Shown here: positions 1 to 64,000 of the stretch, in pieces
How positions within the stretch are numbered: position 1 is the stretch's first letter
Layout of the letters: every line of letters begins with the position of its first letter
Origin: Bacteroidales bacterium
GTDB taxonomy: Bacteria; Bacteroidota; Bacteroidia; Bacteroidales; VadinHA17
Direction: 5' to 3'
NCBI GenBank assembly: GCA_024763075.1
Contig: JANTGF010000005.1
Coordinates: 1 to 64,000, forward strand
Length of the DNA: 64,000 nucleotides
Program-made: the position numbers and the translations under genes
Notes under the pieces: model-generated
Told to the model about the DNA's origin: nothing
Database searches by the model: none
What the model saw: the letters and a program-made list of their open reading frames with translations, nothing else

Positions 1-76
1 CTGACCGTAAAGAAATGATTCAGTGAATCATTTTAGGGAAGGGCCGGGAAGAGCGGGGGCCAATTCCGCCATCTGA
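1..76. repeat. Palindromic element C1 (partial at window edge): AAATGATTC-AGT-GAATCATTT hairpin plus inverted copy of tRNA-Leu1 5' end
   Basis: Hairpin 13-21/25-33; 60-75 ccaattccgccatctg is the exact reverse complement of tRNA-Leu1 147-162; near-identical core recurs at 482-554. Confidence 0.8.
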
Positions 77-143
77 GTATAGAAAATAGGTTAATAATAC
101 ATTGATGCATATTTGACCTATAAAGGATTAGAAATAAAAGTTT

Positions 144-227
144 GCCCAGATGGCGGAATTGGTAGACGCGCTAGTTTCAGGGACTAGTGTCCGCAAGGAC
201 GTGCAGGTTCGATTCCTGTTCTGGGCA
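144..227 (+). tRNA. tRNA-Leu (CAG)
   Basis: Acceptor GCCCAGA/TCTGGGC, long variable arm, anticodon stem CTAGT/ACTAG with loop TTCAGGG (anticodon CAG), T-arm GCAGGTTCGATTCCTG; CCA not encoded. Confidence 0.93.
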
Positions 228-260
228 CAAAGTTGAATAGTTCTTTAAATTAAGAGAAGC

Positions 261-382
261 AGGACGTGCAGGTCCCGGAATGGTCAAAATCTTTGATTTT
301 GCAACCATTCCGAGGATGCTCGAAATTAGAACAAATCGGAGATTTGTATAATTTCGGCATTCGATTCCTGTTCTGGGCACAA
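261..382 (+). repeat. Duplicated tRNA-Leu1 3' end interrupted in the T-loop by an 87-bp double-hairpin insert (274-360)
   Basis: 261-273 = tRNA 196-208; 361-382 = tRNA 209-230; insert folds as CGGAATGGT/ACCATTCCG with inner CAAAATC/GATTTTG (276-312) and ATGC..CGAAATTA..CAAATC/GATTTG..TAATTTCG..GCAT (316-360). Confidence 0.88.
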
Positions 383-466
383 TGTTAAGGAAGAATGATG
401 GTCGATGAACGATGAATTCTACAATATTTTATTCATCCTTCATCTTTCATAGTTCATGGTTCCAAT

Positions 467-554
467 GCCCAGGTGGCAGGACTGATCGTAAAGAAATGAT
501 TCGGTGAATCATTTTAGGGAAGTGCCAGGATGCAGGGGAGGTCAATTCCGCCAC
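467..554. repeat. Palindromic element C2, second copy of C1, flanked by inverted tRNA-Leu2 5' fragments
   Basis: 467-477 gcccaggtggc = tRNA-Leu2 582-592; 543-554 caattccgccac = reverse complement of tRNA-Leu2 588-599; hairpin AAATGATTC 494-502 / GAATCATTT 506-514. Confidence 0.85.
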
Positions 555-581
555 TAATGTTTTGATATAATTTTGATATTT

Positions 582-670
582 GCCCAGGTGGCGGAATTGG
601 TAGACGCGCCAGGTTGAGGGCCTGGTGACCGTTTTTGGTCGTGCTGGTTCGATTCCAGTCCTGGGCACCA
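582..670 (+). tRNA. tRNA-Leu (GAG), 3' CCA encoded
   Basis: Acceptor GCCCAGG/CCTGGGC, anticodon stem CCAGG/CCTGG with loop TTGAGGG (GAG), T-arm GCTGGTTCGATTCCAG. Confidence 0.94.
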
Positions 671-697
671 AAAAGCCGGATTATTCCGGCTTTTTTT
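671..697 (+). terminator. Rho-independent terminator after tRNA-Leu2
   Basis: GCCGGA-TTAT-TCCGGC (675-690) followed by T7. Confidence 0.88.
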
Positions 698-732
698 GTA
701 GTCACTATATACGTAAAACACAAAGAGCGTAA

Positions 733-840
733 GTGCTGGTCCCGTGATGGTCAAAATCTTTGATTTTGTAACCATCCCGAGGATGCTCGAAAAATGGATC
801 AAATCAGAGATTTGATATTTTTTTTGGTTTCGATTCCAGT
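733..840 (+). repeat. Second T-loop-interrupted tRNA 3' fragment with an 89-bp double-hairpin insert (741-829)
   Basis: gtgctggt (733-740) and tcgattccagt (830-840) match the tRNA-Leu2 T-arm; insert homologous to 274-360, hairpins GATGGT/ACCATC+CAAAATC/GATTTTG and ATCAAATC/GATTTGAT. Confidence 0.85.
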
Positions 841-984
841 ACCGGCCATGTTTAATCTTCTAAATTACGATTAAAACCTATTTGAATTTTCCCATTGGAG
901 CTTATTTGTTTTTACAACAACTGAGTATTCTGAATTTTCTTAAAAAATTTGCTACTTTTAGTACTTATATTCAAAAACAAGGTT

Positions 985-2013
985 ATGAACCCGGATTTTA
1001 ATAAACTTTTCAAGGTATTCGAAAGAATACCTCAAAAAGTGCCGGTTTTATTTGAATTTTTCTTAAATGAAAAACTTTATAATTTTCTGGCAGGTAATAG
1101 AATATCAGAAACATACTCTACCGTTGAAAAGCTTAAAATTGTTATTAAAGCACATTTGAAAGCCGGTTATGATTATGCAACAATTCCTGCAAGCTATACC
1201 AATACATTTTCTTTTACAAAGGGGGAGGTTGAAACAATGGAAACCAAATCTTTGAATGTTGGTTATTTAATTACAAACAGGGAGGAATTCAATAATTATA
1301 AATGGGCTGATCCTGAGGATGGAGATTATGGCTTCTTTGAAGATTTGCAGGAATATCTTGAGCCGGGCATGAAACTTATAGCCTGCGGTCCTGGCGGGGT
1401 TTTGGAGAATGTGATGGATTTAGTAGGTTACGAGAACCTCTGTATTATGGCTCTGGAAGATTCTGAACTTACTCGTGATATATTTGATGAGGTTGGATCA
1501 AGACTGGTACGGTATTATGAGATTTGTGCAAAATATGATTCAGTAGGTGCTTTGATAAGTAATGATGACTGGGGGTTTAAGACCCAGACCATGCTACCTC
1601 CCGGCATGTTGAGGGAATTTGTTTTTCCCTGGCACAGAGAAATAGTGAAAACTATACACAACGCCGGCAAACCCGCCATTTTGCATTCCTGTGGAAATCT
1701 GAACGAGGTAATGGATGATGTGATTGATGATATGAAATATGATGCCAAGCATTCTTTTGAGGATGAAATAATCCCGGTTGAGGATGCTTATGAAAAGTGG
1801 GGTGACCGGATTGCAATTCTTGGTGGTATTGACCTTGATTTCCTGGTGAGGAGTAGCAAGAAGCAAATTTTTAACAGATCGGAAAGACTGCTAAAGCAAA
1901 CACGCAAAAGGGGTGGTTATGCTTTGGGTTCAGGGAATAGTATTCCTCATTATGTTCCTTTTGAAAACTATTTTGCCATGCTTTCTGCGGCTGGAATTCA
2001 AATTAAAGAATAA
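985..2013 (+). CDS. Uroporphyrinogen decarboxylase (URO-D) family protein, possibly corrinoid methyltransferase-like
   Basis: ORF 949-2013 with internal ATG at 985 preferred; motifs LHSCGNLNEVMDDVID, AILGGIDLDFL typical of URO-D/MtaA/CmuA-like proteins. Confidence 0.75.
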   Translation: MNPDFNKLFKVFERIPQKVPVLFEFFLNEKLYNFLAGNRISETYSTVEKLKIVIKAHLKAGYDYATIPASYTNTFSFTKGEVETMETKSLNVGYLITNREEFNNYKWADPEDGDYGFFEDLQEYLEPGMKLIACGPGGVLENVMDLVGYENLCIMALEDSELTRDIFDEVGSRLVRYYEICAKYDSVGALISNDDWGFKTQTMLPPGMLREFVFPWHREIVKTIHNAGKPAILHSCGNLNEVMDDVIDDMKYDAKHSFEDEIIPVEDAYEKWGDRIAILGGIDLDFLVRSSKKQIFNRSERLLKQTRKRGGYALGSGNSIPHYVPFENYFAMLSAAGIQIKE

Positions 2014-2017
2014 CCTG

Positions 2018-3217
2018 CTATTCCGGTACACTTGTAGCGTTTTTCCCCTTTTCCAAAGACCGAAGGAATAAAAAGATACTCGAGCCGGTCATTGCCATAA
2101 AAACCAGTCCGATTATTATAAATGCCTGTTGCAGGGACAGACGGTCAGTTAGAAACCCGAACAGGGGTCCGATTACGGAGAAAAAGCTGCGAATAATGAG
2201 ACTCCGGATGGATAGTACTGTAGCTCTGATGTCTGAAGTGGTAATCCGGTTGATATAATCCTTAAGAACTGGTGATGCAATTCCCCGGGCAAAATAGAAA
2301 AGTGCCAGAACCAATAGAATAAAATAAGAGTTTAGCCATCCGGAAAGGATAAAACCTCCGGAAATAATAATGGTTGTAAACCAAACGGTAGCTTTTGGGC
2401 GTAGCCGTTTTTCAATTTTGTAGGCCATTAATGTGGTAAACCCAACAATCAGGTTTAAAGCCATGCTGCTGGTACCGATTCCTATTTCACTCATTCCCAA
2501 TTCTTTTAAATACAAGGGATAGATCCATGCCATTGTCAGCGTAGCGCTCCCGATGATGGAGGAGTAGATAAGGTTCCAGCGAAGACTTTTATTCTTTACC
2601 AAAGCAAAATGAATGATCCGGAAGATATCTCCAAACCGGGGATGTTTTTTTATTGATGTAATCTGTGGCTCAATCAACAGGAAAGCTGCCGGAACAGCAA
2701 TAAAGGCCACTCCGGTCTGTATTATAAAAGGAAGCCTGAGACTGATTCCTGCAAGAGCTCCTCCAAAAAATCCGGCAATTGCTTCAGAGAAATTCCCAAC
2801 AGAAAAGTTTCGGCCTTCATATTTTACGTATTCATTCTCTCTGTTATCAGCTTTCAGACTGTCATACATCAGTGCTGAATCTGCTCCGGAAATAAAGCTC
2901 TGACCGATTCCAAGGATGATTTCTGCAAACAGGAATGCCAAAAATCCTGAGAAGACGGCATATATGGCAAAGCCTGCTGTGCCCAGGATACTTCCCATGA
3001 TCAGTGTTTTTCTCCGGCCCAAAATATCTGCTAAATAGCCGGATGGTATTTCGAAGATTACAATTGAAATACTGTAAAAAGCCTTTAACTGAAACGATTG
3101 CTCTGCCGAAAACCCGAGATCCTGATAAAAAATCATCAAAATGGGCATCGTAAGCATAAACCATTTGGCAATTTTAATCAGGTAAAGTTTTTTTATATTT
3201 CCGGAATAGATTCTCAT
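2018..3217 (-). CDS. MFS transporter
   Basis: 399 aa with about 12 hydrophobic segments, motif GYLADILGRRKTLIMGS. Confidence 0.85.
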   Translation of the reverse strand: MRIYSGNIKKLYLIKIAKWFMLTMPILMIFYQDLGFSAEQSFQLKAFYSISIVIFEIPSGYLADILGRRKTLIMGSILGTAGFAIYAVFSGFLAFLFAEIILGIGQSFISGADSALMYDSLKADNRENEYVKYEGRNFSVGNFSEAIAGFFGGALAGISLRLPFIIQTGVAFIAVPAAFLLIEPQITSIKKHPRFGDIFRIIHFALVKNKSLRWNLIYSSIIGSATLTMAWIYPLYLKELGMSEIGIGTSSMALNLIVGFTTLMAYKIEKRLRPKATVWFTTIIISGGFILSGWLNSYFILLVLALFYFARGIASPVLKDYINRITTSDIRATVLSIRSLIIRSFFSVIGPLFGFLTDRLSLQQAFIIIGLVFMAMTGSSIFLFLRSLEKGKNATSVPE

Positions 3218-3377
3218 TTTTGCAAATTGCTGGCAAAAATAGTATTTTAGATAAATACAAAATTATTATTTTATCAATTTTGGTTTTGTGAAATAAGAAT
3301 CTGGTCAGTAACCTGACATTCAAATTCCCGGATATTTTGTAAATTTGGCCTATTCTTTTAATTTAAACTGTTGTATA

Positions 3378-3902
3378 ATGAGAACAATATTGATTCTGAT
3401 TTTATTTATTTTGTCTATAGTGGGAAGTAATGCCCAGGAAATTATCAATAAGAAATTCGACCTTAAAAAATACAGTACTTTCGGTTTCACTGCTGATGAC
3501 GAAGAATTCTTAAACAGCCATGTAAATGCCAAAAGAGGACTGGAACGGATTAAAAATGCAATTACATTTGAAATGAAAGAGAGGGGAATTCAAATGTCTG
3601 ATGACCCGGAACTTCTGTTGAATCTTGGTGTAAAGGTGGAAGAAAAAGTACAAACCAGGGAAACCGATATACGTGACATGCATTATATGGGTCAGCGGAA
3701 TTACCACTGGGAGGTGGAAGAGGTTCCTGTTGGGACTTATAAGGAGGGTACCGTAAAAATTGATTTTATTGATTCTTCAATGAATAATATGGTTAACCAG
3801 GCAGTTGTTTCGGAGATTATTACAAAAAATGAGAAGAGAATGGAGAAAAGGATCAATAAGATGATCAAAAAGGCTTTCTCCAAAATGGACAAAGGAAAAT
3901 AG
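3378..3902 (+). CDS. Secreted DUF4136-like protein
   Basis: Signal peptide MRTILILILFILSIVGSNA; FDLKKYSTFGF N-terminus and AVVSEIITKNEKRMEKRINKMIKKAF C-terminus as in DUF4136 proteins; ATG at 3378 preferred over 3345. Confidence 0.6.
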   Translation: MRTILILILFILSIVGSNAQEIINKKFDLKKYSTFGFTADDEEFLNSHVNAKRGLERIKNAITFEMKERGIQMSDDPELLLNLGVKVEEKVQTRETDIRDMHYMGQRNYHWEVEEVPVGTYKEGTVKIDFIDSSMNNMVNQAVVSEIITKNEKRMEKRINKMIKKAFSKMDKGK

Positions 3903-3969
3903 TTCAAGTCAAAAAAACCTGTTGAATCCCAGGCTGGAGTTGCCTTAACGAATTTTATTTTTTCCGGAT

Positions 3970-4908
3970 TTACTTTATAGAACGGAATTTGTTATAAATC
4001 TCCGGTAATCTTCGCAGCAGAGCCATTTCCCTCCATTTTTTTGACGCAAGTTCTGCTGGCGCCCCGAAATAGGTTTTTCCACCTTCCAAACTTTTGTCAA
4101 CAGCAGAAACTGCCAGGACAACCGCTCCTTTATGAATAGTAATATCCTTATTGACAACTACCTGTCCCCACAAAATTACATCATCCTCAATGCGGGTAAC
4201 GCCTGCAACAAGCACGGCTGATGCAAGGAGGCATCGTTTCCCGATATAGGTGTCATGCCCAACCTGTACGTGATTATCGAATTTTGTATATTCATCAACA
4301 ATAGTGTCTCCTGAAACACCTCTGTCAATGGTACACATTGCACCTATTTCAACATGGTCCTTCAAAATTGCCCGTCCACAGGATTCAAACTTCAGGGTTT
4401 CATTTACTCTTTTCTGAAAGTAAAATCCATCCGCACCAATGACAGTTCCGGAATGAATGATCACATTATTTCCAATAACGGAGTGGCTGTAAATGCTGAC
4501 ATTCGCATGGATGATGCAATTATTACCTATTTTAACATGTTCGCCAACAAAAGCTCCCGGTTGAATAACTGTACCTTCTCCGATTTCAGCCGTATCACTG
4601 ATCATTTTTGATGCGGGTATAAAAGGTCTGAATTTCTTTACCAGTTTCATATAGCCGGTAAAAGGATCATCAGAGAAAATCAAAGATTTTCCTTCCGGTT
4701 TTTCCACTTTTTTATTAATCAGTATGGTGGTGGCAGCTGAATTAAGCGCTTTGTCATAGTATTTTGGATGATCAACAAATGTGAGGTCGCCAGGTTTTAC
4801 CATATGAATTTCATTGATACCTGTAATTTCAAAATCAGGATTGCCATCAAATTCTGCATTTAGAAATGCTGCAATTGATTTTAACTTTTCTGCTTTGCTC
4901 AGTTTCAT
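3970..4908 (-). CDS. LpxD-like UDP-3-O-acylglucosamine N-acyltransferase
   Basis: Left-handed beta-helix hexapeptide repeats, LTFVDHPKYYDKAL N-domain, GADGFYFQ, FDNHVQVGHDTYIGKRCLLA. Confidence 0.8.
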   Translation of the reverse strand: MKLSKAEKLKSIAAFLNAEFDGNPDFEITGINEIHMVKPGDLTFVDHPKYYDKALNSAATTILINKKVEKPEGKSLIFSDDPFTGYMKLVKKFRPFIPASKMISDTAEIGEGTVIQPGAFVGEHVKIGNNCIIHANVSIYSHSVIGNNVIIHSGTVIGADGFYFQKRVNETLKFESCGRAILKDHVEIGAMCTIDRGVSGDTIVDEYTKFDNHVQVGHDTYIGKRCLLASAVLVAGVTRIEDDVILWGQVVVNKDITIHKGAVVLAVSAVDKSLEGGKTYFGAPAELASKKWREMALLRRLPEIYNKFRSIK

Positions 4909-4916
4909 ATCTTATG

Positions 4917-5906
4917 TTATTTCAGGATCTCTTCAATTTTATTTAACTCTTCTGTAGTGAACTCTGTATTTTCCATGCATTTTAACGAGTCTTCCAGTTG
5001 CTCAACATTACGGGCACCAATGAGTACGGATGTAACCTGAGGTTTTACCAGTACCCAGGAAAGTGCCATTTGTGCAAGTGACTGTCCCCGTTTAAGTGCC
5101 AGAGCATTTAATTTTTTCAGCTTGTTTACCAGTTCTTTCGTTATTACGGATTTCTGAAGAAAACCATGAGGAGTTGCTGCTCTGGAGTCTTCAGGAATTC
5201 CTTTCAGATATTTGTTGCTTAGTAATCCCTGGGCAAGAGGGGAGAATGCAATGCATCCGACTCCTTCTTTTTCAAGGGTGTTTAGCAATCCGTTTTCAAC
5301 CCACCTGTCAAGCATGGAATAGCGTGGTTGATGAATCAGACATGGAGTTCCGGATTTTCGAAGGATTTCCGAAGCCCGTTTTGTCATTTCAGGATTGTAG
5401 TTCGAAATGCCGGCGTAAAGCGCTTTCCCTTGTTTTACAGCATGTGTTAGTGCGCCCATTGTTTCTTCCAGAGGTGTGTTTGGATCCGGCCGGTGCGAAT
5501 AAAAGATATCCACATATTCCAGCTTCATTCTTTTTAGGCTTTGATCCAGACTGGCCAGTAAATTCTTCCTTGATCCCCATTCCCCGTAGGGGCCATCCCA
5601 CATCAGGTATCCGGCTTTTGTGGAAATGATCATTTCATCCCGGTAAGCTTTGAAATGTTTCTTCATGACCTTTCCGAAGTTTTTTTCGGCAGTGCCAGGC
5701 AGGGGGCCGTAATTATTTGCCAGATCGAAATGTGTAATGCCTCTGTCGAATGCTTTGAAAAGAATTTTTTTTGCATTGTCAAAGTCATCAACAGATCCGA
5801 AATTATGCCATAAACCAAGGGATACTGCAGGAAGTAAAAGTCCGCTATTCCCGCAACGCCTGTATTTCATGCGGTCATATCTGGAAGAAGAAGGTGTGTA
5901 ATTCAT
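4917..5906 (-). CDS. Aldo/keto reductase (YghZ / L-glyceraldehyde-3-phosphate reductase-like)
   Basis: MKYRRCGNSGLLLPAVSLGLWHNFG; FDLANNYGP; YVDIFYSHRPDP; VTSVLIGARNVEQLEDS. Confidence 0.88.
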   Translation of the reverse strand: MNYTPSSSRYDRMKYRRCGNSGLLLPAVSLGLWHNFGSVDDFDNAKKILFKAFDRGITHFDLANNYGPLPGTAEKNFGKVMKKHFKAYRDEMIISTKAGYLMWDGPYGEWGSRKNLLASLDQSLKRMKLEYVDIFYSHRPDPNTPLEETMGALTHAVKQGKALYAGISNYNPEMTKRASEILRKSGTPCLIHQPRYSMLDRWVENGLLNTLEKEGVGCIAFSPLAQGLLSNKYLKGIPEDSRAATPHGFLQKSVITKELVNKLKKLNALALKRGQSLAQMALSWVLVKPQVTSVLIGARNVEQLEDSLKCMENTEFTTEELNKIEEILK

Positions 5907-5951
5907 TTTAAGATTGTTTTAAATGTGAGTTATAAAAATATGTATATGAAG

Positions 5952-7379
5952 CTATTTACCGGATGTGTAATCAGGGTTTGGCTTTGGAAATTTAGCATGG
6001 GTTTCTTCCAGTCTTTTTTCCAGTAAACTTTTTAATTCCTTCACTTTCTGAGGATTTTTGTTTGCAATATCCATGGTTTCTCCGGGATCTGAGGTCAGGT
6101 TATACAGCTCAATGTGATTATCTTCATAAAAAATAATCATTTTCCAGTCGCCTTTACGAATGGCAGAACCGGGTTTCCACATACTACCATGGTAATGAGG
6201 ATAATGCCAGAACAGTTCGTCGCGATCAACAGGTTTGTCCTGCGTTAATACCGGAACAAGGTTAATCCCGTCATTTTTTTTATGTTTAATACCGGCGATA
6301 TTCAATATGGTGGTGAAATAATCCATACTAACAGCCGGCTGTTCTGTTGTTCTTCCGGGATGTTTTATCTCCGGTCCGGAAATGATCAGCGGCACACGAA
6401 TTCCTCCTTCGTAGCACCAGCCTTTTCCTGAGCGTAAGGGACCGTTACTTGTCGGAGCATTTTTTCTCCGCAGGGTTGAAAGTCCTCCGTTGTCACTAGT
6501 AAATATAACCCAGGTGTTCTCAGTTAATCCATTGTCCTTTAAAGTTTTTATGATTCTTCCAACATTTTCATCCATGGAGGCAACCATGGAAGCATAGGCT
6601 GCATTTTCCTGCAATAATTTTGTCCATCCTTCCCCTTCATTCCTGTGAGGCACTTCACCCAGGTTCAGTTTCTCACGCTTTTCTTTGTATTTTTTAATAA
6701 ACTTTTTTGATGCCTGGATAGGGGTGTGGACCGTGTAAAAAGCCAGGTAAAGGAAAAAAGGATCTTCCTTGTTCTGTTCGATGAATTTTATACCTTCACT
6801 GCTTAACCTGTCTGTCAGGTATTCACCGGGAGGACCGTCTTTAAGTTTTGGATTTTTATAGGGAGAATAATATCCTCCGGGCGGACTTCCTTTGTGGTGA
6901 CCTCCGATATTTATATCAAAACCCTGGTCTTCAGGAAAGTATCCTGTGCCTCCCAAATGCCATTTACCAATAAAGCAGGTTCTATATCCTTTTTCTTTTA
7001 ACTTTTCGGCAATGGTAGTTTCTTCCAAAGCCAGCTCATTTCTGTCCTGCGGGCCCAGCAATGGCCTGTTCTTGGGATCTGAACCGGGTATCCAGTCGGT
7101 AATGTCAACACGGTTCGGATGCTTACCTGTCATCAAAGCTGCCCGTGTGGGACTACAGACCGGATTTGCTGAATATGCCTGTAAAAAACGCACTCCGTTT
7201 TTTGCCAGTTCATCAATGTTTGGAGTTTCATAGAAACTTCCCGGGAAATTGCACTTTACATCTGCCCAACCAAGGTCATCGACTAAAATAAAAACAAAAT
7301 TGGGCTGTTTTTCAGTCTTTCCACAGGAAAACAGAAAACCAATAAAAATCAATGGTGTTAATATTTTCAGATATTTCAT
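5952..7379 (-). CDS. Sulfatase (Cys-type, lipoprotein signal)
   Basis: PNFVFILVDDLGWADV; CSPTRAALMTGKHPNR sulfatase signature; lipobox FLFSCGK. Confidence 0.92.
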   Translation of the reverse strand: MKYLKILTPLIFIGFLFSCGKTEKQPNFVFILVDDLGWADVKCNFPGSFYETPNIDELAKNGVRFLQAYSANPVCSPTRAALMTGKHPNRVDITDWIPGSDPKNRPLLGPQDRNELALEETTIAEKLKEKGYRTCFIGKWHLGGTGYFPEDQGFDINIGGHHKGSPPGGYYSPYKNPKLKDGPPGEYLTDRLSSEGIKFIEQNKEDPFFLYLAFYTVHTPIQASKKFIKKYKEKREKLNLGEVPHRNEGEGWTKLLQENAAYASMVASMDENVGRIIKTLKDNGLTENTWVIFTSDNGGLSTLRRKNAPTSNGPLRSGKGWCYEGGIRVPLIISGPEIKHPGRTTEQPAVSMDYFTTILNIAGIKHKKNDGINLVPVLTQDKPVDRDELFWHYPHYHGSMWKPGSAIRKGDWKMIIFYEDNHIELYNLTSDPGETMDIANKNPQKVKELKSLLEKRLEETHAKFPKPNPDYTSGK

Positions 7380-7493
7380 TTATTAATAAATACAATAATA
7401 CAAATATTTGTCCATCCTTCAACCTTCTGCCTTTAGCCTTTTTACTTCCTTCTTTATACGACGCAAAGCAGGTGAATGACAACCTTCATCAAT

Positions 7494-7542
7494 CATCGTT
7501 CATCGTTCATCGTTCATCGTTCATCGTTCATCCTTCATCCTT
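7494..7542. repeat. 7-bp tandem repeat CATCGTT x5 followed by CATCCTT x2
   Basis: Direct reading of seven consecutive CATC(G/C)TT units in the intergenic region. Confidence 0.9.
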
Positions 7543-7683
7543 TCTTACTTTTGCCTTTTTTACTTTTTCCTTAATTTTAAACCTTAAAGATATAAATTCT
7601 GATTAATCTGTTTATAACTCATGACAGGTTTGTGCAGGACTTCGGTTCATTTTTAATATTTTCGTAGAAATTAAAACCGGAAT

Positions 7684-10600
7684 ATGGGTAATTTTAAAGT
7701 TTATCAGGCTTCAGCAGGATCAGGGAAGACCTATATGCTTGCTTTGCAATATATTTTGCTTCTTTTCAGAAATCCTTCTCTTTACAGGAACATTCTGGCC
7801 GTTACATTTACGAATAAGGCTGCCGGTGAAATGAAAAACCGGATTGTTGAAAAACTTTTTCTTTTACAAACCGGAGATGAATCTTTATATAAGGAGGAAA
7901 TTCAAAAGAAGCTCGGACTTTCTGAATCTGCTATTCAAGAAAGGGCAGGAGAGATACTCCACAGTATATTACATAACTATTCATATTTTTCAGTACAGAC
8001 TATTGACAGCTTTTTTCAAAGGATACTCAGGGCTTTTGCTCTAGAGCTGGGTTTACAATATACCTATGGTTTGCAGCTTGACCTGGATAAGGTGTTAAAT
8101 GCAGCCACAGATGCATTATTACAGGAAGCAGATGATAATAAGGATGTCAGAGACTGGTTGATCCGTTTTGCTACAGCGAAAATTGAAGAAGGAAAAACAT
8201 GGAATGTAAAAGAAGACATTCTCGGGATGGGCAAGCAGATTTTTTCTGAAAAGGTTAAGATGATTATACCTGAAATCAAGGATCTGATGAGAGATAATGA
8301 GTTGAAAGATAAGTACTTGTCAGGACTTGAAAAAGAGAAACGTTCTTTTGAGAATTTTATGACCAAAACAGGAACAGAAGCGGTGCTTGTTTTTAAAAAA
8401 TATTCTTTAACACAAGACTCTTTTTTTCAGGGTAGCAGAGGACCTGCTGCTTATTTCTTTAAACTGGCTCAGGGGGGTGGTTTTGAACCAAATTCTTATG
8501 TCAGAAAAGTGCTGGAGAATCCTGAAAAATGGGTTTCATCAAAAGTTGAAAATCCAGGGCAAATGATACGGATTGCAAGCAGAGAATTGCATCCTCTTTT
8601 GTTGAAGGCTGTGGATTATTTTGATCAGAATTACCGTACTTACCTCACGGCCACCATTATATTACAACAGTTTTACACACTGGGCATTTATGTTGACCTG
8701 GAAGAAAAAATTCAGGAATATACCAGGGAGAAAAATGAGTTCTTAATTTCTGACCTGTCAAACTTTCTGAATGGGATTATAGATCACAATGAAGCCCCGT
8801 TTATTTATGAAAAGACGGGTGCGGTTTACCGGCATTTTTTTCTTGATGAATTTCAGGATACCTCTGTTATTCAGTGGAATAACTTCAAGCCATTGATTTC
8901 CGGCAGCCTTTCTTCCGGAAATATGAATATGGTAGTGGGAGATGTGAAACAATCTATTTACCGCTGGAGAAACAGTGACTGGAAAATCCTTGGAGAACGA
9001 ATTTATAAGGAATTTTCAGCTTTTGAACCTTCCCCGATTCCTCTTGATGGCAACTATCGCTCAAAAGAAAATCTAGTCAGGTTTAATAATACAATTTTTA
9101 CAGAAGGTGCTGCTGTCCTACAGGATTTATTTAATCAGGATTTTGATGGTTCTGGTTTTAGTGAGGCTGAAGTGAATTCCATGAGTGAAAAGATCAGGTT
9201 TGTGTATGAAAATGCAGTTCAGATTCCTTCGCGTCCCATTTACCCGGAGGGAGGACAGGTCAATTGTTCATTTTTTGAAGGTAAGTATTCAGAATGGAAA
9301 AACCCGGTTGATGAGAAATTTCCGGAAGATATTAAACAACTTATAAAAAAAGGGGTGAAGCCTGGAGAAATTGCCATTCTTGTGAGAGACCATAAGGATG
9401 GAAAAAGAGCCGTTGATGCATTGATGAGGTTCAGGAAGGGGGATGAAAATGAAGACGGGATAAATATGGATTTCCCCATAGTTTCCAATGAATCCCTTTA
9501 TCTGAAGAACTCAATACCGGTTCGGTTTTTATTGGCTTTTCTAAGGTATCTGGTTCACCCCGATGATAAATTAAACCTTGCCGGAATGCTACTGGAATTC
9601 AGGAGCATTCATAAATCACCTGTAATTCATGACCTAAAGGGGGAATATACCAGCTTGTTTGATGGTACTGTGGAAAGTGACATCCTTACTGAAGAAATCA
9701 TGAAAGAAATCACTTTCCTTAAAAAACTTTCTTTGCCTGAAATCCTGGAGGGAGCGATCCGAATCTTTAGAATCGGAGAATATTCTGAAGATGTCCCATA
9801 TTTATTGGCCTTTGCAGATGTGGTTTCGGATTATATACGGGACAACCCCGGTGATATTGTTTCCTTTCTCAACTGGTGGGACGAAGAAGGGGAAAAGAAA
9901 TCCCTTCAGACCAATGATGCGGCAGGAGCTTTGCAGGTGATGACTATTCATAAGGCAAAGGGCCTGCAATTTGGCCATGTTTTTTTGCCTTATACCAACT
10001 GGAGTTTTGATCATTCCGGTCAGAATTCTCCTGTTCTTTGGAGCAGTACCAACGGAATGGCTGAGTCTTTCCGACAATTTCCGGTTATACCGGTCAAATA
10101 CTCTAAAAAACTTGCCGAAAGTCATTTTAACAGGGATTACTATATTGAACGCCTGGATTCTTTCATTGATGCAATGAACTTATTATATGTTGCGTTTACA
10201 CGTGCCGAAGACAGTTTGTGGATTTACGGTCCCCGGGCCAAGGCTGAAATAAAAACGGTTTCAGGCTTTCTGGATGAGCTTTTAAATCTGGGTAATACCG
10301 GTCATATAACAGATAAAAAGGCAATTATTGAGAAGCCGGATGATTATTGGAAGGAGAAAGGTGTGAAATGGAATTACGGGGAATACAAAATGCCTGAAGA
10401 AAAGAAAGAAGACCAGCAGGATAAGCTTTTATTGAAGAAATTCCGGGGATGGCCCGGTTTTGAAAGAATGCGTTTGAAATTTCAGGGAGAGGATTACTTC
10501 AGCGATGAAAGGATGCAAAAAATCAAACGGGGAACCGTGTTGCATGAATTGTTTGAAATGATCCGTATCAGGGAGGACATTGAACAGGCAGTTGTTTCAT

Positions 10601-10944
10601 TAAATGAGCAGGGGAAAATCGGTGCAGATGAAAAGAAAGAACTGGAAGAATATGTAAAAAGACTGATATCTGATCCGAATGTGTCTCCCTGGTATAGTGG
10701 AGACTGGGATGTGAAAAGAGAAGCGGCAATCATCCTGAACTCAGGGAAAGTACGTCGTCCTGATAGGGTTATGATAAAAGGAAACCAGACTCTTGTGGTA
10801 GATTATAAATTTGGCGGAGTGAAAAAAGAAGCTTATAAAATACAAATGAAGGCTTATATGAAGGATCTAAAACAAATGGGATACGAAAATATTCAGGGAT
10901 TTTTATGGTATGTGGAACTAAATGAGGTAGATGGAGTAATCTGA
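7684..10944 (+). CDS. UvrD/Rep-family helicase-nuclease, AddA/RecB-like
   Basis: Walker A ASAGSGKT; AVTFTNKAAGEMKNRI; VMTIHKAKGLQFGHVFLP; LLYVAFTRAED; C-terminal nuclease motif LVVDYKFG. Confidence 0.9.
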   Translation: MGNFKVYQASAGSGKTYMLALQYILLLFRNPSLYRNILAVTFTNKAAGEMKNRIVEKLFLLQTGDESLYKEEIQKKLGLSESAIQERAGEILHSILHNYSYFSVQTIDSFFQRILRAFALELGLQYTYGLQLDLDKVLNAATDALLQEADDNKDVRDWLIRFATAKIEEGKTWNVKEDILGMGKQIFSEKVKMIIPEIKDLMRDNELKDKYLSGLEKEKRSFENFMTKTGTEAVLVFKKYSLTQDSFFQGSRGPAAYFFKLAQGGGFEPNSYVRKVLENPEKWVSSKVENPGQMIRIASRELHPLLLKAVDYFDQNYRTYLTATIILQQFYTLGIYVDLEEKIQEYTREKNEFLISDLSNFLNGIIDHNEAPFIYEKTGAVYRHFFLDEFQDTSVIQWNNFKPLISGSLSSGNMNMVVGDVKQSIYRWRNSDWKILGERIYKEFSAFEPSPIPLDGNYRSKENLVRFNNTIFTEGAAVLQDLFNQDFDGSGFSEAEVNSMSEKIRFVYENAVQIPSRPIYPEGGQVNCSFFEGKYSEWKNPVDEKFPEDIKQLIKKGVKPGEIAILVRDHKDGKRAVDALMRFRKGDENEDGINMDFPIVSNESLYLKNSIPVRFLLAFLRYLVHPDDKLNLAGMLLEFRSIHKSPVIHDLKGEYTSLFDGTVESDILTEEIMKEITFLKKLSLPEILEGAIRIFRIGEYSEDVPYLLAFADVVSDYIRDNPGDIVSFLNWWDEEGEKKSLQTNDAAGALQVMTIHKAKGLQFGHVFLPYTNWSFDHSGQNSPVLWSSTNGMAESFRQFPVIPVKYSKKLAESHFNRDYYIERLDSFIDAMNLLYVAFTRAEDSLWIYGPRAKAEIKTVSGFLDELLNLGNTGHITDKKAIIEKPDDYWKEKGVKWNYGEYKMPEEKKEDQQDKLLLKKFRGWPGFERMRLKFQGEDYFSDERMQKIKRGTVLHELFEMIRIREDIEQAVVSLNEQGKIGADEKKELEEYVKRLISDPNVSPWYSGDWDVKREAAIILNSGKVRRPDRVMIKGNQTLVVDYKFGGVKKEAYKIQMKAYMKDLKQMGYENIQGFLWYVELNEVDGVI

Positions 10945-11099
10945 GATAATGTATTGTAGGAATAAGTGTTTGAATGAAAAATACTGATTTCACGATAGCT
11001 TTTGCAATTAATAAATTGTTTATAACAACAAAAAAACATTTCAGCAAGAATATGACACAATTATTGAGAAGTATGGATTTCAGGTTTTCAAAGATTAAT

Positions 11100-11150
11100 G
11101 GCTAAAGCCTTGTTAGTTGCAGAAGCTGTCTTCACCGTGCTAAAGCACGG
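11100..11150. repeat. REP-like doublet of palindromes with shared TAAA loop
   Basis: GGC-TAAA-GCC with GG/CC edges (11100-11109) and CCGTGC-TAAA-GCACGG (11135-11150). Confidence 0.6.
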
Positions 11151-11204
11151 AGGATTAATACTTTTTTATTACGCTACTTTCAAGTTATATAAGAGGAATT
11201 TGAT

Positions 11205-12170
11205 ATGACATCAACCGGATATCCATGGGGGCATAATCGCAGGTTTAATACCTATGCCGATTATTTTAAGAGAAGGTTTGGCGAACGGGTGCAGAAAGTC
11301 TCCGTTGATGCTGGCTTTACCTGTCCGAATCGGGATGGAGCATTGGGAACAGGAGGTTGTACATATTGCAATAATAATGCTTTCAATCCTTCTTATTGCG
11401 AGCCGGAAAAACCAGTAAGGCAACAAATAGAGGAGGGGATCGCATTTCATAAAGTACGGTACCGGAGGGCAAAAAAGTACCTGGCATATTTCCAGGCTTA
11501 TTCTAATACCTATGCAGATCTTGATTATCTTAAAAAAATATATAATCAAGCGCTGGAAGTTCCGGGTGTAGTTGGACTTGTAATCGGTACACGGCCGGAT
11601 TGTGTGGATGACAAGAAACTGGATTATTTTGCCACTCTGGCGGAAAAGGTTTACCTGATCATTGAGTATGGAATTGAATCCTGTTATAACAGCACCCTGG
11701 AGAGGATAAACCGGAAGCACAGCTTTGAACAGAGTGTGGAAGCAATACAAAATACCGCTAAGCGGGGTATAAAAACCGGAGGCCATTTAATATTCGGTCT
11801 TCCCGGTGAGACCAGAGAGGAGATGTTGCAGGAAGCGGAAATAATTTCTGCATTGCCTTTGGATAATATAAAGTTTCATCAGTTACAGATAATTACAGGA
11901 ACAAAGATGGCGAAAGACTATGCCTCAAATCCCGGTGAATTCAATCTCTTTAAATGGGAAGAATACCGGGAGTTTATGATAGATTTTCTGGAAAGGCTGA
12001 ATCCTGGTTTTGTGGTGGAGCGGATTACAGGTGAGGCCCCTCCGCGATTTCTGGCCGGACCAAGGTGGGGTCTTAAACGAACCGATCAGATCCTGAATTT
12101 GTTTGAACAGCGCCTTGAGGAAAGAAATACCTGGCAGGGAAGATTGTATAATTTAAAGGGGAACGGGTAA
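11205..12170 (+). CDS. Radical SAM protein, TIGR01212/YhcC family
   Basis: [29 protein letters not shown] (CxxxxxxxxCxxC type cluster), GYGIESC-like and [15 protein letters not shown] motifs. Confidence 0.87.
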
Positions 12171-12210
12171 CCCGGAATTTTCAGAGTGAACCTGGCCTGT
12201 ATATAATAAA

Positions 12211-15057
12211 TTGAATATGAAAACTTTCTTAGAAGAAACATCGGAGCAAATATTTTTGAAGGAAGGCGAATGGCTGAATGAATGTTGCCTGGTTTTCCCT
12301 GGCAGAAGGGCCGCCCTGTTTTTTACAAAATATCTTTCCGAACATCTTGAAAAACCTGTCTGGTCACCTTCTTTTCTTACCATTTCAGACTTGCTTGTTC
12401 AGTTTACCGGATATCGCCTTTCCGATCCGTTCCGTTTGGTTTTTATGTTGTATCAGGTTTATAAGAAAGTAGTCAGAGATCATACCGGTTTTGATGATTT
12501 TTATTCTTTTGGAGAAGTCCTTATCAATGATTTTAATGATATTGACAAGAACCTGGTGGATGCGGAAAATCTTTTCAGGAATCTTACTTCCCTGAAATCT
12601 TTTGATGAAAATTTTGATTATCTGACAGAAGAGCAAATTGCCTTTATCCAAACGTTTTGGGAGCATTTTCGGGCAGAGGATAAATCAGAAGAAAAAGAAA
12701 TATTTCTGGGAATATGGGAGAAACTATGGCCTTTATACACTCATTTTACTGAAGAACTTGAAAGCTCCAAATTGGTGTATGAAGGGATGATGTACAGAAA
12801 AGTTTCAGGAATGATGGATGCAGGAGAGCTGCCTGATCCTCCCTGTCGTAAGATTTACTTTATTGGATTCAATGCCCTGACCAGAAGTGAGAAACAGTTG
12901 TTTGGTTATCTGAAGAATTCAGGTATTGCCGAATTCTTCTGGGATTATGATGTGTCATATGTCTTTGACAGGGAAAATGAAGCCGGATTTTTTCTCAGGG
13001 AAAACCTGCTGGAGTACCCGGAGCCTTCGGGACGGACTGAACCTGAATTTTTATTGAAGGAAGAGAAGGATATTGAAATCATTTCTGCGCCTACCGATCC
13101 AGGGCAGGTGAAGCTGATGAGCCTTTTACTTTCTGAAATAAAATCACAGGGCTGGTATAGGGAAAATAATACAGCAGTTGTACTGGCAGATGAGCATTTG
13201 CTAAGCCAGGTGATGCATTCCATTCCGGAAGAATTTGAGGATATCAATATAACCATGGGATATCCTGTGAAAGATACTCCTGCTTTTAGTCTGGTCGAGT
13301 CCTTGCTGGAACTTCAGAGTAATTGTAAGATCAGGGATAAAACGGTTCTTTTTTATTATAAAGATGTTCTCAGAGTGACAGAGCATCAGTATATGAAATT
13401 TCTGAATCTGCCGGTATTGGATGAAATAAAAAATACCATGATGTCCGGAAATCATATTTATATGAATTTCGATTCATTCACAGAAGGGAAGCTTATTAAA
13501 CATATATTTAAAAAGGTAAGCGGTCCGGTTGAAGTATCCGATTACTTAAAGGAAATCATTTATGATCTATTTCCTGGCAGTTCACCTGAAGAAACGGAAA
13601 CCGGTTTGATGGATTTGCAGAAGGAATATTTGTATTATGTTTATCTTGCTATTAATCGTTTTAGGGATCTGCTGGCTGAACTTGAGCCAGAGATGCAGGT
13701 GTCAACTTATTTAAAGATATTCAGAAAGCTGGTGCGGAGTTTAAACATTCCGTTTAGCGGTGAGCCTTTGAAAGGGCTACAGGTTATGGGTGTACTGGAA
13801 ACCCGTGCGCTGGATTTTGAGAATATCATAGTATTATCTATGAATGAGGGGGTTTTCCCTTCCTCCGGTATCATTCACTCTGTTATTCCTTTTAACCTGA
13901 GACGTGGATTCGGCTTGCCTGTTTTTGAGCATCAGGACAGAATATTTGCCTATTATTTTTACAGACTTATCCAGCGTTCAAAGAGAATCAGGTTTGTTTA
14001 TAACACCAAGACCGAAGGCATAAAAACAGGGGAAATGAGCCGCTTTCTTTCTCAAATAAGGTGTCTTTTAAATTTACCCCTTAAAGAGAGGAATCTTTCT
14101 ATTATAGTTGGCCAGCAGGGTCAGAGGGAAATCCGGATTGAAAAAACTGATACTGAATTAAATAAACTCAGAAAATATTTTTTACCCGGGGATGCCTATC
14201 TTTCTCCAACGGCCCTGAATACTTATCTGGATTGCAGTCTTAAATTCTATTTCAGATATGTGGCAGGACTGAAGGAGCCCGAGGAGGTTGCCGAGGAAAT
14301 AGATCCGCTGGTTTTTGGAAATTTACTGCATCTTACGATGTACAATTTATATAAGGATTTTCAACATAAGACAATACAGGCTTCAGAATTTGAGAAAATT
14401 TTGAAAGACGGGAAAAGAATCCGGCTGGCAATTGACAATTCCATTCGGGAAGGATGGCTGGTAAAAGAATCCCGGGGAGCCATTGAAGGGAAGTTTTTGA
14501 TAGCCAGGGAAGTATTGCTGAAGTATGTAAAGCAGATCCTGAGAACAGATATGAAACAGACTCCTGTTTTTATGGGTGATTTGGAAAACCAGTTTCTGCG
14601 TAAAATAAAAAGTTCTCTTAATGAGGGGGAGATAGAAGTAAGAGTTGGTGGAAAAATAGACAGAACAGACCGGGTGAATAATGTGACCCGGATCATTGAT
14701 TACAAAACCGGGACGGTTGATAAGAAGGTAAAAAGTATAAGTGATTTATTTGAAAAAGAGATAAAAAAACGGAACAATCCTGCTTTTCAGACATTACTGT
14801 ACTGTTGGTTGTATAATAAGAACGGAAGTGTCGTGAAACCAGCTTTGTATGATATTAAAGGAATGGCAGATGATCATTTTTCTCCTTTTTTTATTCTGGA
14901 AAAAAATGATCTTGTTTATCAGGAGGTAATAGTTGAATTTGAGAATAATCTTAAACGATTGATCGGAGAAATCTATGACCGGAATTTCCCGTTCATTCAG
15001 GTGGAGAATCCGGAACTCTGCAAAAATTGTCCGTATGCGGGTTTATGTTTGAAATGA
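12211..15057 (+). CDS. PD-(D/E)XK nuclease family protein, AddB-like
   Basis: CLVFPGRRAALFFTKYL N-terminus, VRVGGKIDRTD...RIIDYKTG nuclease motif, C-terminal CKNCPYAGLC plus YLDCSLKFYFRY Fe-S cysteines. Confidence 0.85.
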   Translation: MNMKTFLEETSEQIFLKEGEWLNECCLVFPGRRAALFFTKYLSEHLEKPVWSPSFLTISDLLVQFTGYRLSDPFRLVFMLYQVYKKVVRDHTGFDDFYSFGEVLINDFNDIDKNLVDAENLFRNLTSLKSFDENFDYLTEEQIAFIQTFWEHFRAEDKSEEKEIFLGIWEKLWPLYTHFTEELESSKLVYEGMMYRKVSGMMDAGELPDPPCRKIYFIGFNALTRSEKQLFGYLKNSGIAEFFWDYDVSYVFDRENEAGFFLRENLLEYPEPSGRTEPEFLLKEEKDIEIISAPTDPGQVKLMSLLLSEIKSQGWYRENNTAVVLADEHLLSQVMHSIPEEFEDINITMGYPVKDTPAFSLVESLLELQSNCKIRDKTVLFYYKDVLRVTEHQYMKFLNLPVLDEIKNTMMSGNHIYMNFDSFTEGKLIKHIFKKVSGPVEVSDYLKEIIYDLFPGSSPEETETGLMDLQKEYLYYVYLAINRFRDLLAELEPEMQVSTYLKIFRKLVRSLNIPFSGEPLKGLQVMGVLETRALDFENIIVLSMNEGVFPSSGIIHSVIPFNLRRGFGLPVFEHQDRIFAYYFYRLIQRSKRIRFVYNTKTEGIKTGEMSRFLSQIRCLLNLPLKERNLSIIVGQQGQREIRIEKTDTELNKLRKYFLPGDAYLSPTALNTYLDCSLKFYFRYVAGLKEPEEVAEEIDPLVFGNLLHLTMYNLYKDFQHKTIQASEFEKILKDGKRIRLAIDNSIREGWLVKESRGAIEGKFLIAREVLLKYVKQILRTDMKQTPVFMGDLENQFLRKIKSSLNEGEIEVRVGGKIDRTDRVNNVTRIIDYKTGTVDKKVKSISDLFEKEIKKRNNPAFQTLLYCWLYNKNGSVVKPALYDIKGMADDHFSPFFILEKNDLVYQEVIVEFENNLKRLIGEIYDRNFPFIQVENPELCKNCPYAGLCLK

Positions 15058-15067
15058 TTAATGCGGG

Positions 15068-15652
15068 TTAGAGTTTTACGGAAAGTCCGAAATTAAGAAC
15101 TCCTTTATATCCATATCCGATTTCCACAAATCCACCAATATTTTGCCCAAAACGAAAGCCCAAAGCATTTACCTGAAATCCGAACAGACCCGTACTTTCG
15201 GAATCTTTTTCTCCTTCAATGGGTGTGTAATAACCATTTCCCTGAATATAACCCAGGCTCAGCGTGGAATACATCTGAAAAGCCGGCTTATTTATATAAC
15301 TGAAATTGCTGTTAGCCGAAAGGGTAAAGTATTCCCGTTTTAAGTTTCCCAGAACTTCATCCTGGTTATTTACTTCTTCATTAATTCTTTGGTAAGCTGC
15401 ATCAATTCCCAGATGAATGCCTTTGGTCAGATGGTACCGGTATCCCAGATAAAAAGTACCGCTTCCGTTCTGATAAATTGTGTTTACATATCCAACAGTT
15501 GCCAGGGTTACGGCAAGATTCACCGTTATTTCCTTTAATGTCTGATGACTGACTATGCCATATCCGGCAACGATTTCGTGTTTTTTGTTTTGGGCAAATG
15601 TTGCGGAATGAATAAGGCTGAGTAAAACAAGCCCGGAGATTAATTTTTTCAT
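15068..15652 (-). CDS. Outer membrane beta-barrel-like secreted protein
   Basis: Signal peptide; alternating aromatic/hydrophobic strands; GYGYKGVLNFGLSVKL C-terminus. Confidence 0.6.
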   Translation of the reverse strand: MKKLISGLVLLSLIHSATFAQNKKHEIVAGYGIVSHQTLKEITVNLAVTLATVGYVNTIYQNGSGTFYLGYRYHLTKGIHLGIDAAYQRINEEVNNQDEVLGNLKREYFTLSANSNFSYINKPAFQMYSTLSLGYIQGNGYYTPIEGEKDSESTGLFGFQVNALGFRFGQNIGGFVEIGYGYKGVLNFGLSVKL

Positions 15653-15842
15653 GATTCAATAGTTACTAAAAAAAAGATATTATTGGTCTCTTTTACAATA
15701 TAATACGGTATTTATTGAAATGGGGTTACAATTCCAGCCAAAACAACTATTTTTTAGAAGACAATTAGTTTAAGTGGTAGTTTGATCCCTTATTACTATA
15801 AATGGCAGGCAAAGGCAGAAATGTGAGGAAGCTGTTACCGGA

Positions 15843-16532
15843 TCATTCATCAGGATCTTCATCCAGAAGTTCCGGTCTGAGGTTTTTTGTTCTTTCCAGT
15901 GATTGTTCGAACCGCCATTTTTCAATTTTTTCAAAATTCCCGGATCTCAAGATTTCAGGAACCCTCCATCCCTTAAAGGTTTCCGGGCGGGTATAAACAG
16001 GTGGAGCAAGAAGATTGTCCTGAAAGGAATCTGTTAAAGCGGAAGTTTCATCAGAGATTACACCTGGAATAAGCCGGATAATGGCATCGGAAATAACCGC
16101 TGCTGCTAATTCTCCACCGGAAAGAACATAATTGCCAATGGATATTTCACGGGTAATGAGGTGCTCCCGGATTCTGTGGTCCACTCCTTTGTAATGGCCA
16201 CAAAGGATAATCAGATTCTGGTAGGTAGACAGTTCATTTGCTGTATTCTGGTTGAATAAAGTTCCGTCCGGGGAAGTATAAATGATTTCATCGTAGTCTC
16301 TTTCCTGCTTTAAGTTTTCTATTGCCTTGTAAACCGGTTCAATTTTCATGACCATACCGGCGCCACCCCCAAAAGCATAATCATCCACACTTTTGTATTT
16401 ATCTGTGGCATAGTCCCTTAGGTTGTGTATAATAATCTCTGCCAGCCCCTTGTCTATTGCCCTTTTAACAATGGAGTGCGAAAGCGGGCTTTGAATTAAT
16501 TCAGGTTGTACGGTAATAATATCTATTCTCAT
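15843..16532 (-). CDS. trmD: tRNA (guanine-N1)-methyltransferase
   Basis: [70 protein letters not shown]; start trimmed from 16625 to ATG at 16532. Confidence 0.94.
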
Positions 16533-16548
16533 TTTAGATGTAAAGTTC

Positions 16549-17439
16549 TTAGTAAGAAGGAAGAGGCAATTCTTTTTTGAAAGACATATGCTGCCGGATT
16601 TCGTCACCAAGGAAATATTTGTCAATTAACAGATATCTGGCCAGTCTTGCAGGTAACTTTATGGAAATTTCGAAAAAATCTGAACTTCCGGTTTTAACAT
16701 ATTCGGATAGTTCTTTGTCAACATCCCTGAAGTAACGTGTGAAATAATACCTCTCTCCTCCATTTATCCATTTTAGAACCGCTTCAACCGGACTGCCATC
16801 CGGATTATAGATTTGAAAAATATCTCCTTTTTTCATGATCGCAACCCTGTACAGGGTATCAGAGAATCTTTTTTCCAAAAGAGCTCCCTGCTGGTATGCC
16901 GAACTGACAATATGAACCGCCCATAATCCTTCAATGGGGTCGAGTGACCCTGAATTATTCGTGAAATATTCTTTAAAAGATTCCACGGATTTAAATCCGG
17001 AAGAATCAGGAACAGGCCTTATTTGTCCGTTATTAATTTTAACTCCGTAAAAGTTGAATCCGTCCCTGGCTTTCTCAATGATATTTATTTTACGGATATC
17101 TTTATTAAGGTATGGAAACCATATCTGAAAATCATGATGGTCATTAAATGAACCGACTTTTTGCATTTTAGGGCATACTCTAATATTCTTTGCAACGATC
17201 ATATACAGCCGGGTGTCTGTTCCTGCAGGATTAATATTGAATGATTTTTCGGCGCATATCCATGCCTCATAATCAGCTCTGTAATAGAAATCAATAATGG
17301 TAAACTGATCCGTAATTTCAATCTTTTTAATTAAAAGATTCATTTCATCCTGTCGTTTGATTTCCGGAAAAAGGGTTACCTGCCCCTGTAATGAGAAGGT
17401 GAAAAATAGGGTGTAAATAAGGAATGAAAACTTTTTCAT
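16549..17439 (-). CDS. Secreted protein of unknown function
   Basis: Signal peptide [20 protein letters not shown]; no recognised family. Confidence 0.6.
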
Positions 17440-17526
17440 AATATTAACCGGAATGGATTTCTAAAGTTAAATTGAAAAAACCATATCAGAAAACAAATAT
17501 GAAACAATTTTCATAATAAAAAAAGA

Positions 17527-17554
17527 AGCCATCAGCTGGCAGGCTGATGGCTTT
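17527..17554 (-). terminator. Intrinsic terminator for the 17581-18051 gene
   Basis: AAGCCATCAGC-tggcag-GCTGATGGCTT perfect 11-bp stem with A/T tracts on both sides. Confidence 0.85.
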
Positions 17555-17580
17555 TAATATACTATTCCGTAAATGAGATT

Positions 17581-18051
17581 TTACAAACCCTCATCTCCAA
17601 CAAAAGGTAAAGCTTCCATAATCTCATATCTGACGGCTGTTTGAACATATTGTTCAATCTCCACAAATCTTGTGGCAACCATTGCATTCGTAGCTTTTTT
17701 CACCTGCTTGTAATATTTCATTTTTAGAGCCAGCATCTTTTTTCTGTATTGAAATACTTTCCTGACAAATTCATCTGCCTGTTCATCGGTCATATTTTCA
17801 AAGTTCTCAGCATATTCTTTTAAGAAAGCGATTCTGCCATCCTGTAACTTTCCTGCTTCGGTCTCAAATTTATTATACAAAGGCCAGAAAGCTACCGCTT
17901 GTTCATCAGAAAGGTTCATGTTTGCTTCAAACAAGGCTTTTTTCGATAATTTAAAATAGGATTTTACCAATTCTTCCTCAGAATTTGAGGTTTGTCCAAA
18001 AGCCTGAAAGCCAATAAAAGCAATAAAAGCAAATAAAATTAATCTTTTCAT
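17581..18051 (-). CDS. Secreted helical protein (Spy/periplasmic-like)
   Basis: ATG at 18051 gives signal peptide MKRLILFAFIAFIGFQAFGQ; LSDEQAVAFWPLYNKFETE; upstream part of the ORF overlaps the neighbouring gene and is unlikely to be coding. Confidence 0.65.
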   Translation of the reverse strand: MKRLILFAFIAFIGFQAFGQTSNSEEELVKSYFKLSKKALFEANMNLSDEQAVAFWPLYNKFETEAGKLQDGRIAFLKEYAENFENMTDEQADEFVRKVFQYRKKMLALKMKYYKQVKKATNAMVATRFVEIEQYVQTAVRYEIMEALPFVGDEGL

Positions 18052-18088
18052 AGTAAAAGTTATAAAGTTAATAAATGAATAATAAAAG

Positions 18089-18715
18089 TTAAAAACGAAT
18101 AATGATACCTCCTGTAAAATCTCCCTGTACAAATGTAGTGGAAGCATAAGCGCTGCCTCCGCAACCACCTGTTCCGCAACCAATTCCCAATCCTCCGAAT
18201 TGCATTGGCATGAGTAGTCTGGCTTGCAGGCGAATGCCAAAATGTTCGGTAGGGAAAATTTTAACACCACCTCCTAATGTTATTGAGAAATTGGTGGATG
18301 AACTGTAACCTCCATCCCGTGGAGTAAAAACGGTCATTCCCAGTGTGCCAACTAAAAAAGGGATAAAAGCATCATTGTTTATTTCAAATTCCCGTAAGGA
18401 ACCAATTTGGATATAATCAACGATCAAAGTCCGGATAATCTTTTCGTAATCCGTATAGGATTTTTGCATTACACTAGTCGTCAGTCTGCTGTAGCCCAAT
18501 TCGAGCTGTGTTTCCGAAGCAAGATTAACATCTGCCATGATCCCCCAATTCTGGCCATCCTCAATTTTTAAATAGCCCTGATAATAATTAATTTTACCCC
18601 CCAGCATAAAGCCGGTATAAGGAGAGATTTCAAATCTTTGGGCAGATGTTTTGTATGGGATCAATAGCAGTAATAAGATTCCAATGGTTCCTATGAACCG
18701 GAGTTGTTTTTTCAT
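18089..18715 (-). CDS. Outer membrane beta-barrel protein
   Basis: Signal peptide, FEISPYTGFMLGGKINYY, terminal strand FTGGIIIRF. Confidence 0.7.
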   Translation of the reverse strand: MKKQLRFIGTIGILLLLLIPYKTSAQRFEISPYTGFMLGGKINYYQGYLKIEDGQNWGIMADVNLASETQLELGYSRLTTSVMQKSYTDYEKIIRTLIVDYIQIGSLREFEINNDAFIPFLVGTLGMTVFTPRDGGYSSSTNFSITLGGGVKIFPTEHFGIRLQARLLMPMQFGGLGIGCGTGGCGGSAYASTTFVQGDFTGGIIIRF

Positions 18716-18736
18716 AAAATGTTATTTTAAAAAAGT

Positions 18737-19336
18737 TTAATGTCTGAAGTGGAAGCCCACACTGAATGTTAAATAGGAGTTGCCATCGTGGCCTCCGGCT
18801 GCCAGTGTATTGTCATACCTGGCATTCAAAACAAAACCGGTACCATAGGAAAACTCATAAACAAAACCGGCTTCAGGAAAAAATCCAAAATGCCATTGCC
18901 TGTTTTCAACTGTATAGATTCCCATATCAGTACGTACGTATTGTCCGTAAGCGCCTAAGCCTGCACCAATATAGGGCATGAAATGACTGCTTGAATTGAA
19001 ATAATATTTAATTCCACCGGTAATCGGAAATGAGTTAATGTAACGGTATTGCCTTCCTGTTACAGTTTGAGTTCCGTCATAATACGAGTCAAAAGGCATT
19101 TCTTCATAAAAAGTATGCCAGGAAAACCTCAGGTCTATGGCGAGGTTGTCTGTGACATACCTGCCAATATCAAATGAAAATCCCCGGAAACTTGTTTTAC
19201 TGATAAAATCTGCTGTATTCCCCAAAGGAACAGACATATCATAAGTAATATTGGTAAATGTTTCCTGACTGTAGCTATTGTTGCTTAAAGTTAGAGCAAG
19301 AACTGCAATAACTATGAAATATTTAATTTTTCTCAT
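18737..19336 (-). CDS. Outer membrane beta-barrel protein
   Basis: Signal peptide, YIGAGLGAYGQY, terminal LTFSVGFHFRH. Confidence 0.7.
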   Translation of the reverse strand: MRKIKYFIVIAVLALTLSNNSYSQETFTNITYDMSVPLGNTADFISKTSFRGFSFDIGRYVTDNLAIDLRFSWHTFYEEMPFDSYYDGTQTVTGRQYRYINSFPITGGIKYYFNSSSHFMPYIGAGLGAYGQYVRTDMGIYTVENRQWHFGFFPEAGFVYEFSYGTGFVLNARYDNTLAAGGHDGNSYLTFSVGFHFRH

Positions 19337-19368
19337 GATTGTAATATTGGTATAATAATTAAATTATG

Positions 19369-20004
19369 TTATTTTTTGGGAGCAAACGGAGGTTGATTAA
19401 ATGCCTGATCGATATTCCGGTTAATCCTTTCTAAAGTATTTGCATCACTTGTGCTTAACAATCCATTGATGGCTGAGTTCCATACAATATCAACTGTATC
19501 TTGTTGAGTTGCAGGTGGGTTTGCCATTTCCATAAATAAAGAACCGGTAGTATAGCTGTAAGAATATCCCCATCCATATCCTGGGTACCATGGATACCAG
19601 CCACCCCAGCCGGGATAACCACCCCACCACCAACCTCCGCCGGGAATCCAGCCTATACCGGTATAGCTGGAAGAGGTTACTGTAGCAACTACATAAACAT
19701 CGGCATCATTTTCATCTGCCTGCCGGGTATATCCCAGTTTTGTCATGTTTGACTCTATCCGGTTTAAAATATCATCTTCGAACTTCCTTTCAATTTCGTC
19801 ATCACTGTCTCCTTTGGCGTAATGAACCGTGTCCGGCATAAAATAATTCATGTTTGCATTAAAGTCGAAATCTTCATCATAATTTGTCATAATGATGTCA
19901 GTGTCGCTGTAATATTCCACTCCTCCCGGATAACAGGAGAAAAATGCAAGTGGCATTGCAGCCACAATTATAAAACTAAAGATTTTTCTTAACTTCTTTT
20001 TCAT
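19369..20004 (-). CDS. DUF4136-domain lipoprotein
   Basis: Lipobox FFSCYPG; DADVYVVATVTSSS; Gly/Tyr/Trp-rich segment; AINGLLS...RINRNIDQAF. Confidence 0.75.
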   Translation of the reverse strand: MKKKLRKIFSFIIVAAMPLAFFSCYPGGVEYYSDTDIIMTNYDEDFDFNANMNYFMPDTVHYAKGDSDDEIERKFEDDILNRIESNMTKLGYTRQADENDADVYVVATVTSSSYTGIGWIPGGGWWWGGYPGWGGWYPWYPGYGWGYSYSYTTGSLFMEMANPPATQQDTVDIVWNSAINGLLSTSDANTLERINRNIDQAFNQPPFAPKK

Positions 20005-20163
20005 ACTATTAAAATTTGATATTTGATTATTTGTAATAAAAAATAATTATTTTATCGATCTTGCAAATTTAAATTAAATCTAAATAAAAACAAAATTCCC
20101 AGAATAATTAGATGTAAACTATTTGATTAATTACCGGTATTCCACAAAAATAATGCCATAGAA

Positions 20164-21015
20164 TCAGGCATTATTTTCAAATGAAGGTTTTCTTAAACCT
20201 GTCTCAGTAATAATGGCAGTAACCAGTTTGTTTGGAATGGCTTCAAAGTAGTAGTTTCTGATATGCAATCTCTCGGGAGGGTTCTTCCAGATTTCTTTCG
20301 GATCTTTTTTCTTCTCTTTCATATTAATACAGGAATCATCTTCAAAAAACTTACGACTATCCGATAGAACATAAAAGGGTTTGTTAAATTCTTTTGCAAG
20401 GAGTGCAAGAGCGTATGTGCCTGTTTTATTAATGAAATGATTCATACAAACCCGGTCTGCACCTGAAATAACCAGGTCTGTTTCAGGAAAAAACCGGGCA
20501 GCGGCACTATCCGTTATAAAAGTTACTTTAAACCCTGATTTTACTAGAAATTTTGCCTGTTCCCTTCCTTCCATTACAGGTCTGGATTCAGTCTGAATAA
20601 TATGAATATTATTAAAATGCCGGCGTTGATGCTCAAAAAATGATAAAATTGTTCCACTGTGGCTTTGAACTATGACAGTTTTGTTAGAAAAATCAATAAC
20701 TGAGGATGCATTTTTAGCAAGTTTTAACGGAATTCCATCCCATTTTTCTGCATATAACCGGAGAAATTCGCTGATACTTCGTTCATCATTCCTTGAGATG
20801 AATGTTTTACACTCTTTAATAAAATGCAATATTACCGGAAAATTAGCAAACCCCGTTTCCAGAAAATTCAGGAGTTCAAATAATTCTTTTTGTCTGCCTG
20901 CATTATTTCTTCTGGAATAAAACGAAAATGCTTTTGTAAGGTCATTTAACAGAACCACAGAGCCGGACTGTCGGTTAGAGAGTATATCCCATACTTCCTG
21001 GTATAGTATTTCCAT
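20164..21015 (-). CDS. eIF-2B alpha/beta/delta-like (sugar-phosphate isomerase-like) protein
   Basis: TVIVQSHSGTILSFF, ESRPVMEGREQAKFL, DLVISGADRVCMNHFINKTGTYALALLAKEFNKPFYVLSDSRKF. Confidence 0.8.
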   Translation of the reverse strand: MEILYQEVWDILSNRQSGSVVLLNDLTKAFSFYSRRNNAGRQKELFELLNFLETGFANFPVILHFIKECKTFISRNDERSISEFLRLYAEKWDGIPLKLAKNASSVIDFSNKTVIVQSHSGTILSFFEHQRRHFNNIHIIQTESRPVMEGREQAKFLVKSGFKVTFITDSAAARFFPETDLVISGADRVCMNHFINKTGTYALALLAKEFNKPFYVLSDSRKFFEDDSCINMKEKKKDPKEIWKNPPERLHIRNYYFEAIPNKLVTAIITETGLRKPSFENNA

Positions 21016-21079
21016 AATTCCGGGGAATTAATTCTTTTGTTATATTAAAAAATAATGACCATTTGTGTAAAAGAGTGAT

Positions 21080-21343
21080 TTATCTGAGTCTTTTTCGTTC
21101 TCTTATTTTATGGAACAGGCCTTTTACCATTCTTCCAATAAAGAAACCGGCACCAATGGCGATTTTTGGGTAAGATAAAATAGATTCTCCTATTTGGTTC
21201 GCAACATTTTTTGTATTTAAAGAGCCCAATAGATTCTGGTAATTTTCTTTTATTTCATATTCTTTCTTAACAATTTCTGTCCAGGTTCTTTCCTTTGCAA
21301 GACGAAGTTCATAATAGCCTTTAATCTTTATTTTTTTACTCAT
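21080..21343 (-). CDS. Small protein with one hydrophobic segment
   Basis: ATG at 21343 overlaps the upstream gene's end; translationally coupled to the 21336-21704 gene. Confidence 0.5.
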   Translation of the reverse strand: MSKKIKIKGYYELRLAKERTWTEIVKKEYEIKENYQNLLGSLNTKNVANQIGESILSYPKIAIGAGFFIGRMVKGLFHKIRERKRLR

Positions 21344-21704
21344 CCGTTTCAGTTTTTTCTTCAATCTCAAATAAAGGAACAAGTTTACGGGCAATCGGAT
21401 CAAATATAAGCGACTGCCGGAAAATGTATATAATGATAATCAGCAATATAAATATACCAGTTACAATAAGAAAACCAACCGAGGTTTGATTAAAAAACTC
21501 ACCCAGCCAAAAAGCAAGTGCAAATCCCCCGAAAATCATAATTATAAATGCGATCATCCAAAAGATCATTCCGGCAGTAAGCACCGAAAACAATTCTATA
21601 AACTTTTCTCCTGCGGATAGCTTATAATGTTTTATTCTCAGAGTTATATACAGCTTTATTTGCTCTATTAACTCTGAGAAACTTGTGACAATTGATTTCT
21701 CCAT
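21336..21704 (-). CDS. Phage holin family / DUF1469-like membrane protein
   Basis: Two hydrophobic hairpins, KLSAGEKFIELFSVLTAGMIFWMIAFIIMIFGGFALAFWLG. Confidence 0.65.
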   Translation of the reverse strand: MEKSIVTSFSELIEQIKLYITLRIKHYKLSAGEKFIELFSVLTAGMIFWMIAFIIMIFGGFALAFWLGEFFNQTSVGFLIVTGIFILLIIIIYIFRQSLIFDPIARKLVPLFEIEEKTETDE

Positions 21705-21719
21705 TATTTGGTTTTACAG

Positions 21720-21989
21720 TTATTCAGCAGCCTCAGCTTTTTTTCCTTTGCTTGTTTTTGCTTCTTCCACAGGCTCTTTTACACTGATTATCTGGTCTTT
21801 CAGATCATCAATCAAATCTGTTAGTTGTTCTTTAAGATCATCAACCTCATCTTTGAGATCTTTGGCTTTATCTTTTAGCTTGTCTCTGGTCTTGGAGCCT
21901 TCTTCAGGAGCAAAGAGTATACCAACGGCAGCCCCTATTGCAGCACCTGACAAAAATCCGATAAAAAAATTAGTGGATGAATTTTTCAT
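21720..21989 (-). CDS. YtxH domain-containing protein
   Basis: FFIGFLSGAAIGAAVGILFAPEEGSKTRDKLKDKAKDL. Confidence 0.85.
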   Translation of the reverse strand: MKNSSTNFFIGFLSGAAIGAAVGILFAPEEGSKTRDKLKDKAKDLKDEVDDLKEQLTDLIDDLKDQIISVKEPVEEAKTSKGKKAEAAE

Positions 21990-22183
21990 GATTTTATTAT
22001 TTTAAATTATTTAATATGAAATATATCTTTATGTAAAGGTACTTAATTTTAAAAAAATATGCAAGAAAATATAGGTCAAATCTATACTCTGTTTAGATTT
22101 TTTAACAGTTTTTCACATTATTAGATAAAAATTCAGGTGAATGCGGTAAATTTGTGCCTCAACATAAAATTTTAGAATAAGAA

Positions 22184-23398
22184 ATGTCAGAATATTTGCA
22201 AAACAGGGATGAGATTATTAATGACTTATTTGAGTTTTCTCTGGGACTGATAGGAGGAAGTAAAGGAACTGAACTTCTAAAAGAATATGAAAACATCCTG
22301 ACTCAGGTTTATCCCGCAGATGTGTTGATTGTTGTGGATAAGCTGGTAGGTACCGGTGAAAATATGAAACTGCTTAAAACCGGTGTTAACAAAGTACTGA
22401 ATATTTTATATACAACTATAAACGAAAAGAATACTCCTGATTACCCTAAAGAGCATTTTCTGGAACTAATGGTAAGAGAGAACACGGAGTTAGACCGGAG
22501 GTTAAAGGATATTAAACCACTAAACCGGTCGTTTAATAAAATCCAGGATACAGATGAACTTAAGAAGATATATGCTGATTTAAAGGTTAAAATCATTGAT
22601 TTACAGATTTTTCAGGCACATTACATTCGCAAGGAAAATATTTTGTTTCCGGTTGTGGAAAAACTAAGGGAGGATCACAGATGCCTGTCCATGATGTGGT
22701 CGTTTCATGACGATATCAGAAAACTTTTAAAAAGCCTGACTTCTGAGCTGGAGAATGCGAAGCCTGATAAAAAGGTGTTGAATTCTTTGCTGGGTGATCT
22801 TTTTTTCCGCATGTATGCCATCCGTTTCAGGGAAGAGAAAATTCTGTTTCCTGTTGTTTACCCGCAGATCTCAACCGATGAATGGGATGATATGCGGAAA
22901 CAGAGTGCTGAAATTGGTTATGCATGGATTAAAATGCCGGAGAATGAAAGGGTAAATCCGGATTATCTTTCCGAACAAAACAAGCTGGAAGATGCGATGA
23001 TTGATCTGGGAACAGGAAAGATCAGGGCCTCACAACTAATGTTGCTGTTTGACCATTTGCCGCTTGATATAACCTATATTGATGATAATGACAGGGTAGT
23101 GTATTACTCCGATCCGCCGCACCGAATTTTTCCCCGGTCAAAGGCAGTCATCGGACGAACAGTTCAAAACTGTCACCCACCTGAAAGTGTGTCGGTTGTA
23201 AACAAGCTTTTAGATGCTTTCCGTTCCGGACAGAAGCAAAAAGAATCTTTTTGGATCAATATGGGAGGGAAGAACATCCTGATTGAATATTATGCACTAA
23301 AGGATGTGAATGGAAATTATACCGGAACCATTGAAGTTAGCCAGGATGTAACTGCCATTAAAAATCTGAAGGGAGAAAAACGTTTGCTTGACATGTAG
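22184..23398 (+). CDS. DUF438 / hemerythrin-like / PAS domain protein
   Basis: HYIRKENILFPVVEKL and FREEKILFPVVYPQ (hemerythrin-like), LMLLFDHLPLDITYIDDNDRVVYYSDP (PAS). Confidence 0.82.
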   Translation: MSEYLQNRDEIINDLFEFSLGLIGGSKGTELLKEYENILTQVYPADVLIVVDKLVGTGENMKLLKTGVNKVLNILYTTINEKNTPDYPKEHFLELMVRENTELDRRLKDIKPLNRSFNKIQDTDELKKIYADLKVKIIDLQIFQAHYIRKENILFPVVEKLREDHRCLSMMWSFHDDIRKLLKSLTSELENAKPDKKVLNSLLGDLFFRMYAIRFREEKILFPVVYPQISTDEWDDMRKQSAEIGYAWIKMPENERVNPDYLSEQNKLEDAMIDLGTGKIRASQLMLLFDHLPLDITYIDDNDRVVYYSDPPHRIFPRSKAVIGRTVQNCHPPESVSVVNKLLDAFRSGQKQKESFWINMGGKNILIEYYALKDVNGNYTGTIEVSQDVTAIKNLKGEKRLLDM

Positions 23399-23511
23399 CT
23401 TTATCCGGAAGAGTTCATTTCTTCCCTGAATATTTTTGATGCCATGTTAGAATGAGTTTTAATTGTTCAGAATATATAAAATAAAGGGAAATACTTCTAT
23501 TTTTGTAAACT

Positions 23512-24846
23512 ATGCCAAATAAGCAAATCAAGGAAGAAAATAATTATTTCCCGGAATCGGTCAGGACGAGGAATGTTTTTAGAAACCTGATCCTCCACCT
23601 GCATCCGGTTAAGGTGCGTAGGGCCAGTTTGAAGTTTACCCATACCTTTGGACTGGGAGGGATGGTGGCCTTATTGTTTGTATTGCAGGTTTTTACCGGT
23701 TTGATTCTTCGCTTTGTTTATCTGCCGGTTGTAGATCACGCATACGAATCCATCCTTCAGATAAACCAATCTGTATTTTTCGGACAGTTTATCCGGAATA
23801 TTCATCATTGGAGTGGTATGCTCATGGTTATTCTTACTTTCCTGCATCTTCTCAGGGTCTTTTATACGGAGGCTTTTCATTCACCCAGACGGTCCAACTG
23901 GGTGATTGGGGTAGTGCTTTTTATTTTGGTGATCTTTTCCAATTTTTCGGGGTATCTTTTGCCCTGGGATCAGCTTTCCTTCTGGGCTGTAACGGTAATG
24001 ACAAGTATGCTGGAATATATTCCGTGGGCAGGAGGCTGGCTGGCACAATTAATCAGAGGAGGCTCTGATGTAGGTCCTGTAACTTTGTTGAATTTTTTTA
24101 CATTTCATACGGCTCTTCTTCCTATGTCTGTTGTGATCTTAATGGCCTTTCATTTTTGGAAAGTACGTAAGGCCGGCGGAGTGGTCATACCCGGAGGGAA
24201 AGCCAATCCGGATAAAGAATATATAAATACGGTTCCCCACCTGGTTCTGAAAGAACTGGTTGTTGCTTTAGTACTTGTAGGTACTATATTGTTGATGTCC
24301 GTTTTTTTCAATGCCCCCTTGCTGGAAAAGGCCAATCCCGCTTTGAGCCCGAATCCGGCTAAAGCACCCTGGTACTTTCTTGGAATTCAGGAGTTACTCA
24401 TGCATTTTCATCCGTTTTTTGCAGCCATTCTTATTCCATTGCTTTTTGTGGGCATGCTTTTCTGGCTGCCATACAGCAGGTTTGATAAAATGAGCCTGGG
24501 CATCTGGTTTGTTTCGGAGAAAGGACGAAAGCTTTGTCTCAGGGTATTGCTATTTACAATAGTTGTGGTTCCCATACTGGTATTGTCAAATGAGTTTATT
24601 CCGGACATGATCGGATCTGCTTCAGGATGGAAGGCCATGGTTCTGGAAGGTCTGGTTCCCTTTTTGATTATTCTTGTGGTTCTGTGGGTCTGGGTAATCA
24701 TTCTGTATAAAAAGAAAAAGTACAGTAAAAATGAGATTGTACAGGCGGTATTTACTTTTTTAGTCATATCCTATCTCACTTTGATGATCATTGGTATCTG
24801 GTTCCGGGGTGAAGGAATGGCATTGATGTGGCCCTGGAAGGTTTAA
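23512..24846 (+). CDS. Cytochrome b (b/b6 type)
   Basis: RNIHHWSGMLMVILTFLHLLRVFYTEAF, NFSGYLLPWDQLSFWAVTV, FFTFHTALLPMSV, KAPWYFLGIQELLMHFHPF. Confidence 0.92.
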   Translation: MPNKQIKEENNYFPESVRTRNVFRNLILHLHPVKVRRASLKFTHTFGLGGMVALLFVLQVFTGLILRFVYLPVVDHAYESILQINQSVFFGQFIRNIHHWSGMLMVILTFLHLLRVFYTEAFHSPRRSNWVIGVVLFILVIFSNFSGYLLPWDQLSFWAVTVMTSMLEYIPWAGGWLAQLIRGGSDVGPVTLLNFFTFHTALLPMSVVILMAFHFWKVRKAGGVVIPGGKANPDKEYINTVPHLVLKELVVALVLVGTILLMSVFFNAPLLEKANPALSPNPAKAPWYFLGIQELLMHFHPFFAAILIPLLFVGMLFWLPYSRFDKMSLGIWFVSEKGRKLCLRVLLFTIVVVPILVLSNEFIPDMIGSASGWKAMVLEGLVPFLIILVVLWVWVIILYKKKKYSKNEIVQAVFTFLVISYLTLMIIGIWFRGEGMALMWPWKV

Positions 24847-24862
24847 TGAATAAATGAATTAA

Positions 24863-25390
24863 TTGTATTCCCGGCAGGAAATGAAGCATGTAAATAATAA
24901 TATAAAAGATTCAGAGGATCAAATGACCCGGCGGGGTTTTTTCTACCGGATTTGGAAATGGCTGGCGGTAATTGCCGGACTGGAAATAGCAGGGATATCC
25001 ATTGCTTTTATTTTTACAGGAAAAAGAAAAGAGCAGAAATCCGATCAGTTGAAAGTGCTGGCCCGTATTGAAGACATTCCTCCGGGGACGGTTTTTCCGT
25101 ACAGAATTGGCCAGCTTTATCTGGTAAGGTTAAAAAATGGCGGATTCATGGCTTTATCACTGAAATGTACTCATCTGGGGTGTTCCATTCGCTGGTACGA
25201 CGATTCACAAAAGTTTATTTGTCCGTGCCATGCCTCGGAATTTGATATGCGTGGGAATGTTAATAAGCCACCTGCACCCCGGGCACTGGATATTTATAAG
25301 GTGGTGGTAGAGGATGGTTTGATCAAGGTTGACCTTGGAAAGAGAATAAAAAGAACAAAATTTGAAAAATCACAGGTGACCTTCGCCTAG
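24863..25390 (+). CDS. Rieske [2Fe-2S] protein
   Basis: TRRGFFYRIWKW, CTHLGC and CPCHASEFD cluster-binding motifs. Confidence 0.92.
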   Translation: MYSRQEMKHVNNNIKDSEDQMTRRGFFYRIWKWLAVIAGLEIAGISIAFIFTGKRKEQKSDQLKVLARIEDIPPGTVFPYRIGQLYLVRLKNGGFMALSLKCTHLGCSIRWYDDSQKFICPCHASEFDMRGNVNKPPAPRALDIYKVVVEDGLIKVDLGKRIKRTKFEKSQVTFA

Positions 25391-25402
25391 AGAAACAGAT
25401 AA

Positions 25403-27727
25403 ATGGATAAGTGGAAAAAAACAGGCTTTATTGCTACCCTTGTAATTGTCCTTGCATTTCCTTTGTACCTTGTACGGGTGGCAGTTTCCGGCCCGGAAAA
25501 GGGAGTGGAAAACAAGGGAGCACTTCATTATACCGGCACTGAGTCCTGTGTTGAATGTCATAAACAGGAATATGATGACTGGTTGATCTCCCATCATGCT
25601 CACGCAATGGATACTGCCAGTGAGCAATCAGTAAGGGGAGATTTTAATAATTCGGAATTCAGCCGTTATGGTGTCACAAGTCGCTTTTATAAGAAAGATG
25701 GAAAGTATTATGTACATACCCAGGGCCCGGAAGGTAAAATGGGAGATTTTCAGGTTGCATATACATTTGGTTACACTCCTTTGCAACAATATCTTATTCC
25801 TTTTGAAGGAGGAAGACTGCAGTGTTTACCGATTGCCTGGGATACGGAGAAGGAAAGATGGTATCACCTTGCAGATTCGGTTTATCATGGAGAGGATATT
25901 AAACCCGATGACTGGCTTTACTGGACAAATAACGGGCAGAACTGGAACGGCATGTGCGCTGATTGCCATTCCACAGATCTTAAAAAAGGATTTGACCCGG
26001 AATCCCGGACTTTTCACACCACCTGGTTTGAAATCAATGTGGGTTGTGAGGCATGCCACGGCCAGGGTTCTGCTCATCTCGACTGGGCAAATCTGCCGGA
26101 AATGGCCAGACCGGAAGGAGTGAATTACGGACTGGTGGTTAAAACTTCGGGCATTACCAACAAAGAGTATGTGGATGAATGTGCCCGGTGTCATTCGCGA
26201 CGTAGTGTTTATGGTGATTTTAACGGAAGTTTTCATCATTTGCTGGATTATATAAATCCTCAAAATCCTTCTGAACCTTATTATTATCCTGATGGTCAGA
26301 TTCTGGATGAGGATTATGTATATGCTTCCTTTCTTCAGAGTAAAATGTATGATAATGATATTCAGTGTAATGACTGCCATAATGTACACAGTGGCAAAAC
26401 CATTTACCCGGTTGACGGGAATGAATTGTGTATCAGATGTCACCGTGCGGAGGATTATGACACCTACAATCATCATTTCCATAAATATAAAGGAGAAGAG
26501 GGAAAAGATCTGATCCTTGGGGATTCCGTTGTGAAGGTAGGAGAGGGGGCTCTTTGCATCAATTGTCATATGCCCGGAAAGTACTACATGGGAGTGGATT
26601 TCCGTCGTGATCACAGTATTCGTATTCCACGGCCTGACCTCACACTGGAAATAGGGAGCCCCAATGCTTGTAACCAGTGCCACACGGATAAATCTGCAAA
26701 GTGGTCATTAAAATATGTCAATCAGTGGTATGGTGAGAATAAAAGATCTCATTACGGATTGGTATTCTCCAAAGGTGCAGAGGGAGATAGTACAGTAATT
26801 CCTGCATTGGCTAAATTGGCCATGGATACATTGTATCCTGTAAATATACGTACCACTGCCATCAACCAGCTGGGGTACTTTCCTGATGCAAAAGCGCAAA
26901 AATCAATAAATGAAAACCTGAATGATCCGGAAGCAGTGGTGAGATATACCTCCGTACAGGTGCTTCAGGACCCTTCACCTGAAGTCCTTGCGTCAACGCT
27001 GACTCCTTTCCTGAAAGATCCAGTTAAGGCAGTCCGAATGGTGACGGCTTTCAGGCTTTCTTCCATACCAGGGCAGTATCTGCGGAAGGATACACTATTC
27101 ACCCGGGCTTATCAACGGGCTCTGGATGAATACATCCGGGCCATGTATTACGCATCTGATTTTGCTGCAAGCAGGCATAATCTTGGAATAGTTTATGCCA
27201 ACCTGGGTGATCAGAAGAAATCTGCAGAAAACTATAGGGAGGCGATACGTATTGATAACCAGTTTTACCCATCCAAACTAAACCTGTCAATGGTATATAA
27301 CCGATTGGGTGAAAATGCAAAAGCCGAATTACTTTTGAGGGATGTTGTTAAGAATCATCCCGAGGTGAATGAAGCATACTATTCTCTTGGCTTGCTGCTT
27401 GCTGAAGAAAAGAAATATAAGGAGTCGGCTGTGTATCTTGAAAAAGCAGTAGAGATAATCACTGACAGGCCCCGTATCTATTACAATCTCAGTCTTTTGT
27501 ATCAGTATCTTCAAGAACCTGTAAAGGCTGAAAAAGCCATGCTAAAGGCCTTGGATATTGAACCGGGGAATCCGGATTTTATCTTTGCAATGGCTGATTT
27601 TTACCTAAAAAGAGGCGAAGCAGATAAAGCAGAAGTGTATGCTTTAAAACTGAAGAAAATGTCGCCGGGAAATCAAAATGTGCAGAATCTTTTGGATGCC
27701 ATTAACAGATTGAAACAAAAAAAGTAA
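25403..27727 (+). CDS. Octaheme cytochrome c with HEAT-like and TPR repeats
   Basis: Eight CxxCH motifs (CVECH, CADCH, CEACH, CARCH, CNDCH, CIRCH, CINCH, CNQCH) followed by TPR-type repeats. Confidence 0.9.
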   Translation: MDKWKKTGFIATLVIVLAFPLYLVRVAVSGPEKGVENKGALHYTGTESCVECHKQEYDDWLISHHAHAMDTASEQSVRGDFNNSEFSRYGVTSRFYKKDGKYYVHTQGPEGKMGDFQVAYTFGYTPLQQYLIPFEGGRLQCLPIAWDTEKERWYHLADSVYHGEDIKPDDWLYWTNNGQNWNGMCADCHSTDLKKGFDPESRTFHTTWFEINVGCEACHGQGSAHLDWANLPEMARPEGVNYGLVVKTSGITNKEYVDECARCHSRRSVYGDFNGSFHHLLDYINPQNPSEPYYYPDGQILDEDYVYASFLQSKMYDNDIQCNDCHNVHSGKTIYPVDGNELCIRCHRAEDYDTYNHHFHKYKGEEGKDLILGDSVVKVGEGALCINCHMPGKYYMGVDFRRDHSIRIPRPDLTLEIGSPNACNQCHTDKSAKWSLKYVNQWYGENKRSHYGLVFSKGAEGDSTVIPALAKLAMDTLYPVNIRTTAINQLGYFPDAKAQKSINENLNDPEAVVRYTSVQVLQDPSPEVLASTLTPFLKDPVKAVRMVTAFRLSSIPGQYLRKDTLFTRAYQRALDEYIRAMYYASDFAASRHNLGIVYANLGDQKKSAENYREAIRIDNQFYPSKLNLSMVYNRLGENAKAELLLRDVVKNHPEVNEAYYSLGLLLAEEKKYKESAVYLEKAVEIITDRPRIYYNLSLLYQYLQEPVKAEKAMLKALDIEPGNPDFIFAMADFYLKRGEADKAEVYALKLKKMSPGNQNVQNLLDAINRLKQKK

Positions 27728-27777
27728 CGAAAGAATATAATTTTTTTAACGATTTTATACACGAAGAATTTATTATT

Positions 27778-28428
27778 ATGCGAATGAATTTAAATAGAAA
27801 GTATCCGCGGATTTTAGTGACCATTTCCTTTCTAATGTTGATGTTGTGGTTTCAGGCTACTTTTGTTTCATGTACATCCAAAACTAAAAAAGATACCGGT
27901 AAGAAGGAAGTTGAAACAAAACCAGGGAAACAGGAACCCGGTGGAAAAGCCCTTGAACCGGACCTGTTTTTTGAGGCTGCCCTGAATGGTGACCTGGAAG
28001 GAATCAGGTCTATGCTGCGGCTTGGGATGGATGTAAATATTACGGAAGAGGAGGGAAGAACAGCATTAATGTTTGCTGGCTATAACGGCCATACGGAAAT
28101 TGTAAAATTATTAATTGACAGAGGGGCTGTGGTTGATTCCCGTGATCTGGCTGACAGAACGGCTCTTTTATATGCAGCTACAGGCCCTTTTCCCGAAACG
28201 GTGAAAGTACTACTGGAAAAAAAGGCAAATATCAATGCAGTGGATAATGGGGAACACTTTTCTCCACTGATGCATGCTGCTGCAGAAGGAAACCTTGATG
28301 TGGTTAAAATATTAATTGATTATGGTGCTGATCCGACTTTAAAGGATGTGGACGGAGATACAGCCGAATCATTTGCAAGGCAAAAAGGACATACTGAAGT
28401 TGTGGAGTACTTAAAATCTTTGAAATAA
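27778..28428 (+). CDS. Ankyrin repeat lipoprotein
   Basis: Lipobox-like ATFVSCTS; repeats GRTALMFAGYNGHTEIVKLLIDRGA etc. Confidence 0.88.
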   Translation: MRMNLNRKYPRILVTISFLMLMLWFQATFVSCTSKTKKDTGKKEVETKPGKQEPGGKALEPDLFFEAALNGDLEGIRSMLRLGMDVNITEEEGRTALMFAGYNGHTEIVKLLIDRGAVVDSRDLADRTALLYAATGPFPETVKVLLEKKANINAVDNGEHFSPLMHAAAEGNLDVVKILIDYGADPTLKDVDGDTAESFARQKGHTEVVEYLKSLK

Positions 28429-28429
28429 A

Positions 28430-28951
28430 ATGGTATTTTCAGGTAGTAAGGAAGTAAGCCTGCGGCCATTCAGGATGTCTGATAAGGAGAGACTTGTGGA
28501 GTTGGCAAACAACAAGAATATAAGTATAAACCTTCGCGATGGTTTTCCGCATCCATACAATATAGATGATGCGGAGCGTTTCATTAAAAATTGTATAAAT
28601 CAAAATCCGGTCTTAAATTTTGCTATTGAGCTTGACGGATTATATGTCGGGAACATTGGCCTGGTTATGGGAAAGGATGTTTACCGGAAAAGTGCTGAAA
28701 TTGGATATTTCCTTGGAGAACCCTACTGGAATATGGGAATTATGTCTGAAGCAGTAAACCTGATGGTTGATTTTGGTTTTGAAAACCTGGATATTGTCCG
28801 GATACATACCGGAGTTTTTGAATACAATATGGCTTCACAACGGGTACTTGAAAAATGTGGGTTTTACAAAGAAGCGGTTTTTAAACGGGCTGTTTTTAAA
28901 AATCGCAGGATTTGGGACGAAGTACGGTATGCAAAACTGAAAACGGAATAG
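28430..28951 (+). CDS. GNAT family N-acetyltransferase (RimJ/RimL-like)
   Basis: LRPFRMSDKERLVELANNKNI, EIGYFLGEPYWNMGIMSEAV, VLEKCGFYKEAVFK. Confidence 0.88.
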   Translation: MVFSGSKEVSLRPFRMSDKERLVELANNKNISINLRDGFPHPYNIDDAERFIKNCINQNPVLNFAIELDGLYVGNIGLVMGKDVYRKSAEIGYFLGEPYWNMGIMSEAVNLMVDFGFENLDIVRIHTGVFEYNMASQRVLEKCGFYKEAVFKRAVFKNRRIWDEVRYAKLKTE

Positions 28952-28979
28952 TGACTCCGGGAAAACGCCAAATATTGCC

Positions 28980-31268
28980 TTATTCCCGTTTTGAAAATGA
29001 ATATGGAAAATCTTCTTTTTGTATCCCTCTTTTAAAATTCGGTATTGAATCCATCTCCAGCTTAAGCACACCTCCTTTCATAATATCTTCATGGCTGATC
29101 AGGTTCTTTGTATATTTCCTGCCATTTAAGAATGCTTCCCTTATGTACACATTCTTTTTGCTGTTTTGGTCTGCCTGAACCGTAAAAGTTTTACCGTTTT
29201 CCAGATAGAGAGTGATCTTGTTGAAGAGGGGAGAACCCAGTACATATTCTCCGGAACCCGGACAAACAGGATAAAAACCCATGGCCGAAAATACAAACCA
29301 GGCGGAAGTCTGGCCGTTATCTTCATCACCACATAATCCGTCGGGGAACGGAGTATAGAGTATATCCATTACCTCGCGCACATGTTTCTGTGCTTTCCAT
29401 GGCTGGCCGGCATAATTGTACAGATAGATGGCATGTTGGATGGGCTGATTTCCGTGGGCATACTGTCCCATTCCGGCAATGACCATTTCGGTGATCTCAT
29501 GTATCTGAAAACCATAATAGGAATAATCAAAAGAGGGTGGAGAACTGAATACCGAATCCAGTTTTGCCGCAAATGCTTCTTTCCCGCCCATCAGGTCAAT
29601 TAAACCCTGAGGATCATGAAAAACAGACCATGTATAATGCCAGGAAGAGCCTTCAGTAAAGGCATCTCCCCACTTGTCAGGAATAAAAGGGGATTGCCAG
29701 GTTCCGTCCAGATTCTTTCCCCGCATAAAGTTGGTTGAGGTGTCGAAAACATTACGGTAATACAGTGCCCTTTTGGCAAAAGTATCCACCTCACTTTCGG
29801 GCCGGTTCAGCGCTTCGGCAAGCTTCATAACGGTGAAATCATCGTAAGAATACTCCAGGGTACGTGCTACATTTTCATTAACTCCCACATTGTAGGGTAT
29901 ATACCCCAACCGGTTGTAATAATCCACCCCGTATCTCCCGACAGAATGCATAGGCCCTTCATTCTTACTGTTTTTCAAAATGGCTTCGTAAAGCGTTTTA
30001 ATATCGTAATCCCTGATCCCTTTTAAAAAAGCATCGGCAATATTAGCCGCTGAATTGGATCCGATCATGACGTTACGATGTCCGGGACTTGCCCATTCCG
30101 GCAGCCAGCCACTCTCCCTGTATGTATTCACCAGCCCTTTCATAAGCTGGTTGTCAAAATCACGGTACATCAGGGTGAAAAATGGAAATACTGCACGGAA
30201 AGTATCCCAGAAACCATTATCTGTAAACATATAACCCGGCAATATTTTTCCGTTATACGGACTGTAGTGGATCATCCTGTTTTCTTTATCAAATTCATAA
30301 AAGATTCTGGGGAAAAGTAAGGTCCGGTATAAGGCGGTATAAAAAATGGTTTTCTGATCTTTACTGCCACCTTCCACTTTAATTCTGTTTAATTCTTTAT
30401 TCCAGGCTTTTTTCGCTTTTTCTTTCGTAGTATTAAAAGAATCATCGCCAATTTCTCTTTGCAGGTTCAGTTCTGCCTGTTCTGTACTGATAAATGAGGA
30501 TGCTATTTTCAGGTTTATTATTTCTCCTTTTTTTGTGGAGAACCGGAGGATGGCTCCTGTTGCTTCACCTTCGGCTTCCTGTTTATTCTTCAGACCTTCT
30601 GAATCTTTCCAGGTATAAAAAGCTACTGCAGTTTTATCGTATGTGATTACAAAATAGTTTTTGAAATTTTCAGGAACTCCTCCGTTGTTATTCCTGCAAT
30701 AACCAAGGATCTTTTTCTCACCGGGAAGGATTTTTACTTTGGATCCTTTGTCAAAAGCATCCAGCAGGATAAAAGAACTGTCGGATTCCGGAAAAGTAAT
30801 CCGAAACTGCGCGGCTCTTTCCGTAGGAGTAATCTCTGTGGTAATGTCGTAATCGCCAAGATAAGCTTTATAATAGTGAGGTTTGGCAATTTCTCTTTTA
30901 TGGCTGTACCAGGAGGCTCTTTCCTTTTCCTGCTTTGTTAATTTGCCGGCCATGGGCATTATTGAAAATGCCCCGTAATCACCCATCCATGGGGAGGGTT
31001 GGTGTGTTTGTTTAAAACCGGTGATCTTTTTCCCGGCATAGGCATAGAACCAGCCACCATGCAGGCTTGTCTGGGGCGACCAGAAATTCATTCCCCGTGG
31101 CAGGGCAATTGCCGGGTAGGTATTACCGTTGGACAATCTGAAATCAGAATCTGTACCAATAAGGGGGTTGACATAGTCTGACAGATTATCCTTTTTTTGT
31201 TCCGTTTTGGGCCCCTTGCAGGAGAAAAAAAGGAAAGGCAGGAAAATCAGGGGAATGAGTTGTTTCAT
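28980..31268 (-). CDS. GH92 family alpha-mannosidase-like lipoprotein
   Basis: YVNPLIGTDSDF, GNTYPAIALPRGMNFWSPQT, DNGFWDTFRAVFP, GNQPIQHAIYLYNYAGQPWKAQKHVREVM, GLCGDEDNGQTSAWFVFSAMGFYPVCPGSGEY; ATG at 31268 (MKQLIPLIFLPFLFFSC) preferred. Confidence 0.93.
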   Translation of the reverse strand: MKQLIPLIFLPFLFFSCKGPKTEQKKDNLSDYVNPLIGTDSDFRLSNGNTYPAIALPRGMNFWSPQTSLHGGWFYAYAGKKITGFKQTHQPSPWMGDYGAFSIMPMAGKLTKQEKERASWYSHKREIAKPHYYKAYLGDYDITTEITPTERAAQFRITFPESDSSFILLDAFDKGSKVKILPGEKKILGYCRNNNGGVPENFKNYFVITYDKTAVAFYTWKDSEGLKNKQEAEGEATGAILRFSTKKGEIINLKIASSFISTEQAELNLQREIGDDSFNTTKEKAKKAWNKELNRIKVEGGSKDQKTIFYTALYRTLLFPRIFYEFDKENRMIHYSPYNGKILPGYMFTDNGFWDTFRAVFPFFTLMYRDFDNQLMKGLVNTYRESGWLPEWASPGHRNVMIGSNSAANIADAFLKGIRDYDIKTLYEAILKNSKNEGPMHSVGRYGVDYYNRLGYIPYNVGVNENVARTLEYSYDDFTVMKLAEALNRPESEVDTFAKRALYYRNVFDTSTNFMRGKNLDGTWQSPFIPDKWGDAFTEGSSWHYTWSVFHDPQGLIDLMGGKEAFAAKLDSVFSSPPSFDYSYYGFQIHEITEMVIAGMGQYAHGNQPIQHAIYLYNYAGQPWKAQKHVREVMDILYTPFPDGLCGDEDNGQTSAWFVFSAMGFYPVCPGSGEYVLGSPLFNKITLYLENGKTFTVQADQNSKKNVYIREAFLNGRKYTKNLISHEDIMKGGVLKLEMDSIPNFKRGIQKEDFPYSFSKRE

Positions 31269-31560
31269 TTCACTTGTTTTTATTTTGAACAGGAAGGACT
31301 GCAAAAGGAAAAGAAATCCCATAGCAAGCCGTAATTTGATAAAAAATGAACTCAAAAATAGTTTATTTTCTGCAAATCTACAGAATTGGTTAATCAGATA
31401 GATGAATCTTCCCCTATAAAAAGTAATTGTTAGAGAAAATAACTACCGGATACAACTCCCTTGAAAGAATATAATAGGTATCTTTACTTTCAAAAGTTAT
31501 CTATGTAAACATAGTTTGTGCACAAGCAAATTGAACATCCTGCTAAATGAGACAATACTA

Positions 31561-32193
31561 ATGATTGAATATTGGGAATCGAGTTTTAAGGAGATGCAGA
31601 CAACTTGGGGATTTGAGCCTTCTGATTCTGCAATTTTATCAAAGGACTTTTTTCTTGACTGTAAAGCAAAAAAAATTTTAATTCCAGGGATTGGATACGG
31701 ACGAAATGCAAAAATATTTTGTGACAACGGATTCGATGTGACAGGAATTGAAATTTCAAAAACGGCGATTAATTTAGCAAAGAGTATAAATGGACTTGAA
31801 ATAAAAATTTATAATGGTTCTGTTACTGAAATGCCTTTTGAAAACAAGATGTATGATGGAATATTTTGTTATGCCTTAATTCACTTGTTAAATTTCCGAG
31901 AAAGGAGAAAATTTATCAAAGATTGTTTTGGTCAACTAAAACCAAATGGACATATGATTTTTACGGTTGTTTCAAAAAAAGCATCAATGTTTGGAAGTGG
32001 AAAACAATTAAGTAAAGACAGATTTGAAATAATGAAAGGATTAAGTGTATTCTTTTACGATACAGATTCAGTAAAAAGAGAATTTAAAAAATATGGATTG
32101 GTAGAGTTTTCAGAAATAGATGAACCAATTAAGCATATGGAAAATGAACCACCAATTAAATGTATTTTAGTAAAATGTAAACGGATTGAATAG
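31561..32193 (+). CDS. Class I SAM-dependent methyltransferase (thiopurine methyltransferase-like)
   Basis: KILIPGIGYGRNAKIFCDNGFDVTGIEISKTAINLAK; ATG at 31561 (MIEYWESSF). Confidence 0.82.
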   Translation: MIEYWESSFKEMQTTWGFEPSDSAILSKDFFLDCKAKKILIPGIGYGRNAKIFCDNGFDVTGIEISKTAINLAKSINGLEIKIYNGSVTEMPFENKMYDGIFCYALIHLLNFRERRKFIKDCFGQLKPNGHMIFTVVSKKASMFGSGKQLSKDRFEIMKGLSVFFYDTDSVKREFKKYGLVEFSEIDEPIKHMENEPPIKCILVKCKRIE

Positions 32194-32300
32194 CGCAGAT
32201 GAAAAAATCGAAATAATTGAATATGAAAGGATTTTTCTTAACGAACATTTAAAAATGATACTCCGTATTCAAGAACACAGCTGAAGACTAAAAAGAAAAA

Positions 32301-33329
32301 ATGATAAAAAATAAAAAAGCCAAATGGATTGTAAGAGTGTTATTGCTTGTTGGAACAATAGTTTCAATGTTTTTTGTGCCATGGATTTTGGTAAAGGCAT
32401 GGATTTTACCACTACCCGACACAATTCAAGAACAAGTAGATGAGGCTATAGGGCACGGATTTGATGGAATGATTGTTTATATAGATCAAGCAGGGGAACC
32501 ATCAAAATTTTATACCGGAGGTTGGAAAGATAGAAAGAAGAAAATACCAGCAGACCCAAAATCACTCTTCAAAATTGCCAGTATAAGCAAACTTTATACA
32601 GCAGTAGCAGTTACCAAATTGGTTAAAGAAAATCGTTTGTTTTTTGATAAAACGCTAGCCTATTACCTGCCAGAGCTAAAAGGAAGAATAGAAAATGCTG
32701 AAGAAATCACCTTGAAAATGATGGTTCAGCATCGGTCTGGGATACCCAATTTTACAGACAATCCCGCTTTTTGGCAAAACGAACAAGAGAACAGTAAAGA
32801 TGCGCTCGAATTTGCACTCGATATGCCCGCAAGTTTCAAACCCGACAAAGGCTATGAATATTCAAATACCAATTATTTGTTGCTGCGCCGGATTATGGAT
32901 AATGTTTTAGGATACAACCATAACGAATATATCAAGGAAAAAATTTTAAAACCCCTTAAACTTAAGAATACGTTTTTTTCGATTACCGAGGTCAATTTAG
33001 AGGATGTAATGAGCGGTTATTATGTTGGATATGACGAAGATTTTAAAGAAAACGAATACGGAATGTTGGCTACCGCAGAGGATGTTGCTATATTCTTACG
33101 AGCCTTGAATGATGGGTCTGTTTTTGGGGAAGGCGAACAAGAAATCTACCCTTACAAATACAATCACGGTGGTTTGGTCATCGGTTATCAAAGTTTGGCG
33201 GAATACCACAAAGATATTGATGCGGTGGTAGTTCAATTTATCAATACAACAGATTTTGAAGGGTATGAATGGAATTTATCACAAATTTCAATTAACCGAA
33301 TTGTGAAAATATTAAGAAAGAAAAACTAG
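32301..33329 (+). CDS. Serine hydrolase (beta-lactamase family)
   Basis: SLFKIASISKLYTAVAV (SxxK), YEYSNTNYLLL (YxN), YNHGGLVIGY (HGG). Confidence 0.88.
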   Translation: MIKNKKAKWIVRVLLLVGTIVSMFFVPWILVKAWILPLPDTIQEQVDEAIGHGFDGMIVYIDQAGEPSKFYTGGWKDRKKKIPADPKSLFKIASISKLYTAVAVTKLVKENRLFFDKTLAYYLPELKGRIENAEEITLKMMVQHRSGIPNFTDNPAFWQNEQENSKDALEFALDMPASFKPDKGYEYSNTNYLLLRRIMDNVLGYNHNEYIKEKILKPLKLKNTFFSITEVNLEDVMSGYYVGYDEDFKENEYGMLATAEDVAIFLRALNDGSVFGEGEQEIYPYKYNHGGLVIGYQSLAEYHKDIDAVVVQFINTTDFEGYEWNLSQISINRIVKILRKKN

Positions 33330-33500
33330 CCACAACATAGTAGGATTTAAGGCTCAGTTGAGCCAAAAAAAGAGGCAGCAAAATTGATTCTTACTGCTTT
33401 TTGTGATATAGATTCTCCCTGATTAACCACCCTCAATTGAGTTTTAAATTTTGCCTGCCCGCCGTATCCCGAATTTAGTGGAGAAGGAGGGTTGGGCTAA

Positions 33501-33617
33501 GATTATCCGGATTACAAAATAGCTATTGCAATACAAGTGAACACCGATGTAAATGTGGATTTAGGTAGTTATATTACCAGACTTTCCCAAGTATTGCTGA
33601 TAGATGTACCCGAATAA
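33501..33617 (+). pseudogene. Possible fragment of a second serine-hydrolase C-terminus
   Basis: In-frame DYPDYKIAIAIQVNTDVNVDLGSYITRLSQVLLIDVPE* directly preceded by a stop, no start codon; resembles C-terminal portion of beta-lactamase-like proteins. Confidence 0.35.
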
Positions 33618-33726
33618 TTAATTGATCTCCTCAAAGAGAAGTAACTGGGGTTGGAATAACTTGCTGAAAAACACAACTGAATATCAGTGTTTTATAAATT
33701 ATTACTTTTTCAGCAAACCCTACCTG

Positions 33727-35175
33727 TTATTTTTTTTTAGAACTATAATCAATACCCAAATCATTCGACCGGACAGAGATAAGCTTTTCTTTTAGTTTAT
33801 TCCTGAAGTCAGTCACAATGCCGGCATACTCCGGTTTATTTGCAAGATTGGTATATTGCTTTGGGTCTTTTTCCATATCAAACAACTCAATACCGAGAGA
33901 AGCGTCTTCATTGTACTGAATGTAAGCCCATTTTTTGGTACGCAATAGAAATGTATTTCCTCCCTGTGTAACTGTAAAAGCCATATCTCTGACTTTTGCC
34001 TCCGGGTCATCCAGTGTTTTTGCCAGGCTTCTGCCCTGTAGATGTTCAGAAACTTTCAGACCTGCCAGTTCAGCAAGGGTGGGATAAAGATCTATTAACT
34101 CTGCAAAAGAGTTGCACACCGCGGGCTTTTTGCCGGGTACTTTAATAATCAGCGGAACACGTGCGGATTCTTCTTTCACACTTACTTTCATCCAGAAGCT
34201 GTGCTCACCCAAATGGTAACCATGATCTGAGGTAAATACTATAATTGTATTATCTTCCAGGCCTTCTTCTTTCAGGATATTCAGCACTTTACCCACCTGT
34301 GTATCCATATACGATACAGAAGCATAGTAGGCTGCCACGGCCTTCTTTTCCTGGTCCGGTGTCATCTTTGCGTTTACAGTGGTTACATAGTTTATTCCCC
34401 GTTTTGGAATATCGTCCCAATCTCCTTTTATTTTTGGAGGCATTACAATTTCTGAATAGGGATAGGGCTCAAAATAATGCTTTGGGGCAACAAACGGAAC
34501 ATGTGGTCGAACAAAACCCACCGCCAGGAAAAAAGGCTCATTTTTATGTTTCCTTAATAATTCGCAAGCCTTTTTAGCCGTTTTACCATCTGCATGTACC
34601 AGGTCATCACCCTCAGCTTTAACAATTGTCATAACATTTCCTCCCCTGATTGGCAAAGTTCCGTCAGGGTTTCCCTGCACCAGTTCACCTTCTCCAGGAG
34701 CTTTCCATTCCGGCCCTTTGCTGTTGAAGCGTTCTGTCCAGGAAGCTTCATCATCTTTTCCATTGCTGCCCGTTTCAATATCCCGGGGAACACCCATGTG
34801 GAAAATCTTACTGACCCTGGCAGTGTAATATCCATTGTCTTTAAATAGTTGTGCCCATGATTTTCTGTCAGGACCCACATTCTTCCTACCACTAACATAA
34901 CCAAAGGTTGTTGTAGCACTGGGATAGTAACCAAACATAAAGGAGGCTCTTGAAGGCCCGCAGACAGGATACTGACAATAAGCTCTGGTATAGCGGGTAC
35001 CCTCCGATGCCAGCTTATCGATATTTGGCGTTTTGCTCACTTTATTTTCATAGGAGGATACAGCTGTGGATGTTAGATCATCGGCAATTATAAACAGCAC
35101 GTTGAGTTTCTTTTCCTTAGGTTTTAAGCAACTCAGGCTCAGAAGGGAAAATGCAAAAAGAAGAAGGTATTTCAT
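33727..35175 (-). CDS. Sulfatase (iduronate-2-sulfatase-like)
   Basis: NVLFIIADDLTSTAVSSY; CGPSRASFMFGYYPS signature; FFLAVGFVRPHVPFVAPKHYF. Confidence 0.9.
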   Translation of the reverse strand: MKYLLLFAFSLLSLSCLKPKEKKLNVLFIIADDLTSTAVSSYENKVSKTPNIDKLASEGTRYTRAYCQYPVCGPSRASFMFGYYPSATTTFGYVSGRKNVGPDRKSWAQLFKDNGYYTARVSKIFHMGVPRDIETGSNGKDDEASWTERFNSKGPEWKAPGEGELVQGNPDGTLPIRGGNVMTIVKAEGDDLVHADGKTAKKACELLRKHKNEPFFLAVGFVRPHVPFVAPKHYFEPYPYSEIVMPPKIKGDWDDIPKRGINYVTTVNAKMTPDQEKKAVAAYYASVSYMDTQVGKVLNILKEEGLEDNTIIVFTSDHGYHLGEHSFWMKVSVKEESARVPLIIKVPGKKPAVCNSFAELIDLYPTLAELAGLKVSEHLQGRSLAKTLDDPEAKVRDMAFTVTQGGNTFLLRTKKWAYIQYNEDASLGIELFDMEKDPKQYTNLANKPEYAGIVTDFRNKLKEKLISVRSNDLGIDYSSKKK

Positions 35176-35288
35176 AGAAAACAGGATTTTATAAAGTTTT
35201 AATCAAAAATAGTCTATTTCCTGCACATTTGTTTTGTTTAAAAGGGAATATATTTTTCCAGGTTATGGATAAAAGGATGCAATGTGGA

Positions 35289-36350
35289 TTAAGAATATCC
35301 CTTAATGATCTTTTTATTGAATTGCCATGATCTAAAAAGTTTGATGAGTAAATTATACAACATATCCCGAAAAGGGCCGGCAATCCTGAACAATTGTAAA
35401 ATCCTAAGCTGGATTTTATTGTATTTGATGATTTTTTTCATGGGGATTGAAACATAGTCCTTATCCATAATCATTCTGGCAATTTCTTCCCCGGAAACCA
35501 GTGCCTGGTAAATTCCCTCTCCGGTAAGTCCCGAGGCCAGTCCTGCTGCTTCTCCTGCGAGGAAAATATTTCCAAAAGCAAAGCCCCGGCAATCGTAGCT
35601 AATGGGGAAACTTTCATATTTTGCTTTTGAAAGATCAAAATTGTTTTGCTTCAGCCATATTTCAAAGCCCTTTTTTAGTTTTTGTACAGGAAAAAACCCG
35701 GGATCAACACCGCAGCCTACCGAAAAATAATCCTTATGAGGGAAAACCCATGCATAACCCGATTGAAAGAAGCCTGAGTTCAGGATAAGTTCCACCCTCT
35801 CCGGATAGAGGCCGGGAATTTTATACTGGAGGGTTACCAGCTTTCTCTTTACAGGTAGTTTCAAATACCTGCGCACTATAGAATTCGCACCATCTGCACC
35901 AACGAGATATTTAAAAGAAAATTCTTCCTGTCTGTTAACAGTAAGTTTGTTATTCTGAATATCTGTGACTAAACTACCGGTTTTAATTTCAATATTTGAA
36001 TTTTTAAGTTTTGTGGCCTGCCACTGACCGAATTGTTGGCGGTCAATCATAAAAACTGCCGGTTCAGGAAGCTCTCCTTCATGGAAGTATTTGGGTGAAC
36101 GGATCATGGAGGCTTTGATTTCATACTCGATCAGCTGATCCGGAATATCCATTAATTCCAATGATTTTTTTGTAATTCCACCGGCACATACTTTGGGACC
36201 AATGACCGGATTTTTTTCAAGCAAAAGTACACTTAATGATGTCTCTTTTATGAGTTCGGCACATCGCAAACCGGCCGGGCCTGCACCAACTATAACAACA
36301 TCGTAATGCTTCATTATTTTTATGTTCTTGTTTATTACAGTGATATGCAT
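35289..36350 (-). CDS. Geranylgeranyl reductase family FAD-dependent oxidoreductase
   Basis: YDVVIVGAGPAGLRCAELI, VGADGANSIVRRYL, GNIFLAGEAAGLASGLTGEGIYQALVSGE. Confidence 0.87.
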   Translation of the reverse strand: MHITVINKNIKIMKHYDVVIVGAGPAGLRCAELIKETSLSVLLLEKNPVIGPKVCAGGITKKSLELMDIPDQLIEYEIKASMIRSPKYFHEGELPEPAVFMIDRQQFGQWQATKLKNSNIEIKTGSLVTDIQNNKLTVNRQEEFSFKYLVGADGANSIVRRYLKLPVKRKLVTLQYKIPGLYPERVELILNSGFFQSGYAWVFPHKDYFSVGCGVDPGFFPVQKLKKGFEIWLKQNNFDLSKAKYESFPISYDCRGFAFGNIFLAGEAAGLASGLTGEGIYQALVSGEEIARMIMDKDYVSIPMKKIIKYNKIQLRILQLFRIAGPFRDMLYNLLIKLFRSWQFNKKIIKGYS

Positions 36351-36443
36351 AATTAGTAAATTTTTCGATATTAAAAAACTGAAGAAGAATCTTGTTTAAT
36401 AGAATTCAGTGGAAATTATTAATATTGTGTTTTATTTTGAAAA

Positions 36444-37466
36444 ATGAATAAAAACATGAAAAAATACCTGGCTTTGAGAATGGTAAACCGCCGTAAACGG
36501 CGGCAACAATCTATTACGGAACTGGAACTTAAGCATACAAATAATCAAATTGTAGATTTTAATGATAGCAGCTATTTTGCTGGTTTGAGCGAAACTGGTT
36601 TTTCTTTTGTTTCAAGGATGGCATTCAGGAGTAAGAAACCAAATGAGAACTGGCTGAAGGTACATATTCCTGGGGAAGGTATATGGGGTTTTGAGAATCT
36701 GGAAATGGAAGAAGGCAATGGTTTTAAGCAGGGTGGATTTGAATATGTGTGTATTAAGCCGGGCGAACTATGGAAGATCAAATATCAGGGAGTAATCTAT
36801 AAAGGAAAGGAAGAAAAGAAAATTAAAATTGACCTGGACTGGGAATCAATAGCTCCAGTTATTGATTTTGATGTGGAAGGTACGTCCATGGAGCAGGTGG
36901 CATCCCAAATAGCAAAAGAAAAGTGGAATCCAGGATTTTTCAGGAAATTGAAAGAAATACATAAAGTACATTATGAGCAGGCTGGCAGACTTAAAGGTAG
37001 CATTCAACTGGATGGTGTAACACACGAACTGGATTTGGCAGGTATTCGGGACCATAGTTTTGGAAGTCGTAATTGGAATGACTGGGAGCGTCATATATGG
37101 TATCTGGGCCTTTTGGAAGATGGAAGATTTTTTAATATTAGCATTGTTAATTATGACTTCATAAAAGATCTTAAAGCAGGCTTTTTGCTGGACGGTAACA
37201 GATACATTACCCATGTCAAAACACCTTCTTTTAAGGACCTTAATTTACATGAGGTATTACCGACTCAGGTTGCATTTGAGGTACAGGAGAAGAAAGGGGA
37301 GTCTGAAAAAGCTGTAAAAGTTATCATGAAGGAATTTTTTCCATTTATAATGGATGATGTGTATCATATACGACAGGCTAAAGCTGAATTTGAATACGAT
37401 GGTGTAAAGGGGATTGGTATAGCTGAAATGGGTATAAACTTAAAGAGATACAAGCTTGATTACTAG
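36444..37466 (+). CDS. Uncharacterised protein with RDHSFGSRNW motif
   Basis: 340 aa, ends 11 bp inside the next ORF; GIRDHSFGSRNWNDWERHIWYLGLLEDGRFFNIS. Confidence 0.8.
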   Translation: MNKNMKKYLALRMVNRRKRRQQSITELELKHTNNQIVDFNDSSYFAGLSETGFSFVSRMAFRSKKPNENWLKVHIPGEGIWGFENLEMEEGNGFKQGGFEYVCIKPGELWKIKYQGVIYKGKEEKKIKIDLDWESIAPVIDFDVEGTSMEQVASQIAKEKWNPGFFRKLKEIHKVHYEQAGRLKGSIQLDGVTHELDLAGIRDHSFGSRNWNDWERHIWYLGLLEDGRFFNISIVNYDFIKDLKAGFLLDGNRYITHVKTPSFKDLNLHEVLPTQVAFEVQEKKGESEKAVKVIMKEFFPFIMDDVYHIRQAKAEFEYDGVKGIGIAEMGINLKRYKLDY

Positions 37467-39816
37467 TGTAGAAAAAATAGGCAGTAATGGGGGAGGAAAG
37501 GCAAAAGGACTGGCATTCCTTGTAAATCAAGGAATGCGTATCCCTGATACTTTTGTTATTACTGAGCTGGATAAGAAAGAGTTGATGGATTTTCTTCAGT
37601 ATTTGCCTGATAAAGAATATGCCATCCGATCATCAGCAACAAAAGAGGATGGTGCTGAGTTTTCTTTTGCCGGACAGTTTGAAACCTACCTGAACATTAA
37701 GGGTGACAAAAGTATTTATGATGCTGTCGAAAAGTGCTTTAAATCAGCTGATTCAGAGAACGTTAGTGCTTACAAAAAAGAATTGCAAACAGAGGTTGGG
37801 GTGGAAATGAATGTGATCATACAGGAGATGGTCAGACCGGAAGTTTCTGGCGTGTTGTTTACCGCTGATCCTGTAAAAAACAGAGTAGATCGTATCAGTT
37901 TGAGTTTGTTACAGGGAGTGGGGGAGGATCTGATGTCAGGTCTGAAGAGTGGTGAGAATCTGTCATTATATAAACATTTTAAGTTTCTTCAAGACCTTCC
38001 GGAAAGTAAGTTATTAAGCAGGGAAAAGTTAAGAGAACTGGTGGAACTGGCCCTGGAGATTGAGAAAAAGTACGGACAACCTGCTGACCTTGAATGGGCA
38101 ATTGACCGGGAAGGCACGATCTGGTGGTTGCAGCTTCGTCCGGTTACAAGCCTGAAAACGGTTCATTTAAATGAACTTGACAGCACACCAAATGAGGATG
38201 ACCCGGTATATACCCGTGGAAATATCGGGGAAATGATGCCTGGACCGGTTACTCCGCTAACCCTCTCCACCTTTGGTGTGGCATTGGAATACGGATTGCA
38301 GGTATTTTATAAAAAAGTAGGAGCCATCCCTGGTTTCTCCAGTAAGAATATATTTGTCAGGAACTTTTACAATCATCTTTTCTTTGATTTGCGTGGCCTG
38401 TATAATGTAGCAAAGAAAGTAAAGCTTTCCACCAAAGAGAATGTTGATCTGGCTATTGTTGGGGAAATTGTTCCCGGAAATTCTGTTGAAATGGAAGTTT
38501 CGAATGCAAGAGGATGGCTGAATTTTATCAGGGTTCTGAAATATACCGGTTCTGCGGCTAAATCAGAGAAAAAGCTGAAATATCTGTATGAAAATTTCAG
38601 GATCATGGGTTCATCTGATATGGAAACCTGTTATAAGCAAATCAATAACAATCTTGAGGTATTGAATACGGCTTATGCTCTGCATTATGTTACTTCTTCA
38701 CAATCAGGTTCTTACTTCAGTGCTATTTTAAACATTTATTCAAAAGGAAAAACGCCTGAACCTGCCCATGTCGAGAAGGTAAGCAAGCTTTTTACCAATA
38801 TCCCGGATATTGAAAGCGTACAAGTGGTGAAAGCAATAGACCATTTGGCCGGAATCCTGGTAAAAGTTCCGGGAATTGAATTCCAGTTCCTGGAGGTACC
38901 CCTTGAAGATGCCCTTGATTTCTTGAAAAATACTGAAAATTCTCAGGTAAGATCTGCCTGGTCAGAATTTATGGAAAGGCATGGACATCGTTGTGTGAGA
39001 GAAGCTGAATTAAGAGAGAAGGAATGGGCTCTGGATCCGTCATCCATAGTTGAGGGGCTGAAAGCAAAAACCCTGCTTCTGTTTAACGGGGTGGTTAAAA
39101 AGCTAAACGGGTATGCAATGGAGCCGGTTGATCTTTTCAAAGATAAACTTGGATTCGTGGAAAGATCAGTTATTCGTCATCTTTTACCTAAAGCAAGGAA
39201 GGCAGTTGCACGGAGGGAGAAGACTAAAGCTTATGCCATTGGAGTACAGTATCAGTTTAAAAAAGCATATCGTCAATTGGCTGGTTTACTGGTTAGGGCA
39301 GGTTTATTAACAGATGAGGACCAGATATTTTTTCTTCAGCACAGGGAAATCGGAGAGCTGATAGAATCTCAGGATAAGAAATGGATTTCTGTTGCAAATG
39401 AAAGAAGAAGTATCTTTCCCGAGTACCAGAAAATGTCTTTTGCTGATGTTTCTTTTGGAATTCCGGTGCCGGTGGAAACAAATAAAGAAATGATGAATGG
39501 AGATTTGACGGGTGTTCCGGTAAGTCGTGGAATGGTGAAAGGCCGTGTACGTCTTGTCAGATCGATGGATGAGGCACGGTTACTTAAGGAGGGTGAAATT
39601 ATGGTAGCCAGGATGACGGATATTGGCTGGACTCCTTTTTATAGTGTAATTTCCGGTCTGATTACGGAAATTGGTAGCTCTTTATCCCATGGGGCTGTAG
39701 TGGCACGGGAATATGGTTTGCCGGCAGTTGTCAACATGAAAGGTGCCATGAAAAGTTTACAAACCGGACAAATGATCCGTCTGGATGCAATTAAGGGAAG
39801 GGTGGAACGAATCTGA
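37456..39816 (+). CDS. PEP/pyruvate-binding phosphotransferase, rifampicin phosphotransferase-like architecture
   Basis: N-terminal GGGKAKGLAFLVNQGMRIPDTFVIT, YAIRSSATKEDGAEFSFAGQFETYLN, VLFTADPV; C-terminal swivelling His motif SSLSHGAVVAREYGLPAVV; apparent TTG start overlapping the upstream gene. Confidence 0.83.
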   Translation: MITSVEKIGSNGGGKAKGLAFLVNQGMRIPDTFVITELDKKELMDFLQYLPDKEYAIRSSATKEDGAEFSFAGQFETYLNIKGDKSIYDAVEKCFKSADSENVSAYKKELQTEVGVEMNVIIQEMVRPEVSGVLFTADPVKNRVDRISLSLLQGVGEDLMSGLKSGENLSLYKHFKFLQDLPESKLLSREKLRELVELALEIEKKYGQPADLEWAIDREGTIWWLQLRPVTSLKTVHLNELDSTPNEDDPVYTRGNIGEMMPGPVTPLTLSTFGVALEYGLQVFYKKVGAIPGFSSKNIFVRNFYNHLFFDLRGLYNVAKKVKLSTKENVDLAIVGEIVPGNSVEMEVSNARGWLNFIRVLKYTGSAAKSEKKLKYLYENFRIMGSSDMETCYKQINNNLEVLNTAYALHYVTSSQSGSYFSAILNIYSKGKTPEPAHVEKVSKLFTNIPDIESVQVVKAIDHLAGILVKVPGIEFQFLEVPLEDALDFLKNTENSQVRSAWSEFMERHGHRCVREAELREKEWALDPSSIVEGLKAKTLLLFNGVVKKLNGYAMEPVDLFKDKLGFVERSVIRHLLPKARKAVARREKTKAYAIGVQYQFKKAYRQLAGLLVRAGLLTDEDQIFFLQHREIGELIESQDKKWISVANERRSIFPEYQKMSFADVSFGIPVPVETNKEMMNGDLTGVPVSRGMVKGRVRLVRSMDEARLLKEGEIMVARMTDIGWTPFYSVISGLITEIGSSLSHGAVVAREYGLPAVVNMKGAMKSLQTGQMIRLDAIKGRVERI

Positions 39817-39926
39817 TGCGCTACAGAATTTTTCAGAAAATCCTATTTACCAGTTGATTAACTCTGTGAAATATGCATTTTGGGTCATGCATTACATAAA
39901 GCAGACCGAAATACAAAATCGATGTA

Positions 39927-40013
39927 ATCCCGTGAGGATCAAAATGTGACTCCGCTGGAGTCAGGGTCATATAATATTATGCGGGTTACAATAATATGAC
40001 TCCTACGGAGTCA
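39927..40013. repeat. Cluster of REP-like short palindromes
   Basis: ATCC-cgtga-GGAT; TGACTCC-gct-GGAGTCA (39947-39963); TGACTCC-tac-GGAGTCA (39997-40013). Confidence 0.7.
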
Positions 40014-40099
40014 ACTGTCTATTCTGATTGCGACCAGAATGGATTGCATTCCTAAAATTGATACAAGTGCTTTGGTTCTCTAAGATTTGCAATGCGGGT

Positions 40100-40402
40100 C
40101 ATGTATTGCACAATACAGGAGTGGATGATATGAGCATCGGTACCGGAACAAGTTTTACTACACCTGAATTATCTGAAACAACTACGTACTATGCTGAGAA
40201 TGTAACTGGTGACTGTACAAGCGAGAGAGTTACTATAGTTGCAGCCCTAACTCCGGTTGGGGTAGATGAAGGTATATCTGTTAATGGAATAAGCATTTTC
40301 TGGTGATATCTCATTGGACTTGAGCGAATTAACTCGGGGAATGTATATTATTGAAGCAATAGTAAAGGAAACTGTATTCAGAAGTCTTATAAGCTTCCAT
40401 TA
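40100..40402 (+). pseudogene. Remnant of a T9SS-secreted surface protein (Ig-like segment plus C-terminal sorting domain, frameshifted)
   Basis: Frame 1: TSFTTPELSETTTYYAENVTGDCTSERVTIVAALTPVGVDEGISVNGISIF; shifted frame continues SGDISLDLSELTRGMYIIEAIVKETVFRSLISFH*. Confidence 0.65.
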
Positions 40403-40496
40403 GTAATGCATTTATTTTCATTTCACAAAACAGGAATAAAGAATTCTCACCATTGTATCTCAGGTTCGAAATGAACAGATTAAATATGACCTAGCA

Positions 40497-41921
40497 TTAT
40501 TCTTTTGACAGATAAAAATGAATGGCTTCTGCGGCCTGCTGTCCGGAAGCAATAGCCCTGACAACAAGAGAAGCACCACTTGCAGCGTCTCCAGCTGCAA
40601 AGACTTTAGCTTTGTTTGTTGCAAGTTCACTATTGGTCAGGATATTTCCTCTTTCGTCATATTCAATCCCAAGACCATCCAGTAAGCCTTCATGAACCGG
40701 TTGTGTAAAGCCTAGGGCCAGCAATACCAAATCTGCCTTATGAATCTCAATTGAGCCGGGTACTTCTTCCATAGACCAGGCACCTTCATCATTTTGAGTC
40801 CATTGTACCTCAACGGTTTCAATCTGATTTACAGTGCCATTTTTACAGATGAACTTTTTGGTATTTGTACTCCAGATTCGTTCGCATCCCTCTTCCTGTG
40901 AAGAAGAAGTCCGTAGTGTCTCGGGCCAAAAGGGCCAGGGATTATTTTCAGTTCTGGACTCCGGTGGTTTGGGCAATATCTCGATTTGTTTTACACTTTT
41001 CGCTCCCTGCCGGATTGCCGTTCCCACACAGTCGGAACCTGTATCACCGCCACCAATCACAATAACATGTTTGTTTTTAGCAGAGATTCTTTTTTTACCT
41101 GAAAAGTTTTTTCCTGCAATTATTTTGTTCTGCTGGGTCAGGTAATCCATAGCAAAATAAATACCTTCTGAATCTCTGCCGGGAACTTTAATGTCTCTGG
41201 GCTGCATGGCACCAACAGCAAGGCAAATGGCATCATAGTTTTTCAGTAACTCCTCATTGCTGATATCCGTTCCCACATTTACCTTTGTTTTTATCGTAAG
41301 ACCTTCTTCTTTCATTATCTTAAGTCTCCGGTCAATCACTGTTTTATTGAGTTTGAAATCAGGAATACCAAACCGAAGCAATCCTCCGGCCTTTTCATCT
41401 TTTTCAAAAAGTGTTACTTTATGTCCAAGGCGATTCAAACGGGAAGCTACGGTCAGTCCGGCTGGGCCGGAACCAATAACTGCCACTTTTTTTCCTGTTC
41501 TTTTCTTTGGGACCCGGGGTTTTATCAGACCGGCTTCAAATGATCTTTCGGCAATGGCCACTTCGTTCTCCCTGATAGTAACAGCTTCCTCATGTATGGC
41601 AAGAACGCAGGATTTTTCACAGGGCGCGGGGCACACTCTTCCTGTAAACTCAGGAAAATCATTCGTAAGCTGTAAAATTTCGATGGCTTCATCCAGATTT
41701 TTACGAAACAGGGCATCCTGCCACTCCGGAATACGACTGTTTATCGGGCAGGCCCAGTGGCAAAAAGGAATGCCACAATCCATACAACGGGAAGCCTGAA
41801 GTATCCTGTCTTCCGTATTCAGGGTTTGTTCTACTTCACTGAAATCCTGTATTCGTTCATCTACAGGTCGGTTTCCTGCATTTTTCCTTTTTACTTTAAT
41901 AAATCCTCTGGGGTCTCCCAT
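40497..41921 (-). CDS. gltD: Glutamate synthase small subunit
   Basis: RCMDCGIPFCHWACPINSRIPEW, GRVCPAPCEKSCVL, VIGSGPAGLTVASRLNRLGHKVTLFEK. Confidence 0.95.
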   Translation of the reverse strand: MGDPRGFIKVKRKNAGNRPVDERIQDFSEVEQTLNTEDRILQASRCMDCGIPFCHWACPINSRIPEWQDALFRKNLDEAIEILQLTNDFPEFTGRVCPAPCEKSCVLAIHEEAVTIRENEVAIAERSFEAGLIKPRVPKKRTGKKVAVIGSGPAGLTVASRLNRLGHKVTLFEKDEKAGGLLRFGIPDFKLNKTVIDRRLKIMKEEGLTIKTKVNVGTDISNEELLKNYDAICLAVGAMQPRDIKVPGRDSEGIYFAMDYLTQQNKIIAGKNFSGKKRISAKNKHVIVIGGGDTGSDCVGTAIRQGAKSVKQIEILPKPPESRTENNPWPFWPETLRTSSSQEEGCERIWSTNTKKFICKNGTVNQIETVEVQWTQNDEGAWSMEEVPGSIEIHKADLVLLALGFTQPVHEGLLDGLGIEYDERGNILTNSELATNKAKVFAAGDAASGASLVVRAIASGQQAAEAIHFYLSKE

Positions 41922-41948
41922 AATATTTCATTCAAAAGCGTTAATAAA

Positions 41949-44900
41949 TTATTCCGAATCAATGCTTCCGGCCCGCTGAAGCTTGATATTAATTTCTCTG
42001 ATCTTCTGTTCGTTCAGCACTTTTTTATATTCCAGGGGTGTAACCTTAACAAACCGGGGAAGATACATTTCCCAGTTGGTAAGTATTTTCTCAGCCAGCG
42101 GACTTTTGGTGTAGGTTAAATGGTTTGATATAAGTTCCTGTAATTCCTTAATGTCTTCATAGTCTGAGATACCACTTAGTTCCACCATATCTTTGTTGCA
42201 ATAATAAGGAAAATCACCTTCAATGTCCAGAACGTATGCTATGCCACCACTCATACCAGCTGCAAAGTTTCTTCCTGTGGGTCCGAGTACGGCGACACGA
42301 CCTCCTGTCATATACTCACATCCATGGTCACCGGCACCTTCAACCACAGCGATGGCTCCGCTGTTCCTCACACAAAACCGTTCACCGGCTACACCATTCA
42401 CATACAATTCACCGGATGTTGCGCCATATAAAATAGTATTTCCGGCAATAATATTTTTTTCAGGATCAAAAGGTACATTAGCGGGAGGATAGACAATGAT
42501 TCTTCCACCGGAAAGACCTTTTCCAAGATAATCATTTACATCACCCTCCAGACGGAAGGTCACTCCTTTTATCAGAAAAGCCCCGAAACTCTGACCGGCA
42601 GAGCCATAAAATTTACAATTAATGGTATCTTCAGGTAAACCTTCTGATCCATAGATCCGGGCAATTTTTCCGGAAAGCATGGCACCGGTTGAGCGGTCGG
42701 TATTGTGAATTTCTTTTGATACCCATATTTTCTCCTTGTTTCTGACGGCTTTTACAGATGACTTGATAATTTCCTTGTCAAGTATGGACTCCGGTCTTCC
42801 ACTATTTTCATATTTTTCCGTATATACCTGTTGGTCTTTAGGAGCAGCAAACGAAAGAATGGAAGATAGTTTCAGCTTATTGATTTTTGGTAAATGTGGT
42901 TCTTCATTCTTAAGCAGCAGGTCATTTCTTCCAACCAGGTCATCAAATTTCCGGATTCCCATTAACGCCATATACTCACGTACTTCCCGGGCCAGGAAAC
43001 TAAAATAATTAACCAGATGGTCTGCTTTCCCCCGGTACCTTTTTCTCAATTCCTTGTCCTGGGTTGCGATTCCTGCAGGGCAGGTATTCAGATGACATTT
43101 TCGCATCATCACGCAGCCTAAAACAATCAGGCTGGCAGTAGCAACACCAAACTCTTCTGCTCCAAGCAATCCTGCTATGATCACATCCCGGCCGGTTTTT
43201 ATTTGCCCGTCAGTTTGTAATTTTACCCTTTTGCGCAGTTTATTCAGGACCAGTGTTTGGTGTGTCTCAGCAAGTCCAAGTTCCCATGGTACTCCTGCAT
43301 GTTTAATCGAGCTGATCGGACTGGCTCCCGTTCCGCCATCCGTTCCGCTGATCACGATCAGATCTGCATAGGCCTTTGTCACACCAGCAGCAACCGTGCC
43401 TACTCCGTTTTCAGAAACCAGCTTTACACTGATTTTTGCCAGGGGATTAACCGATTTCAGGTCAAAGATCAGCTGTGCCAGATCTTCAATGGAATAAATA
43501 TCATGATGGGGGGGTGGAGAGATCAGGGTAATTCCCGGAAGTGAATTCCGGAGCCGTCCGATAATTTTATCTACTTTATAACCCGGAAGCTGTCCGCCTT
43601 CACCGGGTTTTGCTCCCTGTGCCACTTTGATCTGAATTTCATCAGCATTAACAAGATATTGTGCATTCACGCCAAAACGTCCGGAAGCAATCTGCTTGAT
43701 TGCACTTCTCCGGTTTTTGCCATCTCCCCGGTCAATGAACCTTTTAGGATCCTCACCGCCTTCTCCTGTGTTGCTTCGTCCTCCGATTCTGTTCATGGCA
43801 ATGGCCAGTGCTTCATGGGCTTCTCTACTGATTGAACCGTAAGACATAGCTCCGGTTACAAAACGTTTCAGTATATCTGATTCAGATTCTACTTCGGAAA
43901 TGTCTATGGGGTTTTTCTTAAAATCCAGCAAGCCCCTGATAAAATGCGGATGTCGCGTAATGTTGTCACTGAGCTGCGAGAATTCTTTATACTTTTTATA
44001 ATTATTTGTGGATGAAGCCCATTGAAGTAATCCAATGGCTTCAGGATCCCATGCATGGCGCTCTCCGTTTTTCCGGTAAGAGTAAACACCGGCGTGGACA
44101 GGAAGGGCTCCGTTCAGATCAGACTGAAAGGCCTTCTGATGATCCCGAATGGCGTCATTGGCTATTTCTTCCAGTCCGATTCCTCCAATCTTCGAGGGGG
44201 TCTTTTGAAAGTATTTGTCAATAAGTTCATTACTGATGCCTACAGCTTCAAATAATTGTGCGCCAAAATAGGACCGCAGCGTACTGATACCCATTTTCGA
44301 AATGATCTTCAGCAGGCCCTTGTTGATGGATTGAATGTAATTCTTTCTCGCCTGAGAGTACGGTGTGTTTATCTTACCTGACTCAACCAGATCATAAATT
44401 ATGGCATAGGAAAGATAAGGATTTACCACACTTGCCCCATATCCTATGAGCAATGCAAAATGGTGGACTTCCCTTGCTTCACCTGTTTCCACAATTAGAC
44501 CTGTTTGCATTCGTTTCTTTTTTGTGATCAAGTGGTGGTGAACAGCCGAAACGGCCAGAAGGGAAGGAATAGGCGCTTCTTCTTTAGATATCTTTTTATC
44601 GGAAAGGATGATAAAATTATTTTCTTCATCCACTGCTTTTTCTGCCTGAAGACAAAGATTCTCAAGTGCTTCTTCCAATCCTTTTGCACCTTCCTTAACC
44701 TTGAAAGCCATAGGAAGAATGACATTCGTAAAGGACGCATGTTTCAGGTCCTTGATTTTTCCAAGATCGGTGTTGGTAATTATCGGGCTTCTGAATTTTA
44801 CAAGCTTACAATGGCTGGCAGATTCTGAAAGCAGGTTTTTTTGAACAGAACCGATATAATTTGTAAGTGCCATCACCAGGCCTTCCCTGAGAGGGTCTAT

Positions 44901-46478
44901 GGCCGGGTTTGTAACCTGTGCAAACAACTGTCGGAAATAACTGAATAAACGCTGGGGCTTTTCGGAGAAAATGGCCATGGGTGTATCATTTCCCATGGAA
45001 CCCGTTGGTTCTTTTCCTTTTTCGGCCATACTTTTAATGATCGTCAGGATATCTTCTTTTGTATAGCCGAAGATTTTCAGGTAATCCCTGTAGTGTTCAC
45101 CAAGGGTCGAAGGCACTCTCTTTTTTACTTCTATATCCCTGAGTTCCAGACGATTCTCATTCAGCCAGTTCACATAAGGGCTACGTCGTGCCAGTTCTTC
45201 TTTAACCTCATTATTTGGAATGATGGTCCCCAGTTTGGTGTCCACCAGCAATATCTTCCCCGGTCGTAATCTTCCTTTCTCAATGATATCGGTATTATTG
45301 AAACTTTGGACCCCTGTTTCTGACCCCATAACGATAAGCTTATCTTTTGTTATCAGGTATCTGGAAGGCCTCAATCCGTTGCGGTCCAGTGTTCCGCCAA
45401 CATATCTTCCGTCGGTAAATAAAATGGCTGCCGGGCCATCCCAGGGCTCCATAAAAGTAGAGTGGTACTCATAAAAAGCTTTTAAACTTTTGGGTATGGG
45501 ATTTTTTTCATTCCAGGATTCAGGAATAAGCATACTTAAAGCATGGGGGATTGACCGGCCGGTCATGATCAGGAATTCAATGACATTATCAAGAGATGCC
45601 GAGTCACTTTTACCCGGCTCCACAACCGGAAATAACTTTTCAAGATCTTTTCTTAGAAGATCCGATTCAAGCAGGGATTCACGGGCCTTCATCCAGAGCC
45701 GGTTTCCTTTGATGGTATTGATTTCACCGTTATGCGCAATCAGCCGGAAAGGCTGTGCCAGATCCCAGGTAGGGAAGGTGTTGGTGCTAAATCTGGAGTG
45801 TACCATGGCAATGGCACTTTGGGTTTCCGGGTTTTTAAGGTCATTATAATATTCCGGTAGTTGCTCCGGGGTAAACATCCCTTTGTAAACCAGTATTTTG
45901 GAAGAGAGGCTGGCAATATAGAACTGTTTTTTTGATGGGAGATCTGTCATTCTGATCTCATTCTCAATTCTCTTTCTGATGATATACAATTCTCTTTCCA
46001 GGTCATCCTGTTCAAGGTTTGCAGAAACAAACAACTGAATGATCCGGGGTTCCGTTGAAAGTGCGATCTCTCCCAGGCAGGAATTATTTACCGGAACATC
46101 TCTGAAAGTGATAAAATTCAGATTCTCACTGGTAATAACCTTATTGATGATCTCTTTGATCTTTTCTTCTTCGGCATCATTGTGAGGGAGAAAAATAAGG
46201 CCGGTTCCGTATTTTCCCGGGGAGGGCAGGGGGATGCCTTCTTTCTCATACAATTTATGAGGAATTTGCAGTGTAATTCCGGCTCCGTCACCGGAAGAGT
46301 TATCTGCACTTTCAGCTCCCCTGTGAGCCATGTTCAGGAGAACCTCAAGTCCTTGTTTGATTATGTTATGAGATTTCTTTCCTTCAATATGTGCGACAAA
46401 GCCAATGCCACATGCATCATGCTCATTTTCAGATCGGTATAATGTGTTATTGTTGATTTCAAGGTCAGGCTCTTCCAT
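41949..46478 (-). CDS. gltB: Glutamate synthase large subunit
   Basis: 1509 aa; EHDACGIGFVAHIEGKKSH (GATase N-Cys region), SNTGEGGEDPKRF, GLAETHQTLVLNKLRKRV, C-terminal GXGXG beta-helix. Confidence 0.97.
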   Translation of the reverse strand: MEEPDLEINNNTLYRSENEHDACGIGFVAHIEGKKSHNIIKQGLEVLLNMAHRGAESADNSSGDGAGITLQIPHKLYEKEGIPLPSPGKYGTGLIFLPHNDAEEEKIKEIINKVITSENLNFITFRDVPVNNSCLGEIALSTEPRIIQLFVSANLEQDDLERELYIIRKRIENEIRMTDLPSKKQFYIASLSSKILVYKGMFTPEQLPEYYNDLKNPETQSAIAMVHSRFSTNTFPTWDLAQPFRLIAHNGEINTIKGNRLWMKARESLLESDLLRKDLEKLFPVVEPGKSDSASLDNVIEFLIMTGRSIPHALSMLIPESWNEKNPIPKSLKAFYEYHSTFMEPWDGPAAILFTDGRYVGGTLDRNGLRPSRYLITKDKLIVMGSETGVQSFNNTDIIEKGRLRPGKILLVDTKLGTIIPNNEVKEELARRSPYVNWLNENRLELRDIEVKKRVPSTLGEHYRDYLKIFGYTKEDILTIIKSMAEKGKEPTGSMGNDTPMAIFSEKPQRLFSYFRQLFAQVTNPAIDPLREGLVMALTNYIGSVQKNLLSESASHCKLVKFRSPIITNTDLGKIKDLKHASFTNVILPMAFKVKEGAKGLEEALENLCLQAEKAVDEENNFIILSDKKISKEEAPIPSLLAVSAVHHHLITKKKRMQTGLIVETGEAREVHHFALLIGYGASVVNPYLSYAIIYDLVESGKINTPYSQARKNYIQSINKGLLKIISKMGISTLRSYFGAQLFEAVGISNELIDKYFQKTPSKIGGIGLEEIANDAIRDHQKAFQSDLNGALPVHAGVYSYRKNGERHAWDPEAIGLLQWASSTNNYKKYKEFSQLSDNITRHPHFIRGLLDFKKNPIDISEVESESDILKRFVTGAMSYGSISREAHEALAIAMNRIGGRSNTGEGGEDPKRFIDRGDGKNRRSAIKQIASGRFGVNAQYLVNADEIQIKVAQGAKPGEGGQLPGYKVDKIIGRLRNSLPGITLISPPPHHDIYSIEDLAQLIFDLKSVNPLAKISVKLVSENGVGTVAAGVTKAYADLIVISGTDGGTGASPISSIKHAGVPWELGLAETHQTLVLNKLRKRVKLQTDGQIKTGRDVIIAGLLGAEEFGVATASLIVLGCVMMRKCHLNTCPAGIATQDKELRKRYRGKADHLVNYFSFLAREVREYMALMGIRKFDDLVGRNDLLLKNEEPHLPKINKLKLSSILSFAAPKDQQVYTEKYENSGRPESILDKEIIKSSVKAVRNKEKIWVSKEIHNTDRSTGAMLSGKIARIYGSEGLPEDTINCKFYGSAGQSFGAFLIKGVTFRLEGDVNDYLGKGLSGGRIIVYPPANVPFDPEKNIIAGNTILYGATSGELYVNGVAGERFCVRNSGAIAVVEGAGDHGCEYMTGGRVAVLGPTGRNFAAGMSGGIAYVLDIEGDFPYYCNKDMVELSGISDYEDIKELQELISNHLTYTKSPLAEKILTNWEMYLPRFVKVTPLEYKKVLNEQKIREINIKLQRAGSIDSE

Positions 46479-46496
46479 AAATATAAATTACGATAA

Positions 46497-47564
46497 TTAG
46501 TTATTCTTAATATAATTCTCAATCCAGTCACCCACTTCCGATGTTGATTTGGGACTTTCATTTGTCAAATCTTCCGTTACATAATTTTCTTCCAATGATT
46601 TTTCAACGGCATCCCTGATCAATTTTGCCTCATTCTGCAAATCAAAGGCATATTCAAACATCATGGCAGCCGAGAGAATGGTTCCGAGCGGGTTGGCAAT
46701 ATTTTTACCTGCTGCCTGGGGGTAGGAACCATGAATGGGTTCAAACACGGAGGTTAAAAGACCAATTGAAGCAGATGGCAACAGACCCATAGATCCGGTG
46801 ATGACACTGGCTTCATCAGTGAGGATATCTCCAAACATATTTTCAGTAACCATAACGTCAAATCTGCCCGGATTTTGGATCAACTGCATGGCTGCATTGT
46901 CTACAAACATAAAATCCATTTCGAGTGCTGGGTAATCTTTGGCCATTTCCTGTGCTGTTTCCCTCCATAATCTCGATGTAGCAAGTACGTTTGCTTTATC
47001 AACGACCATGAGTTTTCCGGAACGTTTTAAAGCATATTCAATCCCCAGCTTAACAATCCTTTCAACTTCATGCTTTGAATATACGGATGAATCATAAGCG
47101 GTTTTTCCATCTTCAGATCTTCCCTGGGGTTTTCCAAAATAGATACCTCCGGTTAATTCACGAAGAACGATAAAATCCACATTCTCTACAAGGTCCTTTC
47201 GGATGGGAGATTTGTCGATAAGCGATGGAAAAGTGGTTACGGGCCTTACATTCGCATACAATCCCAGTTTTTTCCGCATTGCCAGCAATCCCTGTTCGGG
47301 CCTGACTTTTGCTTTTGGATCGTTGTCATATTTCGGATCACCGATTGCGCCAAATAAAACAGCATCCGAAGCTTTGCATAATTCAAAAGTTTCATCCGGG
47401 AAGGGGTTTCCTGTCTGATCTATGGCCGTAGCACCCACGACTCCTTCAGTAAAACTAAGCTTATGACCAAATTTTTTTGCTATAGCCACTGTGGCTTTTT
47501 TAGCCTGATCTATAATTTCCGGGCCGATTCCGTCTCCGGCCAAAACTGCGATATTTAAATTCAT
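46497..47564 (-). CDS. leuB: 3-isopropylmalate dehydrogenase
   Basis: [52 protein letters not shown]. Confidence 0.96.
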
Positions 47565-47629
47565 AGTTATCTCTTATATTAAATTTTAATCTTTCTTAAT
47601 TGAGTGGATTTCGTTCAGCAATGAATGCT

Positions 47630-49147
47630 TTAATAAACATTTTCAATGATATTCAACATCCTTTCCGTAGCCTTTATGGCAGAAACGGTCTGGTCTGCAT
47701 CCAGTCCCTTGGAAATGATCTGTTTCCCTTTGAAGTCCCATATAATACGGGTTTCAACCAGGGCATCCGTTTTACCGCCGGGAGGAATGGTAACCCGGTA
47801 ATTTTTCAGAACCGGCCGGTCTTTATTCAGATTTGAATATATTTTCCATAAAGCATTCATGAAAGCATTATATTGTCCGTCTCCAAAAGAAGCTTCTTCA
47901 TGTATTTTTCCGTCTATTTCAATCTGAATGCTTGCTACGGGTTTCATAGAACTGGAAATTGACAAAGTGAAATTTTTAACGGAAATTGTTTTTTTATTTT
48001 GCCTGCTATGCAATACATCTGAAATAATAAACGGAAGATCTTCTATGGTGACATTTTCTTTTTTATCACCTAATTCAATAACCTTTTTGGTAACTTTTTT
48101 CAGTGATCCCGGACTGAGATGTAGTCCAAGTTCTTCAAGATTTTTCTGGATATTGGCCTTGCCGGAGAGTTTCCCGAGCGCATAAGTTCTTTTTCTGCCA
48201 AATCTTTCCGGTAACAGCCGGTTAAAGTAAAGATTGTCTTTATTGTCACCATCTGCATGAATGCCGGAAGTTTGGGTAAATACATTTCCTCCGATAATAG
48301 GTTTATTGACCGGAATACGGATTCCTGAAAAAGTTTCCACCAGGGTACTGACCTGATTTATTTTTGACTCATTCACATCCGTTTCCAGATTCATCTGGTC
48401 TTTTATAATTGCGATGATGCTGGAGAGAGGAGCATTTCCTGCTCTTTCCCCAAGCCCGTTCACTGTTCCGTGAATTCCTTTTACACCGGCTTTTAAAGCA
48501 GCAAATACATTGGCTGCTGCCAGATCGTAATCATTATGTGCATGAAAGTCAAACCACAGGCCGGGATACCGGTCAATCATCTTTTTACAAAAAGAATAGC
48601 TTTGATCCGGATTCAAAATACCCAGTGTATCAGGAAGCATAAACCGGCGGATTTTCTCATCTTTAAGAGAATCCATCAGGAAAAAAACATAGTCTTCCGA
48701 GGAGATCATGCCATTCGACCAGTCTTCAAGGTATATATTTACGGTTATATTCTTCTTTTCCGCTTTTCTTACTACATTTTTAATGTCAGCCAGGTGTTGT
48801 TCCGGAGTTTTTTTCAGCTGACCGGTTACATGCTTTAGTGATCCTTTAGTTAGTAGGTTGATGACTTTTCCACCGGCATCCCTGATCCAGTCCAGGGAGA
48901 TTTCATCATCCACGAAACCCAGTACTTCAATTTTATCAAGAAAGTTATTCTGGCCAGCCCAGTCAATGATTTTTTTAGTGGCTTCAAACTCGCCCACTGA
49001 AACGCGGGCACTGGCAACCTCAATACGATCAACATTCACTTCTTTTAAAAGTATGGTTGCCAGATGAAGTTTTTCCAGGGGAGTGTAGGAAACTCCCTGT
49101 GTTTGTTCGCCATCCCTGAGGGTGGTATCCATTAATTCAACTTTCAT
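47630..49147 (-). CDS. 2-isopropylmalate synthase-like / candidate citramalate synthase
   Basis: [50 protein letters not shown]-terminal LeuA-type regulatory domain; divergent from the leuA in the same operon. Confidence 0.85.
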   Translation of the reverse strand: MKVELMDTTLRDGEQTQGVSYTPLEKLHLATILLKEVNVDRIEVASARVSVGEFEATKKIIDWAGQNNFLDKIEVLGFVDDEISLDWIRDAGGKVINLLTKGSLKHVTGQLKKTPEQHLADIKNVVRKAEKKNITVNIYLEDWSNGMISSEDYVFFLMDSLKDEKIRRFMLPDTLGILNPDQSYSFCKKMIDRYPGLWFDFHAHNDYDLAAANVFAALKAGVKGIHGTVNGLGERAGNAPLSSIIAIIKDQMNLETDVNESKINQVSTLVETFSGIRIPVNKPIIGGNVFTQTSGIHADGDNKDNLYFNRLLPERFGRKRTYALGKLSGKANIQKNLEELGLHLSPGSLKKVTKKVIELGDKKENVTIEDLPFIISDVLHSRQNKKTISVKNFTLSISSSMKPVASIQIEIDGKIHEEASFGDGQYNAFMNALWKIYSNLNKDRPVLKNYRVTIPPGGKTDALVETRIIWDFKGKQIISKGLDADQTVSAIKATERMLNIIENVY

Positions 49148-49161
49148 TTTTCTTGTTCAAT

Positions 49162-49758
49162 TTACAATGGTCTGCTTTGTTCGTATTCTGTAATTTTTTC
49201 TTTCATGCTTAACAGGAAATCGATATCATCGAAACCATTCATCATGCATTCTTTTTTGTATGGGTTAATCTCAAATTTCTCGGATAATCCTTTCGAAAGA
49301 ATAGTAACTGTCTGGGCAGGAAGATCTACTTTTACGGTCGTTTGGGGATCTGTAACAATTTCACTGAAAAGTTCAACCAGAAATGACTCAGAGACCTGAA
49401 CCGGAAGAATTCCGTTATTCAGCGCATTATTTTTGAAAATATCGGCAAAAAAGCTGGATATCACCACCTTGAAACCGTAATCATGAATTGCCCAGGCAGC
49501 ATGCTCACGACTTGAGCCGCTTCCAAAGTTCTTCCCAGCTACAAGGATACTGCCCGAATAAACAGGATTGTTGGTTACAAAACTGCTGATGGGTTGGTTA
49601 TTATTATCATAACGCCAGTCTCTGAAAAGGTTATCTCCAAAACCTTTACGACTGGTTGCCTTCAGGAATCTGGCCGGAATAATCTGATCCGTATCCACAT
49701 TTTCTACGGGAAGTGGTACACAGGCTGATTTCAGTATGTTAAATTTCTCAATTGGCAT
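49162..49758 (-). CDS. leuD: 3-isopropylmalate dehydratase small subunit
   Basis: [36 protein letters not shown]. Confidence 0.96.
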
Positions 49759-49783
49759 AGAACTGTATTTTTTATTATTAAAA

Positions 49784-51184
49784 TTAAATCAGATCGGCAG
49801 GATTGGTAATTTTACCGGTCACTGCTGCTGCTGCCGCTGTTAATGGGCTTGCAAGTAAAGTCCTTGCTCCGGGGCCCTGCCTTCCTTCAAAATTTCTGTT
49901 GGAGGTAGATACCGAATATTTTCCGGCAGGTATTTTATCATCATTCATTGCAAGGCAGGCAGAACAACCGGGCTGACGCAATTCGAAGCCTGCTTTTTCC
50001 AGTATTTCCAGTAATCCTTCTTCTTTTGCCTGACTTTCAACATGGTGGGAGCCGGGGACTATCCATGCAGTGATACTATCAGCTTTTTTCCTTCCTTTTA
50101 CTATGGATGCAAATGCACGCAGGTCTTCAATTCTTCCATTGGTACAACTCCCCACAAAAACATAGTCAACCGGTTTGCCAAGCATGGAATCACCCGGCTT
50201 AAAATTCATGTATTCAAGTGATTTATTGAACGAAAGGCGGTTGTTTTCATCTACTTCCGACAACTCAGGAATTCTTTCTGTAATATTTATACCCATTCCG
50301 GGATTGGTCCCGTAAGTGATCATCGGACCGATGTCTTCAGCTTTGTAATTCAGCTCAAGATCAAATACAGCATCCTCATCTGTTTTCAACGTTTTCCAGT
50401 AAGTTAGGGCCTTTTCCCATTCTTCCCCTGAAGGAGCAAACTCCCTTCCCTTGATATATTCAAAAGTGGTCTCATCCGGAGCGATCAGTCCACCACGGGC
50501 ACCCATTTCAATACTCATGTTGCAAATGGTCATGCGGGCTTCCATACTCAGGTTTCGTATTGCTGAACCTGCAAATTCAATAAAATATCCGGTTCCGCCA
50601 CTGGTAGATATTTTTGAGATGATGTAAAGAATAATATCCTTGGAGCTTACACCCTTTTTCAGTGTCCCGTCAATATTTATCCTCATTTTTTTTGGCTTTG
50701 GCTGAAGGATACACTGACTGGCCAGTACCATTTCAACTTCGCTGGTCCCAATTCCAAAGGCAATGCTACCCAAAGCACCATGAGTGGAAGTATGACTATC
50801 ACCACAAACTATGGTCATGCCCGGCCGGGTAATCCCCAGTTCCGGGCCGATTACGTGCACTATGCCATTGTAAGGATGACCCAGGCCATACAGGGTAATG
50901 TTATGATCATTACAGTTCTCGGTAAGTTTTTCAACCTGAATTCTGGAAAGTTCATCCCTGATGGGCTTATCCTGGTCTTTTGTTGGAATATTATGATCTG
51001 CAGTAGCCAGTGTTCTTTCAGGCCTAAAGACTTTCTGTCCACGGTTATTGATGCCGGTAAAAGCCTGTGGACTGGTTACCTCATGGATCATATGCTGATC
51101 AATATACAAAACATCCGGTCCCTGGTTTACAGAATGAACCACATGGCTGTCCCAGATTTTATCAAATAATGTTGTTGCTTTCAA
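49784..51184 (-). CDS. leuC: 3-isopropylmalate dehydratase large subunit
   Basis: [63 protein letters not shown]. Confidence 0.97.
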
Positions 51185-51216
51185 AATGAATCGTTTTTTT
51201 TATATATCCCGGAGTT

Positions 51217-52710
51217 TTAGATGATCTTGGCAACTGCATCAATAAATGCTTCCACTGAAGCTGTAATGATATCTGTATTTGCAGAAAATCCGTAATACAT
51301 CTTGCCCCGGTTTTCAATCTGAATATGTACTTTCCCCAGGTCGTCACTTCCTCTTGTGATTGCCTGGATAAGGAACTCTTCCAAACGGACCTTTCTTTTT
51401 ACCAATTGTTTTACTGCTGAAAATGCGGCATCAATCGGCCCGTTGCCTGAAGCAGTTGCTGAAAGAATATCACCGTTTATTTTAAGCCTTACGGTAGCCA
51501 TTGGAACAGAAGACTTCCCACAAACAACCTGTAGAAGCTCCAGCTTTATAGGGCTTTCTTCATTGGCAGCTTTCCCCACCAGTACTTTCAGGTCTTCATC
51601 CTTGATGTCTTTTTTCTTATCAGCTAAATCAAGGAAACGATGGTAAATCTCACCTATCTCTTCTTTATTGAATTTATAGCCCAATACTTCAAGCCTGTGC
51701 TTCAGTGCAGCCCTTCCACTCCGTGCGGTTAATACAATTGAGGATTCCTTGATACCGACATCTTTCGGATCAATTATCTCGTAATTTTCTCTTTTCTTCA
51801 GTACACCATCCTGGTGAATTCCTGAAGAATGAGCAAAGGCATTTCTTCCCACAATTGCCTTGTTTGCCTGAACCGGCATACGCATAAGTGTAGATACCAG
51901 GCGGCTAATCTTATGGATCTTTTTCGAGTTTATATCAGTATGATATGGAAGGTCCTTATGGCTTTTCAAGGTCATAACCACTTCTTCCAGAGAAGTATTC
52001 CCAGCTCTTTCCCCCAAACCGTTAATGGTTACTTCCACCTGACGGGCTCCATGTGTAATCCCCATGAGCGTATTGGCAGTGGCCATTCCCAGATCATTAT
52101 GACAATGGGTTGATATAATTGCCTTGTCAATATTGCTGACATTATTTACAAGAAAACTGATTTTATCCCCGTATTCATCAGGCAGACAATAGCCGGTTGT
52201 ATCCGGAATGTTTACAACGGTTGCTCCGGCAGCAATTACAGCTTCCACTACTTTTGCAAGGTATTCATTTTCGGTTCTTCCGGCATCTTCAGCATAAAAT
52301 TCAACGTCATCCACAAATTTTCTGGCATATTTTACCGCATCCACTGCCCTTTTAATGATTTCATCCTGATTGGAGTTCAATTTATGTACAATATGATAAT
52401 AGGAAGTTCCTATACCAGTATGAATTCTTTTGTGTTTTGCATATTGCAAAGCTTCAGCAGCAACTTCAATGTCCTTCTTTACTGCCCGGGTAAGTGCACA
52501 TATGGTAGGATTGTTAACTGCTTTGGAAATTTCAACCACAGAATTAAAATCTCCCGGACTTGAAATCGGAAAACCTGCTTCAATGATATCCACACCCATA
52601 TCTTCCAGGCCTCTGGCTACCTCTATTTTCTCAATGGTGTTTAACTGGCAACCCGGGACCTGTTCTCCGTCCCTTAGTGTTGTGTCAAATACAAAAACTT
52701 TTTCGCTCAT
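51217..52710 (-). CDS. leuA: 2-isopropylmalate synthase
   Basis: [48 protein letters not shown]. Confidence 0.95.
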
Positions 52711-52818
52711 TTTATTTTTTCCTTTTGTTATTGAAAGTCATATTTGAATATAAAAATTTTTGAATGATAAAAATACAGGTAAACATCATTGCACTCTTCA
52801 TCCATTCAATTAATTCTA

Positions 52819-53865
52819 CTATTCCTGTGGTCTGAGTTTTCTAACCTGAATACCGGTTTGCCACAGTTCTGATTCTCTCATTTCCTTCAGTTCCGCATCC
52901 AGCTCATTTTTGTAATTAGGACTGCTTGTTCTATCCAGAACAACTTTTGTCTCATGCCCTGTTTTTACACTTTCATAAAGATCATTAAATACAGGTAGCA
53001 CAGCTTCACGGAATTTATGTCTCCAGTCCAGTGCTCCTCTTTGTGCTGTAGCACTGCAGTTAGCATACATCCAGTCCATGCCGTTTTCATCAACCAGTCG
53101 AATCAAACTTTGAGTCAACTCTTCAACAGTTTCGTTGAAAGCTTCACTCGGGCTGTGCCCGTTTTCGCGCAGTACTTTGTATTGTGCTTCCATGATTCCG
53201 GCTACTGCACCCATTAACACACCTCTTTCACCTGTAAGGTCACTGTAAACCTCGCTCTGGAAAGTGGTAGGGAAAAGATAACCTGAACCGATGGCAATTC
53301 CCAGAGCAAGTGTTCTTTCTTCTGCTCTTCCTGTATAATCCTGATAAATTGCATAACTGGAATTTATTCCGGTTCCGGCAAGGAAATTTCTTCTTACACT
53401 GGTGCCTGACCCCTTAGGTGCCACAAGAATGACATCAATATTCTCGGGTGGAATTACACCCGTTTGGTCAGCGTATGTAACAGAAAAACCATGAGAGAAA
53501 TACAGTGCATCACCTTCATTCAGGCATTCTTTTAAAGTTGGCCATACAGTTCTCTGAGCAGCATCAGATACCAGATACTGTATAATGGTCGCTTTCTTTG
53601 CGGCTTCTTCAATAGGAAATAAAGTTTCACCCGGAACCCAGCCATCTTTTACGGCTCTGTCCCAATCATCTTTAAAATCAGGTGACTGACCAATGATAAC
53701 ATTAAAACCATTATCTTTCATGTTTAACGATTGGGCAGGGCCCTGTACTCCGTAACCAATTACACAGATTGTTTCATCTTTTAACACTTCCTGTGCTTTG
53801 GATAATGGAAATTCTTCCCTGGTTACTACATTTTCTTCAACTCCTCCAAAATTAATTTTTGCCAT
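52819..53865 (-). CDS. ilvC: Ketol-acid reductoisomerase
   Basis: ICVIGYGVQGPAQSLNMKDNGFNVIIG, VAPKGSGTSVRRNF, SDLTGERGVLMGAVAGIMEAQY. Confidence 0.96.
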   Translation of the reverse strand: MAKINFGGVEENVVTREEFPLSKAQEVLKDETICVIGYGVQGPAQSLNMKDNGFNVIIGQSPDFKDDWDRAVKDGWVPGETLFPIEEAAKKATIIQYLVSDAAQRTVWPTLKECLNEGDALYFSHGFSVTYADQTGVIPPENIDVILVAPKGSGTSVRRNFLAGTGINSSYAIYQDYTGRAEERTLALGIAIGSGYLFPTTFQSEVYSDLTGERGVLMGAVAGIMEAQYKVLRENGHSPSEAFNETVEELTQSLIRLVDENGMDWMYANCSATAQRGALDWRHKFREAVLPVFNDLYESVKTGHETKVVLDRTSSPNYKNELDAELKEMRESELWQTGIQVRKLRPQE

Positions 53866-53911
53866 GATTTTTTACTTTAATAGATTTATTTTTATGTGTT
53901 ATTTTTTAATA

Positions 53912-54445
53912 TTAATGTCCGTTTGCTGCATCCATTTCTTTAAGATATGAGATCAGCTCTTTAATTTGTTTGGTAATTGCCACTCTTCCCGACCGTACAA
54001 ACTGCAGGACGCCAAACTCATCCAGTTTCTTTAGAAGATCTGCTGTTTCTTTTTTATGTCCTGTTTTTTCAATCACCGCATATTCAGGTGTTATTTCAAG
54101 AAAACGTGCATTGTTGGACCTCACAATATGTTCAATTTTATTACTTGTCATTAATTCGTGTGTCTGAACTTTATATAAAGCAATTTCCTGATAAATGATT
54201 TCATCAACATTATGTACAAAGACCTTTAGTACATCCACCAGTTTTTCAAGCTGTTTGGCTACCTTTTCAACCAGTTCAGGGCTTGTGTTTACAACAATGG
54301 TCAGCATATGTACTCCTTTAACTGCAGATTCTGATGCCGTTAAACTTTCAATATTGATTTGTCTTCTGGTAAAGATGATTGTTATCTGATTTAATAAACC
54401 AATATGATTTTCGGTAAACAGTGATAATGTGAATTCTTTTTTCAT
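53912..54445 (-). CDS. ilvN: Acetolactate synthase small subunit (ACT domain)
   Basis: FTLSLFTENHIGLLNQITIIFTRRQINIESLTAS; position between ilvB and ilvC. Confidence 0.92.
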   Translation of the reverse strand: MKKEFTLSLFTENHIGLLNQITIIFTRRQINIESLTASESAVKGVHMLTIVVNTSPELVEKVAKQLEKLVDVLKVFVHNVDEIIYQEIALYKVQTHELMTSNKIEHIVRSNNARFLEITPEYAVIEKTGHKKETADLLKKLDEFGVLQFVRSGRVAITKQIKELISYLKEMDAANGH

Positions 54446-54515
54446 TTTTTAACAATTAATTTATCAAAGCCTATTTTCTGATATTATATTAATTAAGTAG
54501 TTCTGACCTTATAAT

Positions 54516-56252
54516 TTACTGGCATAACTTTATTTCTGAGACAGAAGCGCCGGGTTCAATCATGGGGAATATATTCCCTTCTTTTTCAACAAAAACCTCT
54601 AAAACGTACGCTCCCTTTTCTGCCAGCATTTCATCAATGGCATCTGAAATATCCTCTCGTTTTTCAACTCTTTTACCTGAAATTCCATAAGCCGAGGCTA
54701 TTTTTACAAAGTCAGGGTTTATGAGTTCGGTGGAAGCATATCTTTTATCGAAAAACATATCCTGCCACTGACGGACCATTCCCAGGAAACTGTTATTCAG
54801 GATGACCACCTTTAACGGAACCTTATACTGAAGAATGGTTCCAAATTCCTGAATGGTCATTTGAATTCCACCGTCTCCTGTAAATCCGATCACCTGAACA
54901 TCAGGTCTGCCAATCTGTGCACCCAGGGCTGCCGGTAGGCCAAAGCCCATGGTTCCCATACCACCTGAAGTGATAAAACTGTTGGGGTTCTTGAATTTAT
55001 AGTACCGGGCAGTTGCCATCTGGTGCTGACCAACATCTGTAACAATTATTGCATCCCCTTTTGTTTTATCAGAAACTAGATTTATCACTTCACCCATTCT
55101 GATTTTACCTTTTGACGGGGTTGTTTCCAGATCAATTACTTTTTCCTGTTCAGCTATATCACAAACTTTAAATTTTTCCAGCCAGTTGTCATGTGAAGCT
55201 TTATTTACCATAGGGATAATTGCCTCCAGGACTTCTTTAGCATCTCCATGAACCTCCACATCCACTGCTACATTCTTATTCAGCTCTGCCTCGTCAATTT
55301 CAATATGAATAATACTCGCTTCTGTTGCATATCTGTCCAGGCGGCCTGTGACCCGGTCATCAAAGCGCATTCCCAGTGCAATGATCAGATCGGCTTCATT
55401 TGTCCGTAAATTCGGACCATAATTCCCATGCATTCCCAATAAGCCTACATGAAGCGGGTGTCCGGAAGGAAAACTTCCAAGGCCGAGAAGGGTTGTGGCA
55501 ACCGGAATGTTCGCTTTTTCTGCAAATTCCAGTAATTCTTTTTCTGCTTTGGAAAGTAATACACCGTGGCCTGCAAGAATCATGGGTTTCCTTGAATGGT
55601 TAACGAGAATTGCAGCTGACTTTACACTTTCCATATTAACTTTTACAACCGGATTATAACTACGGATAAAGGTGCATTTTTTGTAATTGTAATCCAGCAT
55701 CTGGAGCTGGGCATCCTTGGTAATATCAATTAATACCGGACCAGGCCTGCCCGTTTGGGCAATGTAGAAAGCTTTGGCAAGAATTCCGGGGATTTCTTCT
55801 GCTTTTTTAATCTGATAATTCCATTTTACAACCGGCATGGAAATACCAATAATATCTGTTTCCTGAAAAGCATCCGTACCAATCAGGTTGGATACTACCT
55901 GGGCCGTAATAAATACTACAGGAATTGAGTCGAGCTTGGCATTGGCAATTCCGGTGACCAGATTGGTTGCTCCGGGGCCTGAAGTTGCAAAGCAGACAGC
56001 CGGTTTGTCCTGGACCATTGCATAGGCCTGAGCTGCATGAGCTGCTCCCTGTTCATGACGGGTCAGAATATGTGTTAGTTTGTCTTCTTCTTCCATAAGC
56101 TCATCATAGATGGGCATAATTGCACCTCCCGGGTATCCAAAGATTGTATCCACACCCTCTTCGATAAGTATTTTGATCAAGGCTTTTGCACCGCTGATTT
56201 TTTCAACTTTTTTTTCTTTTAACTTATCATCCTTTTTTTTCTTTGTTGCCAT
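54516..56252 (-). CDS. ilvB: Acetolactate synthase large subunit
   Basis: [66 protein letters not shown] (TPP motif). Confidence 0.96.
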
Positions 56253-56317
56253 AGTTGGTTGATAGTGTTTATTATTAATAATGTGTTAAATTCCGGTTTG
56301 CTGTTTCCTTTAAACTT

Positions 56318-58144
56318 CTATATGATTCGTATGCCTCCTTTGTCAGCAGAACTTACCAGTTGGGCGTATGCTTTTAAAGCTTTTGAAACTGAACGGCTTC
56401 TGTTACCTGGCTGATAAGCATCTTTTCCTTTACTTTCCATACTTATTTTTCTTGCATTTAATTCTTTATCACTCAAAATGACATTTATTTTTCTCTCCAT
56501 GATATTAATTTCAATCGGATCACCATCTTTCAGCAGTGCAATTTCCCCGCCAGCAGCAGCTTCGGGTGAAATATGGCCGATGGAAAGCCCGGAGGTTCCT
56601 CCCGAAAATCGTCCGTCTGTGATCAGGGCACATTTCTTGTCCAGTTTTTTGGACTTAATGTATGAAGTGGGGTAAAGCATTTCCTGCATTCCGGGTCCGC
56701 CTTTCGGGCCTTCGTACCTGATCACCACAACATCTCCCTCTTTTACATCTCCGTTCAGAATTCCATCAATTGATGCATCCTGGGATTCAAATATCTTTGC
56801 AGTCCCTCTGAAGGAGAACACGGATGGATCAACCCCTGCCGTTTTCACAATACACCCGTCTTTAGCTATGTTACCATACAGAACTGCCAGGCCACCATCT
56901 TTATTGTAAGCATTTTCATAATCACGGATACAGCCTTTACTCCGGTCGGTATCCAATGATTCATAACGATTGTTCTGCGAGCCCATTTCCAGGCTGCTCA
57001 CCAATCCGGGGGCACTGGAATAAATCTCTTTTGCCTCATCACTTACAGAACCATTTGTGATATCAAATTCTTTCAGGGCATCTTTCAGGTTTGGAAAATC
57101 AATTCTGTGGACAGTATTATCCAACAGGTTTAAACTGTTCAGTTCACCCATAATAGACAATACTCCACCTGCCCTGTTCACATCCTGAATGTGGAAATGA
57201 GAACTGGGAGCTACCTTGCACAAGGTCGGGACCTTTTTTGAAAGTTCATCGATATCTTTCATTTTAAAATTGACCTCTGCCTCATTTGCAATTGCCAGAA
57301 GGTGAAGCACGGTGTTTGTTGACCCGCCCATGGCAATGTCCACTGTCATTGCATTTAAAAAAGCTTCTTTCGTTGCAATTGATCTGGGCAATACTGTTTT
57401 ATCACCCTCTTCATAATACCGGTTTGTAAGCTCAACGATCAATTGAGAGGCTTTTTCAAAAAGCTTAGTCCGGTTTTTATGCGTAGCCACAATGGTTCCG
57501 TTTCCGGGTAAAGACATTCCCAGTGCTTCAGTCAGGCAGTTCATGGAATTGGCTGTAAACATCCCGGAACATGAACCGCAGGTAGGACATGCAGATTGTT
57601 CAATTTTTTTAAGATAGTTATCGCTTACAGAATCATCTACGGCCATTACCATAGCATCCACCAGGTCAAGAGACCTGTCATCCAGTGTGCCAGCTTCCAT
57701 AGGGCCGCCTGATACAAATACCGTTGGTATATTTAGACGCATAGAGGCCATCAACATTCCGGGAGTGATCTTGTCGCAGTTGCTGATGCAAACCATAGCA
57801 TCCACCATATGTGCATTGCAAACATATTCCACGCTATCTGCAATCAGATCACGGGAGGGCAGTGAATAAAGCATCCCGTCATGGCCCATTGCAATACCAT
57901 CATCAATGGCAATGGTATTGAATTCTGCTGCAAAGAAACCCTGTTTCTCAATATTCTTCTTTACCAATTGTCCGATCTTATGCAAATGTACATGACCCGG
58001 AACGAACTGGGAAAAAGAATTTACCACAGCAATAACAGGCCTGCTGAAATGTTCTTCCTTCATTCCGTTTGCTCTCCAGAGGCTTCTGGCACCAGCCATA
58101 TTCCTTCCCTGGGTGGTTGTTGAACTACGTAGTGGTATTTTCAT
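56318..58144 (-). CDS. ilvD: Dihydroxy-acid dehydratase
   Basis: [75 protein letters not shown]. Confidence 0.97.
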
Positions 58145-58168
58145 GATACTTTAAGCTATTACTTAACG

Positions 58169-58201
58169 TAAAAAAAGCTTTCCGTTTTGCCGGAAAGCTT
58201 T
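58169..58201 (-). terminator. Attenuator terminator in the ilvD leader
   Basis: Minus strand AAAGCTTTCCG-gcaaaa-CGGAAAGCTTT followed by a T-run; 11-bp stem 58174-58184/58191-58201, located between the leader peptide and the ilvD ATG. Confidence 0.88.
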
Positions 58202-58231
58202 ATGTTATCATTTTAGCATTATACTTCCGGC
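58189..58231 (-). promoter_or_regulatory. Candidate antiterminator pairing of the ilv attenuator
   Basis: Minus-strand GCCGGAA (58225-58231) can pair perfectly with TTCCGGC (58189-58195), which includes the 5' arm of the terminator; mutually exclusive. Confidence 0.7.
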
Positions 58232-58232
58232 C

Positions 58233-58295
58233 TCAACTCTTGCGAATATGAAGGAGAATTAAAGAAAGCAGGATGTAAAAATGCCTTTTGTTCAT
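58233..58295 (-). CDS. Ile/Leu-rich leader peptide MNKRHFYILLSLILLHIRKS (ilv attenuator)
   Basis: ATG AAC AAA AGG CAT TTT TAC ATC CTG CTT TCT TTA ATT CTC CTT CAT ATT CGC AAG AGT TGA; 8 of 10 residues in ILLSLILLHI are Ile/Leu; stop lies 1 nt before the antiterminator arm. Confidence 0.75.
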   Translation of the reverse strand: MNKRHFYILLSLILLHIRKS

Positions 58296-58315
58296 CAAAT
58301 CAAATTTTAAGCCCG

Positions 58316-58345
58316 TAAAAGTAATTGATTTTTTCTTCTTTCAAA
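58316..58345 (-). promoter_or_regulatory. Candidate Bacteroidetes-type promoter for the ilv leader
   Basis: Minus strand TTTG (58342-58345), 18 nt, TACTTTTA (58316-58323), close to the TTTG / TAnnTTTG consensus. Confidence 0.3.
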
Positions 58346-58366
58346 AAAAAAATACAAGAGTTTTTG

Positions 58367-61045
58367 TCATTTACATTTATTTCCTACCGGCCAAAGTAGT
58401 TTTTTCTCAACTAATGTTTTTCTCGTCAGTTTATTCCCCCCCTGCTTTAATACAATTGTATATGTGCCCGGAGCATGATTTTTTGTAGGCCAGATAAGCT
58501 TATGAATACCAGAAGTTTGTTTTCCGTCAAGCTGGTCAACGACTTTGTTTCGGGTATCATAAATTTCAATTTTAACAGGTTGGGTAACATCATTTTTAAG
58601 GTAATACCATAACTGGAGCCCGTTTTTTTCATTTGGAGTAAAATAATTCCGGTCTCCCATTAGCTGATAATTTCCCCAATTTGCCTGTTCGGAATAATTC
58701 ATGGCAGGTTGAGGAATTACCTTGAAGAGGTAAATGTCTTTATTTTGTACGGCTGCTGTAAACTCTTCCAAAGGGGCAATATTTGTGACAAAAACTCCCC
58801 GGCCGTAGGTGCCTGCAATAAGATCAGATTTACGGGTTTGTATTTTCAGATCTTTTACCGGAACGGGAGGCATATTGTTTTTAAGAGGGAACCAGTTTTT
58901 ACCTTTGTCTAATGAAAAATAAACACCGATATCATTGCCAACGAAAAGCAGATCAGGATTTTCAGGATCTTCCCTGATAACAGAAACCGGTTGATCAGGA
59001 AGGTTTGATGCGATGTTTTTCCAGTTTTTGCCGTAATTGGTGGTTGCAAACAGAAATGGGCGAAAATCATCATTCCGGTAACCAGATTTTGCAACATAGG
59101 CGGTTCCGGGGTGATGCGAAGAAGCAATGATCCGGCTTACCCACATATCTGCAGGACCACCGGCTTTGGCTATCTTAGCAGTAAATTCCTTCCAGGTTTT
59201 CCCATTATCACGGGTCAGATGAACCCTGCCATCGTCTGTTCCGGCCCATATCACGCCGGGAGAAACCGGTGATTCCGCTATACTTGTAATGGTGCAGAAC
59301 ATCATATGCCCTTTACCGGCAATTTTAACAGAATCGTTTCGGGTCAGGTCAGGACTGATCTCTTCCCAGGAGTCTCCTCTGTCGGAGGAACGAAGAAGCA
59401 TTTGAGCTCCTGCATATATTGTTCCGGATTGGTGCAAAGAAACTTCCAGAGGTGTATTCCATGTAAAACGGTAAACCGGTTCTCCTTCAGGTGCTACCGG
59501 CATAATGTCAAACCGCTCTCCGGTTTTCTGATTAATCCTGAGATGACTTCCAAACTGGGTAGTACTGTAATACAATTGGTTGTCTTCAGGGTCCACCCGC
59601 CCGTACATCCCGTCCCATTTTCCAACTAACGACCAGTCTTCCGGGCCGATTTGCCCGGACCAGCCGTTGGAGGGTGCCTTCCATATCTCATGATCCTGCA
59701 AACCCATGTAAATATGGTATGGATCATCCATATCCGTTTCAACATTGTAAACTTCACCCAAAGGTAAATTGTTCAGATGATCGGTGGTTTTACCACCATC
59801 CCAGCTCACATATACCCCTCCGTCACTTCCGATGATCATATGGCGGGAGTCATTTTTATCTATCCAGAACGTCCGTACATCCCCGAACATTTTCAAAAAC
59901 CGTTGCGTGGGCGGCCAGTCCACATCCTGCCAGGTTTTCCCTTTATCGGTGGAGGTGTTTAAGTGAACACTGTTGATGAATAAATCGTTGTCATCATTAG
60001 GATCCACCCATATCTGGTTAAAGGAATAGGCTGCTTTTGAACTTACATTTACGGAATCTGCATTCATTTTCTTCCAGGTTTTCCCTCCGTTTTCCGACCG
60101 GTAAACCTCACCGCCAATAAATTTATCAAAATAGGGATCGCGCATGGGGTCAAAAGCTCCACCTTTCTTTTTTTCAATATAATCAGGTTTCTGGTTCAGG
60201 TTTTCAATCACAGTGTAGATAATTTTCGGATTCTTTGCATAAACATCAATGCCAATTCTTCCCAGATTTCCTTTGGGAAGTCCGCCTGAAAGCTCTTCCC
60301 AGGTTTTTCCCCCGTTCATGGTTTTGTATATCCGGCTGCCCTTTCCGCTGGCCTGGTAATGCCAGGGAGTTCTTTCTTTTTCATAGGCGGCAGCATAAAG
60401 CGTTTCCGTTTGCACCGGATCCATCACCAGGTCAATAACTCCGGTATAGTCATTGATAAACAAGACTTTTTCCCAGGATTTCCCTCCATCGGAAGTTTTA
60501 AAAACGCCTCTTTCTTTATTCGTGGAAAACAAATGACCCATAACTGCCACATAAACAATGGAAGGATTCTGAGGGTGGATGATAACTTTGGAAATATGCT
60601 GTGAATTTCTTAAACCCATATTCTCAAAAGTTTTCCCACCGTTTTCTGATTTGTAAATTCCATTTCCGACATAGGCAGAACGTGCATTGGAAGCTTCACC
60701 TGTCCCCACCCATATAATTTCCGGATCTGAGGGAGCTACTTCAATGGCACCGATGGAATTTGTCCCGTAATTATCAAAAACGGGTGAAAAGGTGGTGCCA
60801 TTATTTGATGTTTTCCATACACCACCATTTCTTGCAGCAATGTAAAAAGTGAATTTGTTTTTTGTATCGGGGTTGGCAGGAACGGCAATATCCGAAATCC
60901 AGGCTCCTACACGTGCAGCATTAAAATTGCGATAGGTAAATTCACTAAAAAGGGAGTCTGAAACCTGACTTGAAGCCATTATAGAAAACAGCAGCAGGTT
61001 CATCAGAACAATAGGAAACCGTTTTTTGATTTTGAATTGTAACAT
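58367..61045 (-). CDS. BNR/sortilin-like (YCF48/VPS10-type) beta-propeller glycosyl hydrolase-like secreted protein
   Basis: Repeated S-x-D-x-G-x-x-W-like blocks (KTSDGGKSWEKV, KTMNGGKTWEEL, RSENGGKTWKKM, RSSDRGDSWEEI, LTRDNGKTWKEF). Confidence 0.88.
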   Translation of the reverse strand: MLQFKIKKRFPIVLMNLLLFSIMASSQVSDSLFSEFTYRNFNAARVGAWISDIAVPANPDTKNKFTFYIAARNGGVWKTSNNGTTFSPVFDNYGTNSIGAIEVAPSDPEIIWVGTGEASNARSAYVGNGIYKSENGGKTFENMGLRNSQHISKVIIHPQNPSIVYVAVMGHLFSTNKERGVFKTSDGGKSWEKVLFINDYTGVIDLVMDPVQTETLYAAAYEKERTPWHYQASGKGSRIYKTMNGGKTWEELSGGLPKGNLGRIGIDVYAKNPKIIYTVIENLNQKPDYIEKKKGGAFDPMRDPYFDKFIGGEVYRSENGGKTWKKMNADSVNVSSKAAYSFNQIWVDPNDDNDLFINSVHLNTSTDKGKTWQDVDWPPTQRFLKMFGDVRTFWIDKNDSRHMIIGSDGGVYVSWDGGKTTDHLNNLPLGEVYNVETDMDDPYHIYMGLQDHEIWKAPSNGWSGQIGPEDWSLVGKWDGMYGRVDPEDNQLYYSTTQFGSHLRINQKTGERFDIMPVAPEGEPVYRFTWNTPLEVSLHQSGTIYAGAQMLLRSSDRGDSWEEISPDLTRNDSVKIAGKGHMMFCTITSIAESPVSPGVIWAGTDDGRVHLTRDNGKTWKEFTAKIAKAGGPADMWVSRIIASSHHPGTAYVAKSGYRNDDFRPFLFATTNYGKNWKNIASNLPDQPVSVIREDPENPDLLFVGNDIGVYFSLDKGKNWFPLKNNMPPVPVKDLKIQTRKSDLIAGTYGRGVFVTNIAPLEEFTAAVQNKDIYLFKVIPQPAMNYSEQANWGNYQLMGDRNYFTPNEKNGLQLWYYLKNDVTQPVKIEIYDTRNKVVDQLDGKQTSGIHKLIWPTKNHAPGTYTIVLKQGGNKLTRKTLVEKKLLWPVGNKCK

Positions 61046-61051
61046 AACTTT

Positions 61052-61777
61052 TTAATTTTTAACAGTGTCTGAGCAAATTTTATAAAACTGTTGAAGCAGT
61101 ATAGATCCGAAGGGCACATCTCTTACCTGGTGAATCATCCGTTCCGGATTCTTATTGTTTTTTAGCAATGTTTCTTTTTGTGCCCTGATCTGGGCTTTCA
61201 TGATTTCACCGGTATATTCAGGGTGAAACTGTAATCCCCAGATATGGTTGTTCAGACAGAATGCATGGGTTTTATCAAAGTTATTACCGGCAAGAATAAC
61301 AGCATCCGGAGGTAGCGTTTCCACGGTTTGGGCATGGTTGGCATAAGCAAAGAAATCAGTTTGAAGAATACCCAGCAAACGGTCTTTTTTTCCTGCCTGA
61401 TTCAGGTGTACATCAATATAACCCAATTCCTGCCCGCCGGGATGAAAATCAGCCGTGCCACCAAATGCCTGTGCAAGGAGCTGATGACCGAAACAGATTC
61501 CTAAGACAGGTGTTTTGTATTTTTTTATCGACAGAATCCATTTTGCAAGGTTCCTAATCCATGGTTCCGGATCGGTAACATCGGCATGTGATCCTGTTAT
61601 GATAATGCCTGCATAGTTTTCAGGTTCAGGTAAATGCAGATTGTTGAATACTTCACTTATTTCAAAATTTGAAGGGTCTTTCTTTATGGCATTCATTACC
61701 CAGTTATGAAGATCTCCGTATTTTTTGCTGACTTCCGGGTAGGTGCTGCCTGATTTGGCTATTAGGATTTTTTTCAT
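61052..61777 (-). CDS. Class I glutamine amidotransferase-like protein
   Basis: VLGICFGHQLLAQAFGG nucleophile Cys, GLQFHPEYTGEIM His/Glu motif. Confidence 0.9.
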   Translation of the reverse strand: MKKILIAKSGSTYPEVSKKYGDLHNWVMNAIKKDPSNFEISEVFNNLHLPEPENYAGIIITGSHADVTDPEPWIRNLAKWILSIKKYKTPVLGICFGHQLLAQAFGGTADFHPGGQELGYIDVHLNQAGKKDRLLGILQTDFFAYANHAQTVETLPPDAVILAGNNFDKTHAFCLNNHIWGLQFHPEYTGEIMKAQIRAQKETLLKNNKNPERMIHQVRDVPFGSILLQQFYKICSDTVKN

Positions 61778-61934
61778 GTATATTTTGATGTTATTTTTTC
61801 CGTTTTGTCATTTCCGATAGCGGCCGGAACCGTCAAAACTTTATTTTAGCATTCTTACCTTAACTCATTTATTTTTCTTGGCTTAAATAGAGTCCGTTCT
61901 TAAAGTCGGTGTTTAGTTCAGAATGTTCGATATC

Positions 61935-61992
61935 AAGACTTTCGAAGTCTTAAAAACCAGGAGCCCCGATGTCATCGGGATGACTGGTTTTT
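61935..61992 (-). terminator. Compound hairpin, likely terminator/REP after the second GH92 gene
   Basis: AAGACTT-tcg-AAGTCTT (61935-61951) then AAAAACCAG...CCCGAT-gtc-ATCGGG...CTGGTTTTT (61952-61992). Confidence 0.65.
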
Positions 61993-62033
61993 CAAACAAG
62001 AGTAACGCAGATAGCGGACATTATGGACAAACA

Positions 62034-64000
62034 CTAATTAAAAGGTTTTGACATGGACGGAGGAGCATCCCCAGGTTTGCTTCCCCATTTTTTATTTGGT
62101 TTGGAGCTCATTTTAAGAACCAGCTTCCCACCCTTTACCAAATCTTTATGCAAAAACCAGGGTTTTGTCAGTTTTTCACCGTTGAGTGTTGCCTTTTTTA
62201 TATACCTGTTTTTTGATGATGATTCTGGCGCTTCAATGATAAAAGTATCTCCGGAATAATAGTCAGAGTCAAGATGTATGGTAATCTTCTCAAAGAGAGG
62301 CGATCCGATCTCATAAACAGGAGTAGTAGATCCCCCTCCATCCATTTCAAAAAGGCCCATGGCACTCATCACAAACCAGGCACCCATTTGTCCCTGATCT
62401 TCGTCACCCGGCCAGCCGTCCTCGGGTTTGCTGCCATAATATTTATCCATGATCTCCCTGCTCCATTTCTGGGTCAGCCAGGGTTTACCGGAGAAATTAA
62501 AAAGGTATGCTGCCTGCATATTTGGTTGGTTTCCATGGTTTATGGGGTACAATGCAAAAAGGTCCCCGGATGCATTGAAATTTGTTTTTGCCGACATCTC
62601 AAAACCTTCGTTCAAACGTTCATTAAATTCTTCCTTCCCCAGCATTTTTACCAGTGCATTTACATCGTGTGGAACAAACCATGTATATTGCCAGGCATTG
62701 CCTTCAATAAAGCCGGTGCCTTTCCAGGAATCAGATCTTTTCTGATCACCAAATGCACTTTCAGACTTTACCCATTCTCCGTTTGCCAGCTTTGGCCTCA
62801 CATATCCTTCTTCCGTATCAAAAACATTTTTAAAATTATTGGCCCGCATCGTGAAATAGGTATAATCTTCTGTTTTCCCTAAGGCTATGGCCATCTGGGC
62901 TACATTCCAGTCATCAAAAGCATACTCCAGGGTATTGGATACAGGTCCTTCTTCCAGTGTTCCAAAGTAATTTTTTGAGGTTCCGGGACCATGAGGTACA
63001 TATCCCAGTTCCATGTACTTCCCTAACTGGCGGTTTCCAACCAGTCCCCCGCAGGGATGGGCTTTCCCCTGATTTGACTGAACCTGCCTGATAGCTTCGT
63101 AGGCCTTTTCCACATCATAATTCCTGATTCCTTTCTGATAAACACTATTGATCAGGGCCACTTCATGTGAGGCAACCATAATGCTTGAGTATTCTATTCC
63201 GGTGGGACCTTTGGGCAGCCAGCCTCCCCGGTCATAGATCTCCAGCAGAGATTTTACCCAGGAATTTGCAATCTCCGGTGTGGCAAGAGCCCATAACTGA
63301 TTCAGGTTCCAGAAGGTGTTCCAGAAAGCATCACATCCGTAAACCGGGGAATCCGGATCTTTAGCTGTTACAATCTGTTCACACATATCTGCATATTTCC
63401 CGTTGACATCGCTCCAGATCGTCCGGGCGGAATAGGACCGGTAAAGGTTCGTATAAAATTTTATTCTGTCGGTTTCCGTGCCTCCTTCCACTTCAATTAT
63501 TTTTAGCAACTGATTCCAAGTATTTCTGCCTGTTTCAACTGCCTTATCAAAGTTCCAGCCAAAATCTTTGGTTTCCGTTTCAAGGTTAAGACGGGCCTGT
63601 TCAATGCTTACCAATGAAATACCTGTTTGTACCATGATCACTTCACCCTCTTTGGTTTTGAAATTCAGATAAACTCCCATGTCACCACGGCCGTGAACCT
63701 GATAAGTGTCCTCAAGAATTCCTCCTGTTTTAATGGCCTGATTAAAATCCATATCCTTTTTTGGGGAGATCCACCCGTTAAAGGATTCAAAAGCTTTACT
63801 GAACTTCATTACAAAGAAAATGGTGTATTCATTATTCAGGCTTGAAAAATGATCAAAGGTTTTTTGTTTTGAAAATCCCTGAATCTCCTGATCATTCACC
63901 TTTGTGATTTCGGCCCAGTCCACCATGTAATTATATTCGGTAGGGGTAAGCAGGTCAAGGATGATCCTTGCCGGTTCTGATTCAGGAAAAGTATATTTTT
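62034..64000 (-). CDS. GH92 family alpha-mannosidase-like protein, 5' part outside window
   Basis: FYTNLYRSYSARTIWSDVNGKY, CDAFWNTFWNLNQLWAL, GNQPNMQAAYLFNFSGKPWLTQKWSREIM, GDEDQGQMGAWFVMSAMGLFEMDGG; reading frame stays open upstream of 63926 to the window edge (YTFPESEPARIILDLLTPTEYNYMVDWAE). Confidence 0.92.
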   Translation of the reverse strand, partial: KYTFPESEPARIILDLLTPTEYNYMVDWAEITKVNDQEIQGFSKQKTFDHFSSLNNEYTIFFVMKFSKAFESFNGWISPKKDMDFNQAIKTGGILEDTYQVHGRGDMGVYLNFKTKEGEVIMVQTGISLVSIEQARLNLETETKDFGWNFDKAVETGRNTWNQLLKIIEVEGGTETDRIKFYTNLYRSYSARTIWSDVNGKYADMCEQIVTAKDPDSPVYGCDAFWNTFWNLNQLWALATPEIANSWVKSLLEIYDRGGWLPKGPTGIEYSSIMVASHEVALINSVYQKGIRNYDVEKAYEAIRQVQSNQGKAHPCGGLVGNRQLGKYMELGYVPHGPGTSKNYFGTLEEGPVSNTLEYAFDDWNVAQMAIALGKTEDYTYFTMRANNFKNVFDTEEGYVRPKLANGEWVKSESAFGDQKRSDSWKGTGFIEGNAWQYTWFVPHDVNALVKMLGKEEFNERLNEGFEMSAKTNFNASGDLFALYPINHGNQPNMQAAYLFNFSGKPWLTQKWSREIMDKYYGSKPEDGWPGDEDQGQMGAWFVMSAMGLFEMDGGGSTTPVYEIGSPLFEKITIHLDSDYYSGDTFIIEAPESSSKNRYIKKATLNGEKLTKPWFLHKDLVKGGKLVLKMSSKPNKKWGSKPGDAPPSMSKPFN

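Follow-up and report, generated by a model that had tools for sequence, protein, structure and literature searches.

A probable ribosome-mediated transcription attenuator upstream of the ilv-leu cluster of a Bacteroidales bacterium

Introduction

Control of ilv and leu operons by leader-peptide attenuation is textbook regulation, and the ilvGMEDA, ilvBN and leuABCD operons of Enterobacteria are preceded by attenuators of this kind. Comparative work by Vitreschak in 2004 and Lopatovskaya in 2010 reportedly also proposed leader-peptide attenuation, with coverage of Bacteroidetes. The enterobacterial type of ilv/leu attenuator has been modelled (PMC1183508), and attenuation of these operons through leader peptides has been established or suggested in several phyla (PMC10272879, PMC1262725). 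In Corynebacterium, the ilvB-II motif, or ilvBNC uORF, has been tested with reporters (PMC10272879). An initial annotation of the locus described here, made from the DNA sequence alone, considered the mechanism to be best documented in Proteobacteria. This is a fair statement, although attenuation has already been proposed for Bacteroidota, where strong clues for leader-peptide control of amino-acid operons come from Flavobacterium psychrophilum (PMC9723704), and Rfam holds the Bacteroid-trp family (RF01692; PMC2864571).

The element analysed here lies on the minus strand of the window, a stretch of 64,000 nucleotides from a Bacteroidales bacterium, at the head of an ilvD-ilvB-ilvN-ilvC-leuA-leuC-leuD-...-leuB cluster. 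As with the attenuators of enterobacterial ilvGMEDA, ilvBN and leuABCD, it combines a leader rich in Ile, Leu and Val (I/L/V) and biased in its control codons with a region 2 that stalling would free and with competing antiterminator and terminator structures, placed for ilv/leu control. It differs from them in the position of region 2 at the leader stop, the Bacteroidota-type promoter, the lack of a recognisable ribosome-binding site, and the absence of Val codons. The Corynebacterium motif likewise places an I/L/V-rich uORF and a terminator/antiterminator before ilv genes, but in another phylum, with another sequence and another first gene, ilvB (PMC10272879). The proposal for F. psychrophilum concerns the same mechanism and phylum in another lineage (PMC9723704). 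Bacteroid-trp RNA is also a Bacteroidetes cis-regulatory candidate, named after trp (PMC2864571); it has no match in this genome, which possesses its own Trp-rich leader and terminator.

Results

The leader peptide ORF (Table 1) contains the Ile/Leu cluster ILLSLILL within its 20 residues. When the 222-nt intergenic region was shuffled 3000 times with dinucleotides preserved, 3 of the shuffles contained an ATG-initiated ORF (10-40 aa) in which seven or more of eight residues were I/L/V. Translation of 58295-58233 bears out both the leader peptide reported in the initial annotation and its remark that the peptide lacks Val codons. No ribosome-binding site is recognisable for the leader, and the absence of such sites is usual for Bacteroidota genes.

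Table 1. Positions of the attenuator features and of the downstream genes in the window.
Feature	Position	Strand	Details
Bacteroidota-type promoter (predicted)	58316-58345	minus	-33 TTTG (58345-58342), 18-nt spacer, -7 TACTTTTA (58323-58316)
Leader peptide ORF	58233-58295	minus	ATG start, 20 aa, MNKRHFYILLSLILLHIRKS, TGA stop
Predicted default hairpin (1:2-like)	58215-58285	minus	From minimum-free-energy folds; leader coding sequence would sequester region 2 without a ribosome
Region 2, putative antiterminator 5′ arm	58224-58231	minus	GCCGGAA(G), begins 1 nt past leader stop
Region 3	58189-58201	minus	AAAGCTTTCCGGC; predicted partner of region 2 in the antiterminator and of region 4 in the terminator
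Region 4 with T-run, terminator 3′ arm	58170-58184	minus	CGGAAAGCTTT; whole hairpin 58201-58174
ilvD, at the head of the cluster	56318-58144	minus	NCBIfam PRK12448/TIGR00110
ilvB (large acetolactate synthase subunit)	54516-56252	minus	NCBIfam
ilvN (small acetolactate synthase subunit)	53912-54445	minus	NCBIfam
ilvC	52819-53865	minus	NCBIfam
leuA	51217-52710	minus	NCBIfam
leuC	49784-51184	minus	NCBIfam
leuD	49162-49758	minus	Named from translation only
Second 2-isopropylmalate/citramalate-synthase-like gene, between leuD and leuB	47630-49147	minus	Named from translation only
leuB	46497-47564	minus	Named from translation only

The genes from ilvD through leuB are closely packed on one strand. 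Those assigned by NCBIfam (ilvD, ilvB, ilvN, ilvC, leuA and leuC) serve to make the amino acids that the leader would sense, and leuD, the second synthase-like gene and leuB are likely to be carried on the same transcript as ilvD.

Bacteroidota promoters follow the consensus TTTG, 18 nt, TANNTTTG, from which the -7 box of the window, TACTTTTA, departs by one mismatch. Among 58 loci, the boxes are perfect in 32 and have one mismatch in 13, so that 45 of the 58 show at most a single mismatch. The spacer is nearly always 18 nt, and the boxes usually lie 25-32 nt 5′ of the leader ATG. On average, 15% of shuffled T-rich upstream regions score equally well as promoters. As this control is only moderate, the weight of the prediction rests on the constant place and spacing. 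In most loci the promoter precedes the leader ATG by about 28 nt, so that the RNA is expected to start just 5′ of the leader. Neither this promoter nor the predicted default hairpin figures in the initial annotation. A start downstream of 58233 had been raised as a finding that would speak against attenuation; the best promoter lies instead upstream of the leader ATG, as does the predicted transcription start. A sigma-70-type promoter-like site inside the leader (58246-58218) was set aside because it would split the leader in two; Bacteroidota promoters, moreover, follow another consensus than the sigma-70 type.

One base past the leader TGA, where a ribosome at the stop would cover it, stands GCCGGAAG (58231-58224). 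Its GCCGGAA (58231-58225) is complementary to TTCCGGC (58195-58189), a segment shared between the 5′ arm and the loop of a terminator-like hairpin, AAAGCTTTCCG-GCAAAA-CGGAAAGCTTT-TTTT. This hairpin has an 11-bp stem, starts 31 bases past the leader stop, and would form an intrinsic terminator between the leader ORF and ilvD. The pairing and the 11-bp terminator with its T-run are thereby found at 58231-58225, 58195-58189 and 58201-58174 as the initial annotation had described them. The match of GCCGGAAG to the terminator arm was equalled in none of 60 mononucleotide shuffles, and the fold of the leader RNA is better than that of 200 of 200 dinucleotide shuffles (z -3.6).

Predicted folds also distinguish between ribosome positions. 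With the leader masked through codon 8, 12 or 17, RNA that extends as far as region 3 is predicted, at -15.4 to -11.6 kcal/mol, to adopt the region 2:3 helix, whereas with a ribosome placed at the stop this helix is impossible (-1.4) and the terminator alone forms. The antiterminator helix comprises just 7-8 bp. On the full-length leader, the terminator is the minimum-energy fold in every case, and antitermination must therefore be kinetic; it would win by forming first.

Conservation was examined by scanning GTDB genomes with the IlvD protein, since the leader itself is too diverged for BLASTN: a search of the relatives with the leader DNA alone matched only the same-genus genome and gave one further short match. 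The IlvD scan returned 80 loci, mostly from Bacteroidales; 79 loci other than that of the window came with upstream sequence. An I/L/V-rich leader, a region 2 at its stop and a terminator occur together in about 60 of the 79, nearly all of them in Bacteroidales, and region 2 overlaps the leader stop or lies within a few bases of it in 59 of 60 loci. I/L/V make up 51% of the leader residues across 60 loci. In the family of the window, 28 of 30 fetched loci, the window's included, carry the attenuator (19 identified by script and 9 by eye), and the remaining two were unreadable by the locus parser; the parser had missed the loci read by eye because the gene start was misplaced or its rule for stems was strict. 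The initial annotation had held that attenuation would be put in doubt if the leader ORF and the pairing were not kept in close relatives. Both are kept in the same genus, family and order, although the pairing is weak in a same-genus relative (L002), where one substitution cuts the antiterminator helix to 6 pairs, no better than shuffles. The helix is also weak in about six other loci, and L002 is not the only locus at which the region 2 match, taken by itself, fails to exceed that of shuffles. The attenuator is absent from a few Bacteroidales ilvD loci (L067, L071 and L072) and from ilvD in records labelled Desulfopila, Desulfobacula and Spirochaetes. Overall, its conservation in most of the relatives examined lends strong comparative support to ribosome-mediated attenuation, and no other line of evidence is as strong as this comparison.

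Six loci without the attenuator (L063, L064, L066, L076, L077 and L079) encode an IlvD 67-69% identical to that of the window in records labelled Desulfopila, Desulfobacula, Spirochaetes and another Proteobacterium. Such genes may have been transferred without their leader, or the bins may carry wrong labels.

The two pairing partners fall into matching sequence classes. Terminator arms of CCTTTCTC with a region 2 of the type GAGAAAGG form the majority of loci, and the window and several near relatives carry CTTTCCGG arms with a CCGGAA-type region 2. The match of region 2 averaged 19-21 against arms of its own class and about 12 against those of the other class, in both directions between the CCGG and TTCTC classes. 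From clade to clade, changes in the putative region 2 are matched by changes in the terminator arm, and among 53 loci compensatory substitutions affect 7 of the 11 pairs of the terminator stem; these loci are related and hence are not independent tests.

Codon choice within the leaders is biased. CTC and CTA account for 49% of leader Leu codons and 14% of those in ilvD of the same loci, and GTC for 58% of leader Val codons and 12% of those in ilvD. Bias of control codons is a known property of attenuators (PMC1183508), and base-pairing constraints within the leader could explain part of it. In the window, a CTC/CTA-type codon is used for just one of the five leader Leu codons. Most relatives carry several Val codons; leaders devoid of Val are found also at L004, L005, L009, L011, L065, L097 and L113, several of which belong to the family of the window.

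The his, trp, thr and phe genes of the same genome were checked for leaders as well. A His-rich leader, MKSFQLHHLHHHTGFQARRR, and a terminator-like hairpin precede hisG (L089:1218-1280, G000:C25). Upstream of trpE stand a Trp-rich leader, MSKILNIRIISGKMSAWWWQWNGT (WWWQW), without a match to Rfam RF01692, and a strong, GC-rich, terminator-like hairpin (L090:1274-1348, G000:C4). A Phe/Tyr-rich leader, MNFFYYFMNNFYFGKITR, precedes a 294-aa pheA ORF (L091, reverse strand, G000:C13), and GGGATTT at its stop can pair with AAGTCCC of the terminator-like hairpin that follows. These leaders act as internal controls because the repeated residue changes with the operon product, and the genome appears to use leader attenuation for his and trp and probably for pheA. 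The Thr-rich ORF (TTSTTT) before thrA (L088:552-605, G000:C76) was rejected as an attenuator, as no convincing terminator follows it; it may reflect another mechanism or chance.

A scan of the element against Rfam for known riboswitch or leader families gave nothing at gathering score. Phe_leader (RF01859) was rejected at 35.5 bits against a gathering threshold of 55, with a peptide that is Ile/Leu-rich and ilvD as the gene; this weak match spans the whole element and reflects a start codon and a terminator laid out alike in the two. For Bacteroid-trp (RF01692), no covariance-model match was found in the genome, and none in the window at gathering score.

Discussion

The element is very probably a classical ribosome-mediated transcription attenuator that senses the charging of Leu and Ile tRNAs and controls the ilv-leu operon. 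This interpretation, already advanced in the initial annotation, is supported: the element is complete, its parts follow one another in the correct order at suitable distances, and they are conserved in relatives. From the sequence parts, their conservation, co-variation and geometry, and the predicted folds, we infer leader translation, stalling, termination and read-through in the following manner. Transcription would begin a few bases 5′ of the leader ATG. A ribosome that completes the 20-codon leader would rest at the stop and cover GCCGGAA, so that regions 3 and 4 pair and transcription terminates. If the ribosome instead stalls at an Ile or Leu codon (codons 8-17), GCCGGAA would remain accessible and pair with region 3 while region 4 is still untranscribed. 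This pairing would pre-empt the terminator and allow ilvD and the downstream genes to be transcribed. In the absence of a ribosome, the leader coding sequence would pair with region 2, and termination would therefore be the default.

The hairpin might instead be an ordinary intergenic terminator serving the upstream gene (58367-61045), in which case the ORF before it would be due to chance and ilvD would have its own promoter further downstream. That gene lies on the same strand and ends just 71 nt 5′ of the leader ATG, and the hairpin has the features of a good intrinsic terminator. However, promoter boxes sit between the upstream gene and the leader, such I/L/V clustering seldom arises by chance, region 2 co-varies with the terminator arm, and leader, region 2 and terminator accompany ilvD in about 60 loci, which together make this explanation very unlikely.

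A terminator/antiterminator layout before an amino-acid operon would also fit a T-box-like element or a metabolite riboswitch in which the small ORF is incidental, but we regard this reading as extremely improbable. The 53 aligned loci show no aptamer-like core, conservation being confined to the leader frame, the terminator and the segments that pair; the leader residues of the same genome follow the operon (His, Trp, Phe/Tyr); and no Rfam family reaches gathering score here. There is similarly scant likelihood that the leader acts mainly through reinitiation at ilvD or through mRNA stability rather than through termination. The leader stop lies 88 nt before ilvD, compared with a peak of 11-14 bp reported for Bacteroidetes (PMC4833913), and a terminator with a T-run intervenes in nearly all loci, even though short leader genes are common before bacterial genes and reinitiation has been proposed for them (PMC4833913).

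Ribosome-mediated attenuation is a known mechanism and not a new one, and the element itself, which belongs to no Rfam family at gathering score, is a well-supported addition to it. A broader proposal, whose chances we would put at about even, is that the locus represents a family of ilv attenuators that is ancestral in Bacteroidales. In this family, the RNA would start within about 20 nt of a leader that lacks a ribosome-binding site, and the control codons would mostly be the minor CTC, CTA and GTC; some lineages, this one included, would have lost Val sensing yet still control the shared Ile/Val pathway.

For Bacteroidota, in which the signals for transcription and translation are unlike those of E. 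coli, the locus offers a clean instance of leader-peptide attenuation that can be put to the test. It implies that the two processes are coupled closely enough in this phylum for attenuation to work, and about 60 natural variants are available for the study of control-codon choice and of the loss of Val sensing.
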